Assembly (NCBI GenBank): GCA_900318405.1
Contig: ONKP01000020.1
Coordinates: 1 to 42,045, forward strand
Direction of reading: 5' to 3'
Length of the DNA: 42,045 bases
Origin: an uncultured Eubacteriales bacterium
GTDB taxonomy: Bacteria; Bacillota; Clostridia; Lachnospirales; Lachnospiraceae
The notes below the pieces were generated by a model. That model did not search any database. It worked only from the letters and a program-made list of their open reading frames with translations, and was not told the DNA's origin. The position numbers and the translations under genes are program-made. This document shows positions 1-42,045 of the stretch, in pieces. Position 1 is the first letter of the stretch; each line of letters starts with the position of its first letter.

Positions 1-252
1 GGCCAGGTTGCCGTTGCAGAAATCAAAGGATTTCAGTTCCTCCAGCGTGTAGTCGTATACGCGGCCCTTGTGATCCGACACGCGGTCGATCCTCTCATCG
101 TGTGTGACGACGATCGCACCGTCTTTTGTAAGGTGAATATCGAGTTCAACGCCGTCCGCATGCTGCTCAGCAGCCTTCTCAAACGCCGGAAGTGTATTTT
201 CAGGGCAGTAGCCGCTCGCACCGCGGTGCGCCCATACCAGGGGTTTTTCCAT
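1..252 (-). CDS. Glycerophosphodiester phosphodiesterase (partial, N-terminal part)
   Basis: Hydrolyses glycerophosphodiesters to sn-glycerol-3-phosphate and an alcohol. Only the first 84 codons are in the window; the gene runs off the left edge. The translation starts MEKPLVWAHRG and carries the GDPD family signature: His9-Arg10, PENT at 17-20, ELD at 36-38 (metal ligands) and HDE at 51-53 (second catalytic His). The ATG at 252 is chosen because GGGAG lies six bases upstream and the HRG motif then falls at the usual place close to the N terminus. No signal peptide is seen, so the enzyme is probably cytoplasmic. Family assignment is firm; substrate is not known. Confidence 0.88.
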   Translation of the reverse strand, partial: MEKPLVWAHRGASGYCPENTLPAFEKAAEQHADGVELDIHLTKDGAIVVTHDERIDRVSDHKGRVYDYTLEELKSFDFCNGNLA

Positions 253-770
253 AATGATCTCCCATCCGCCGCCCGTCCGGCGGCTATCATCGTCAAAGCT
301 GAAAAATCATCCCACTGCGTCAAAGCTGTAAAATCCTGCTACGTCAAATCTTTCAAATCCCGATGCTCTGAACGACACCAGTCTGCCAGAGCGCCTATGT
401 AACAGTCTATCGCAGGAGAAAAAAATTACAACCGCCAAAACGTTAAGCCGGGGTGAATTCAGGAGATCATATACACGGAAGGATTCAAAAGTATCCCCCA
501 ATCAAAAAAACGATGCATTTAAGCAATTACACACACAGATATGTGTCTGTGTGTATGTTTACTAAAATTCTGAATTAAAAAAATGGGCGGCCGGTAAACT
601 TATGCAAGTTTTCCAACAACCCAGTAAAATACTTTTAAGATGGGATGGTGTTCCATATTTTCTCTCCAGACAGCTTTTGTAACCGATCGATCATTCTTCC
701 TGTATTATAGATGGGTACAAATGGAAAATACTACGAAAGTAAGCAGCATTGGTGTAGGAAATATGGCTTA
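253..770. other. Intergenic region, 518 bp, no convincing gene
   Basis: I find no gene here. Next to the phosphodiesterase start lie three imperfect direct repeats beginning CGTCAAA at 291, 318 and 342, spaced 27 and 24 bases. A weak minus-strand promoter (TTGTAA, 16-base spacer, TAGACT) can be drawn around 408-436. A perfect 9-bp stem, ACACACAGA at 531-539 with TCTGTGTGT at 546-554, has a 6-base loop but no T-run. The sequence becomes A+T-rich from about 420, which may be the left border of the restriction-modification island. Confidence 0.4.
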
Positions 771-1229
771 TCATTCGTTCTCCCCATAGCAAAGATCTGC
801 ATCAACCTTTTGATCAAAAACCGCCTCATCTACCACTTTGACGCATTCATCAACATGTTTTTTTATATCTTCGCCCCAAAAGTGAAGGACTACCCATCCG
901 GCACCATAAAGTTCCCTGTTCACTTCCTGATCCCTCGCCATATTCCTGGTGATCTTCCCATACCAGTATTCGCTGTTAGAACCGCGCATGATTCTTTTCT
1001 CCAACTCCGGCCAGTCCTTCCCATGGAAAAATTCGGAATCACAGAAAATGCAAATCCTGTATTTCGTAATGACAATATCAGGAGTGCCGCACAGAGCCCT
1101 CCAGTTCTTCCGGTATCGATACCCTTTGTGCCAGAGAGCCTTGCGCAGGATTAATTCCGGTTTCGTATCTCTGGATCGGATGTGCTGCATACATTTTTTT
1201 CTTTGCTCTGGTGTTAATACGTCTGACAT
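771..1229 (-). CDS. vsr: Very short patch repair endonuclease (Vsr)
   Basis: Nicks DNA 5' of the T in T:G mismatches that arise by deamination of 5-methylcytosine, so that repair restores C:G. The 152-residue protein has the usual Vsr length. Residues seen: SRDTKPE at 19-25 with Glu25, the GTPD motif with catalytic Asp51, and the SEFFHGKDW stretch with His69 and Trp73, corresponding to the active-site His and the intercalating aromatic of Escherichia coli Vsr. The C terminus is acidic. It is divergent from the cytosine methyltransferase with about 140 bases between them, the typical partnership of a vsr gene with a C5 methyltransferase. The ribosome site is weak (AGAAGA). Confidence 0.93.
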   Translation of the reverse strand: MSDVLTPEQRKKCMQHIRSRDTKPELILRKALWHKGYRYRKNWRALCGTPDIVITKYRICIFCDSEFFHGKDWPELEKRIMRGSNSEYWYGKITRNMARDQEVNRELYGAGWVVLHFWGEDIKKHVDECVKVVDEAVFDQKVDADLCYGENE

Positions 1230-1313
1230 AATATCTTCTTACATGAAAAATCACTTGGTGAAAATCTCAATCCACATTGGTGTCATTCTTCTACCCCGCC
1301 TGCAGAAAACAGA

Positions 1314-1342
1314 TTGCGTTTATGGAACTTATTTGTTAAAAT
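1314..1342 (+). promoter_or_regulatory. Candidate sigma-A promoter of the cytosine methyltransferase
   Basis: TTGCGT at 1314-1319, a 17-base spacer and TAAAAT at 1337-1342, ending 28 bases before the methyltransferase ATG. The -10 matches five of six positions; the -35 is weak. Two small dyads lie further upstream in the same divergent gap (TCAC-TTG-GTGA at 1251-1261 and a related one around 1271-1281) and could be operators. Confidence 0.45.
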
Positions 1343-1370
1343 AAAATCATAACTGCCCGGGAGGGATTTC

Positions 1371-2594
1371 ATGAAATTATCGCGTTCAAAAATAAAACAA
1401 TATATGGAGAAGGAAGGCATCAAGTCATTTACAGATCTTTCTGATAAACTCGGAATCACAAAGCAGCAAATGTCTGTTATGGTTTCCGACTCCTATTGTC
1501 CAATAAAAGCACGGGTGGTGGAACTCTGCTCACTACTCAATGTTCAGCCCATGGAAATTATTGAGCCCGATTCCCATCCAGTGCAAAAAGATTCCTCTTT
1601 TTCAGGAATTACCGCTATCGAGTTATTCGCGGGTGCGGGCGGCTGTGCCCTTGGCATGGAGGAAGCCGGTCTGAACACCGTCGAATATGTCGAATTTGAC
1701 AAGACAGCATGTGACACTCTCCGTAAAAACAGGCCTAACTGGAATGTTGTGTGCTCTGATATCCATAACGTCAGCTTTAAACAATATAAAGGCAAAGTCG
1801 ATGTTGTAACAGGAGGATTCCCCTGCCAGGCATTCTCTTATGCCGGAAAAAAGCTCGGTTTTGAAGACACCCGCGGCACCCTGTTCCATGAGCTTGCCAG
1901 ATGTATCCAGGAAGTAGAACCGAAGATGTTTTTTGCCGAAAACGTCCGGGGACTTGTGTCACACGACCACGGGCGAACGTTACAGACAATTTTAGACGTA
2001 TTTACCTCTCTCGGCTATGATGTACAGTATAAAATTCTCAACGCAGCCTATTATGGCGTTGGGCAGAAGCGCGAGCGAACTATTATTATTGGTATCCGCA
2101 AGGATCTTTCAGATAAAATTCATTTTGAATATCCGAAACCGGAAAAAAGGATGACGACCCTTCGCGAGGCTTTGAAAGACTGTCCGCCATCTGAAGGCGA
2201 AACATATTCCGAACGGAAGCGGGAGGTTCTCGACCTGGTTCCGCCCGGAGGATGCTGGGTTGACCTGCCGGAAGACATCGCCAAAGCTTATATGGGAAAG
2301 TCCTATTACAGCGGTGGCGGCCGCAGGGGTATGGCACGCAGGATATCCTGGGATGAGCCAAGCCTTACATTGACCTGCTCTCCCTCGCAAAAACAAACAG
2401 AGAGATGCCACCCTGATGAAACAAGGCCATTTACCGTCCGTGAATATGCGCGTATCCAGTCTTTCCCGGATGATTGGGAATTCTGCGGCGGAATCGGTGA
2501 CCAATACAAGCAAATCGGCAATGCGCTTCCCGTAGAACTGGCAAGACGAATCTGCGTACAGATTAAAAAAGCTTTGGAGGATGCGGAGGATTAA
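1371..2594 (+). CDS. DNA (cytosine-5-)-methyltransferase with N-terminal HTH domain
   Basis: Methylates cytosine C5 in the recognition site of the neighbouring restriction enzyme. The 407-residue protein shows all main C5-methylase motifs in order: SAM-binding motif I (ELFAGAGG, 84-91), motif IV with catalytic Cys152 in PCQ, motif VI ENV (190-192), motif VIII QKRER (232-236), motif IX (REYARIQSFP) and motif X (QIGNALP) near the C terminus. The target-recognition region lies at about 255-370. Residues 1-65 form an XRE-like helix-turn-helix (LSDKLGITKQQMS), an arrangement known in methylases that repress their own gene. A strong GGGAGGG site precedes the ATG. Its stop shares the TTAA tetranucleotide with the convergent nuclease gene. 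Recognition sequence cannot be read from sequence alone. Confidence 0.95.
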   Translation: MKLSRSKIKQYMEKEGIKSFTDLSDKLGITKQQMSVMVSDSYCPIKARVVELCSLLNVQPMEIIEPDSHPVQKDSSFSGITAIELFAGAGGCALGMEEAGLNTVEYVEFDKTACDTLRKNRPNWNVVCSDIHNVSFKQYKGKVDVVTGGFPCQAFSYAGKKLGFEDTRGTLFHELARCIQEVEPKMFFAENVRGLVSHDHGRTLQTILDVFTSLGYDVQYKILNAAYYGVGQKRERTIIIGIRKDLSDKIHFEYPKPEKRMTTLREALKDCPPSEGETYSERKREVLDLVPPGGCWVDLPEDIAKAYMGKSYYSGGGRRGMARRISWDEPSLTLTCSPSQKQTERCHPDETRPFTVREYARIQSFPDDWEFCGGIGDQYKQIGNALPVELARRICVQIKKALEDAED

Positions 2595-3313
2595 TTATCC
2601 TCCGTTTTTCTCATCTCACGGTATTTTATATCATATGCAAGTGCTCTTATTGTTTGTTGCATAGCGTATGATGAATTTATCTTGTCAGCTACCGAAGCAA
2701 AGGCATCAATCAGCTCATAATAAAAATCTTTATCCCCGGTAAGATGCTCCCAAAATTCCTGCCCGACGAGAACGCGATAGTCCTCATCTATTTTTTTGTA
2801 ATGCACAGATAATTTTTTTCTTTCACCATAAAGTACGCCGACAACGCAATCATCCGTTGAGATTCTCATCCCATTCGTTCTTGCGAGCGATTTCACGCCT
2901 TTGAAATGGTCTTCGATCGTCTTGACATCATCCTTATTTATCGTATTCGGGCCGGCTTTCAGCTGGCAATATTTATGATGCCCGTCAATTGCATCGTCAA
3001 ACTCGATATCAATCCCCTGGGTAGTAGATGCGTACCCTTTCAGGACGTCTACTGAAAAATACTGCAGCATTGTCCCAAAACTCGTGGCAATTGACGTTCC
3101 TAAAGCCCGCGGATAGATCAGGACCTTCGCCAATGACTCTGGCGAAGTATCTCCAAAAGCGAACTTTGCCAGATAGCGCCATGTAAACGGATTAATATTG
3201 AATTCATCCTCTGTAATCAGTTTTTCCGTGTTTTTCAAATGATTTTCTGCCAATTTCTCCCGAAAAAATTTCTGAGCGGCAGATAAAATAGCTTCTTTTT
3301 CTTTATCGTTCAT
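2591..3313 (-). CDS. Type II restriction endonuclease, PmeII/EcoO109I-like
   Basis: Presumed DNA cleaving partner of the adjacent methyltransferase. The 240-residue protein has a plausible PD-(D/E)XK core: Asp102/Glu104 in GIDIEF, then Gln117-Leu-Lys119 in CQLKAG. The overall pattern (NPF near residue 41, TSFG near 77, VGVLYG and GQEFW later) resembles the PmeII/EcoO109I restriction enzyme families; this is from memory of the families, not a search. I chose the ATG at 3313 because GAGGAG stands four bases before it; a longer reading with 17 extra residues starts without a ribosome site. Convergent with the methylase and overlapping it by four bases. A+T-rich compared with the operon downstream. 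Confidence 0.82.
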   Translation of the reverse strand: MNDKEKEAILSAAQKFFREKLAENHLKNTEKLITEDEFNINPFTWRYLAKFAFGDTSPESLAKVLIYPRALGTSIATSFGTMLQYFSVDVLKGYASTTQGIDIEFDDAIDGHHKYCQLKAGPNTINKDDVKTIEDHFKGVKSLARTNGMRISTDDCVVGVLYGERKKLSVHYKKIDEDYRVLVGQEFWEHLTGDKDFYYELIDAFASVADKINSSYAMQQTIRALAYDIKYREMRKTEDN

Positions 3314-3529
3314 TTTTCTCCTCGTTGGTAGCGAAACAATATATCGTTTACTTCTGTTATACAAAATCTTACCATTTTATTAATCTTTTGACTACCGCAC
3401 TTCTATTGTCGCGCAATTCAAAAAATACCCAGGATTAAATTTCACCCCCTGCAGGAGTCCGCCACAGGTCTGCAACAACTTTCTCCAACAGCCTCTAACA
3501 CCCCATATCTTTATTTCTGGGCAAATCGG

Positions 3530-3559
3530 CTGAAACACGCTTCCTCTTTATGGTAAAAT
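3530..3559 (+). promoter_or_regulatory. Candidate promoter of the dehydratase/glycosidase operon
   Basis: CTGAAA at 3530-3535, an 18-base spacer and TAAAAT at 3554-3559 preceded by TGG, which makes an extended -10. About 70 bases of leader remain before the GGAGG ribosome site and the ATG at 3632. Confidence 0.45.
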
Positions 3560-3631
3560 TGCATAGTTGTATGCTTTATAAGCTTAATACAGATAGCTGC
3601 GCACAGCGCGCATGTCTGAACAGGAGGAAAA

Positions 3632-4888
3632 ATGGGAGCAAAAGATGTCCTCTGCAATCTTGTAGAGAAAGAGCTGCATACCGATCCGAAGCGCGCACGG
3701 CAGATTCTCTACCAGAAACACTTTCCTGAGAAAGGGCGTGCACCGTCACGTCAGTACCTCGCCAATATCTGCATGAACGTCATGCTCTCCGCCTACACGC
3801 ACCCGGAACGCTCGGCCTTCGTGTCTATTTTTACCCCCTGTGAGATCCTGCAGGCCTTCGATCTGAGCCCCGTCTGCGCAGAGATGTTCTCTACCTTTCT
3901 GAACGGCGCGGGCTGTGAAAAGCCCTTCGTCGATGCAGCGGAATCCGCAGGCATCGCCGAGACGTACTGCAGCTACCACAAAATCCTGATCGGCGCCGCC
4001 GTCACCCGTTTTCTGCCGAATCCTGCCTATATCATCAATACATCGCTCGCCTGCGACGCAAACAATCTGACGTTCCGCGCGCTGGCGCAGGAATACGGAA
4101 AGGAACAGTTTTACATCGACGTTCCCTACAGCAAAGATGATTACGCCGTCGCCTATGTGGCGGAACAGCTGCACAGTCTCGCGGACTTCATCAGCGAAAA
4201 AACCGGCAGGAAGCTCGATATGGACAAATTGTCCGCCATCACACGCCGCAGCGCCGAGACCATCCGCATCATGCAGGAGACCATCTCCTGGCGGCGCACG
4301 CGCTGGCTTTCCGGCGATCTCACCAGTGAGCTCTATGAATCGCTGATGATGCACACCTGCCTCGGCACACCGGAAGCTTACCAGTACGCCTGCCGTCTCC
4401 TCGACGATTACAGAAAAGCGCCTCTGGACACGGGAAAGCGGATCGTCTGGATGCATTCGAACCCGTTCTGGCAGAAGCCGGTGATGGACGCACTGAATTA
4501 CCGCCCGGATTTCCACATCGCCGCGACCGAAATGTCCTACGACGTCTGGCAGCGCTTCGATCCCTCGGATCCGTTCCGCTTCATGGCGCAGCGCCTGGTC
4601 TATGACCCGTTCAACGGTCCCGTGCAGGATCGCATGGCGTTTACCCGTGACATGGCAAAAAAAATAAACGCGACCGGCGTGGTTCTTTTCTGCCACTGGG
4701 GCTGCAAGGAGACCTGCGGCGCGAGCGGACTGATCAAGAAAGGCATCGAGGAGAGCGGCATCCCCTGTCTTGTGCTGAACGGTGACGGTGTGGACCGGCA
4801 CAATGCATCGGACGGACAGACATCCACGCGAATCGGCGCATTTCTGGAAATGTTGGAAAATCAGGACACGATTGGAGAAAAATCATGA
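3632..4888 (+). CDS. 2-hydroxyacyl-CoA dehydratase family protein, first subunit
   Basis: Member of the HgdA/HgdB (HGD-D) family: oxygen-sensitive [4Fe-4S] proteins that eliminate water from (R)-2-hydroxyacyl-CoA by a ketyl-radical mechanism, used in anaerobic amino-acid fermentation. The 418 residues have the family length. Visible family features are TPCEILQAF near residue 68, whose Cys is a likely cluster ligand, LACDAN near 140, and the C-terminal block CHWGCKETCGASG with NGDGVDRHNA. The gene follows an AGGAGG site and overlaps the next gene by ATGA, so the two subunits are translationally coupled. Similar proteins include benzoyl-CoA reductase subunits, so the substrate is open. No sugar-acid or amino-acid catabolic partner is present to settle it. 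Confidence 0.85.
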   Translation: MGAKDVLCNLVEKELHTDPKRARQILYQKHFPEKGRAPSRQYLANICMNVMLSAYTHPERSAFVSIFTPCEILQAFDLSPVCAEMFSTFLNGAGCEKPFVDAAESAGIAETYCSYHKILIGAAVTRFLPNPAYIINTSLACDANNLTFRALAQEYGKEQFYIDVPYSKDDYAVAYVAEQLHSLADFISEKTGRKLDMDKLSAITRRSAETIRIMQETISWRRTRWLSGDLTSELYESLMMHTCLGTPEAYQYACRLLDDYRKAPLDTGKRIVWMHSNPFWQKPVMDALNYRPDFHIAATEMSYDVWQRFDPSDPFRFMAQRLVYDPFNGPVQDRMAFTRDMAKKINATGVVLFCHWGCKETCGASGLIKKGIEESGIPCLVLNGDGVDRHNASDGQTSTRIGAFLEMLENQDTIGEKS

Positions 4889-5556
4889 TATATATCACCT
4901 GCCGGTACGCACCGGCTGAACTGTTTGCCGGATTCGGCGAACCTGTGGAGCGGCTCGACCCCACGCCCTCAGGATTTTCCTGCGCAGAGTCCTGCTCGCA
5001 CCCGAATATGTGCGGTTTTTCCAAGGCCGTCATCGAAGATGTCAATGACCGGGGCATACGGCGCATCGTGCTCACAGACTGCTGTGATGCCATGCGGCGC
5101 ACCTGCGATGTCCTGAAGGCCAGGGACGACATGGAATTTGTCCGCATGATCTCTCTGCCCCATATGACAGGTGAGCGGGAGATCCGCCTCTTTGCCGCCC
5201 AGCTGAAGGCACTGAAGGATGATTATGCCGCTTTCTCCGGGCAGACGTTTGACCTGGCGAAGGCAGAAGAGGCTTTCCGCAAAGCCTCAGAAGAAAAGCT
5301 TCAAACCCCTGACGGACCCTGGATTGCTGTCGGCGGCGCGCACGCCAGCGCCAAACTGATGCGGCAGATCCGGGAGGTTTTTCCTGATGTTTCCGTTGTC
5401 AACGAGACCTGTACCGGCAACCGGTCGCTGTCGTATGAACCGCTTCCAACTGAAAATGGAAAAAGCGGAAAGTGTGAAACTGAAAGAAAAATCCTCCGCT
5501 CGGCACTATTTTTCACACAATCAAATTCTGCGACTACTACAGCTTCCGCTACCTGA
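4885..5556 (+). CDS. 2-hydroxyacyl-CoA dehydratase second subunit, frame-broken
   Basis: N-terminal three quarters of a second HGD-D family subunit. It shows YAPAELFAGFG at 8-18, the Cys-rich CAESCSHPNMCGFSK block near 33-47, LTDCCDAMRRTC near 63-74 and the ETCTGNR block near 173-179. After that the reading frame degenerates and stops at 5556. The missing C-terminal part (FHTIKFCDYYSF, then IETDSSLQSGGQ) is present in another frame from 5511 onward, continuous with the activase. Between TGNR and FHTIKFCD only about 29 codons remain, where I expect roughly 45-50 including a PCMRM-type motif in relatives. The sequence therefore suggests a deletion that also changed the frame. Either a pseudogene, an assembly error, or less likely a recoded gene. 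Confidence 0.75.
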   Translation: MIYITCRYAPAELFAGFGEPVERLDPTPSGFSCAESCSHPNMCGFSKAVIEDVNDRGIRRIVLTDCCDAMRRTCDVLKARDDMEFVRMISLPHMTGEREIRLFAAQLKALKDDYAAFSGQTFDLAKAEEAFRKASEEKLQTPDGPWIAVGGAHASAKLMRQIREVFPDVSVVNETCTGNRSLSYEPLPTENGKSGKCETERKILRSALFFTQSNSATTTASAT

Positions 5557-5582
5557 ACGAGAAAAACAGCGGTGCACCTCTC

Positions 5583-6494
5583 GTGAAGATCGAGACCGAC
5601 TCGTCCCTTCAGAGCGGCGGACAGCTGCTGACGCGTCTGGAAGCATTCCGCGAAGAACTGGACATGAAAACCGGAAAGGACATAGCCATGCATATTCAGA
5701 AAAAATCAGGGGACGGCCCCGTATACACTGCCGGCATTGATTCCGGCTCAACGAGCACCGATGCCGTCATCATGAATGCGGACCGGAAAATTCTCGGCCG
5801 CGCCATTATCCCGACAGGTGCCGGTGCTGTCAACACGGCATCGCGTGCGCTGGAGACGGCTCTCAGCGAGGCAGGCCTCCATAAAGAAGACCTCTCCGCG
5901 ATCGTCTCAACCGGCTACGGCCGCACCACGATCGGCATTGACGGTGCAGAGGATGTCACGGAGATCACCTGCCACGCGAAGGGCGCCGTCTATCTGGATC
6001 CGGAAGCACGCACTGTCATCGATATCGGCGGACAGGATTCCAAGGTCATCTCCATCGATGAACAGGGTCACGTACTCAACTTCGTTATGAACGACAAATG
6101 CGCCGCCGGAACCGGACGTTTCCTGGAGCAGCAGGCCAGAGCGCTTGAACTCAGCATGCCTGAGATGAGCCGCCGCGGACTGGAATGGAAAAAAGACATC
6201 AATATCTCCAGCATGTGCACGGTTTTTGCCGAATCGGAGGTCGTCTCGCTCGTTGCACAGAACGTTGACACAGCTGATATCATCCACGGACTGAATAAGG
6301 CGATCGCATCCAAGACTGCCGGTCTCGCCGCCCGTGTGAAGAAACAGCCGGGCTATATTCTCACCGGGGGTGTTGCAAAAAACGAAGGTGTTGTAAAATG
6401 TCTGGAAGAGAAGCTCGGTGCGCCGGTGTTTGTCTCTCCTGACGCACAGCTCTGCGGTGCCATCGGTGCGGCGCTCATCGCGCTGGATGCCTGA
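5583..6494 (+). CDS. Acyl-CoA dehydratase activase, fused to the tail of the dehydratase subunit
   Basis: BcrA/BadF/HgdC-type ATPase that injects one high-energy electron into the dehydratase at the cost of ATP. ASKHA fold motifs are clear: GIDSGSTSTDAVI (phosphate 1), DIGGQDSK (phosphate 2) and TGGVAKNEGV (adenosine). The two cysteines that bridge the homodimer [4Fe-4S] cluster are present in NDKCAAGTG and SSMCTVFAESE. The frame is open upstream to 5484 and begins with the C-terminal part of the dehydratase subunit. A free-standing activase could start at the GTG 5583 or, more plausibly, the ATG at 5688, which has GGAAAGGA seven bases before it. No stop separates the two domains, so the intact ancestor was probably a dehydratase-activase fusion. 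Confidence 0.88.
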   Translation: MKIETDSSLQSGGQLLTRLEAFREELDMKTGKDIAMHIQKKSGDGPVYTAGIDSGSTSTDAVIMNADRKILGRAIIPTGAGAVNTASRALETALSEAGLHKEDLSAIVSTGYGRTTIGIDGAEDVTEITCHAKGAVYLDPEARTVIDIGGQDSKVISIDEQGHVLNFVMNDKCAAGTGRFLEQQARALELSMPEMSRRGLEWKKDINISSMCTVFAESEVVSLVAQNVDTADIIHGLNKAIASKTAGLAARVKKQPGYILTGGVAKNEGVVKCLEEKLGAPVFVSPDAQLCGAIGAALIALDA

Positions 6495-6521
6495 AATTAT
6501 ACACAAGGCGGATTCGAATCT

Positions 6522-9017
6522 ATGGGAATCAGTTACAGTGAATACGAAATCAAACATCAGGACTCGGTGCGCCGTCTGGCGCCCGAATGCATGGTCCTTC
6601 TCCGCTCGGACGGCAGCTTTCCGCTGGATGCGCCCGGAAAGATCGCTCTCTACGGAAGCGGCGCCCGCCGCACGCGCAAGGGAGGAACCGGATCAGGCGA
6701 TGTCCATTCCCATCACATGGTATCGGTCGAGGAAGGCCTTCGGAACGCGGGCTTTACCATCACGACCGGGGAATGGCTGGATAATTATGATGACGTCATC
6801 CGCGCCGCGCGGAAGCGCTTCGCCGGGGAAATACGCCGCCGGGCAGCTGCCGAACATCTGCCGGCCGTTTTTTACGGCATGGGTGCTGTCATGCCTGAGC
6901 CGGAATATATTTTTCCCATTGAGGGCGAAGGCGATACGGCTGTCTACGTGCTCAGCCGCACCAGCGGTGAGGGCAGCGACCGCCACGCGGTCAAGGGCGA
7001 CCTCTTTCTCACAGAAACCGAGATCCGCGATATCCATCGCATGGAAGAAAAATATCCGCGTTTCCTTCTCGTCCTGAACACACCCGGCATGATCGACCTC
7101 AGCCCGGTGTCCGGCGTCCGCAATATTCTTCTGCTCTCCCAGCCGGGCGCAGTGGTCGGCGACGCCTTCGCGGATGTTCTTCTGGGGAAGAGCTTTCCGT
7201 CCGGCAAGCTCACGGACACGTGGATGTGCTGGCAGGATTTCCCCACGATCGGTGATTTCGGCGTCTGGAACGAGACGCATTACCGCGAGGGCATCTACGT
7301 CGGCTACCGTTATTTTGACACCGTACATAAAAATGTCCTGTTCCCGTTCGGCTACGGGCTCTCCTGTACCACATTCGATTACGATTACGACAAAGCCTCC
7401 GTATCCGTAAACGGCACAGCTGTCACGGTCAGCATCCCCGTCAGCAATACGGGCAGTCGCCCCGGGAAGGAGATCGTCGAGGTCTATGTATCCATTCCGG
7501 AGGGAAGGCTTGACCAGCCATACCAGGTACTGGCCGCCTTCGCCAAGACAGAGACGCTCGCGCCGGGAGAGGCAGAGACTGTCACGCTTTCCTTCCGCAT
7601 GGACCAGCTCGCCTCTTATGACACAGTGACAGCCTCTGAAATTCTGGAAAAAGGAGATTATATCGTCCGCGCGGGAAGAAACAGCCGGGATACTGAGTCT
7701 CTGTGCTGTCTGCGTCTGGCAGAGGACGTAACCGTCCGCAGTCTCAGCCATCGCGGCGGCAAGTGTTCCTTCGACGACTGGAAGCCTTCCGACAAAGAAC
7801 GTTTCTCCGTTCCCGTCCCGGAAGATCTCCCGGTCTTCATCATTGACCCGGACGCTTTTAATGAAAAATCAGCGGCTTCGCCTGCCGTCCCTGACCCGGA
7901 CATTATGAGACGTCTGGATATTCTGAACGATCACGACCTGGCGGCACTCGTCACCGGCCGGTACAGCCTGAATCCGCTCGCCGGCATCATCGGCAGCGCC
8001 TCCACCACCGTACCCGGCGCTGCGGGAGAAACCACGGCTGAGATTCCGGGGCTTCCGCCGCTTGTTATGGCAGACGGTCCCGCCGGACTCCGCCTGTCTC
8101 CGGACTATACGATGGGCGCTGACGGCCTTCCCGGTCCGCCGAAACCGGATCTCACAGACCTGGATGAATATCTGCCGGAGACGCTGCAGACGGCTCTCGG
8201 GAATATCCGTGACAGCAGATTTGTGAAATCGGCGTCTGCGGCGATGCCGGAAAAACCGGTATACCACCAGTATGCGACAGCCCTTCCGATCGGAACGGCG
8301 CTCGCACAGAGCTGGAATCCCGAGGTATGGAAAGCATGCGGGGATATCGTGGGAAGTGAAATGGAGATGTTCCATGTGGATCTCTGGCTTGCGCCCGGTG
8401 TCAATATCCACCGGAATCCACTGTGCGGAAGGAATTTCGAATATTTTTCCGAGGATCCTCTTCTGGCCGGCCTGACCGCCGCCGGCATCACACAGGGCGT
8501 GCAGCAGCACCCCGGCCGCGGTGTCACGATCAAGCATCTGACCGCGAATAACCAGGAGACGAATCGCTACAACAATAACAGCGTCATCAGTGAACGGGCG
8601 CTGCGGGATATCTATCTGAAGCCGTTTGAGATCTGCATCAGGGAAGCAGAGCCGGCCGCCGTCATGACGTCCTATAATCTGGTGAACGGCGCTCACACAT
8701 CCACGCGCGCGGATCTTCTGCGCCATATCGTCCGTGGTGAGTGGGGCTACCGTGGGCTGATCATGTCCGACTGGGTCGTGCCGATGATCCGCTGGACGGA
8801 GCACAAGGGTATTTTTTCAGCGCCTGACCCGGCAGAGGCGGTCGTCGCAGGCAACAACCTCTTCATGCCCGGTTCCCTGAATGACCGCATGCGCGTGGAA
8901 AAAGCACTGCGCGCGTCCAACGGCGCCGACACGAGAACCCGCCGCGCGATCCGCGAATCGGCCGGATGGGTGCTGCAGACGATCCTGCGGCTGAAATCCG
9001 CGCAGGACGGTATCTGA
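6522..9017 (+). CDS. Glycoside hydrolase family 3, domain-swapped beta-glucosidase-like
   Basis: Probably removes glucose or another sugar from the non-reducing end of beta-glycosides. The 831-residue protein has the GH3 domains in reversed order: the C-terminal GH3 alpha/beta domain comes first (about 1-265), then a fibronectin III-like domain (about 290-375), then the catalytic TIM barrel (about 455-815). In the barrel I see GRNFEYFSEDP near 635, the Lys-His pair in IKHLTANNQE near 670 and the nucleophile Asp in MSDW near 748. This order is known from Ruminococcus albus and Butyrivibrio beta-glucosidases. No signal peptide is visible, so it acts inside the cell on imported oligosaccharides. 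It starts 28 bases after the activase, in the same operon, although no functional link is obvious. Confidence 0.9.
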   Translation: MGISYSEYEIKHQDSVRRLAPECMVLLRSDGSFPLDAPGKIALYGSGARRTRKGGTGSGDVHSHHMVSVEEGLRNAGFTITTGEWLDNYDDVIRAARKRFAGEIRRRAAAEHLPAVFYGMGAVMPEPEYIFPIEGEGDTAVYVLSRTSGEGSDRHAVKGDLFLTETEIRDIHRMEEKYPRFLLVLNTPGMIDLSPVSGVRNILLLSQPGAVVGDAFADVLLGKSFPSGKLTDTWMCWQDFPTIGDFGVWNETHYREGIYVGYRYFDTVHKNVLFPFGYGLSCTTFDYDYDKASVSVNGTAVTVSIPVSNTGSRPGKEIVEVYVSIPEGRLDQPYQVLAAFAKTETLAPGEAETVTLSFRMDQLASYDTVTASEILEKGDYIVRAGRNSRDTESLCCLRLAEDVTVRSLSHRGGKCSFDDWKPSDKERFSVPVPEDLPVFIIDPDAFNEKSAASPAVPDPDIMRRLDILNDHDLAALVTGRYSLNPLAGIIGSASTTVPGAAGETTAEIPGLPPLVMADGPAGLRLSPDYTMGADGLPGPPKPDLTDLDEYLPETLQTALGNIRDSRFVKSASAAMPEKPVYHQYATALPIGTALAQSWNPEVWKACGDIVGSEMEMFHVDLWLAPGVNIHRNPLCGRNFEYFSEDPLLAGLTAAGITQGVQQHPGRGVTIKHLTANNQETNRYNNNSVISERALRDIYLKPFEICIREAEPAAVMTSYNLVNGAHTSTRADLLRHIVRGEWGYRGLIMSDWVVPMIRWTEHKGIFSAPDPAEAVVAGNNLFMPGSLNDRMRVEKALRASNGADTRTRRAIRESAGWVLQTILRLKSAQDGI

Positions 9018-9050
9018 ACGCACGGAAGATAACCAAACATTTTTACCGGT

Positions 9051-9092
9051 AAAACAAGCCTGTCAGACGCGAAGATCTGGCAGGCCTGTTTT
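9051..9092. terminator. Bidirectional terminator between glycosidase and HAD phosphatase
   Basis: GCCTGTCAG at 9058-9066 pairs with CTGGCAGGC at 9077-9085 (one G-T pair) around a 10-base loop, flanked by AAAACA and TGTTTT. The flanks give a T-run on both strands, as expected between two convergent genes. Confidence 0.85.
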
Positions 9093-9102
9093 GATGTATG
9101 GT

Positions 9103-9840
9103 TTACTGCGCGAAATATGCTTCCACCTCTTCCGCGGTGTCCGCTATAAATTTTGCATGATGTGCTTCAAGAAATCTGCGCCCGCGGAACCCCCAGGTCA
9201 CGCTGATGCAGTCGAGGCCGGCGTTTGCCGCCGTCTTCAGATCGATCTCCGTATCACCGATGTAGACGGCGCGGCTCCGGCTGCTCCCGAGAACCTTCAG
9301 ACAGGTATCCGTCATATCCGGCGCCGGTTTGCGGCGGATGCCGCTTTTTTCGCCGAGGACAAAATCGAACTGGTCCGGGAACAGACTGTCCGCCAGTGTA
9401 CGCACCGCTTCATCCGGCTTGTTTGAGACCACGGCCGTCCGGATGCCGCGTGCCCGCAGGCTTTTCAGCAGCTCCGGAATGCCCGGGTAAGGGCCCGTAT
9501 GCTCATTGCAGTGCGCATCGTAATACGGCCGGTAAACCCCGGCGATCCTGTTCAGTTCTGTTTCCGAAATACCGTAATCCTTCACGCCGGTTGTATCACC
9601 GACCTTCAGCAGCTCATCCAGCATGCCGTCATCCCCGGCATTGCCGCCGAGCTTCTCCATGATCAGGGCGCGGCTCACGGCCACCTCCACGCCGCTGCCG
9701 AAGAAGGCCTTCGCATCCTCCAGCGAAAAATCATGGCGATGTCCCGTCTGTTCAAAAGCCCAGTTGACCGCATTTCTCAGATCCGTCACCGTATCCAGCA
9801 CGGTGCCATCCATATCAAAAATTGCTGTATCATAACGCAT
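9103..9840 (-). CDS. HAD family hydrolase, phosphoglycolate phosphatase-like
   Basis: Haloacid dehalogenase superfamily phosphatase of 245 residues. All four HAD motifs are visible: I DMDGTVLDT (8-16, nucleophile Asp8 and acid Asp10), II VVSNK, III KPAPD (Lys) and IV GDTEIDL. A helical cap sits between motifs I and II, as in phosphoglycolate phosphatase (Gph) and pyrophosphatase PpaX. I start at the ATG at 9840 because the DMDGT motif then lies eight residues in; AGGAGG is twelve bases upstream, a long spacing, and a GTG three codons earlier is too close to that site. The exact substrate cannot be told from sequence. Monocistronic as far as can be seen, and convergent with the glycosidase gene. 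Confidence 0.88.
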   Translation of the reverse strand: MRYDTAIFDMDGTVLDTVTDLRNAVNWAFEQTGHRHDFSLEDAKAFFGSGVEVAVSRALIMEKLGGNAGDDGMLDELLKVGDTTGVKDYGISETELNRIAGVYRPYYDAHCNEHTGPYPGIPELLKSLRARGIRTAVVSNKPDEAVRTLADSLFPDQFDFVLGEKSGIRRKPAPDMTDTCLKVLGSSRSRAVYIGDTEIDLKTAANAGLDCISVTWGFRGRRFLEAHHAKFIADTAEEVEAYFAQ

Positions 9841-10162
9841 ATCTGTCACATCCCTCCTGCCGTAAGCGGCCGGCTGCCTGCCCAGCAGCTTTTTCCGCCG
9901 TTTCTGTGCCTGTCGTATGACTGTTGGCTTTATCATAGTACAAAAATTCGGCAATAATCTACAAAAAGCGCAAACTTTTTATGTACAGTTCACACATATA
10001 CGCCTGCAGAAGACAGTTCTGGCCAGCACCGAGGATTCTGCTCCGACGGCGCTGACCAGGATGATCATCGGTAATGCTGTTATTCTGTGTCACTGATAAC
10101 GCTATACTGGCTGATAACAATCTCAGCACAACGTCCAGAGATGCAGATATAAGACTACTTAT

Positions 10163-12427
10163 TCAGATGTGGTCGTGGCAGGTTCTCGCGATGACATCGA
10201 GCTGCTGCTCTTTCGTCAGGCTGATGAACTTCACGGCGTATCCGGACACACGGATGGTGAAGTTCGCGTACTCCGGCTTCTCCGGATGCTCCATCGCGTC
10301 AACGAGTTTTTCTTTTCCGAATACATTGACGTTCAGGTGATGCGCACCGTTGATGAAGTAGCCGTCCATCACGTTGACGAGATTGCCCACCTGCTCATCC
10401 TCGCTGCGTCCGAGCGCCGATGGATTGATCGTCTGCGTATTCGAGATACCGTCGAGAGACCACTCGTAGGGGATCTTCGCCACGGAGTTGAGCGACGCCA
10501 GAAGGCCGTTCTGCTCAGCACCGTAGGACGGTGACGCGCCCGGTGCAAACGGCGTATAAGCCGCTCTTCCGTCAGGTGTGGCGCCGGTCGCCTTGCCGTA
10601 CACGACGTTGGAGGTGATCGTCAGGATCGAGGTCGTCGGCTCCGCGTTGCGGTAGGTGTGGTGCTTGCGGATCTTGGTCATGAAGCTCTTGAGGATCTCC
10701 ACACCGATCTGGTCTGCACGGTCATCGTCGTTGCCGTACTTCGGGAAATCTCCCTCCACCTTATAATCAACGACAAGTCCGTCGGCATTGCGGATCGTCT
10801 TCACCTTTGCATAGCGGATAGCGGACAGGGAATCGATCACATGGGAGAATCCTGCAATACCTGTCGCAAAGGTACGGCGCACATCGGTATCGATCAGCGC
10901 CATCTCCGCTGCCTCATAATAGTATTTATCATGCATGTACTGGATCAGATTCAGGATATTCACATAGAGTCCCGCCAGCCAGTCGAGCATTCTGTCGTAA
11001 CGGACCATCACGTCATCGTAATCCAGGTATTCCGAGGTGATCGGCGCATAGGCAGGTCCGACCTGCATGTGCTTTCCGTTTTTATCCGTGAATTTTTCAT
11101 CCACGCCGCCGTTGATCGCGTAGAGCAGTGCCTTGGCGAGGTTGGCACGTGCGCCGAAGAACTGCATCTCCTTGCCGGTCTGTGTCGCCGATACGCAGCA
11201 GCAGATGCTGTAATCGTCTCCCCAGATCGGACGCATCACGTCATCATTTTCATACTGGATCGCCGATGTGCGGACGGAAATTCTGGCCGCATAACGGCGG
11301 AAGTTCTCCGGCAGTCTCTCGGAATACAGAACCGTCAGGTTCGGTTCCGGCGCCGGTCCCATATTCTCCAGCGTGTGGAGGAATCGGTAATCATTTTTTG
11401 TCACCATGTGACGGCCGTCCTGTCCGAGTCCGGCGACCTCCAGCGTAGCCCACACCGGATCGCCTGAGAACAGCTCGTTGTAGGAAGGAATACGGGCGAA
11501 CTTCACCATGCGGAGCTTCATGACGAAGTGGTCGATCAGCTCCTGCGCTTCTTTTTCCGTAAGGGTTCCCTCGGCGAGATCACGGGCAATGTAGATGTCC
11601 AGGAAAGTTGACACACGGCCGACAGACATCGCCGCACCATTCTGGGTCTTGATGGCCGCAAGGTAACCGAAGTACAGCCACTGCACAGCCTCCTGCGCGT
11701 TCTGCGCCGGTCCGGAGATATCGAAGCCGTACACAGCCGCCATATCCTTCATGCCCTTCAGCGCGCGGATCTGGTCGGCGAGTTCCTCTCTCTGACGGAT
11801 CACATCGTCCGTCATCACGCCGCATCCGCAGTTCTTCAGGTCTTCCTTTTTCTTTGCGATCAGGTAATCGATGCCGTACAGCGCCACACGGCGGTAGTCG
11901 CCGACGATACGTCCGCGTCCGTAGGTGTCCGGAAGACCCGTCACGATATGGCAGTGACGTGCCACGCGCATCTCATCGGTATAGGCATCGAATACAGCCT
12001 GGTTGTGTGTCTTGTGATACTCCGTAAAAATTTTGTGGTACTTCGGATTGACATGGGCGCCGTAATTTTCCGCTGCCTCTTCTGCCATCTTGATACCGCC
12101 GTAGGGCATGAAAGCGCGCTTCAGCGGCTTGTCGGTCTGCAGGCCGACGATCTTCTCGAGGTTCTTTGTCTCCGAATCGATGTAGCCGGGGCCGTATGCC
12201 GTGAGCCCGGACACGACCTCTGTCTCGCACTCGAGTACGCCGCCGTTGTCTCGCTCCGCCTTTTGCAGCTTCTGCAGCTTTCCCCAGAGCACATCGGTTG
12301 CCTCTGTCGGTCCCTCGAGAAAGCTCTCGTCTCCATCGTATGCCGTATAGTTGTTCTGGATGAAATCTCTGACATTGACGTCATCCAGCCAGTGTGTACC
12401 CTTGAATCCTCTCCATGCTGTCTGCAT
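10163..12427 (-). CDS. pflB: Formate C-acetyltransferase (pyruvate formate-lyase)
   Basis: Converts pyruvate and CoA to acetyl-CoA and formate in anaerobic sugar fermentation. The 754 residues match the family length. The adjacent active-site cysteines are in [11 protein letters not shown] (about 408-410), and the glycyl-radical loop RVSGYAVKF places the radical on Gly729, 26 residues from the end. The C terminus lies in the familiar SLTKEQQ context. A clear GGGAGG ribosome site precedes the ATG. It is downstream of its activase pflA, the reverse of the usual pflB-pflA order, with 168 bases between them. Transcription probably starts at the FNR-type promoter upstream of pflA. The radical enzyme would be destroyed by oxygen, consistent with anaerobic control. 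Confidence 0.97.
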
Positions 12428-12595
12428 TGTTTTTTCCTCCCTGCGCCGTATCTGCAGCGCCGCTATCTGCTTCCGTTATCCTGTTCTCCGATTTGTGCTG
12501 TATCCTGACCGCCTGCGCAGCTGCCGATGCTATGCCATCATGCATCTGCCAATATCCCGCGATCATGCGTCTCCGCATATTTCGCTTCCAGACGA

Positions 12596-13336
12596 TCATG
12601 CTGTCTTCTGCAGCGCTCCCGTGAGAACTTCTTCCGCATGCCGCACGCTCTCATCCGTCGGCGGCTTCACGCCCTCGAGCGGATAGGGGATGCCAAGCTC
12701 CTGCCACTTGTATACGCCCATCGTGTGATAAGGAAGAACATCCACGCGCTGAACATTCGTAAGTGTCCGGATAAACGCGGCTTCCTTCTGAAGCTCCTCA
12801 TCACTGTCTGTCCAGCCGGGCACCAGCACCTTGCGGATCCAGATCGGTTTGCCTGTGTCCGATAGATAACGGAACATATCAAAAATGTTGTCATTGGGTT
12901 TCCCTGTGAGACGAATATGTGCTTCGCGATCGATCTGCTTGATGTCCATCAGCAGCAGATCTGTGACATCCATCAGCCGGCGGAACTGTGAAAACCACGG
13001 TTCTTCCCGTGTGAACGGTTCGCCTGCCGTATCGATGCAGGTGGAGATTCCCCGTTTTTTCGCCTTCGTGAAAAAATCGATGAGAAAATCCATCTGGAGA
13101 AGCGGTTCGCCGCCACTTACGGTGATCCCTCCGCTGCTTCCCCAGTAATTCCGGTACCTCTCTGCGCGGTCGAGCAGTTCATCTGCCTCCATCAGGTCTG
13201 CCCCGTTATCCGACCATGTGTCGGGATTGTGGCAGAACCTGCAGCGCAGCCGACAGCCTTTCAGAAATACGACAAAACGAATTCCCGGGCCGTCCACGGC
13301 CCCGAATGTCTCTATGGAATGTACCTTTGCCTTCAT
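12596..13336 (-). CDS. pflA: Pyruvate formate-lyase activating enzyme
   Basis: Radical SAM enzyme that installs the glycyl radical on pyruvate formate-lyase. The 246-residue protein has the CxxxCxxC cluster motif at Cys28, Cys32 and Cys35 (GCRLRCRFCHNPDTW), preceded by the family's VDGPGIRFVVF. The SAM-binding GGE motif follows (VSGGEPLLQ). Length agrees with PflA. It is the first gene after the FNR box and promoter at 13443-13484, with a leader of about 100 bases, and is followed by pflB on the same strand. Placing the activase before its target is uncommon. The stop overlaps an ATG of a small open frame that fills the gap to pflB (see findings). Confidence 0.96.
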   Translation of the reverse strand: MKAKVHSIETFGAVDGPGIRFVVFLKGCRLRCRFCHNPDTWSDNGADLMEADELLDRAERYRNYWGSSGGITVSGGEPLLQMDFLIDFFTKAKKRGISTCIDTAGEPFTREEPWFSQFRRLMDVTDLLLMDIKQIDREAHIRLTGKPNDNIFDMFRYLSDTGKPIWIRKVLVPGWTDSDEELQKEAAFIRTLTNVQRVDVLPYHTMGVYKWQELGIPYPLEGVKPPTDESVRHAEEVLTGALQKTA

Positions 13337-13415
13337 CCTGGCTGCTCCTTTCCGGCGGAATTCATATCATCCGCCTCCGGTCTGTGAAATTCCTGCATGA
13401 AACGCCCGACTAAAA

Positions 13416-13461
13416 CAGGGTGTCATGTCATCTCACAAGGAGAAGATAACATGACACCCTG
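13416..13461 (-). terminator. Terminator of the FNR-type regulator transcript
   Basis: A perfect 13-bp inverted repeat, CAGGGTGTCATGT at 13416-13428 and ACATGACACCCTG at 13449-13461, followed on the minus strand by TTTT at 13415-13412. It stands between the regulator gene and pflA. The -10 element of the pflA promoter lies in the loop, so only read-through RNA can form the hairpin. Confidence 0.7.
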
Positions 13462-13485
13462 ATGTGTTCCTTGATTGCAATCAAG
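13443..13485 (-). promoter_or_regulatory. FNR box and class II promoter of pflA-pflB
   Basis: TTGATTGCAATCAA at 13471-13484 is an exact match to the FNR consensus TTGAT-N4-ATCAA, and one more base on each side keeps the palindrome. Reading the minus strand, 22 bases follow the box and then TATCTT at 13448-13443, preceded by TG one base away (extended -10). This puts the box centre at about -41.5 from a start near 13436, the standard class II activator position. The -35 region has no TTGACA-like hexamer, as expected for an activator-dependent promoter. Confidence 0.85.
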
Positions 13486-13579
13486 AAACTGGCATTTATA
13501 AAATTTATTCAGCAAGACTTTTTGATGTCCCCATCTGCATAAGTCTGCGTACCGCTTTATACTACGTGTTCCCGGATCG

Positions 13580-14350
13580 CTATGCTATGTATGTATCATC
13601 CTCCGGCGCGCCCTGTGCGCGGGAGATTTCGCGGAGCGAAGAACGGCTGACCACCTGCAGGACACCACGTCCGGTACGGCGGATCGCTCCGCGATCCTGA
13701 AGCTTCGTGATATAACGGCTGACCGTCTCCGGCCGGAGCCCGATACTGGCCGCGATATCCTCAAGTTTCATGTGAATTTTTCTGTCGTTGCTGCGCGCAT
13801 CCTGATGCAGCAGGAACCGGGCGAGACGAGACTCCGGATCACGGATGGACAGAAGAACCGTTTTCTCCTTGGCCTCCGTCAGCTCCGTGCTCAGCATGGC
13901 AATGAGACTCAGCGCAGCTCCGTTGTCGCCGCTGATGACGTCCATAAACGCCTGACGGCCAATCCTGCAGAGTTCCACGTGCGTCGCACAGATGGCGGAA
14001 TAATGATAGCAGGGATCCTTCAGGAAGAGATCGTGCCAGATTGCCTGCCCGTCATGAAGGATATCCAGCAGATATTCCTCTCCGTTGGCATCAAAGCGGC
14101 AGGTCCGGACCAGCCCGCTCCGGATCACAAGAATGCTGTCGACCTTCGCCCCCTCTTCGATCAGAACCTGCCCCTTGTCATAGCTTTTGTGTTCGGCACC
14201 CGCGATCAGCTTCGCCTGTGCCTGTTCCGGAAGCTCCTGAAACAGCCTGATCTGAGAAGCGCAGAAGGTCCCGATCTTCTGAAACGGACAGTCCGGCTGA
14301 CATGTACTGAATCTGTTCATTTTTCTGTTATTATCTGTCGTCATCGGCAT
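13580..14350 (-). CDS. Crp/Fnr family regulator with FNR-type cysteines
   Basis: Likely oxygen- or redox-responsive activator of pflA-pflB. It has an N-terminal cyclic-nucleotide-binding fold and a C-terminal winged helix. Cys17, Cys21 and Cys30 stand near the N terminus and Cys128 in the HVELCRIG segment, which aligns with the fourth cluster cysteine of Escherichia coli FNR; a [4Fe-4S] sensor is therefore plausible. The recognition helix reads RPETVSRY with Glu208, Ser211 and Arg212, the same E-SR triad that reads TTGAT half sites, and a perfect such site lies just downstream. The start is uncertain: ATG 14350 overlaps the preceding gene by 20 bases; ATG 14344 and 14320 are also possible. 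Co-transcribed with the HdeD-like gene. Confidence 0.88.
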   Translation of the reverse strand: MPMTTDNNRKMNRFSTCQPDCPFQKIGTFCASQIRLFQELPEQAQAKLIAGAEHKSYDKGQVLIEEGAKVDSILVIRSGLVRTCRFDANGEEYLLDILHDGQAIWHDLFLKDPCYHYSAICATHVELCRIGRQAFMDVISGDNGAALSLIAMLSTELTEAKEKTVLLSIRDPESRLARFLLHQDARSNDRKIHMKLEDIAASIGLRPETVSRYITKLQDRGAIRRTGRGVLQVVSRSSLREISRAQGAPEDDTYIA

Positions 14351-14963
14351 CTCTCTCTACACCGGTCGTGTCTATGACATCATCGTTATGATCATCCATG
14401 AAATCGCGCGCGGACTTTCCGAAATCGGAAAGCCTGTGAACGGCGATGAGCATGGTCACACCCACATAGAGCAGTGCGATACCCACGATGATGCCGATCA
14501 TATTGACCGGATGTGCCATGGCCAGAATACCGAGAATCAGTGCAATAATGCCTGCCGCAAGCACGCCTGTCCATGCGCCGCTGCCCATGCTTCTGATATC
14601 AAACGCCGAGACGATCCCCATAATGCCGTATACCATCAGGATCAGTCCGACAATAACCATGGCGAAAACGATAAAACCGATCGGATTGATGAGCAGCAGA
14701 ATGCCGAACAGAATATTGATACCGCCGAGTACACCCGACATATAGCGTTCCATCGGCAGAACCGCCGCTGAACCTCCCACAAGGAAGAAAATGCCTCCTG
14801 CCGCCAGTCCGGCGCCGAAGATCCGGAGTATTACCGCTTCCGTGTCCGACGGCCAGACAAGAAACAGTACACCGATAACAATCTCTATGACAGCCAGAAT
14901 GGTCATTCTCATTTTGTTTCTCTGCAGATAGCCATGCCATTCATCTCTGTTGAAAAAATGCAT
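14331..14963 (-). CDS. HdeD-like (DUF308) membrane protein
   Basis: Integral membrane protein of 210 residues with about six transmembrane segments in the repeating pattern of the HdeD/DUF308 family, including paired GIxxLIxGI-like stretches and the motif LLINPIGF. HdeD in Escherichia coli is linked to acid resistance; the role here is unknown. The last 35 residues are highly charged, rich in Asp and Arg. I start at the ATG at 14963, because GGAGGT lies seven bases upstream, not at the GTG three codons earlier that overlaps that site. The ribosome site overlaps the stop region of the upstream hydrolase gene, and the 3' end overlaps the FNR-type regulator, so the three genes are coupled. Confidence 0.82.
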   Translation of the reverse strand: MHFFNRDEWHGYLQRNKMRMTILAVIEIVIGVLFLVWPSDTEAVILRIFGAGLAAGGIFFLVGGSAAVLPMERYMSGVLGGINILFGILLLINPIGFIVFAMVIVGLILMVYGIMGIVSAFDIRSMGSGAWTGVLAAGIIALILGILAMAHPVNMIGIIVGIALLYVGVTMLIAVHRLSDFGKSARDFMDDHNDDVIDTTGVERDADDDR

Positions 14964-14968
14964 GCTTT

Positions 14969-15919
14969 TCACCTCCGTTCATGCTTCCCTGCACAGTGGG
15001 ACTCAAAAAATGCCAGAAAATCACTGTCCACCTTATCATGATCCAGTTCGTTGAGGATCTCATGCCTGTCGCCCGGGTAGATCACCAGCGTCACATCCGA
15101 AATGCCGGCCTTGCGGTACTGTTCAGCCGCCTTAGCCGGACCTTCACCCCTGTTGCCGACAGGATCGTCACCGCCGGAAGCGATAAGAATCGGCAGGTCA
15201 TGCGGAATCTTTTCGATCTCCCGGGGATCCTCCGCCCATTTCAGGCCCTTGAACAGATTATAGTACCCGTTCAGCGTAAACATGAAATTATTCCACGGAT
15301 TGGCATTATAGGCATCTACGATCGCCTCGTCCTTCGTCAGCCAGTCATTTTTTGTGCGGGCCGGCTCGAAGGCATTGTTGTAGGAGCCGAGCGCCATGTT
15401 GTCGATCGTTTTGCTGCGGTGATCCCATCCCTGAAAAACAGCCTTGATCCTGCAGAGTGCCATGGCGGTGTTCAGCATCGCCGTATCCGTATAGCCAGTG
15501 CCGGAAATGATCACGCCGGCCAGTCCCTCTCCGTACATGGTGATGTACTGCCGGAGCAGGAAGGATCCCATGCTGTGTCCCAGCATAAAATACGGGACAT
15601 CCGGATATTTTTTCTCCGTCATCACACGGAGCGCCTGAATGTCATGGATCACGCACATATTGCCGTTTCCTCTGGCAAAATAGCCATGGCTGTCATCGCT
15701 CACAACGGACGCGCCATGGCCCAGGTGATCGTTGCCGACCACGTAATAGCCGCGCGCCGCAAGAAAATTGGCGAAGCGGTCATAGCGGTTGATAAATTCG
15801 ACCATACCGTGCAGGATCTGGACGACGCCCTTTACCTCGCCTTCCGGTTTCCACTCGATCGCGTGGATCTGCGTAATGCCGTCAGATGATGGATAATTGA
15901 AATCTTTCTTTGCTGTCAT
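14969..15919 (-). CDS. Alpha/beta hydrolase (monoacylglycerol lipase / lysophospholipase-like)
   Basis: Serine hydrolase of 316 residues in the PldB/serine aminopeptidase S33 group, which includes monoglyceride lipases. The nucleophile elbow GHSMGS gives Ser116; the acid is in GGDDPVG and the catalytic His in PGDRHEILNE near the C terminus. The oxyanion region reads LHGMVEFINRYD and is followed by NDHLGHG. No signal peptide, so cytoplasmic. Start chosen at 15919, with GGGAGG nine bases before it; the frame is open further upstream but without a ribosome site. First gene of a run with the HdeD-like protein and the FNR-type regulator. Natural substrate not determinable. Confidence 0.86.
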   Translation of the reverse strand: MTAKKDFNYPSSDGITQIHAIEWKPEGEVKGVVQILHGMVEFINRYDRFANFLAARGYYVVGNDHLGHGASVVSDDSHGYFARGNGNMCVIHDIQALRVMTEKKYPDVPYFMLGHSMGSFLLRQYITMYGEGLAGVIISGTGYTDTAMLNTAMALCRIKAVFQGWDHRSKTIDNMALGSYNNAFEPARTKNDWLTKDEAIVDAYNANPWNNFMFTLNGYYNLFKGLKWAEDPREIEKIPHDLPILIASGGDDPVGNRGEGPAKAAEQYRKAGISDVTLVIYPGDRHEILNELDHDKVDSDFLAFFESHCAGKHERR

Positions 15920-16282
15920 TGTCAGTTGCCTCCCATATACATTTTTGTTCCGGACTGTCCCTCTGTGCCATGGCAGCCCCTCATCCCGACCTCTCAGGAT
16001 GCGGCATGCCATTTGCGCTGACGGATCACAGTGATCCGGAAAACCGGTAAATTACCTTCTCCCGGTTACGGCGCTGCGATCACTCCGCCAGGTACTTCGA
16101 TCATCTGGCGGATCCCCGGATCGACAGGCGTCGCTCGTACACAAATCCACATCTATTCTATAAAAAATAACCGGATACAGCAAGACGCAGACCACGGCAC
16201 TGCGAAATGCCTGAAGTCTGCGTCTCCCATCTCTTTTTTCGTTATATAAACTGTTATGTGTGCTGTGCACCGGCCATGCAGC
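15920..16282. other. Intergenic region, 363 bp, rich in dyad symmetry
   Basis: No gene is seen. A perfect 17-bp palindrome, CGGATCAC-A-GTGATCCG, lies at 16022-16038, about 100 bases before the hydrolase start. CCGCCAG at 16085-16091 pairs with CTGGCGG at 16105-16111. A minus-strand promoter for the hydrolase operon can be drawn as TTGCTG (16183-16178), 17-base spacer, TAGAAT (16160-16155). The 3' hairpin of the NlpC/P60 gene is listed separately. Confidence 0.4.
16183..16225 (-). terminator. Hairpin after the NlpC/P60 gene
   Basis: A perfect 10-bp stem, AGACGCAGAC at 16183-16192 with GTCTGCGTCT at 16216-16225. The loop contains a further GGCA/TGCC pairing. On the minus strand a T-rich tract follows only about 16 bases later, so it is a probable but not classical terminator. 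Confidence 0.5.
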
Positions 16283-17632
16283 TTACTGTGCTGCCGCCGA
16301 AGAATCAGCCGTTGATGCCGTATCCGTCGTTGCTGTCGAAGAAACTGCTGTATCATCCGTACCGGATCCTGTGCTGCCCGTTGCGGTTTCTGTCGGAAGG
16401 AAACGACGGATCGTCTTGATCTGATCGTAATTCACATTTGTATAGGCAATACCGGTGTTCTCATCCACGGCATTGATCATCTGACCATTGCCTGCATAGA
16501 TGCCTACATGACCATCATATACGAATACATCTCCTACCTGCGCGTCCGCATAGGATACTTCCTGTCCCTGGTTCGCGATCGTATAAGATGTACGCGTCGT
16601 ATCGATACCGAAATTCTTATATACCTGCTGTACAAATCCGGAGCAGTCGACACCGGTAGTCAGAGAATTGCCGCCCCATACATACTTGCCGCCGAGGAAC
16701 TGCTTGGCATAGTTGAGAAGCGCCTCTCCGGAAGCTGTCGATCCATTGCCAATCGTACCAGCCTGCTGATAAGCCTTCTTCGCCGCTGCCTGTGCCTGTG
16801 ATGTGGAAGCACCGGTCTGCTGGGCGATCTGCTGAGCGATCTGATTGATCGTGCTCTTTGCCTCAGCTGTCGATGTATCTACCGTAGATGCCGAATCAGT
16901 CGAAGAGCTCTGCAGTGCCAGGCTGGCGCTGATAGCATCATTATAATTGGAAATAATGCTGGAATATTCTGCTGCCTTCGCATAGGCGTCCTGAATCTTT
17001 GCGTCGTAATCCTCTGCGGAGTATTTATTTTTTGCCTGATCCAGAAGGCTCTGCAGCTGGCTCTGACTTTCATCGAGCGAATTCTTCTTGCTCATCAGCT
17101 GAGACTTCTGCTCCAGCTGCTGTGATTTCAGTTCCTTGACCTCATTGGCTGCATCAATGTAATTCTGAAGCTGCTGACGATCGTAATTATACAGGTCCTG
17201 CTCCATGGTTGTCGCAAGAGCTGCCTGAACGTCTCCGTCCTCGATCAGCGCCGTCACCCATCCGGGTGCTCCGCCGCTCTCGTAATAATACTGGATACGG
17301 GCCTTCATGGCTTCCTTTTCCGTATCCTGCTTCTTCTTCGCTGCGGCAAGCTTCGTTTCTGTGCCTGCGAGTTCTTTTGTCACCTGATCCAGCTGCTCGT
17401 TGATATGATCAACACTTGCGATCGTTGTGACGAGCTGGCTCTCCAGATCATCGATCTGGCTCAGCAGATCATCACGCTGCTGCTCATATACGGCGATCGA
17501 CGCATTCACCTCGTCAAGACTGGCCTGTGCTGTATCCGCACTCACCGTGTCATCTGCCATTGCCGGTGTGCAAAATAATGATCCCGTCATGAAAATGCTC
17601 AGTCCAAATGCTGCAAGTCTGGCTTTTTTCAT
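16283..17632 (-). CDS. Secreted NlpC/P60 peptidoglycan hydrolase with coiled-coil domain
   Basis: Cell-wall hydrolase of 449 residues, cutting gamma-D-glutamyl-diamino acid bonds in peptidoglycan stems. The order is: signal peptide (1-26, KK then a hydrophobic core, cleavage after AMA), a long PcsB/CwlO-like coiled coil (about 30-235), a Ser/Thr/Gln/Ala-rich linker, the NlpC/P60 domain (about 305-415), and a Ser/Thr/Ala tail. Catalytic Cys330 is in VDCSGFVQQV; the His is in GHVGIYAG. The coiled coil suggests control by a partner such as FtsEX, as known for PcsB and CwlO; this is inference. AAGGAAG precedes the ATG. A promoter TTGTGT-17-TAATAT can be read at 17768-17740. Confidence 0.92.
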   Translation of the reverse strand: MKKARLAAFGLSIFMTGSLFCTPAMADDTVSADTAQASLDEVNASIAVYEQQRDDLLSQIDDLESQLVTTIASVDHINEQLDQVTKELAGTETKLAAAKKKQDTEKEAMKARIQYYYESGGAPGWVTALIEDGDVQAALATTMEQDLYNYDRQQLQNYIDAANEVKELKSQQLEQKSQLMSKKNSLDESQSQLQSLLDQAKNKYSAEDYDAKIQDAYAKAAEYSSIISNYNDAISASLALQSSSTDSASTVDTSTAEAKSTINQIAQQIAQQTGASTSQAQAAAKKAYQQAGTIGNGSTASGEALLNYAKQFLGGKYVWGGNSLTTGVDCSGFVQQVYKNFGIDTTRTSYTIANQGQEVSYADAQVGDVFVYDGHVGIYAGNGQMINAVDENTGIAYTNVNYDQIKTIRRFLPTETATGSTGSGTDDTAVSSTATTDTASTADSSAAAQ

Positions 17633-17739
17633 AATTTCGCTTCCTTAATCATTCTGTTTCCGCGTCCGACTTATTAACCGGATCCCTCTGGATCTCACCA
17701 AAGTCGTAACATCTATGTAATCATTCTTAATCTTTTAAC

Positions 17740-17768
17740 ATATTATCATACTTTTTTCTGTCACACAA
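17740..17768 (-). promoter_or_regulatory. Candidate promoter of the NlpC/P60 gene
   Basis: On the minus strand, TTGTGT (17768-17763), a 17-base spacer and TAATAT (17745-17740), about 100 bases before the start codon. Both hexamers are imperfect. Otherwise the stretch 17633-17925 is AT-rich and holds no gene that I can see. Confidence 0.3.
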
Positions 17769-17925
17769 GGGTAAACTGTTAACGCAAAAATTGTCAGAAA
17801 CTGGTTGTGATAAATCCAAAAATCAACGGCATCTGCTAACATTTTGCTAACAGCGCCACATTTATATAAGCTGCGCGTGTGATGATCCTGTCTGTGATTC
17901 GAATAGTTTTTCAGTAATAAAGGAA

Positions 17926-17966
17926 AAGCACCGTCCCCAGTGGCTTTCCCACCAAAAACAGTGCTT
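17926..17966 (-). terminator. Terminator after tRNA-Lys
   Basis: AAGCAC at 17926-17931 pairs with GTGCTT at 17961-17966, with an inner GTGG/CCAC pairing. On the minus strand TTTT follows the stem. It begins four bases after the tRNA 3' end. Confidence 0.6.
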
Positions 17967-17969
17967 CAG

Positions 17970-18042
17970 TGCGCCATCAGGGACTCGAACCCTGGACAAA
18001 TAGATTAAGAGTCTACTGCTCTACCAACTGAGCTAATGGCGC
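17970..18042 (-). tRNA. tRNA-Lys (anticodon CTT)
   Basis: A 73-base cloverleaf on the minus strand. The acceptor stem GCGCCAT pairs with ATGGCGC. The D arm is GCTC-AGTTGGTA-GAGC. The anticodon stem GTAGA/TCTAT encloses the loop CTCTTAA with anticodon CTT. The T arm is CAGGG-TTCGAGT-CCCTG. The discriminator base is A, and CCA is not encoded. Confidence 0.97.
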
Positions 18043-18178
18043 ATAAGATATTCTGCGATGAAATGCATTCATGTAACCCGGAATGATCTCAAACCGCTTT
18101 CTTTGTTTGCAACGATTGCTATTATAGAGTCTCGCGTGTAAAAAATCAAGATATTTTTTGCTCTGACGTTAATTTGTG

Positions 18179-18207
18179 AAAACTGCCGGCGGCTAATGCC
18201 GCCGACA
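18179..18207 (-). terminator. Intrinsic terminator of trxA
   Basis: TGCCGGCGGC at 18184-18193 and GCCGCCGACA at 18198-18207 form a 10-bp stem, with one U-G pair in the RNA and a TAAT loop. GTTTT follows on the minus strand. It lies 40 bases after the thioredoxin stop. Confidence 0.85.
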
Positions 18208-18246
18208 TCACGTTTTTGTCTATATTTGACAGTGTTCTGTGTGGAT

Positions 18247-18564
18247 TCAGGTCCTTGCCGCGTCCACGAGATCTGCGAAGCTGTCTGCATCCCTTGCGCC
18301 GACAACCTGGTTTACCATTTTTCCATCCTTAATGAATACGAAATTGGGGATGGATTCCACATGATAGCGCGCCGCAATATCCGGATTGTCATCCACATTG
18401 ATCTTCACGAACTTGACATCCTCATACTCATTGGAAAGACTTTCAATGATCGGTGCCATCATTTTGCACGGGCCGCACCAGTCCGCATACATATCGATCA
18501 CGACGAGACGCCGCGAATCCATAACTTCAGCATCAAAATTCTCAGATGTAATCGCCTTTACCAT
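18247..18564 (-). CDS. trxA: Thioredoxin
   Basis: Small dithiol reductant of cytoplasmic proteins. The 105-residue protein has the standard length and active site WCGPC with Cys30 and Cys33. The cis-Pro loop is SIPNFVFIKDG and the central strand reads KFVKINVDDNPDIA. The start at 18564 is chosen because AGGAGGGG stands seven bases before it; the frame is open for 11 more codons upstream but that start lacks a ribosome site. It is alone between tRNA-Lys and trmB, with its own terminator. No thioredoxin reductase gene is nearby. Confidence 0.96.
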   Translation of the reverse strand: MVKAITSENFDAEVMDSRRLVVIDMYADWCGPCKMMAPIIESLSNEYEDVKFVKINVDDNPDIAARYHVESIPNFVFIKDGKMVNQVVGARDADSFADLVDAART

Positions 18565-18812
18565 ACCGGTCCCCTCCTGATTCCTGATGTATTTCACATC
18601 ATAAACTGAAAATGATGTTTCTTTTCCAAATAATTAAAAACTGAACATTTTTTCCTGTTAGTTAAAGTCAACTTTATCACGGCTCATATCGTCGCGCAAG
18701 ATTTTTTTATCACATCAATTCCTGTTTTTTCATATCTTTTTTTCATATCAGTGATATAGGTGTCATAAGTATGATAACCGGAAAAGCAGGCGAAATGTTA
18801 CGGCAGAAAGCT

Positions 18813-19538
18813 TCAGCCCAGCGGTGGTTTCGCCGCGAGCAGGAAGATCGGATTTCCCCTGCGGGAAAATTTTTCTTCATATTCTGTCATGACATTGTCG
18901 GCGGAGAGAACCGGGTCCGCGTGCAGATCATACGTCAGTTCCGTAATCTGCCAGTTTTCCTGCCGCACCTGCTCCACGGAAAAATCAAACAGCGGCCGGT
19001 TATCGGTCTTGAATGTGAGTATACCGTCCTCCACGAGGATCTGCTGATACATATGAAGAAATCCCGCCGAAGTCAGCCGCCTGTTGCCATGGCGTTCCTT
19101 GGGCCACGGATCGGAAAAATTCAGCCGGATCCCGGCGACTTCATGCGGAGCAAATACGTCTCCGAGCAGACGCGCATCCATCAGGATAAAACGGAAGTTG
19201 CAGCCTTCCCAGATGCCCGGCCTCCCCTCAGTGACGCTTGCGGGCATCGAATGTGCATCTGCCACGCCCTCTCTCTGCAGTGCCCGGATCTCCGCCTTCT
19301 GAATAGCGCGGAACAGAACGCTGCTCTGCAGCTCGATGCCTATGAAATTTCTGTCAGGATATTTTTCCGCCATATCCATCAGAAACCTTCCCTTGCCCAT
19401 ACCGATTTCTATTTCCGGCTTTGCGGGGTGAGAAAACACTTCGGTCCAGCTTCCCTTCTGTTTTGCCGGATCCTGAATAACAAAATCGCTGGCGGCGATC
19501 ACCTCGCGGGATCCCGGTATGTTTCTGAGTCTTGACAT
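18813..19538 (-). CDS. trmB: tRNA (guanine-N7-)-methyltransferase
   Basis: Makes m7G46 in the variable loop of tRNAs using SAM. The 241-residue protein shows EIGMGKGRF (SAM-binding loop, about 44-52), GIELQ, and the family hallmark NFSDPWPKERHGNRRL with the tRNA-binding and catalytic residues; TDN follows in FKTDNRP. A short extra stretch near 95-110 (ASVTEGRPGIWEG) lengthens it slightly compared with Bacillus subtilis TrmB. AGGAGAG precedes the ATG. Downstream is thioredoxin; upstream is the DnaA-box region. Confidence 0.95.
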   Translation of the reverse strand: MSRLRNIPGSREVIAASDFVIQDPAKQKGSWTEVFSHPAKPEIEIGMGKGRFLMDMAEKYPDRNFIGIELQSSVLFRAIQKAEIRALQREGVADAHSMPASVTEGRPGIWEGCNFRFILMDARLLGDVFAPHEVAGIRLNFSDPWPKERHGNRRLTSAGFLHMYQQILVEDGILTFKTDNRPLFDFSVEQVRQENWQITELTYDLHADPVLSADNVMTEYEEKFSRRGNPIFLLAAKPPLG

Positions 19539-20071
19539 GGTTTTCTCTCCTGCCCTTATTTGCTCTGATCATGGTTTAACAGTTACAATTATCAGATAAC
19601 TTATAAATTTAAGGCGCAATTTACAATCGTCTTTTCTATTGTTTTGTCAGTTCAAAAGTCAAGGGGTTCCATCCAAAAAAGTGTCCCCGTGTGACGATTT
19701 GGATAACTTTCACAAAACGTTCGTTTTCCTGAAATTCTTATGTAACCATCGATTTTCGACCCGATTTTGTGGATAATGTGGATAAAATCGTTGATAACCT
19801 TAAAATATGCGGCTTTCAGGACGCCCAAATTGTGGATAACTTTTTTCGAAATTTTTCGCTGTCGAACAGTTCTTATAAGCCTCCGGCGATAATTTCGTCG
19901 ATTTTTTATCCGGTTTATTTTTTGTACAATTCGAATAATTTAACCTGTCCTGTCATTTTCAGACGATACCCGGAAACAGACGGACAGCTGACACGCATAA
20001 CTCAACTGCGGCCGCCGGCACACGGAATCCCCACAAGGTAGTTCCACGTTCCGGCAGCCGCAGTAAGAAAA
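19539..20071. other. Long AT-rich intergenic region with DnaA-box cluster
   Basis: 533 bases without a gene, strongly AT-rich against its neighbours. Three exact DnaA boxes (TGTGGATAA) stand at 19768-19776, 19777-19785 (directly abutting) and 19831-19839. Near matches are TTTGGATAA at 19698-19706 and CGTTGATAA at 19789-19797. All point the same way. About 100 bases of very AT-rich DNA follow (about 19840-19945). A Spo0A-type heptamer TGTCGAA lies at 19860-19866. The arrangement resembles a replication origin or a DnaA-binding locus. Confidence 0.7.
20005..20064 (-). terminator. Hairpin after the aminotransferase gene
   Basis: A 14-bp stem with one G-T pair, arms 20005-20018 and 20051-20064, beginning eight bases after the aminotransferase stop on the minus strand. 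Very stable and GC-rich, but without a following T-run, so termination strength is uncertain. Confidence 0.55.
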
Positions 20072-21262
20072 TTACAGCCCGTATGCGGCAGCGAGTGCCT
20101 TGAAAGCAGGCAGGCTGTCCTGGATCTGCTTTGTCGTGACGCAATAGGCGATTCTGACATAACCCGGTGTGCCGAAGCTGTCTGCCGGTACAATCAGAAG
20201 CTCATAATCCCTTGCCTTCAGGCAGAAGGCGCCTGCATCCGGTACCGGCGATTTCATGAACAGGTAGAAAGCGCCGTCGGGATGCACGCAGGTGAATCCG
20301 TCCGCTGTGAGCGCATCATACAGAAGATCCCTGTTTGTTTTGTAAACAGAAAGATCCGAAACCTGCCCGGTCACGCGCTCCACGACATGCTGGGCGAGTG
20401 CCGGCGCACATACATAACCGAGCGCACGTCCCGCACCGCAGACAGCAGCGTACAGATCCGCGGAACCGTCCACCTCGTCCGGAACCAGAATATAGCCGAT
20501 ACGGTCGCCGGGCATGGAGAGCGACTTGCTGTAGGAGTAGCAGACAATTGTGTCACGGTAGTATTTCGTAACAAACGGAACCCTGATCTCAGCATCATAG
20601 ACGAGCTCACGGTAAGGCTCATCGGTGATCAGATAGATCGTGTGGCCGTATGCTTTTTCCTTCTTCTGCAGGAAATCCGCCAGCTTTCTGATACCCTCTT
20701 CGCGGATCACCACACCGGAGGGATTGTTCGGTGAATTGACGATCACAGCCTTGGTCTTCTCCGTAACGGCCTCTTCCAGACGGTCAAAATCGATCTGGAA
20801 CGTATCCGGGTCCGTCTGGCTTACAACCAGCTTTGCGCCGGCTGTCTCAACGAACACGCGGTACTCAGGGAAAAACGGAGCAAACGTGACAAACTCGTCG
20901 CCATCGCAGCACAGAGCCGTGATGCTGATCTTGAGCGATGCCGCGGCGCCGCAGGTCATATACAGATTTTCGGCGCGAAAAGCAGTGCCGAACCGGCGGT
21001 TCAGATCCACCGCGATCGCCCTGCGCGCATCCGCATCTCCGTTTCCCGCCGTATAGCCGTGCAGATAAATATCCGAATTCTCATCGATCAGCTCTTTGAT
21101 CGTCCGGTTGACATCTGCCGGCGCGGGAACGTTCGGGTTGCCGAGACTGAAATCAAAGACCCTGTCCTCACCGATCTCCTTCTTCCGCTGACATCCGTAG
21201 GCGAATGTCTCTCGGATGATGGAAGGTTCCTTGCCGAGTTTCTCCATTGTGCTGTTAATCAT
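20072..21262 (-). CDS. Pyridoxal phosphate aminotransferase, class I/II
   Basis: Fold-type I PLP enzyme of the aspartate aminotransferase family, 396 residues. Family marks: SLGNPNVPAP near 39-48 (substrate loop), NSPNNPSG at 176-183, DEPYREL at 214-220 (Asp binds the pyridine nitrogen), and the Schiff-base Lys246 in YSYSKSLSMPGDRIGY; an Arg near the C terminus (GYVRIAY) would bind the substrate carboxylate. The sequence suits a broad-range aspartate, aromatic or alanine-type enzyme; the amino acid cannot be named. It starts at the ATG 21262 with a modest CAGGGA site. The gene stands alone, followed by a stable hairpin. Confidence 0.9.
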   Translation of the reverse strand: MINSTMEKLGKEPSIIRETFAYGCQRKKEIGEDRVFDFSLGNPNVPAPADVNRTIKELIDENSDIYLHGYTAGNGDADARRAIAVDLNRRFGTAFRAENLYMTCGAAASLKISITALCCDGDEFVTFAPFFPEYRVFVETAGAKLVVSQTDPDTFQIDFDRLEEAVTEKTKAVIVNSPNNPSGVVIREEGIRKLADFLQKKEKAYGHTIYLITDEPYRELVYDAEIRVPFVTKYYRDTIVCYSYSKSLSMPGDRIGYILVPDEVDGSADLYAAVCGAGRALGYVCAPALAQHVVERVTGQVSDLSVYKTNRDLLYDALTADGFTCVHPDGAFYLFMKSPVPDAGAFCLKARDYELLIVPADSFGTPGYVRIAYCVTTKQIQDSLPAFKALAAAYGL

Positions 21263-21361
21263 GCTCTGTTTCCCTGCCCTTTCTTTATTTTCTGTTACCT
21301 TATTCGTATTCCTGTCTTTCGCTGCATTTCTTTCTCTGCATTATGTCATTGTATTTCTTCC

Positions 21362-21409
21362 AGCTGCTCCTCCGGCCGTTTCCGAAAGCTGCTCCTCCGG
21401 CCGTTTCCG
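21362..21409. repeat. Two 23-bp direct repeats between aminotransferase and addA
   Basis: The 23-base unit starting AGCTGCTCCTCC occurs at 21362-21384 and 21387-21409 without a mismatch, period 25. Otherwise the 269-base gap (21263-21531) holds no gene or promoter that I can recognise. Confidence 0.85.
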
Positions 21410-21531
21410 GACGTGCTGTAAAAATCCCAATCGCTTTTACTGCAGATCCGGTCATAGTCAGGCGTTTCCGTATGCACAGCGAACACTCCGGAACTTTGCC
21501 ACACAGTCTGTCATGATCCATGCAGCCGCTG

Positions 21532-24500
21532 TCAGTTTTCGAGCGGTATCGCCAGTGACAGCGTCACCGAGTAGATCCACATTTCCCGCACCGGGATCTC
21601 CGTAATCTGCTCCAGCGCCCTTCTGTAAAAAGAAAGCTGCGCCGCATATTTTTCCACCAGATCCGACCCGTCGCGCGTCTTCACGCGGTCCGTCTTGTAA
21701 TCCACGAGAACCCAGAATTTTTCACCCTGTGCGTCCTCCTCGGAAAAATAAGCGTCGATCGTTCCCTGCACCAGAATATTTTCTTCCGCAGGCCATGCAT
21801 TGTCAATATCCTTTGCCGGTACGTCAAGCACAAACGGCTGCTCGCGGTGCAGCACGCCCGCTTCTGCGGCACGCTTCATCCGCTGCCCCAGTGCCGTGTG
21901 CAGAAACGCGGCAAAGTCCTTCACCCGCAGGCACTCTGCTTCCTTCGGTGAAAAAAAACCGTCTGCCGTCATCTCCCGGATCTGCGCCGTCAGCTCACCC
22001 TGTACTGTCATATCATTCTCAGCCATCAGGTGAATCTGCTCTGTCTGTTTATTCTCCGGTGTCAGTTGATTCTGCTCTGCCGTCTCATCCTCAGCCGCAA
22101 ACTTTATCCGGCTGTAATCGAGATGCTCGAAAAAGCTGTGATACACCGTTCCCCGTGCAGCACCCGCTTCCTCTGCATCTGGATTTTCCTGCATGAATAC
22201 CGGTACACAGGGCTCCTCTTCCTCTGGCAGGAGCAGCTCTCCCTGTTCCTCCGGTGACGGCTGCGCCGACCGCTTTTTGATCTCCGTGACCGTCATCTTC
22301 GCGGGAAGCCCGGCTGCCGCCTCATAGGGATAGCGGAAGGCGTCGCGCCGCTCCAGAAATGCGCGGATATCGTCCGCGCTTTGTGCTTCTTCCATCTTCT
22401 TTTCAGACTTTGGTGCTTCCTGCAGCTTTGCTTCGGCTTTGTTCTTCTCCGCCGTCAGCATTTCCGCCCTGAGCTTTTCCACCGCATCCGTGATCCTGGT
22501 GTTCTCCTCTGCCTCGGCATGCACCAGATCAGCGCCCGTAATCTCGCGGATCGTCATCAGAGAATCATCGGGCATCGCCATCCTGATCCAGTCGGAAAAG
22601 CCCTTCGCAGATGTCAGCTCATCGTAGCGGCGGGCCCGCAGGTGCTTCTGCCCGTTCGTCAGATCGCGCATCTGATCGGCCTCTGCCTGCTTCGCCTCAA
22701 AGTCCTCCACCGTTTCTTCCTTGTCCACGGTCGCCGCAAGAATCAGCTTCTGCTCCGCCCTCGTCATCGCGACGTAGAGGATGCGCAGCTCCTCGCCGAG
22801 CATTTCATCATTGCGTCTGTTGCTGATCATCCGGCGGAGGATCGTCTCACCCTTTGTGCGCCGGTCGAGGTTGATCTTTTTCAGACCGATCCCCATCTCC
22901 GCGTGCAGGAGCACCGGCCCGGTCTGATCCTTCTTATTAAAATGCTTGCCCAGTCCCGCAATAAAAACAATCGGGAACTCGAGTCCCTTGCTGGCGTGGA
23001 TCGTCATCACGCGGACCGTGTCGTCATCCTCACCGCTGATATTCACCTCACCGTCGTCGACCTTGTATTTTTCCAGCTTTTCGATGTAACGGATGAAATT
23101 GAATACACCGTGGTAGCTCGTCGTCTCATAGGCAGCTGCTTTTTCAACGAGCATATCGAGATTGGCCTGCCGCTGCCGCCCGGCGGGCATGGCCGCCGCG
23201 TATTCACCGTATCCGGTCTCCCGGAGAATTTCACGGATCAGCGTGTGCACTGGCGTAAAAACAGCCCGGCGCCTCATATCTTCCAGCTGGCGTCGGAATT
23301 TCTCCGCTTTGTCATACACGGGACGCCGTACCGCATCATCTGTTTGGCTTACTGCATTTGCCTCACCGGCCTGAAGGTAAGTATTGACGGCATAGTAATA
23401 TGTGCCCGTCGGGCAGAACGCCCGGATCTCCGCCAGCTCGCTGTCTGTGAGTCCGACGATGGGCGACCGCAGGACTGCCGTCAGAGGAATATCCTGCTGC
23501 GGATTGCTCAGGATCCTGAGATAGTCCAGCACGAGCCGCACCTCCGGCGCGGAAAAATATCCGCTCTTCGCCGGTGCAAACGCCGGAATACCCAGCGCCT
23601 GCAGCGTCTTCACATACGTCTCCGCCCAGTCCTGCGCCGAGCGAAGCAGAATAACGATATCCCGGAACTGTACCGGCCGCATCCGGTCTGAACCCTTGTC
23701 GCTGATCAGTGTTCCGCTGTTCACCATCGACAGAATACGCGAGCCAACGGCCTGCGCCTCCAGCGCGATCCTGTCATTCCGACTTCGGAAATCAGCGAAT
23801 TCCTCCCGGCTCCTGTCGATCAGCAGGAGCTCGCTCTTCGCCGTCTCCGGGTCCGGCAGCTGCGGATACGCACCTCTGCCCTCATACAGCGCCTGATCCG
23901 CTCCGTAGCGGATGCCGCCGAGCTCAGGGATCATCAGCCGCTCAAAAAATGCATTGACCGTCCGCAGCACCTCGGGACGGCTGCGGAAATTTTTCCCCAG
24001 GTCGATTCTCTCTCCCTGATTTTCCGTGCCTGTCCTCTGCTCCGCCTCATCTGTTCCGGCGCCTGTCCTCTGCTCAGACTCATCTGTTCCGGCGTCTGCA
24101 CCCTGTTCTTCTGCCGGATTCGCGGCGTAAGCATGCATTTTTTCAAGGAAAAGCGATGGCTGCGCCATGCGGAATCCGTAGATTGACTGCTTGATATCGC
24201 CGACCATGAACCTGTTGTTCCGTCCGTCCGCTTCGCCGGACACATCAGACAGAATCGCCTCCTGCAGGAAGCTGCTGTCCTGATATTCGTCCGTCATGAT
24301 CTCCTCGAAGCGCGAGGCGAGCTCCTTTGCGGCAAACGTTCTGACGCGATGCCCGTTCTCATCCTTCTCCTCGAGGATTTCCAGCGCGTAATGCTCGAGA
24401 TCCGAGAAATCCGCGATGTTGCGCGCCCTCTTTGCCTCAGCGAACTGCTCCGCGAACAGACGCACCAGCCGGACGAGTTCCTTCATATAAGGATAGACAA

Positions 24501-25494
24501 ACGTGAGGTCAGCCGCATTCTGCTCCGCCGTGTGCAGAAAATATCTGTCGCGCAGATTTTTCAGGGGCTGCCGGATGCCATCGTCACGCTGTTTTTTCAG
24601 CCCGGCCGCCCTGTCCAGAATCTCTTCGGAGGCCTTGCCCTTCCTCGGTCCCTTCCAGCGCGCCAGACTTACGCCTCTGACAGCCTCGCTGCAGGCGTCG
24701 GGCGTATCCTGCTGCAGAATATGAGCCAGCTCCGCGGCATCGCTCTGCAGTACTTCGGCACAGCCGGAGAGCTCATCTGAAGAAGCGGCATTCTCCGCCA
24801 GCTGCCTCGCCGTCTCCAGCATGCCGGTCACCGTGAGCCTGACATTGGTCATCAGCTGCGCCTCAAGTTCCGGTGAGCTGCCTGTCCGGTAAACCTCAAG
24901 GCAGCTGTCCAGCCATTCATCCGGATAGGGGTGGCTTCTTGAATAGGTATAAACCTGCTGGATCATATCGGCAGCGTCACGGTCGTCCCGGACGGAAGAA
25001 TAGGCGCTGATGAACCGGCGGAAAGCCTCTCCCTCTTCTCCTTCCTTCGCGTATTCCTCCTCCATCAGTTCGTCCATGACGTCCTCGCGAAGGAGCTTCA
25101 GCTCGCCCTCATCCGCAATGCGGAAGGAGGGATCGAGATGGATCTGTCCGAAATAGTTCTGTATCACATAGCTGCAGAAGCCGTGGATCGTCGTGATCTG
25201 CGCATGGTGGATCAGGACGCTCTGCTGCTGCAGGTGTTCATCCTCCGGGCTTTCCGCAAGGCAGGCGGCCAGTGCCGATGCCAGACGGTCCTTCATTTCT
25301 CCCGCCGCTGCCCGCGTAAAGGTCACAACGAGCAGGCGGTCGATATCTACGGGATGCACCGGGTCCGTGACCATGCGGATGATCCGTTCCACGAGGACTG
25401 CCGTTTTACCCGATCCGGCCGCCGCGGAGACAAGCAGACTGCTGCCGCGGTGATCGATCACTTTCCGCTGCTCAGGTGTCCATTCCCGTGCCAT
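21532..25494 (-). CDS. addA: ATP-dependent helicase/nuclease subunit A
   Basis: Motor and nuclease subunit of AddAB, which resects double-strand breaks up to a Chi-like site for RecA loading. The 1320-residue protein has a UvrD-type helicase: Walker A AAAGSGKT near 24-31, the DEYQDSS motif II, GDIKQSIYGFR, VRVMTIHASKGLEF and ILYVAMTRAE. The C-terminal RecB-like nuclease shows WVLVDYKTDRV. It is somewhat longer than usual because of hydrophilic inserts, including an 11-residue tandem repeat coded at 24028-24093 and a Gln/Glu-rich stretch before the nuclease. GGAGG precedes the ATG, and the gene overlaps addB by 23 bases. Confidence 0.97.
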   Translation of the reverse strand: MAREWTPEQRKVIDHRGSSLLVSAAAGSGKTAVLVERIIRMVTDPVHPVDIDRLLVVTFTRAAAGEMKDRLASALAACLAESPEDEHLQQQSVLIHHAQITTIHGFCSYVIQNYFGQIHLDPSFRIADEGELKLLREDVMDELMEEEYAKEGEEGEAFRRFISAYSSVRDDRDAADMIQQVYTYSRSHPYPDEWLDSCLEVYRTGSSPELEAQLMTNVRLTVTGMLETARQLAENAASSDELSGCAEVLQSDAAELAHILQQDTPDACSEAVRGVSLARWKGPRKGKASEEILDRAAGLKKQRDDGIRQPLKNLRDRYFLHTAEQNAADLTFVYPYMKELVRLVRLFAEQFAEAKRARNIADFSDLEHYALEILEEKDENGHRVRTFAAKELASRFEEIMTDEYQDSSFLQEAILSDVSGEADGRNNRFMVGDIKQSIYGFRMAQPSLFLEKMHAYAANPAEEQGADAGTDESEQRTGAGTDEAEQRTGTENQGERIDLGKNFRSRPEVLRTVNAFFERLMIPELGGIRYGADQALYEGRGAYPQLPDPETAKSELLLIDRSREEFADFRSRNDRIALEAQAVGSRILSMVNSGTLISDKGSDRMRPVQFRDIVILLRSAQDWAETYVKTLQALGIPAFAPAKSGYFSAPEVRLVLDYLRILSNPQQDIPLTAVLRSPIVGLTDSELAEIRAFCPTGTYYYAVNTYLQAGEANAVSQTDDAVRRPVYDKAEKFRRQLEDMRRRAVFTPVHTLIREILRETGYGEYAAAMPAGRQRQANLDMLVEKAAAYETTSYHGVFNFIRYIEKLEKYKVDDGEVNISGEDDDTVRVMTIHASKGLEFPIVFIAGLGKHFNKKDQTGPVLLHAEMGIGLKKINLDRRTKGETILRRMISNRRNDEMLGEELRILYVAMTRAEQKLILAATVDKEETVEDFEAKQAEADQMRDLTNGQKHLRARRYDELTSAKGFSDWIRMAMPDDSLMTIREITGADLVHAEAEENTRITDAVEKLRAEMLTAEKNKAEAKLQEAPKSEKKMEEAQSADDIRAFLERRDAFRYPYEAAAGLPAKMTVTEIKKRSAQPSPEEQGELLLPEEEEPCVPVFMQENPDAEEAGAARGTVYHSFFEHLDYSRIKFAAEDETAEQNQLTPENKQTEQIHLMAENDMTVQGELTAQIREMTADGFFSPKEAECLRVKDFAAFLHTALGQRMKRAAEAGVLHREQPFVLDVPAKDIDNAWPAEENILVQGTIDAYFSEEDAQGEKFWVLVDYKTDRVKTRDGSDLVEKYAAQLSFYRRALEQITEIPVREMWIYSVTLSLAIPLEN
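24028..24093 (-). repeat. 33-bp tandem repeat inside addA
   Basis: Two adjacent 33-base units (24028-24060 and 24061-24093) differ at very few positions and keep the frame. They encode the 11-residue unit GTDESEQRTGA, with a decayed third copy beside them. The repeat lies in a surface insert of the helicase region. Confidence 0.85.
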
Positions 25495-28400
25495 CGTCTG
25501 CCTCCTTTCTCATACCATCAGATGTTTCAGCTGCCATACTATAGTTTGCCAGCTCGCGCCGCATTCTGAAGATCACGTCATCCGCCGTCCCGCTGTCTAC
25601 CCTGCGGTGGCTGTAGCCCGCGATCCGCTCATCATACCCGCAGATGCCGCGCGCCGCGCAGAAGGTGCAGGCGTCCTTTACATTGCTCCCCTTGTACTGC
25701 AGAGCCGGCGCAACCTCCGTACAGCCCGAGACCATGCTTCTTCCGAGCTCCTGCGTCTCGCGCGTCACGTAATCCATGATCGTGCGGAAATCCTCTGCCG
25801 GCCGGGCATTATCTGTCAGTTTGGCGTTCTCGCCCTCGCCGAGGCCGATCTTCACACCCGAAGGCAGCACGGCGGACGTTTTTCCATCCGGCGTCTCGCT
25901 GTCAAAGAGCCTCTCCACCGCCGTCTCCGACCGCACGATGCCGAGCGGTCTGAGCTGTGTCAGGATCAGTCCGTTCGCGTCGCCGTCGTCATCTTTTCCG
26001 TTGAGATCCTTCTCATCGATCAGCGGATCCGCAATGTGATAGTAAAAAATACCCGCCGGCTCTGCTTTTTTTCCTGTGTAACGCTCTTCTCCGGCACACG
26101 CCGCCTTCATGTAGAGAACCAGCTGCAGCTGAAGCCCGCTGTACACGCGGTTCAGATCCAGCTCCTGCCCGCCGGTCTTGTAATCGATGACCTTCAGGTA
26201 ATGCACACCGTCCGCGTCACAGAGATCCAGCCGGTCTATTTTTCCCTGCAGACACAGCCTTGCACGGCCGTCGGGGCTGAACGCCAGCTCATCAGGGTCT
26301 TCCCTGCCGAATACATACTCAAATCCCGTCGGTTCAAAGCTCCCGCGGAGGATCTGCTGCTGCAGTGCCCAGACCGTCCGGCGGAGGACCTCCTGCAGCC
26401 GCCGGATCCGGTAACGATCCCTCTCCGTGCTGACGAGGACCGCGTTGCCGTAGCCGCCCGCCGCACTCTCCAGTGCCATATCCGCCAGGGCATTCCGCTC
26501 ACTGTCCGTCAGCGTACGCCACGAACGTCCCTCGCCTTTCAGTGTCTGAGAAAAAATGCGCAGGGCTTCATGCATGATATTGCCGAAATCCCGCATTTCA
26601 AAGCCGTAGACCTCACGCTCCTGCAGACGAAGTCCGTACTTCAGGAAATGAGAAAAAGGGCAGCCAGCGAACTGTTCCAGCCGCGTCACGGACAGGTGGA
26701 TATCCCTGCCGTATATTTTTTCTGCCAGCCGGCTTCCGATCGAGGACGCATGGTTCGCGGCCGCGCGCGCGTCCAGCAGCCGGCGGGCTTCCCCGCGGCT
26801 CTCCGGACGGACCGCCATGCGGAGGAGGATCTCCCGGGCTTCAGGGCTCACCCTCTGCCCCGGCATCGCCTGCAGCTGTCCGAGAAGATAGGACATCTCG
26901 CCCGCCCTGGTCTCGAAGATCCGCGTCAGATCCCCGGCTTCCAGCTCTTCCGCTCTCATCACGGAAAGCGGATCAAACAGCTTCTGCACCATGCCGACCA
27001 GATAAGAAGGCTTTCTCGCAGCGCCTGCACTGTCGGTCACCGGCCAGGACAGATAGAGATGATCCGACGGCTTCGTCATGGCCAGATAGAGATAAAAGCG
27101 CTGCTGAAACATCTGCTCGCGCACGCCCGGACTCAGCTCCGCGCCGCTCTGCTCCAGATACGACCGGTCGGGCTCCGAGAGGATACCTTTGGAAGACACG
27201 GGCTTCGGAATGACGCCGTCATTCAGCCCCGTAAAAAACATCACGCGGATTTTTTTCAGTCTCGTACGCTCGATATCGCCGATCATCACCTGATCCTCGC
27301 CGCCCGGGACCATTCCGATGGTAATCTCGCCGAATCCCGCATCCAGGATCTGCTGATATTCCGCCATGGAAAGGCGCTCGTCGTCGAGCACACCGGCCAC
27401 CTTGTCGAGCAGATCCATCAGCGCGCGGTACATCTGCGAATAAGCGGACGCGGACGCGTCGTCTCCGTTCGCCCGGAATTCTTCTGCGTACTCCTGCAGC
27501 CTGCCCTGCACATCATGCGCTGTCATAAAGTTGTACAGCACCTCGGATTTCCGGCGCGCGGAGCTCATCCGCCCGTGAAAGCCATCGTGAAAGGCCTGCG
27601 TCTCCTCCACGAATTTCACGCGCAGGCGGTTGAAATATTCCGCGGTCGTATCTCCTGCGGCGTCATCCGCTTCCCTCGGATCTGCGCCGCCGGCACCGGT
27701 CTTCGGCATGCGGATCCATTCTTTTTCATACTGGCTCCGGTTCCGGATGCCCAGCGCGAGCACGTACGTCTCCAGGTCGTCGGCCTCCTCCGCGGTAAAC
27801 CCGCTCATACCGCTCCGGAGATACCGGAACACACTCTCGTAGGAATACTGCCGGATCTCCATATCGATGGCAGAACGGATAAATTCCACCGCCGGATTAT
27901 CCAGCACCGATGTCTTCTGGTCGAGAAAGTACGGAATACCCGCCTGTTCAAAAATATCCGCCGCAATACCGCCCGTGTTTTCCAGATCACCTGTCACGAC
28001 GGCAAAATCACGCCAGCGGTATCCTTCCTCACGGACCATGCGCAGAATCTGCTCCGCCACGGCGCGCATCTCCGCCGCCGGATCCTGTGCCTCCAGCAGA
28101 CGGATCTCCTTCTGATCACCCCGGAACGGTTCTTTCTTTCCGAAGCGGAAGATATTTCTCTCCAGCCAGGTGAGTGCCGGACTGTTCGCAAGACGGCTGT
28201 CTGCCGACGGCGTGATCCACTTCACAGGGAGGACTTCTGTCCCCGCATTCTCCGCGAGTGAAATCGTCTTATCCAGCATCTGCCTGCTCATGTGAAAGAG
28301 GCCGTGTTTATTTTTTCCCGAGATCAGCTCCTCCGGACTGCCGCAGGTCATGATAATCCGCACATCCGCCGCCAGACGAAGCAGCTTCTCCACGACTTTG

Positions 28401-29041
28401 TTCTGCACGGGCGTGAATCCCGTGAAGCCGTCCAGGACGATCACACTGCCACGCACGAGCGCTGAGCGGTCAATGACGCGGCACAGCTGCTCCGGTACTT
28501 CCTCCGTCGTCAGGTAATGTCCCTCCAGGTAGTCGAGAAAGGCCTGATACACCGTGCGAATGTCGGCAAGCTTCGCCGCCAGTCTGTCATGATGCGTCTC
28601 CTGCTGCGTGCTGACCCAGTCGTCCAGATCTTCGGGTTTTACGCGGTACTGCAGCAGCTCGGAGATAAAAGAGGTCATCTCCGCCGCAGCTCCCTGTCTG
28701 TCCAGTGTACGCGAAAGCACATGCAGCTCTGATTTTTTCTCCGCAATCACATGCCGGACAACGAGACTTTTGCCCGTATCCTCCAGCACAGGCAGCGTAT
28801 TGCCGCCCGTCTCGGCAAAAACGCGCCACGCCAGCCGGTTAAAACTGAGAATATCGATATTCAGCAGGCCTTTCCTCGGATGCATTTCCAGAATTTCCTT
28901 CTGCGTCTGCATCGTGAACTGCTCCGGTACGATCACCAGAAACTGACGCTCCGAATGGCGGAGCGACTCGCTGATCACCTGCTGATATGTCTGCCAGGAC
29001 TTGCCGCAGCCGCTTGGGCCTGCGATAAACTGAAGTGACAT
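25472..29041 (-). CDS. addB: ATP-dependent helicase/deoxyribonuclease subunit B
   Basis: Second subunit of AddAB, carrying the Chi-recognition region and the other nuclease. The 1189 residues fit AddB. Seen: GPSGCGKS near residues 8-15 (N-terminal Walker A), the LKVIDYKTGG nuclease motif, and the four cysteines of the [4Fe-4S] staple, one in AGCPFSHFL and three in CTFCAARGICGYD near the C terminus. I start at the ATG 29041, with AGGAG five bases before it; the frame is open 35 codons further but without a ribosome site. It is the first gene of addBA. A large imperfect hairpin (29109-29191) separates it from hslO upstream. Confidence 0.97.
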   Translation of the reverse strand: MSLQFIAGPSGCGKSWQTYQQVISESLRHSERQFLVIVPEQFTMQTQKEILEMHPRKGLLNIDILSFNRLAWRVFAETGGNTLPVLEDTGKSLVVRHVIAEKKSELHVLSRTLDRQGAAAEMTSFISELLQYRVKPEDLDDWVSTQQETHHDRLAAKLADIRTVYQAFLDYLEGHYLTTEEVPEQLCRVIDRSALVRGSVIVLDGFTGFTPVQNKVVEKLLRLAADVRIIMTCGSPEELISGKNKHGLFHMSRQMLDKTISLAENAGTEVLPVKWITPSADSRLANSPALTWLERNIFRFGKKEPFRGDQKEIRLLEAQDPAAEMRAVAEQILRMVREEGYRWRDFAVVTGDLENTGGIAADIFEQAGIPYFLDQKTSVLDNPAVEFIRSAIDMEIRQYSYESVFRYLRSGMSGFTAEEADDLETYVLALGIRNRSQYEKEWIRMPKTGAGGADPREADDAAGDTTAEYFNRLRVKFVEETQAFHDGFHGRMSSARRKSEVLYNFMTAHDVQGRLQEYAEEFRANGDDASASAYSQMYRALMDLLDKVAGVLDDERLSMAEYQQILDAGFGEITIGMVPGGEDQVMIGDIERTRLKKIRVMFFTGLNDGVIPKPVSSKGILSEPDRSYLEQSGAELSPGVREQMFQQRFYLYLAMTKPSDHLYLSWPVTDSAGAARKPSYLVGMVQKLFDPLSVMRAEELEAGDLTRIFETRAGEMSYLLGQLQAMPGQRVSPEAREILLRMAVRPESRGEARRLLDARAAANHASSIGSRLAEKIYGRDIHLSVTRLEQFAGCPFSHFLKYGLRLQEREVYGFEMRDFGNIMHEALRIFSQTLKGEGRSWRTLTDSERNALADMALESAAGGYGNAVLVSTERDRYRIRRLQEVLRRTVWALQQQILRGSFEPTGFEYVFGREDPDELAFSPDGRARLCLQGKIDRLDLCDADGVHYLKVIDYKTGGQELDLNRVYSGLQLQLVLYMKAACAGEERYTGKKAEPAGIFYYHIADPLIDEKDLNGKDDDGDANGLILTQLRPLGIVRSETAVERLFDSETPDGKTSAVLPSGVKIGLGEGENAKLTDNARPAEDFRTIMDYVTRETQELGRSMVSGCTEVAPALQYKGSNVKDACTFCAARGICGYDERIAGYSHRRVDSGTADDVIFRMRRELANYSMAAETSDGMRKEADDGTGMDT

Positions 29042-29108
29042 ACAAACTCCTTTGTCATGGGCATGGAATCTCATTGAGAAGACATTGTTACCGTTCAGAC
29101 GCTGACAG

Positions 29109-29191
29109 AGCCACGGAACACATGGAGACTCCCAAGCCGAGGACAAGCGAGAGCGCGTCGTGGCTGGAAGTCTCCATGTGTGACAGTGGCT
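29109..29191. repeat. Large imperfect inverted repeat between hslO and addB
   Basis: Outer arms AGCCAC (29109-29114) and GTGGCT (29186-29191); inner arms ACACATGGAGACT (29118-29130) and AGTCTCCATGTGT (29169-29181), 13 bp without a mismatch; further CCA/TGG and GCC/GGC pairs lie inside. No T-run follows on either strand. A second small stem, TAAAGAG/CTCTTTA at 29194-29218, overlaps the hslO stop. Confidence 0.8.
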
Positions 29192-29215
29192 GATAAAGAG
29201 TAACCAGTAACCTCT

Positions 29216-30196
29216 TTATTCCGGCTTCGCCCCGTCGGACGCTTCTGTGCTGCCGGCAGCTTTCGCCGCGCGGCAGGTTGCAAGAATCTTCCGCAGTTCC
29301 TCCGGCGTGAACTTATAGGAATTGCCGCAGAACTGGCAGTTCAGCTCGATGGGTTTGCCATCGTCCACCATGCCCTGCAGTTCTTTTTCCCCGAGCGTGA
29401 TCAGTGCTTTTTCCATGCGCGCCTTGCTGCAGCTGCAGTAGAACTGCGTCGGCAGCGTATCGAGAATCTCCAGATCCATGTCGCCAAGGATCTCCTGCAG
29501 GATATCCTCCGGCTTCATGCCCTGCTCAAGAAATTCCGTAATGGATTTCACCTGTTTCAGCTTATTCTCAAGTTTTTCCGCCGTAGCATCCGTGCAGCCC
29601 GGCATCAGCTGAATGATAAAGCCGCCGGCGTCGCGCACCTTCGGCCCCGGTCCCACAAGCACGCCGAGTCCGACCGATGACGGTACCTGCTCACTGGTTG
29701 CAAAATAATAGGTAAGATCCTCTGCGATCTCACCGGATACCAGATTGACCTGGCTGGAATACGGATCGCCGAACTCCTGATCGCGCACCACCGTAAGAAT
29801 GCCTTTGCCGATGGCTCCGCCGACATCCAGATGCCCCGGCGTCTTCTCCGGAAGCCACACATTCGGATTCGACACGAAGCCCTTAACGTCGCCGTACGAA
29901 TCCGCCGTCACGGTCACCCCGGCCATCGGGCCGTCCCCGCGAATCATCAGCGTCACGAGATCATCCGCACCCTTCAGCATCGTGCCCATCATGGCACCCG
30001 CCGTCATGAGCCTTCCCAGCGCCGCCGTGCAGACAGGGCTGGTCTTATGTCTGTTCTGCGCCTCCTGCACCAGATCCCGCGTCGTTGCGGCAAAAGCACG
30101 GACCGTACCGTCCGCAGCCATCGCACGCACAATATAGTCGCCGTGTTCCTTTTTCCACTGATTCATATCAATAATCGCCGGATTTAATTTTTCCAC
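29216..30196 (-). CDS. hslO: Redox-regulated chaperone Hsp33
   Basis: Chaperone that is switched on by oxidation and unfolding, when zinc is released from four cysteines. The 326-residue protein has the Hsp33 fold pattern (RGDGPMAGVTVTAD, GFVSNP, the QVNLVSGEIAEDL region) and the C-terminal zinc switch: CxC in YCSCSK and CxxC in CQFCGN. I use the GTG at 30196 because AGGAGG stands seven bases before it; an ATG ten codons later has no such site. An Ala/Glu-rich tail follows the zinc domain. It groups with clpB and may be part of a stress-response region. Confidence 0.95.
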   Translation of the reverse strand: MEKLNPAIIDMNQWKKEHGDYIVRAMAADGTVRAFAATTRDLVQEAQNRHKTSPVCTAALGRLMTAGAMMGTMLKGADDLVTLMIRGDGPMAGVTVTADSYGDVKGFVSNPNVWLPEKTPGHLDVGGAIGKGILTVVRDQEFGDPYSSQVNLVSGEIAEDLTYYFATSEQVPSSVGLGVLVGPGPKVRDAGGFIIQLMPGCTDATAEKLENKLKQVKSITEFLEQGMKPEDILQEILGDMDLEILDTLPTQFYCSCSKARMEKALITLGEKELQGMVDDGKPIELNCQFCGNSYKFTPEELRKILATCRAAKAAGSTEASDGAKPE

Positions 30197-30354
30197 TGTT
30201 TTTCCTCCTGTTATGCTCTGTCACACTACGATACTGCCCACTATGATCTGTCGTATAACGTGTTGACACAGCCAGTCGCATCATCCGCCTGTTACATCAC
30301 ATTTTCAATGGCAGATAGTTTCAAAACGCCTCCAACAGACGTGTTCGATCGCCG

Positions 30355-31122
30355 TCAGGACAAGCGCTTCTTACCGTGTTCCCTCGCTACGAAACACACG
30401 CGCTCCGCGTCCGGCCCGGGCTCCCTGTCCGTAAACGCCTCGTAGACGGCTTCACAGCACATGCCAGACTCCTCGATCAGCTGCCGCACACGTTCAATGG
30501 GGTAAGCCCTCTGTACATGTTCCTCATGAAATTTCCGATAGAGTTCCTCATCTTCGTCCTCGGGAATGAACAGTGTCAGTTCATACGTATTCAGCTGTTT
30601 TTCGTCATCCCAGAAATTTTCCCAGATGAAGCTGCCTTCCTCGCGGTTTTCCGCGATCGTCGAATCTCCGATCCCGGCATATTTTTTTGTCGTATTCATA
30701 TCAAAAACAAACACGCCGCCCGGATCCAGATAATTGTTCGCGAGACGGAAAACCTTCCGCAGATCTTCCTCATCCAGCAGGTAATTCATGGAATCGCAGA
30801 CGCTTACAATCGCCCGGACCGTTCCGTAGAGCTCGAACTCCCTCATATCCTGCTCCAGATAGAGGATATTCCGGCCGGAAGCCATCTTCTTCTCCACGGC
30901 CACATCCAGCATCTCCGGTGAGCTGTCAACGCCGATCATGTCGTAGCCGGCATCCGAGAGCCGCTCCGTCATGCTGCCCGTTCCGCATCCCAGCTCACAG
31001 ACTATGCCCTCTCCGGCGCCATATTTTTTCAGCAGATGCACCAGATATGCGCACCATTTATCATAGTCCACATTGTCCATGAACATGTCATACACCGAAG
31101 CAAAAGCCTCATATGCGCCCAT
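30355..31122 (-). CDS. Class I SAM-dependent methyltransferase
   Basis: Methyltransferase of 255 residues with a Rossmann core: motif I ELGCGTGSMTERL near 43-55, GVDSSPEML at the acidic loop, EQDMREF, and CDSMNYLLDE after strand 4. It resembles the family of small Firmicutes methyltransferases often annotated YqeM-like, starting AYEAFASVYD. The start at 31122 is chosen because GAGG lies six bases before it; a frame extending 50 codons upstream lacks family similarity. Substrate unknown. It sits between the DUF4250 gene and hslO on the same strand. Confidence 0.88.
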   Translation of the reverse strand: MGAYEAFASVYDMFMDNVDYDKWCAYLVHLLKKYGAGEGIVCELGCGTGSMTERLSDAGYDMIGVDSSPEMLDVAVEKKMASGRNILYLEQDMREFELYGTVRAIVSVCDSMNYLLDEEDLRKVFRLANNYLDPGGVFVFDMNTTKKYAGIGDSTIAENREEGSFIWENFWDDEKQLNTYELTLFIPEDEDEELYRKFHEEHVQRAYPIERVRQLIEESGMCCEAVYEAFTDREPGPDAERVCFVAREHGKKRLS

Positions 31123-31231
31123 ATCATACCTCACTGTTCCATCATCATCCGATAGTATATCCGCTTCCGATTCTAGCAGATTTCCCGCGGTTGCTCCACA
31201 CTCTTCGGAAGCTCCTGTTTGAACGACGACG

Positions 31232-31265
31232 AGCCGCACTGCACCCGTCCGGGCACAGTGCGGCT
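31232..31265 (-). terminator. Terminator hairpin after clpB-DUF4250
   Basis: AGCCGCACTG at 31232-31241 pairs perfectly with CAGTGCGGCT at 31256-31265. It starts 20 bases after the DUF4250 stop on the minus strand. GC-rich, no clear T-run. Confidence 0.65.
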
Positions 31266-31284
31266 CCTGCATTATTGCTGTATT

Positions 31285-31467
31285 TTACTTCTGTACAAAC
31301 TGGTTCACGGCGGCATCGTAATAATAATTAACCTCCGCAAGCCTCTCCATCACTTCTTTGCGATCGGCGCTCTCTGTCTTACAGAACTCATCAAGATCCT
31401 CACCGGTATCCCTGAGTCTCATATTCACAAGGCTGAGCAGCATTGCCGGATCATTCGGCAGTTTCAT
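31285..31467 (-). CDS. DUF4250 domain-containing small protein
   Basis: A 60-residue acidic protein starting MKLPNDPAMLLSLVNMRLRD and ending in the YYYDAAVNQFV pattern, as in DUF4250 proteins common in Clostridia. The predicted fold is a small helical bundle. Its function is unknown. It starts six bases after the clpB stop with a GGAA site overlapping that stop, so it is translated from the clpB message. A strong hairpin follows. Confidence 0.85.
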   Translation of the reverse strand: MKLPNDPAMLLSLVNMRLRDTGEDLDEFCKTESADRKEVMERLAEVNYYYDAAVNQFVQK

Positions 31468-31473
31468 TTCTCA

Positions 31474-33930
31474 TCAGTTCCTTTCATCCGCTGTTGTCTC
31501 TGTCCGACCCGTCAGACGGCCATCTGCACCGCAGTCGATCACGATCGTATCGCCCTCGTGTACATCACCGCCGAGGATCTCACGTGCCGCAAGCGTTTCC
31601 ACGCTCTTCTGCATATACCTCTTCAGAGGACGTGCGCCATAAGCCGGGTCATATCCGGCATCAATGATAAATTGTTTTGCCTGCTCCGTCAACCTGATCC
31701 GGATCTGCTTGTCCGCCAGTCTGCGGTTCAGGTCATCCATCTGCAGATCCACGATGCGTCCGATATTGTCCTTCGTCAGCGGACGGAACATGATGATCTC
31801 GTCCAGACGGTTCAGGAACTCCGGACGGAAGTGCGTGCGCAGTTCCTCCTGTACGCCCTTCTGTGCCTCTTCCGAGATCTCGCCCCTGTCGTTGACGCCA
31901 TCCAGCAGATAGCTGGATCCGAGGTTACTGGTCATGATCAGGATCGTATTTTTAAAATCAACGGTGCGGCCCTGTGAATCTGTCAGACGTCCGTCATCCA
32001 GAACCTGCAGAAGGATATTGAACACGTCCGGATGGGCTTTCTCGATCTCATCAAAGAGCACAACCGAATACGGTTTTCTTCTGACAGCCTCCGTCAGCTG
32101 GCCGCCTTCCTCATAGCCTACGTATCCCGGAGGCGCTCCGATCAGACGGGAGACGGAATACTTGTCCATATACTCGAGAATGGCTTCCGATACTTTTTCC
32201 ACAGCCTCATCCTGACCGACAACGCGCTTATGCAGCTGCTTGTCGAGGTTGAGGATCTTGGACTTTTCGCCCTCTGTCAGCTTTGCCACAGGGATTCCCG
32301 TCCAGCGGGATACCACGGCCGCCACTTCATCCTCATCCACACAGTCATGGACGAGCTTCATATCATCATTTTTAATCTTGCTCTCTTCTTCTTCCAGCTC
32401 CTTCTGCAGCTTCGGCAGCTCACCGTACTGCAGCTCGCTCATTTTTCCAAGATCTCCCTGGCGTTCCGCGAGCTCCATCTGCCTGTGCACATCTGCGATC
32501 TGATCACGGAGCTTTGCCGGGCGGTCAACTGCATTTTTCTCATTCTCCCACTGTGCATTGAGGGCTTTCAGCTGCTCCTCGATGTCCGCGAGATTTTTGT
32601 TGACGTCTTCCAGACGCTCTTTGCTGAGCTGATCCGTCTCTTTCTCAAGGGACATCTTGTCCAGCTGCAGCTGCGTCCTCTTGTGCTCCAGATTATCGAT
32701 CTCCTCCGGCTTGGACTGCTGCTCGGTCTCGAGCTGAGCGCCCGCCTCATCGATGAGGTCGATCGCCTTATCCGGCAGGAACCTGTCGGTGATATAGCGG
32801 TTGGAAAGCTCCGCAGCCGCGATCAGCGCATTATCCGTGATCCGCACATGATGATAGGACTGATAATTCTCACGAAGGCCACGGAGGATCGTGATCGTCT
32901 CGTCGACAGTCGGCTCATCCACCATGACACGCTGGAAACGACGCTCCAGCGCCTGATCCTTCTCAATATATTCCCTGTACTCGTTCAGCGTGGTCGCGCC
33001 GATGCAGTGCAGCTCGCCTCTCGCCAGCATGGGCTTCAGAAGGTTGCCAGCATCCATGGCGCCCTGCGTCTTGCCCGCGCCGACGATCAGGTGCAGCTCA
33101 TCGATGAAGAGGAGAATGTTGCCCTCACTCTTCTTCACCTCATTCAGTACGGCTTTCAGACGCTCCTCAAACTCACCCTGATATTTCGCACCTGCGATCA
33201 GCGCACCCATATCAAGGGAGAAGATCGTCTTGTTCTTCAGATTCTCCGGCACATCGCCCTTCACGATCCTCTGGGCAAGTCCCTCAACGACGGCCGTCTT
33301 GCCGACACCGGGCTCACCGATGAGCACCGGGTTGTTCTTTGTTTTTCTCGAGAGGATACGGATCACATTCCGGATCTCCTCATCACGTCCGATGATCGGG
33401 TCCATCTTCTGATCGCGCGCCTTCTCCGTGAGATCCTCGCCGTATTTCCGGAGCGCGTCATACGTCTCCTCCGGGGTATCGGTCGTCACATGCTGGTTGC
33501 CGCGGACGCTCTGCAGCGCCTGCAGGAACCGCTCCATGGTGATGCCGTTCCGGCGGAAAAATTCTTTCATGGAAGGGCTGGGATTCCGGAGCATGGCCAT
33601 AAAGAGATGCTCCACGGAGATCCTCTCGTCTCCCATCCGCTTCATCTCATCCTGGGCGTAATTCAGTGTATTGTTCAGATACTGGCCTACGTATGGAGAA
33701 CCGCCCTGTACCTTCACGCGTTTGCCGATCATCGACTCGATGTCCTGTGTGACCATATGGACGTCGAGGCCCATCTTCGTGATCAGCTGCGGGATCAGCC
33801 CGCCTTCCTGCGTCAGGAGAACATACATCAGATGCTCCTGCTCAATTTCCTGATTACCGAAATCCATCGCTGTCTTTTCCAGCTGGTTGATGGCCTCAAC
33901 AGATTTCTGTGTAAAAAGATCTGCCTGCAT
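31474..33930 (-). CDS. clpB: Chaperone ClpB lacking the second Walker A motif
   Basis: Hsp100 disaggregase. The order is: Clp N domain (1-145), AAA+ domain 1 with Walker A GEPGVGKT and Walker B LLFIDELH, middle coiled coil (about 400-520), AAA+ domain 2, C-terminal D2 domain. In AAA+ domain 2 the sequence passes directly from VSEAIL to [11 protein letters not shown]; the roughly 43 residues that normally hold the Walker A (GPTGVGKTE) are missing in frame, junction at 32175/32176. Walker B ([13 protein letters not shown]) and later motifs are intact. The length is 818 instead of about 860, the same difference. The start at 33930 has GGGGG upstream; a 55-codon longer frame has no support. Expression is from the CIRCE-controlled promoter. 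Confidence 0.93.
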
Positions 33931-34066
33931 ACAGACGCCCCCTTTCTGTTCCATTCTGTATTTCACAAATATACTTTCATGTTCTGTATGGTGCTGAAAC
34001 CTCTGCATCGTGTATAAAACACGGAAATTCTGTCTGCATTGTAAGGAAGTTTCTGCACACATAAGA

Positions 34067-34109
34067 AATGTAGCATCAGTTGTTAGCACTGTCAACTATC
34101 GAGTGCTAA
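34067..34109 (-). promoter_or_regulatory. CIRCE operator (HrcA) and sigma-A promoter of clpB
   Basis: TTAGCACTG (34083-34091), nine bases, GAGTGCTAA (34101-34109): the CIRCE inverted repeat with one mismatch. On the minus strand a promoter TTGACA (34095-34090), 17-base spacer, TACATT (34072-34067) with TG before the -10 overlaps it, so bound HrcA repressor would block RNA polymerase. The leader to the clpB start is about 130 bases. Confidence 0.93.
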
Positions 34110-34214
34110 CTTTTATGTATAAGTTCTTCGAATCGCAGACAGGCTCGTCACACGCGAAGGCCAGTCCGTCGTGGTTATTTTATGGTGTTATTATGATTAT
34201 TTTGCATTTTTATG

Positions 34215-34242
34215 GTTGATTTACGGACGTAAATGTATATAA
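34215..34242 (+). promoter_or_regulatory. Promoter with embedded palindrome upstream of the HTH-Uma2 gene
   Basis: TTGATT at 34215-34220, a 16-base spacer and a perfect TATAAT at 34237-34242. The dyad TTTACG-GA-CGTAAA (34219-34232) fills the spacer and could be the operator for the HTH protein encoded downstream. A leader of about 120 bases follows. Apart from this and the CIRCE promoter, the gap 33931-34369 holds no gene that I can see. Confidence 0.6.
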
Positions 34243-34369
34243 TAGTTACTAAAGCCATACTTACCCGGACTTCCCACACGTAGATTTTTATCGGAACTCT
34301 ATTCGCCGGGACTGTCCGTCAGCTGCCCGCTTCCGCAGATGACGTGCGGACGCAGAAGGGAGAACACCT

Positions 34370-35245
34370 ATGACCATCGACGAAATGAACAGAATAAAGA
34401 TCGAACGCGGCTATACAAATCAGATGATCTCTGAGAGGACCGGCATTCCGGTCAGCACCCTTCAGAAAATTTTTTCCGGTAAAACGAAGGCCCCCCGCGC
34501 AGCGACCATACAGGCGCTGACAAGTCTTTTTCTCTCACCGGACTCGCTTTCCTCTTCCGGGGAAAATACCGGTTCCGCAGATCACGCTGCTCCGCAGAAC
34601 AGCAGCGGATATCATGCCGCCGCAGCCGATGACAGTATTGTCCAGGAAGAAGCTCCCGCCTGGCCCGCAGAAGGGGAAAATCACGACAAGCGCTATACGA
34701 TCTCTGATTATATCGCCCTGCCGGAAGAGCGCCGCGTGGAGCTGATTGACGGCGTCTTCTATGATATGACCGCGCCAACGACTTTTCATCAGGCCGCAGC
34801 CGGCTGGATTTACGCCCGGTTTCTTAATTTTGTCCAGGAGAACAAGGGGTCCTGCTATCCCTTCATTGCCCCTGTGGATGTACAGCTTGACCAGGACGAC
34901 TACACCATTGTGCAACCGGACGTCATGATCCTCTGCGACCGGGAGAAGCTGAAATTCAGCAGAATTTACGGCGCAACGGATTTTATTCTGGAGGTTCTCT
35001 CTCCATCCACCAGGAAGAAGGATCTCACACTGAAGCTGTCCAAATACACGAACGCAGGCGTCCGCGAATACTGGCTTCTTGATCCGGTGAAAAAGCAGCT
35101 TGTTCAGTACGACCTCGAACACCTGGAGATGCCAAAGCTGTACGGCGAAAACGACGAAGTGCCCGTACTGATCTGGGACGGAAGATGCAAAATCAGCCTG
35201 AAAGATTTATTCAACGAGATTTCTTTTATGCTGCCAGAGAAATAA
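34370..35245 (+). CDS. HTH - Uma2 family (DUF820) putative endonuclease fusion
   Basis: A 291-residue protein with two parts. Residues 1-50 form an XRE-like helix-turn-helix (MISERTGIPVSTLQKIFSG). After a low-complexity linker (about 55-105) comes a Uma2/DUF820 domain of PD-(D/E)XK nuclease type: RVELIDGVFYDM, APVDVQLD, IVQPDVMILCD (Asp), DFILEVLSPSTRKKDLTLK (Glu and Lys) and REYWLLDP. Uma2 proteins are numerous in bacteria but their role is unproven. A GGGAG site precedes the ATG. The gene is alone, divergent from clpB, with a promoter that contains a palindrome, so self-regulation is possible. Confidence 0.85.
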   Translation: MTIDEMNRIKIERGYTNQMISERTGIPVSTLQKIFSGKTKAPRAATIQALTSLFLSPDSLSSSGENTGSADHAAPQNSSGYHAAAADDSIVQEEAPAWPAEGENHDKRYTISDYIALPEERRVELIDGVFYDMTAPTTFHQAAAGWIYARFLNFVQENKGSCYPFIAPVDVQLDQDDYTIVQPDVMILCDREKLKFSRIYGATDFILEVLSPSTRKKDLTLKLSKYTNAGVREYWLLDPVKKQLVQYDLEHLEMPKLYGENDEVPVLIWDGRCKISLKDLFNEISFMLPEK

Positions 35246-35390
35246 AAAACCGAATACCAATCGCTCTGTCCTTCAAAAGTGGAAACACAGCACAGGAGCC
35301 GCTCTGTCCTCCCGGAACACAGGTCACGCAGCCGCCCGTATGCAGTTTCCATGGGTTTTGACATGGTGCACGTAATTTTTTTACATATTT

Positions 35391-35455
35391 TTAGCAAGAA
35401 TTCATCTCAGAATTTATAATGAGGCGTTTACCAAACGTCATAAATAGGATATACT
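35391..35455 (+). promoter_or_regulatory. Two candidate promoters of glgCD
   Basis: First: TTAGCA (35391-35396), 18 bases, TATAAT (35415-35420). Second: TTTACC (35427-35432), 17 bases, TATACT (35450-35455). A consensus TTGACA at 35358-35363 also lies upstream, but with no good -10 at the right distance. All precede the glgC start at 35532. Confidence 0.45.
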
Positions 35456-35531
35456 TAACAAATAGATGGGTGAATTTCGAAAATCTATGTGCAAAAGCTA
35501 CAAAAAACGAGGAAAGAGAGGTATATATTTT

Positions 35532-36677
35532 ATGAGTCAGAATAGTATGCTCGCCATGATCCTCGCCGGCGGACGCGGAAGCCGTCTGAAAGCCCTCACC
35601 AACAAGGTGGCTAAACCGGCTGTATCCTTTGGCGGCAAATACCGCATCATCGATTTCCCGCTCAGTAACTGTGCCAACAGCGGCATCGATGTGGTCGGTG
35701 TTCTCACGCAGTACGAATCTGTTCTCCTTAACAGCTATGTGGCAGCAGGCAGACGCTGGGGTCTTGATACGGCTAACAGCGGCGTCTATGTACTGCCTCC
35801 GCGTGAAAAAGCAGACGCTGATCTGGATGTCTACAGAGGCACCGCCGATGCCATCTCGCAGAATATCGACTTCATCGACAATTATGATCCCGAATATCTG
35901 CTGATTCTCTCCGGCGATCACATCTACAAGATGGACTATTCCAAAATGCTCGACTTCCACAAGGAGCATAAGGCTGATGCGACGATTGCGGTTATCCCGG
36001 TTCCCATGAAAGAAGCCAGCCGTTTCGGTATCATGAACACCGATGAAGAGGGAAAGATCGAGGAATTCGAGGAAAAGCCGGCTGAACCGAAGAGCAATCT
36101 GGCTTCCATGGGCATTTACATTTTTACCTGGAAGACACTCCGCCGTCTGCTCACAGCCGATGTGAAGAATCCGAATTCCAGCCATGACTTCGGCAAGGAT
36201 ATCATCCCCACCATGCTGAACAGCGGACGTACGCTCTGGGCGTACAAATTCACCGGCTACTGGAAAGATGTGGGAACGATCGATTCGCTCTGGGAAGCCA
36301 ATATGGACCTTCTCAATGAGAATTCCGGTCTGAACCTCTCCGACAACTCCTGGAAGATCTACACACAGGATATGGGCGGTCTGCCGCAGTATATCGGTCC
36401 GGATGCTCATATTCGCCGTGCTTACATCACGCAGGGCTGCGTGATTGAGGGTGATGTGACGAATTCTGTGATCTTCACAGGTGCGAAGGTCGAACCCGGC
36501 GCAAAGGTTGTCGATTCCGTCCTGATGCCCGGTTCGGTGGTGGGCGAAGGTGCTTCCGTCGTCCGCGCGCTCGTCGCTGATAACGTAGAGATCGGCGCAG
36601 GGGCAAAGGTCGGCAAAGCAGGAAGCGAGAATATCGAACTTGTCGCCGATAACGTAGCCGGAAAGGAGGAAACCTGA
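35532..36677 (+). CDS. glgC: Glucose-1-phosphate adenylyltransferase
   Basis: Makes ADP-glucose from ATP and glucose-1-phosphate, the committed step of glycogen synthesis. The 381-residue protein has the nucleotidyltransferase signature [12 protein letters not shown] (about 10-21), [15 protein letters not shown] (25-39), [10 protein letters not shown] with the metal Asp, FEEKP, and C-terminal left-handed beta-helix hexapeptides. The start at 35532 is preferred over the frame's first ATG at 35466, since GAGAGG lies ten bases before it and the family motif then falls at the right place. glgD follows after one base, so both are translated together; GlgC is the catalytic subunit. Confidence 0.96.
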
Positions 36678-36678
36678 T

Positions 36679-37800
36679 ATGTGTGATGCACTGGGAATAA
36701 TTACATCGTCCGCCAACCGTCAGCGCGTGGAGGGCCTGCAGGATTACCGTCCGATGGGCGCTTTCTCCTTTGCCGGACGTTACCGCGTCATCGATTTTCC
36801 GCTTTCAAACATGAGCAACAGCGAGATTGACCGCATCCAGGTCTATGTACGCGAAAATCCGCGTTCCCTGGCGGAGCATCTGAGCAACGGCAATGCCTTC
36901 AATATCAATTCCAAGAAAGGCAAGCTGCAGGTGCTTTTCTCCAATAACAGCACCGTCAACGACATTTACAACACCGATGTCGCGGCATATGCGGAAAACA
37001 TCAATATTATTGAGAGAAGTTCCAACAATTACGTGATCATCGCTCCGAGCTATATGATCTACTCTCAGGATTACAGCGCATTGCTCCATCAGCATGTTGA
37101 ATCCGGTGCTGACATCACCTGCCTGTACCACCGTGTCAACAATGCAAAGGACCATTTCATCAACTGCAATACGCTGAACCTGAACCGTCAGAAGGGTGTT
37201 CTCTCCATTGATAAGAACCGTGGCACAGCAGCCAGCAGGAATATTTTCCTGAACACCTATGTCATGAAGAAGGATCTGTTTATCGACCTCATCCGCAAGT
37301 CCAGAGAATATTCTTCCGTATATACCATGGCCCAGACTGTCGATCACGCCTGCAAGAGCGGTGATTATGATGTCCGTGGTATTCTGCACCATGGCTACGT
37401 GGCTGCCTGCTCGGATTTCCGCAGCTACTACGAAGCCAATATGGATATGCTGAACCCTGAGACAGCTCACAGCCTCTTTAATCCGAACTGGCCGATCTAC
37501 ACAGTAACGACGGATTCCGCGCCGACAAACTATTTTGACACCGGCAGAGCATCGAATTCTCTGATCTCCAACGGATGTACCATTCGCGGCACGGTTGAAA
37601 ATTCCATCATCGGCCGTGGCGTCACCATCGAAGAGGGCGCCGTGGTCCGGAACAGTGTTGTTCTCGCTTACTCGACCATCGGAAAAAATGCAGATGTGGA
37701 ATATCAGGTGGTTGATAAATGGGCTAAGATCCTGCACGTGGATAAGGTGATCGGTACGCCGGAGAATCCGGGGTATGTGAAGAGGGACGATATCCTCTGA
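36679..37800 (+). CDS. glgD: Glucose-1-phosphate adenylyltransferase, GlgD subunit
   Basis: Regulatory partner of GlgC in Firmicutes, 373 residues. It shares the fold (FAGRYRVIDFPLSN near 31-44, hexapeptide repeats such as ISNGCTIRGTVENSIIGRG at the end) but lacks the GGxGxRL nucleotide loop at the N terminus, where it reads GIITSSANRQRVEGLQ. This fits the non-catalytic GlgD type, which modulates activity. It begins one base after the glgC stop (TGA-T-ATG), with an AAAGGAGG site inside the end of glgC. A large inverted repeat follows about 45 bases after the stop. Confidence 0.95.
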   Translation: MCDALGIITSSANRQRVEGLQDYRPMGAFSFAGRYRVIDFPLSNMSNSEIDRIQVYVRENPRSLAEHLSNGNAFNINSKKGKLQVLFSNNSTVNDIYNTDVAAYAENINIIERSSNNYVIIAPSYMIYSQDYSALLHQHVESGADITCLYHRVNNAKDHFINCNTLNLNRQKGVLSIDKNRGTAASRNIFLNTYVMKKDLFIDLIRKSREYSSVYTMAQTVDHACKSGDYDVRGILHHGYVAACSDFRSYYEANMDMLNPETAHSLFNPNWPIYTVTTDSAPTNYFDTGRASNSLISNGCTIRGTVENSIIGRGVTIEEGAVVRNSVVLAYSTIGKNADVEYQVVDKWAKILHVDKVIGTPENPGYVKRDDIL

Positions 37801-37843
37801 TACAGGTCCACAGGCCTCTCTTTGAAAATGACTGACAAATAAT

Positions 37844-37975
37844 AAACGGGTACTTCCCTCCGAAAATCGCTTTCGCTCTTTCTCGACGCAGCGGACGCTA
37901 AACTCACCCTTCCCTGTGGTCGGGTTCGTTAAGCGCCGGCGTCTGCGAAGGTTTTCGGATGGGAAGTACCCGTTT
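37844..37975. repeat. 132-bp near-complete inverted repeat between glgD and the AEC gene
   Basis: Terminal arms AAACGGGTACTTCCC (37844-37858) and GGGAAGTACCCGTTT (37961-37975) match over 15 bp. The next segment CCGAAAA (37860-37866) pairs with TTTTCGG (37952-37958). Then CGCAG/CTGCG, CGCT/AGCG, AAC/GTT and ACCC/GGGT pairs continue toward the centre. No T-run follows either arm and no clear target duplication is visible. It lies between convergent genes, so it may end transcription, but the size and terminal repeats also fit a small mobile or structured repeat. Confidence 0.8.
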
Positions 37976-37980
37976 CAGGA

Positions 37981-39159
37981 TTACAGATATCCCCGGATTC
38001 GCAGGACGAAGAGCCAGAAGGTGAGTGTAAAGGATGCCAGCAAGGTCGTGAGCGCAACCGTTCCCGCCGATACAGTTCCCTCGTGACCCATGTTCTTCGC
38101 CATGACATAGCCGGCGACGGTTGAAGCTGATCCGGTCATGATCAGTGCCGCAGCCAGTTCCTGTCCGCGGAAACCGGCCAGCACAGCCAGCGGCATGAAC
38201 AGGAGCGGAAAACCGATCAGTTTCAGAAATGAAGCCCCGATGACGGGCTTTATTTTTTTCGTAAGCGCACTGAAATCAAGGCTGGCACCCATGGCAAGAA
38301 GCCCCATCGGCGAGGCGCAGCGGCCGATGTAATTCAGCGTCGTATCCAGCATCTGCGGCATCGGCAGCTTCAGGAGCGCCCAGCCGAATCCAAGAAAAAT
38401 GCCCCAGATAATGGGGTTCGTCAGGATGCCGTACAGCGTTTTCTTCATACGCGCGCCATCCAGGCCTTCCGCGCGGCCGCCTGCCACCCCAGCGGATTTA
38501 CCTCCTGTTTCTATGGTTCTTCCGTCAGCGGAGACGGTACTGTTCTCTCTGTCTCCTGAGCCTGCAACTGCTATTCCGTTCCCAGTGACAGTGCCATTCT
38601 CTCTGTCTCCTGAGCCTGCAACTGTCATTCCGTTCCCAGTGACGGTGCTGTTCTCTGTGTCTCCTGAGCCTCCCGCTCCGCCCCGGGAATCTGCGGTCTC
38701 TGACAGGCATCCGGGCATCAGCGACAGCACAATGACAGCAGCCACGTTGTACAGCGGCACAGAGCCCAGCATCATCAGAGAGCCTGATTCCGCCGAGCTG
38801 TACATGTTTTCCAGATAAGTCATGCCCAGCAGAGACGCACTGCTTCGGTAAGCGCCCTGTACAAATTCTCCGCGCACGCTTTTGTCCTTCAGCAGGAACG
38901 ATAAAAGAAAAGCTATGAAGATACTGAGGGCAGTGACGACCAGACAGAACAGGATATACCAGCCGTCCCAGACAGCAGCCACGTCGACGTCGCAAAGCTC
39001 TGTGAACAGGCTGACCGGCAGCGCAAGCTTAAAGACAAAAGAATTCATGCCGGACGCAAAGGCATCGCTGACCCAGCCGATCCGGTGCAGAATATATCCC
39101 AGTGCCATCATAAAAAATACCGGCAGCGTCGCATTCAGACAGAACATCAGATCACTCAT
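37981..39159 (-). CDS. AEC family transporter (auxin efflux carrier-like)
   Basis: Membrane carrier of 392 residues with about ten hydrophobic segments in two halves (roughly 8-150 and 240-390), typical of the AEC family, whose bacterial members export or import malate, malonate and other small acids. The second half carries MGLLAMGASLDF, which fits the family. The central cytoplasmic loop (about 152-238) is unusually long. It holds three 18-residue tandem repeats (GSGDRENGTVTGNGIAVA type) coded at 38509-38670. The substrate is unknown. The ribosome site before the ATG at 39159 is weak. Confidence 0.87.
   Translation of the reverse strand: MSDLMFCLNATLPVFFMMALGYILHRIGWVSDAFASGMNSFVFKLALPVSLFTELCDVDVAAVWDGWYILFCLVVTALSIFIAFLLSFLLKDKSVRGEFVQGAYRSSASLLGMTYLENMYSSAESGSLMMLGSVPLYNVAAVIVLSLMPGCLSETADSRGGAGGSGDTENSTVTGNGMTVAGSGDRENGTVTGNGIAVAGSGDRENSTVSADGRTIETGGKSAGVAGGRAEGLDGARMKKTLYGILTNPIIWGIFLGFGWALLKLPMPQMLDTTLNYIGRCASPMGLLAMGASLDFSALTKKIKPVIGASFLKLIGFPLLFMPLAVLAGFRGQELAAALIMTGSASTVAGYVMAKNMGHEGTVSAGTVALTTLLASFTLTFWLFVLRIRGYL
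38509..38670 (-). repeat. Three 54-bp tandem repeats inside the AEC transporter gene
   Basis: Three consecutive 54-base units in frame encode residues 164-181, 182-199 and 200-217. Units one and two are nearly identical; the third has decayed in its second half. All lie in the loop between the two membrane halves. Confidence 0.88.
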
Positions 39160-39326
39160 GATATCCGATCACCACTTTCCTCAACATTCTCATATCACAC
39201 ATGGCGCATCACACCGTTCACGTTCAGAAACATCCGGACTGTGCACGGTGCCTCACTTCGTATATGGCCGTGCGCCGTTGTGCAGGACGCACACAGTCCT
39301 ATCACCCGGCCGGTTATCGCCGACAT

Positions 39327-41084
39327 TCACGCAGACAGAAGTCCGGCAATGCCCTGCTCTTTAAACACCTGCTTATAATATGCCAGCTCATCCCGGATGA
39401 TCTCATCGACCGCACGCATGGAGAGAAGCTCGACCGGCGCCCGGTCGTCGGTAAGTATGTGATCTCCCCCTGTATACGTCGTTGTATTCGCCCACACATC
39501 TGTCAGCAGGGCGCGCAGATCCTCATCCGGTATCGCAGCGATTCGCCTGCTCACTTCTGTACCGGAGACCGGTTTCACGGAGGCAAAGAGCTCCCGGTTC
39601 GTATAATTGGTCACATCGACGGTACTTACATAAGGAAAAACGCTGGCGATGGTATCCGAGAGATATTCATTGATGCTGCCCTCGCCGCTCGCACGCATAT
39701 TTTCATTGACGACCATGACGCCGCCGTCCTTCAGATGGTCCCTTACCATGGTAAAAAATTCAACGGAAGACATCTGAAACGGAACGGAGATATCCTGAAA
39801 CGCATCAACCATGATCACGTCATACTTATTTTTATCCGCCTCCAGATAAGCCCGGCCGTCATAGGTCGTGACATTCACATTATCCGGCAGGTCAAAATAT
39901 TCTCGCGCCAGATCCGTAATCTTCTGATCGATCTCCACGCCGTTGATATCCATGTCTGCGCCGAAATATTTCTCGCATTCGCGCGCAAAGGTGCCGCTGC
40001 CGTTGCCCAGGATCAGGAGGCTCGGTCTGTTGCCTGTATCCGATGTGTTATCTGTTTCCGTTGTGTCCTCTGCATTCGATGCATCTGTCTTCACAGAAGC
40101 GGTGGCAGCACCGGCTTCTTCTCCCGCGTCCTCCGATCCAGATGTATCTGTCTCCGCGGAAGCAGTGGCAGCTCCGGCTTCTTCTCCGGACGGCGTGATC
40201 CCCGCCATCACGGGCGCCAGCATCGCATAATCATAGTACATGCCTGTCAGGCTTCCGTCCTTCTTCGTGATCGACTGCACGCCGAACATGACATTGGTGG
40301 AAAGGATGACGTTGTCGCTGTCCTCTTTTACCTGCAGGTAATTGTAGATCGATTCCCCTTCGCAGGTCAGATCCTTTTCCCAGAAGGCGAAATTCCCCGC
40401 ATGTCCGAAAATACTGCACACGCCGAAAAGCCCGCACGCGATCAGACAGCGGATCAGATATTTTTTTCTGCTGATAAAATAAACGAGTGCCAGCGCCAGA
40501 ACGACACCGGAGAAAATCAGAAACGTAACAGCCGTTCCGACCGCAGGAATCGTGATGAACGTCGGTGTGAATGTGCCGATAATGCTGCCGATCGTATTGG
40601 CGGCGTTCAGTCTGCCGACCGTACTTCCGCTGTCGTCGAGACTGCGCACGGCGAATTTGGTCAGCGACGGCGTCACCGTTCCCAGAAGAAAGCAGGGAAA
40701 AACAAAGATGACCAGGCACGCCAGAAATCCGGCGATGATCAGCAGGTTCTGGCTGATCGTGATCACCAGCAGGCCCGTGATACCGATGATGATGTATTTT
40801 CCGAGCACCGGAATGGCTGCGATCCACACCGCGGCAATCAGAAGCCGGCGATAGAGTCTGTCCGGGTCAGGATTTTTATCCGCTGATCTGCCTCCATAGA
40901 TATTGCCGAGCGCCATCGCGATCATGATCGTCGATATGATGATCGTCCACACGATCTGCGATGAGGAAAAATACGGCGCCAGAAGTCGGCTCGCGCCGAG
41001 CTCCACCGCCATAACTGCCATGCCGGAAAAAAATTCCGTCAGGTAAAGATAAGTCCTGTTCTTTAGGATTCTGTACTCATCCAT
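39327..41084 (-). CDS. Membrane-fused spermidine synthase-like protein
   Basis: A 585-residue fused MFS/spermidine-synthase type protein. Residues 1-235 hold about seven hydrophobic segments (motif MALGNIYGGRSAD near 57-69, LGTVTPSLTKFAV near 135). Residues about 355-560 form a SpeE-like Rossmann domain: LLILGNGSGTFARE, NGVEIDQKI, TYDGRAYLE and DAFQDISVPF. Whether it makes polyamines is doubtful; many such fusions lack proof of aminopropyl transfer. Between the parts is an acidic linker with a 21-residue tandem repeat coded at 40078-40191. The gene has its own promoter (TAGACG-17-TATACT) overlapping that of the divergent PTS gene. Confidence 0.85.
   Translation of the reverse strand: MDEYRILKNRTYLYLTEFFSGMAVMAVELGASRLLAPYFSSSQIVWTIIISTIMIAMALGNIYGGRSADKNPDPDRLYRRLLIAAVWIAAIPVLGKYIIIGITGLLVITISQNLLIIAGFLACLVIFVFPCFLLGTVTPSLTKFAVRSLDDSGSTVGRLNAANTIGSIIGTFTPTFITIPAVGTAVTFLIFSGVVLALALVYFISRKKYLIRCLIACGLFGVCSIFGHAGNFAFWEKDLTCEGESIYNYLQVKEDSDNVILSTNVMFGVQSITKKDGSLTGMYYDYAMLAPVMAGITPSGEEAGAATASAETDTSGSEDAGEEAGAATASVKTDASNAEDTTETDNTSDTGNRPSLLILGNGSGTFARECEKYFGADMDINGVEIDQKITDLAREYFDLPDNVNVTTYDGRAYLEADKNKYDVIMVDAFQDISVPFQMSSVEFFTMVRDHLKDGGVMVVNENMRASGEGSINEYLSDTIASVFPYVSTVDVTNYTNRELFASVKPVSGTEVSRRIAAIPDEDLRALLTDVWANTTTYTGGDHILTDDRAPVELLSMRAVDEIIRDELAYYKQVFKEQGIAGLLSA
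40078..40191 (-). repeat. 63-bp tandem repeat in the spermidine-synthase-like gene
   Basis: A 63-base unit starts at 40078 and again at 40141, the second copy recognisable to about 40191. It encodes a 21-residue acidic unit starting GEEAGAATAS. In frame, in the linker between the membrane part and the SpeE-like domain. Confidence 0.8.
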
Positions 41085-41200
41085 GTATCGTTCTCCCAGT
41101 TTCCACGTTATTGATTAGCTTCAGATTATTTCTGTGGTTTCCCGCTGTGCATATCTCCGGGTCTTTCTCCACCGCCATGCATTCGCGCAGACACATGTAC

Positions 41201-41248
41201 AGTATACCTGCCGGCAGTCTTTACGTCTATTCGCGATTTTGGTATAAT
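41201..41248. promoter_or_regulatory. Overlapping divergent promoters
   Basis: Plus strand: TTTACG (41220-41225), 17 bases, TATAAT (41243-41248) with TG before it, facing the PTS gene. Minus strand: TAGACG (41229-41224), 17 bases, TATACT (41206-41201), facing the spermidine-synthase-like gene. The two -35 elements overlap, so the promoters may compete. Confidence 0.65.
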
Positions 41249-41350
41249 AGGGCCTGATATTTTTTTAACACATCATCGGTTTCGCCGGCAACATGCGTCT
41301 CCGACAGATGACAGCATTTTCCAGCATTTTTCATAAGGAGGGAGATTCCC

Positions 41351-42045
41351 ATGCAGCAGACAGAAGCATCACCGGCCCAACCGGAGCAGAAGCAATCAGG
41401 ATTCAGGGCTTTTCTGAAAAGAAAAAATATTGAAATTTCACTGAAGCGCTATGGTATCGACGCACTTGGCGCCATGGCACAGGGTCTCTTCTGTTCCCTG
41501 CTTGTCGGCACGATCATCAACACACTGGGCACGCTTTTTAACATTCCCTTCCTGCTTCAGCCTGTGGCGACCATCGCCGGAAGTGACTACACCGTCGGCG
41601 GTCTTGCCATGGCCATGAGCGGCCCCGCCATGGCCGTCGCCATCGGACGCGCACTGCAATGTCCGCCTCTTGTTCTGTTCTCACTCGTTACCGTTGGTTT
41701 TGCTTCCAATGCTCTCGGCGGTGCCGGCGGCCCGCTGGCCGTCCTCTTTGTCGCCATCATTACCGCTGAGATTGGCAAAATGGTAGCCGGAGAAACGCGT
41801 GTGGATATTCTCGTCTCGCCTCTGGTGACCATCGGCGTCGGTGTTTTTCTGTCCTGGCTGATTGCTCCGCCGCTTGGAAAACTGGCCATGCTGGTCGGCA
41901 GCGTGATCAATGCCGCGACTGTTCTCCAGCCGTTCTGGATGGGTATCGCTGTTTCCGTTCTCGTCGGCATCGCCCTGACGCTCCCGATTTCTTCCGCTGC
42001 CATCTGTGCTGCCCTCTCCCTCTCGGGACTGGCCGGCGGAGCTGC
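41351..42045 (+). CDS. PTS sugar transporter subunit IIC (partial)
   Basis: N-terminal 231 residues of a membrane permease of the PTS_EIIC_2 type; the gene runs off the right edge. A hydrophilic start of about 40 residues (QQTEASPAQPEQKQS) is followed by hydrophobic segments near 44-68, 75-100, 108-132, 145-170 and 190-225, with the family-like MAQGLFCSLLVGTI and GGLAMAMSGPAMAVAIG. An AAGGAGGG site precedes the ATG, and an extended -10 promoter lies about 100 bases upstream. The sugar is unknown. No separate IIA or IIB domain is visible in the part present. Confidence 0.83.
   Translation, partial: MQQTEASPAQPEQKQSGFRAFLKRKNIEISLKRYGIDALGAMAQGLFCSLLVGTIINTLGTLFNIPFLLQPVATIAGSDYTVGGLAMAMSGPAMAVAIGRALQCPPLVLFSLVTVGFASNALGGAGGPLAVLFVAIITAEIGKMVAGETRVDILVSPLVTIGVGVFLSWLIAPPLGKLAMLVGSVINAATVLQPFWMGIAVSVLVGIALTLPISSAAICAALSLSGLAGGA

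Follow-up and report, generated by a model that had tools for sequence, protein, structure and literature searches.

A predicted FNR-type pflA-pflB promoter probably nested in the intrinsic terminator of its regulator gene in Lachnospiraceae

The stretch of DNA analyzed here, termed the window, comprises 42,045 nucleotides (contig ONKP01000020.1 of assembly GCA_900318405.1) from an uncultured bacterium of the Lachnospiraceae, whose assembly holds 2.18 Mb and is 91.66% complete. On the minus strand a gene for a DUF308/HdeD-like membrane protein is followed by a gene for a CRP/FNR-type regulator, a gap of 243 bp, pflA and pflB (Table 1). According to the coordinates the end of the DUF308/HdeD-like gene overlaps the start of the regulator gene, and the two are probably carried on one transcript. 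Elsewhere in the window, at 771-3364, frames resembling a Vsr-type endonuclease, a DNA cytosine methyltransferase and an adjoining restriction-type gene were noted by eye.

Table 1. Genes and predicted regulatory elements of the pfl locus in the window, in the direction of transcription.
Feature	Position	Strand	Evidence or remark
DUF308/HdeD-like membrane protein gene	14331-14972	-	Pfam DUF308
CRP/FNR-type regulator gene	13580-14350	-	Pfam cNMP_binding and HTH_Crp_2 above cut-off; alignments
FNR box, TTGATTGCAATCAA	13471-13484	-	Perfect TTGAT-N4-ATCAA; centre at -41.5 relative to the predicted start
5' arm of the predicted intrinsic terminator of the regulator gene	13443-13461	-	Folding, generic scan, covariation in seven species; perfect part 13449-13461
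Extended -10, TGTTATCTT	13443-13451	-	TGT-TATCTT, hexamer 13448-13443; also forms the loop-side end of the 5' arm
Predicted transcription start of pflA-pflB (G)	13436	-	Predicted from box/-10 spacing; in the hairpin loop
3' arm of the predicted terminator	13416-13434	-	Folding, generic scan, covariation; perfect part 13416-13428
U-tract	13412-13415	-	TTTT, followed by AGTC
pflA, pyruvate formate-lyase-activating enzyme	12596-13336	-	NCBIfam TIGR02493, 309.5 bits (cut-off 231.75)
pflB, formate C-acetyltransferase	10163-12427	-	NCBIfam TIGR01255, 1153.3 bits (cut-off 994.2)

The gap between the regulator gene and pflA was read in a first-pass annotation as an FNR-activated promoter lying inside the terminator of the regulator gene, and each of the elements was found at the place assigned to it: the perfect FNR box, a spacer of exactly 22 bases (13470-13449), the -10 hexamer with TGT in front of it, and the perfect 13-bp inverted repeat with TTTT behind it. 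When G-U pairs were counted the stem extended to 19 pairs (13461-13443 with 13434-13416), longer than the perfect repeat, around a loop of 8 nt. The minimum free energy of the 76-nt stretch was -32.9 kcal/mol (z = -4.70), and one of 200 shuffles was equally stable. With 19 pairs in the stem, the -10 forms the upper part of the 5' arm, both ending on the same base, and G13436, the predicted +1, falls in the loop, as had been proposed. The 3' arm begins at +3 and would enter the pflA leader RNA from about that position; the whole hairpin spans -25 to +20 with the predicted start taken as 0. A generic sigma-70 scan did not list the promoter in the window, probably because it has no -35 hexamer; the scan listed this terminator with 19 pairs, but its total of five terminators did not exceed that in shuffles (mean 4.3). 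Another strong inverted repeat (CCGGAGGCGGA...TTCCGCCGG) is located at 13352-13380, directly upstream of the pflA ribosome site, and carries no U-tract.

The regulator of the window has cysteines at residues 17, 21, 30 and 128 and a recognition helix reading R-P-E-T-V-S-R. The E-x-x-S-R reading triad claimed for it was confirmed, as all 45 aligned rows have E-T-V/I-S-R, a helix that would be fitting for an FNR box. Four candidate cluster cysteines are thus present in the window regulator, whereas the N-terminal ones were only partly kept in the group of nested loci described below: among the 34 N-terminal residues covered, the regulators of loci L039, L040, L042, L043, and L044 have two cysteines, in addition to one near residue 128. 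Against the NCBIfam model for Fnr (NF008365) the window regulator scored 52.1 bits; the cut-off is 228, and since it was missed we call the regulator FNR-like and do not file it as Fnr. The best solved relative by sequence was DNR with 66.6 bits, and FNR reached 42.3 at best. The label "FNR" is to be read as referring to the match of the binding site and to the E-T-V/I-S-R helix, and oxygen sensing by the regulator is plausible. Three coriobacterial regulators (L067, L073, and L078) have two cysteines in all and adjoin pfl with one-mismatch boxes; it is possible that Fe-S sensing was lost in them.

The element is more than a chance match, as the 2.18-Mb assembly contains two perfect FNR boxes, including that of the window. 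The second one lies across a stop codon and a gap of 30 bp within what we take to be a cobalamin operon, and it is poorly placed for a promoter, as a start 41.5 nt further on would land inside the next gene. A wider FNR-box regulon was considered and is not supported by the perfect boxes, the sole other one lying at a gene end and short gap inside an apparent operon. Boxes with at most one mismatch numbered 72, both perfect ones included, against 11 in a reversed control that was not codon-matched. The combination of box, 22 nt and TGnTAnnnT had no further site in the genome at zero or one mismatch; at two mismatches there were three further sites against two in the reversed control. When TGnTAnnnT and the last eight letters of the window element were held and the other letters behind the box shuffled, none of 300 shuffles folded equally well. 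A search of the whole window with Rfam at gathering score had a tRNA (17970-18042) as its only match. A ZTP ("pfl motif") riboswitch or other known leader RNA was accordingly rejected, Rfam having no such match at gathering score. Below threshold, eight matches far beneath their gathering scores were found at 13300-13600 in the window, six of them miRNA families on the hairpin, and ten pfl loci had a single weak match, BcKCsr2 in L004 (20.8 bits against 40).

The regulator alignment, used to scan species genomes, identified 44 loci, 36 of which have pflA downstream on the strand of the regulator; L041, L045, L049, L050, L060, L061, L062, and L077 were left out of the promoter set. Adding the window as well as L008 and L009, two pflA loci that have no regulator upstream, brought the set to 39 loci from Lachnospiraceae, Eubacteriaceae and Coriobacteriia, thus spanning Bacillota and Coriobacteriia; several rows are close kin, and the independent cases are fewer than 39. 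The FNR box was perfect in 30 loci, had one mismatch in eight and two mismatches in one. TAnnnT followed the box at exactly 22 nt in 37 of the 39 loci, while any other spacing between 14 and 33 was seen in zero to three. Only L065, where the box taken is probably not that of the promoter, and L079, with a spacing of 23, deviated. The -10 was preceded by TGn in 19 of the 39 loci. An unexplained extension, RGAA, stands immediately 3' of the box in 32 of them (13467-13470 in the window, about -34 to -31). In L048 (3690-3740) the one-mismatch box centres a longer palindrome, GGGAGATGTTCCTTGAC...ATCAAGGAACATCTCCC, which has no T-run.

The nested arrangement was found in seven species of five genera, all rumen and gut bacteria: the window, L038, L039, L040, L042, L043, and L044. 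All seven have a perfect box with TGnTAnnnT at 22 nt; in L044 the element reads GTGC-TATCGT, with TG at the first two places. The register is common to them, the 5' arm lying in the spacer up to TG/-10 and the 3' arm reaching about 20-30 nt into the leader. The hairpin of L040 was placed by folding and by eye, as a terminator finder made no call there for want of Ts. The comparison of this gap among relatives, put forward in the first-pass annotation as a check, found box, -10 and hairpin kept together in seven species. In L039 (5232-5333) the gap is very compact: box, promoter, terminator and ribosome site occupy 97 nt upstream of pflA, and the TGA stop codon of the regulator gene lies inside the FNR box.

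The arm sequences vary among the seven species and their complementarity is kept. In the alignment the 12-pair helix had 89.3% of its cells paired against a shuffled mean of 77.9%, and double changes occurred in eight of the 12 pairs against 3.5 in shuffles. None of 500 shuffles was as high on four of five measures, kinship inflating this test, and 79 of 500 were as high on the fifth, further pair types. Sliding the helix partner by one to three columns lowered pairing to 23-57%, a contrast favoured by the helix having been picked on the same seven sequences. The double changes are the stronger sign in this comparison, and G-U cells among the one-sided changes would fit an RNA rather than a DNA operator. 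Element-wise shuffles with TGnTAnnnT and the last eight letters held were never as stable in six of the species (0/300 each) and once in L044 (1/300).

A covariance model gave the seven nested elements 74-89 bits and other promoter regions at most 32.1 bits (54 sources, some duplicated); the antisense strand of L038 reached 38.4 bits. At E <= 0.01 it matched three of 397 genomes of the family, that of the window and, judged by contig place, those of L038 and L040. Relatives keeping the hairpin without box and -10, a finding that would have spoken against the proposal, did not appear among these 397 genomes at that threshold, the model being biased against such cousins by scoring the box too and by strict filters. 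In the genera of L038, L040, and L044 a strong match was found in the known genome only (one of five, one of six and one of 13 genomes); the genus with one in six also had a weak match of 28 bits, L105. In the genus of L039 the box/-10 pattern was present in four of 62 genomes, namely those of L039, L042, L043, and L098. The pattern matches L035, L036, L037, and L098 have no nested hairpin. Searches of the genera and the family added no species to the six relatives, and the spread is patchy, with seven species in five genera.

In the tree of regulators the seven nested loci and L041 form one clade with support of 99/93, within which the order of the window, L038 and L041 is unresolved. L041 (2576-8524) shares the gene order of the window without pflA-pflB, box or nested hairpin; identities are 79% for a hydrolase, 39% for HdeD, 52% for the regulator, 69% for a HAD phosphatase and 62% for a glycosidase, and its genome appears to belong to the genus of the window.

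An intrinsic terminator is expected to have a stable hairpin with G-C pairs, and such a hairpin was found by folding, the generic scan, covariation and shuffles. The first-pass annotation had claimed that the read-through RNA forms the hairpin and that the RNA born at the promoter cannot. Predicted folding agrees with this in all seven species: the last 10 nt of the 3' arm had a mean pairing probability of 0.95-1.00 in the read-through RNA against 0.19-0.47 in RNA from +1, the end of the arm in L040 having been set by hand. The 5' arm of the window element stops at -7; RNAs starting a few nucleotides off the predicted +1 would therefore lack it as well. From 60 nt before the regulator stop to the box no other terminator was called in six of the seven nested loci. 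L042 has a second candidate at the stop codon of the regulator gene (-17.2 kcal/mol, TTTTTCC), and the nested terminator may be redundant there. The U-tracts are short, with TTTT in the window, TCTTT in L038 and TTCTGT in L040. At least four Ts directly follow the stem in four of the seven species, and L044 has TTTATTT; the tract was fair in five species and poor in L038 and L040. Given these short tracts, termination may be poor in some of the nested species.

A sister clade of 11 loci (L046, L047, L051, L057, L068, L070-L072, and L074-L076) has the same box and -10, with a terminator located in the pflA leader, wholly downstream; in L068 and L070 it begins at -3. The 3' arm was predicted to pair alike in read-through and initiated RNA (0.67-1.00), and no terminator was called from 60 nt before the regulator stop to the box in any of the 11 loci. 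Transcripts of pfl must cross the terminator in this clade, and a separation of regulator from pfl in the nested style is not universal. An antiterminator selective for the start site was considered for the sister clade and dropped, since folding of read-through and initiated RNA did not differ notably. The initial part of the leader is conserved among L068, L070, L072, L074, L075, and L076; it includes a purine-rich stretch and a short frame opening with ATG, whose first residues are MAEEKPL, MAEQRTV, MAEYRTV, MTEDRTV, MADHRTV, and MAEHQTV, and this frame overlaps the 5' arm of the terminator. By analogy these six leaders are candidates for an ampC-like leader attenuator, possibly with a leader peptide. 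With one promoter in common, the nested and the sister clade may have arrived at different answers to the same problem of neighbouring genes. Among the other 19 regulator loci, mostly of Coriobacteriia, a terminator between box and pflA was called in L064 and L081 only, weak or irregular, and mostly weak calls upstream of the box were made in 12.

Comparison of the sequences brings out the parts of the element, their register, the conservation of box and -10 and the covariation of the stem; together with folding it supports the reading of an FNR-activated promoter nested inside the terminator of its regulator gene. We consider it probable that a class II FNR-type promoter of pflA-pflB lies within this intrinsic terminator and that termination thereby becomes selective for the start site. 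The FNR-type regulator encoded just upstream would activate the class II promoter of the 74-bp element, we infer under anoxia. The promoter would split the hairpin, so that spacer and -10 contain the 5' arm, the loop lies at the start, and the leader contains the 3' arm and U-tract. A polymerase coming from the regulator gene would transcribe both arms and terminate, and we propose that basal expression of the regulator therefore does not drive pfl. A polymerase from the activated promoter would never transcribe the 5' arm, would form no hairpin and would read into pflA-pflB. Since the 3' arm is predicted to be paired in the read-through RNA and less so in RNA from +1, the regulator RNA is expected to stop and the pfl RNA to continue. 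The spacer of a class II activator may place little demand on sequence, which would be why a terminator arm fits there.

The same hairpin could mainly serve to stabilise the 3' end of the regulator mRNA or as a site for its processing, with only partial termination, the promoter being real and the nesting a consequence of the compact gap. The U-tracts in the nested loci, which are short and in L038 and L040 poor, would suit such a role, as would the second terminator candidate of L042 and gaps as compact as that of L039, where 97 nt suffice and the box runs over the stop codon of the regulator gene. However, four of the seven species do have at least four Ts behind the stem, TTTATTT follows it in L044, and the covariation fixes the register of the arms relative to the -10; we regard this explanation as unlikely. 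Recycling of polymerase is distinctly less probable still. Here the terminated polymerase would stay and restart at the nested promoter when the regulator is active, coupling transcription of the regulator to that of pfl. In the six elements called by the finder 21-30 nt separate the T-run from the predicted +1, and polymerase that has been released at a terminator is described as mostly remaining on the DNA and frequently restarting, but the same source has restart usually proceeding in the reverse direction (PMC6978322).

We give very little credence to the 3' arm working in the pflA leader, by pairing near the ribosome site, with the full hairpin secondary. The arm can pair downstream in the initiated leader of some species, e.g., L042 and L039, but the leader folds differ among the seven species and it is the straddling helix that covaries. 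Lowest of all we place a DNA palindrome acting as operator for another regulator, already disfavoured: the 13-bp repeat is perfect in the window, but the arms of the seven species have different sequences that still pair with each other, in part through G-U.

An overlap of terminator and promoter is already known from ampC/frd, and start-site-dependent hairpins are known at the level of translation. E. coli FNR class II promoters have TTGAT-N4-ATCAA at -41.5 together with a -10, and their activator has an E-x-x-S-R helix. The element described here resembles them in box, -10, helix and the distance of -41.5 from the predicted start; it differs in having a regulator only remotely similar to E. 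coli Fnr (52.1 bits, cut-off 228) and a spacer and -10 that also serve as one arm of a terminator. In IS50/IS10 and T4 gene e, RNA from outside has both arms of a hairpin and RNA started inside lacks the 5' arm. That hairpin hides a ribosome site, whereas here it is a predicted terminator with an activator-dependent inner promoter. Passages of PMC4265352 do not describe such start-site-dependent hairpins. The ampC attenuator works through a ribosome mechanism. In the E. coli frd operon the terminator is the ampC attenuator and the ampC promoter lies within the last gene of frd (PMC6045580). The present case is similar in that an upstream terminator overlaps the promoter region of the downstream gene. 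Unlike in ampC/frd, where the terminator lies wholly in the downstream leader and the transcripts of ampC itself are attenuated too, the promoter of the window splits the hairpin, and RNA started there should escape it. Leaders L068, L070, L072, and L074-L076 of the sister clade match ampC more closely than the nested element does. In the Gram-positive Streptococcus suis the gene of the FNR-like regulator FlpS is located directly upstream of its target arcABC (PMC5039431). This layout of regulator next to target is shared; the target operon differs, and the available passages of that paper make no mention of a nested terminator. Searches of open-licence PMC papers listed no report of a promoter nested in or splitting a terminator, and in open-licence PMC titles and beginnings of abstracts none of this regulator with pfl in Lachnospiraceae.

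The arrangement may stand for a self-insulating promoter, which evolution keeps in the terminator of its own regulator since the spacer places almost no demand on sequence and can hold a terminator arm, the RNAs being told apart by their start; on this wider proposal we are evenly divided. The same principle is possibly present, unnoticed, at other activator-driven genes. Annotation of promoters and of terminators is usually kept separate, and if the reading is true it suggests scanning for promoters with the start site in a terminator loop. A single 74-bp element would then end one gene and start the next, and the start site by itself would distinguish the two RNAs, with no need for a protein antiterminator. 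This would explain how the regulator gene can have its target as immediate downstream neighbour and yet not drive it.
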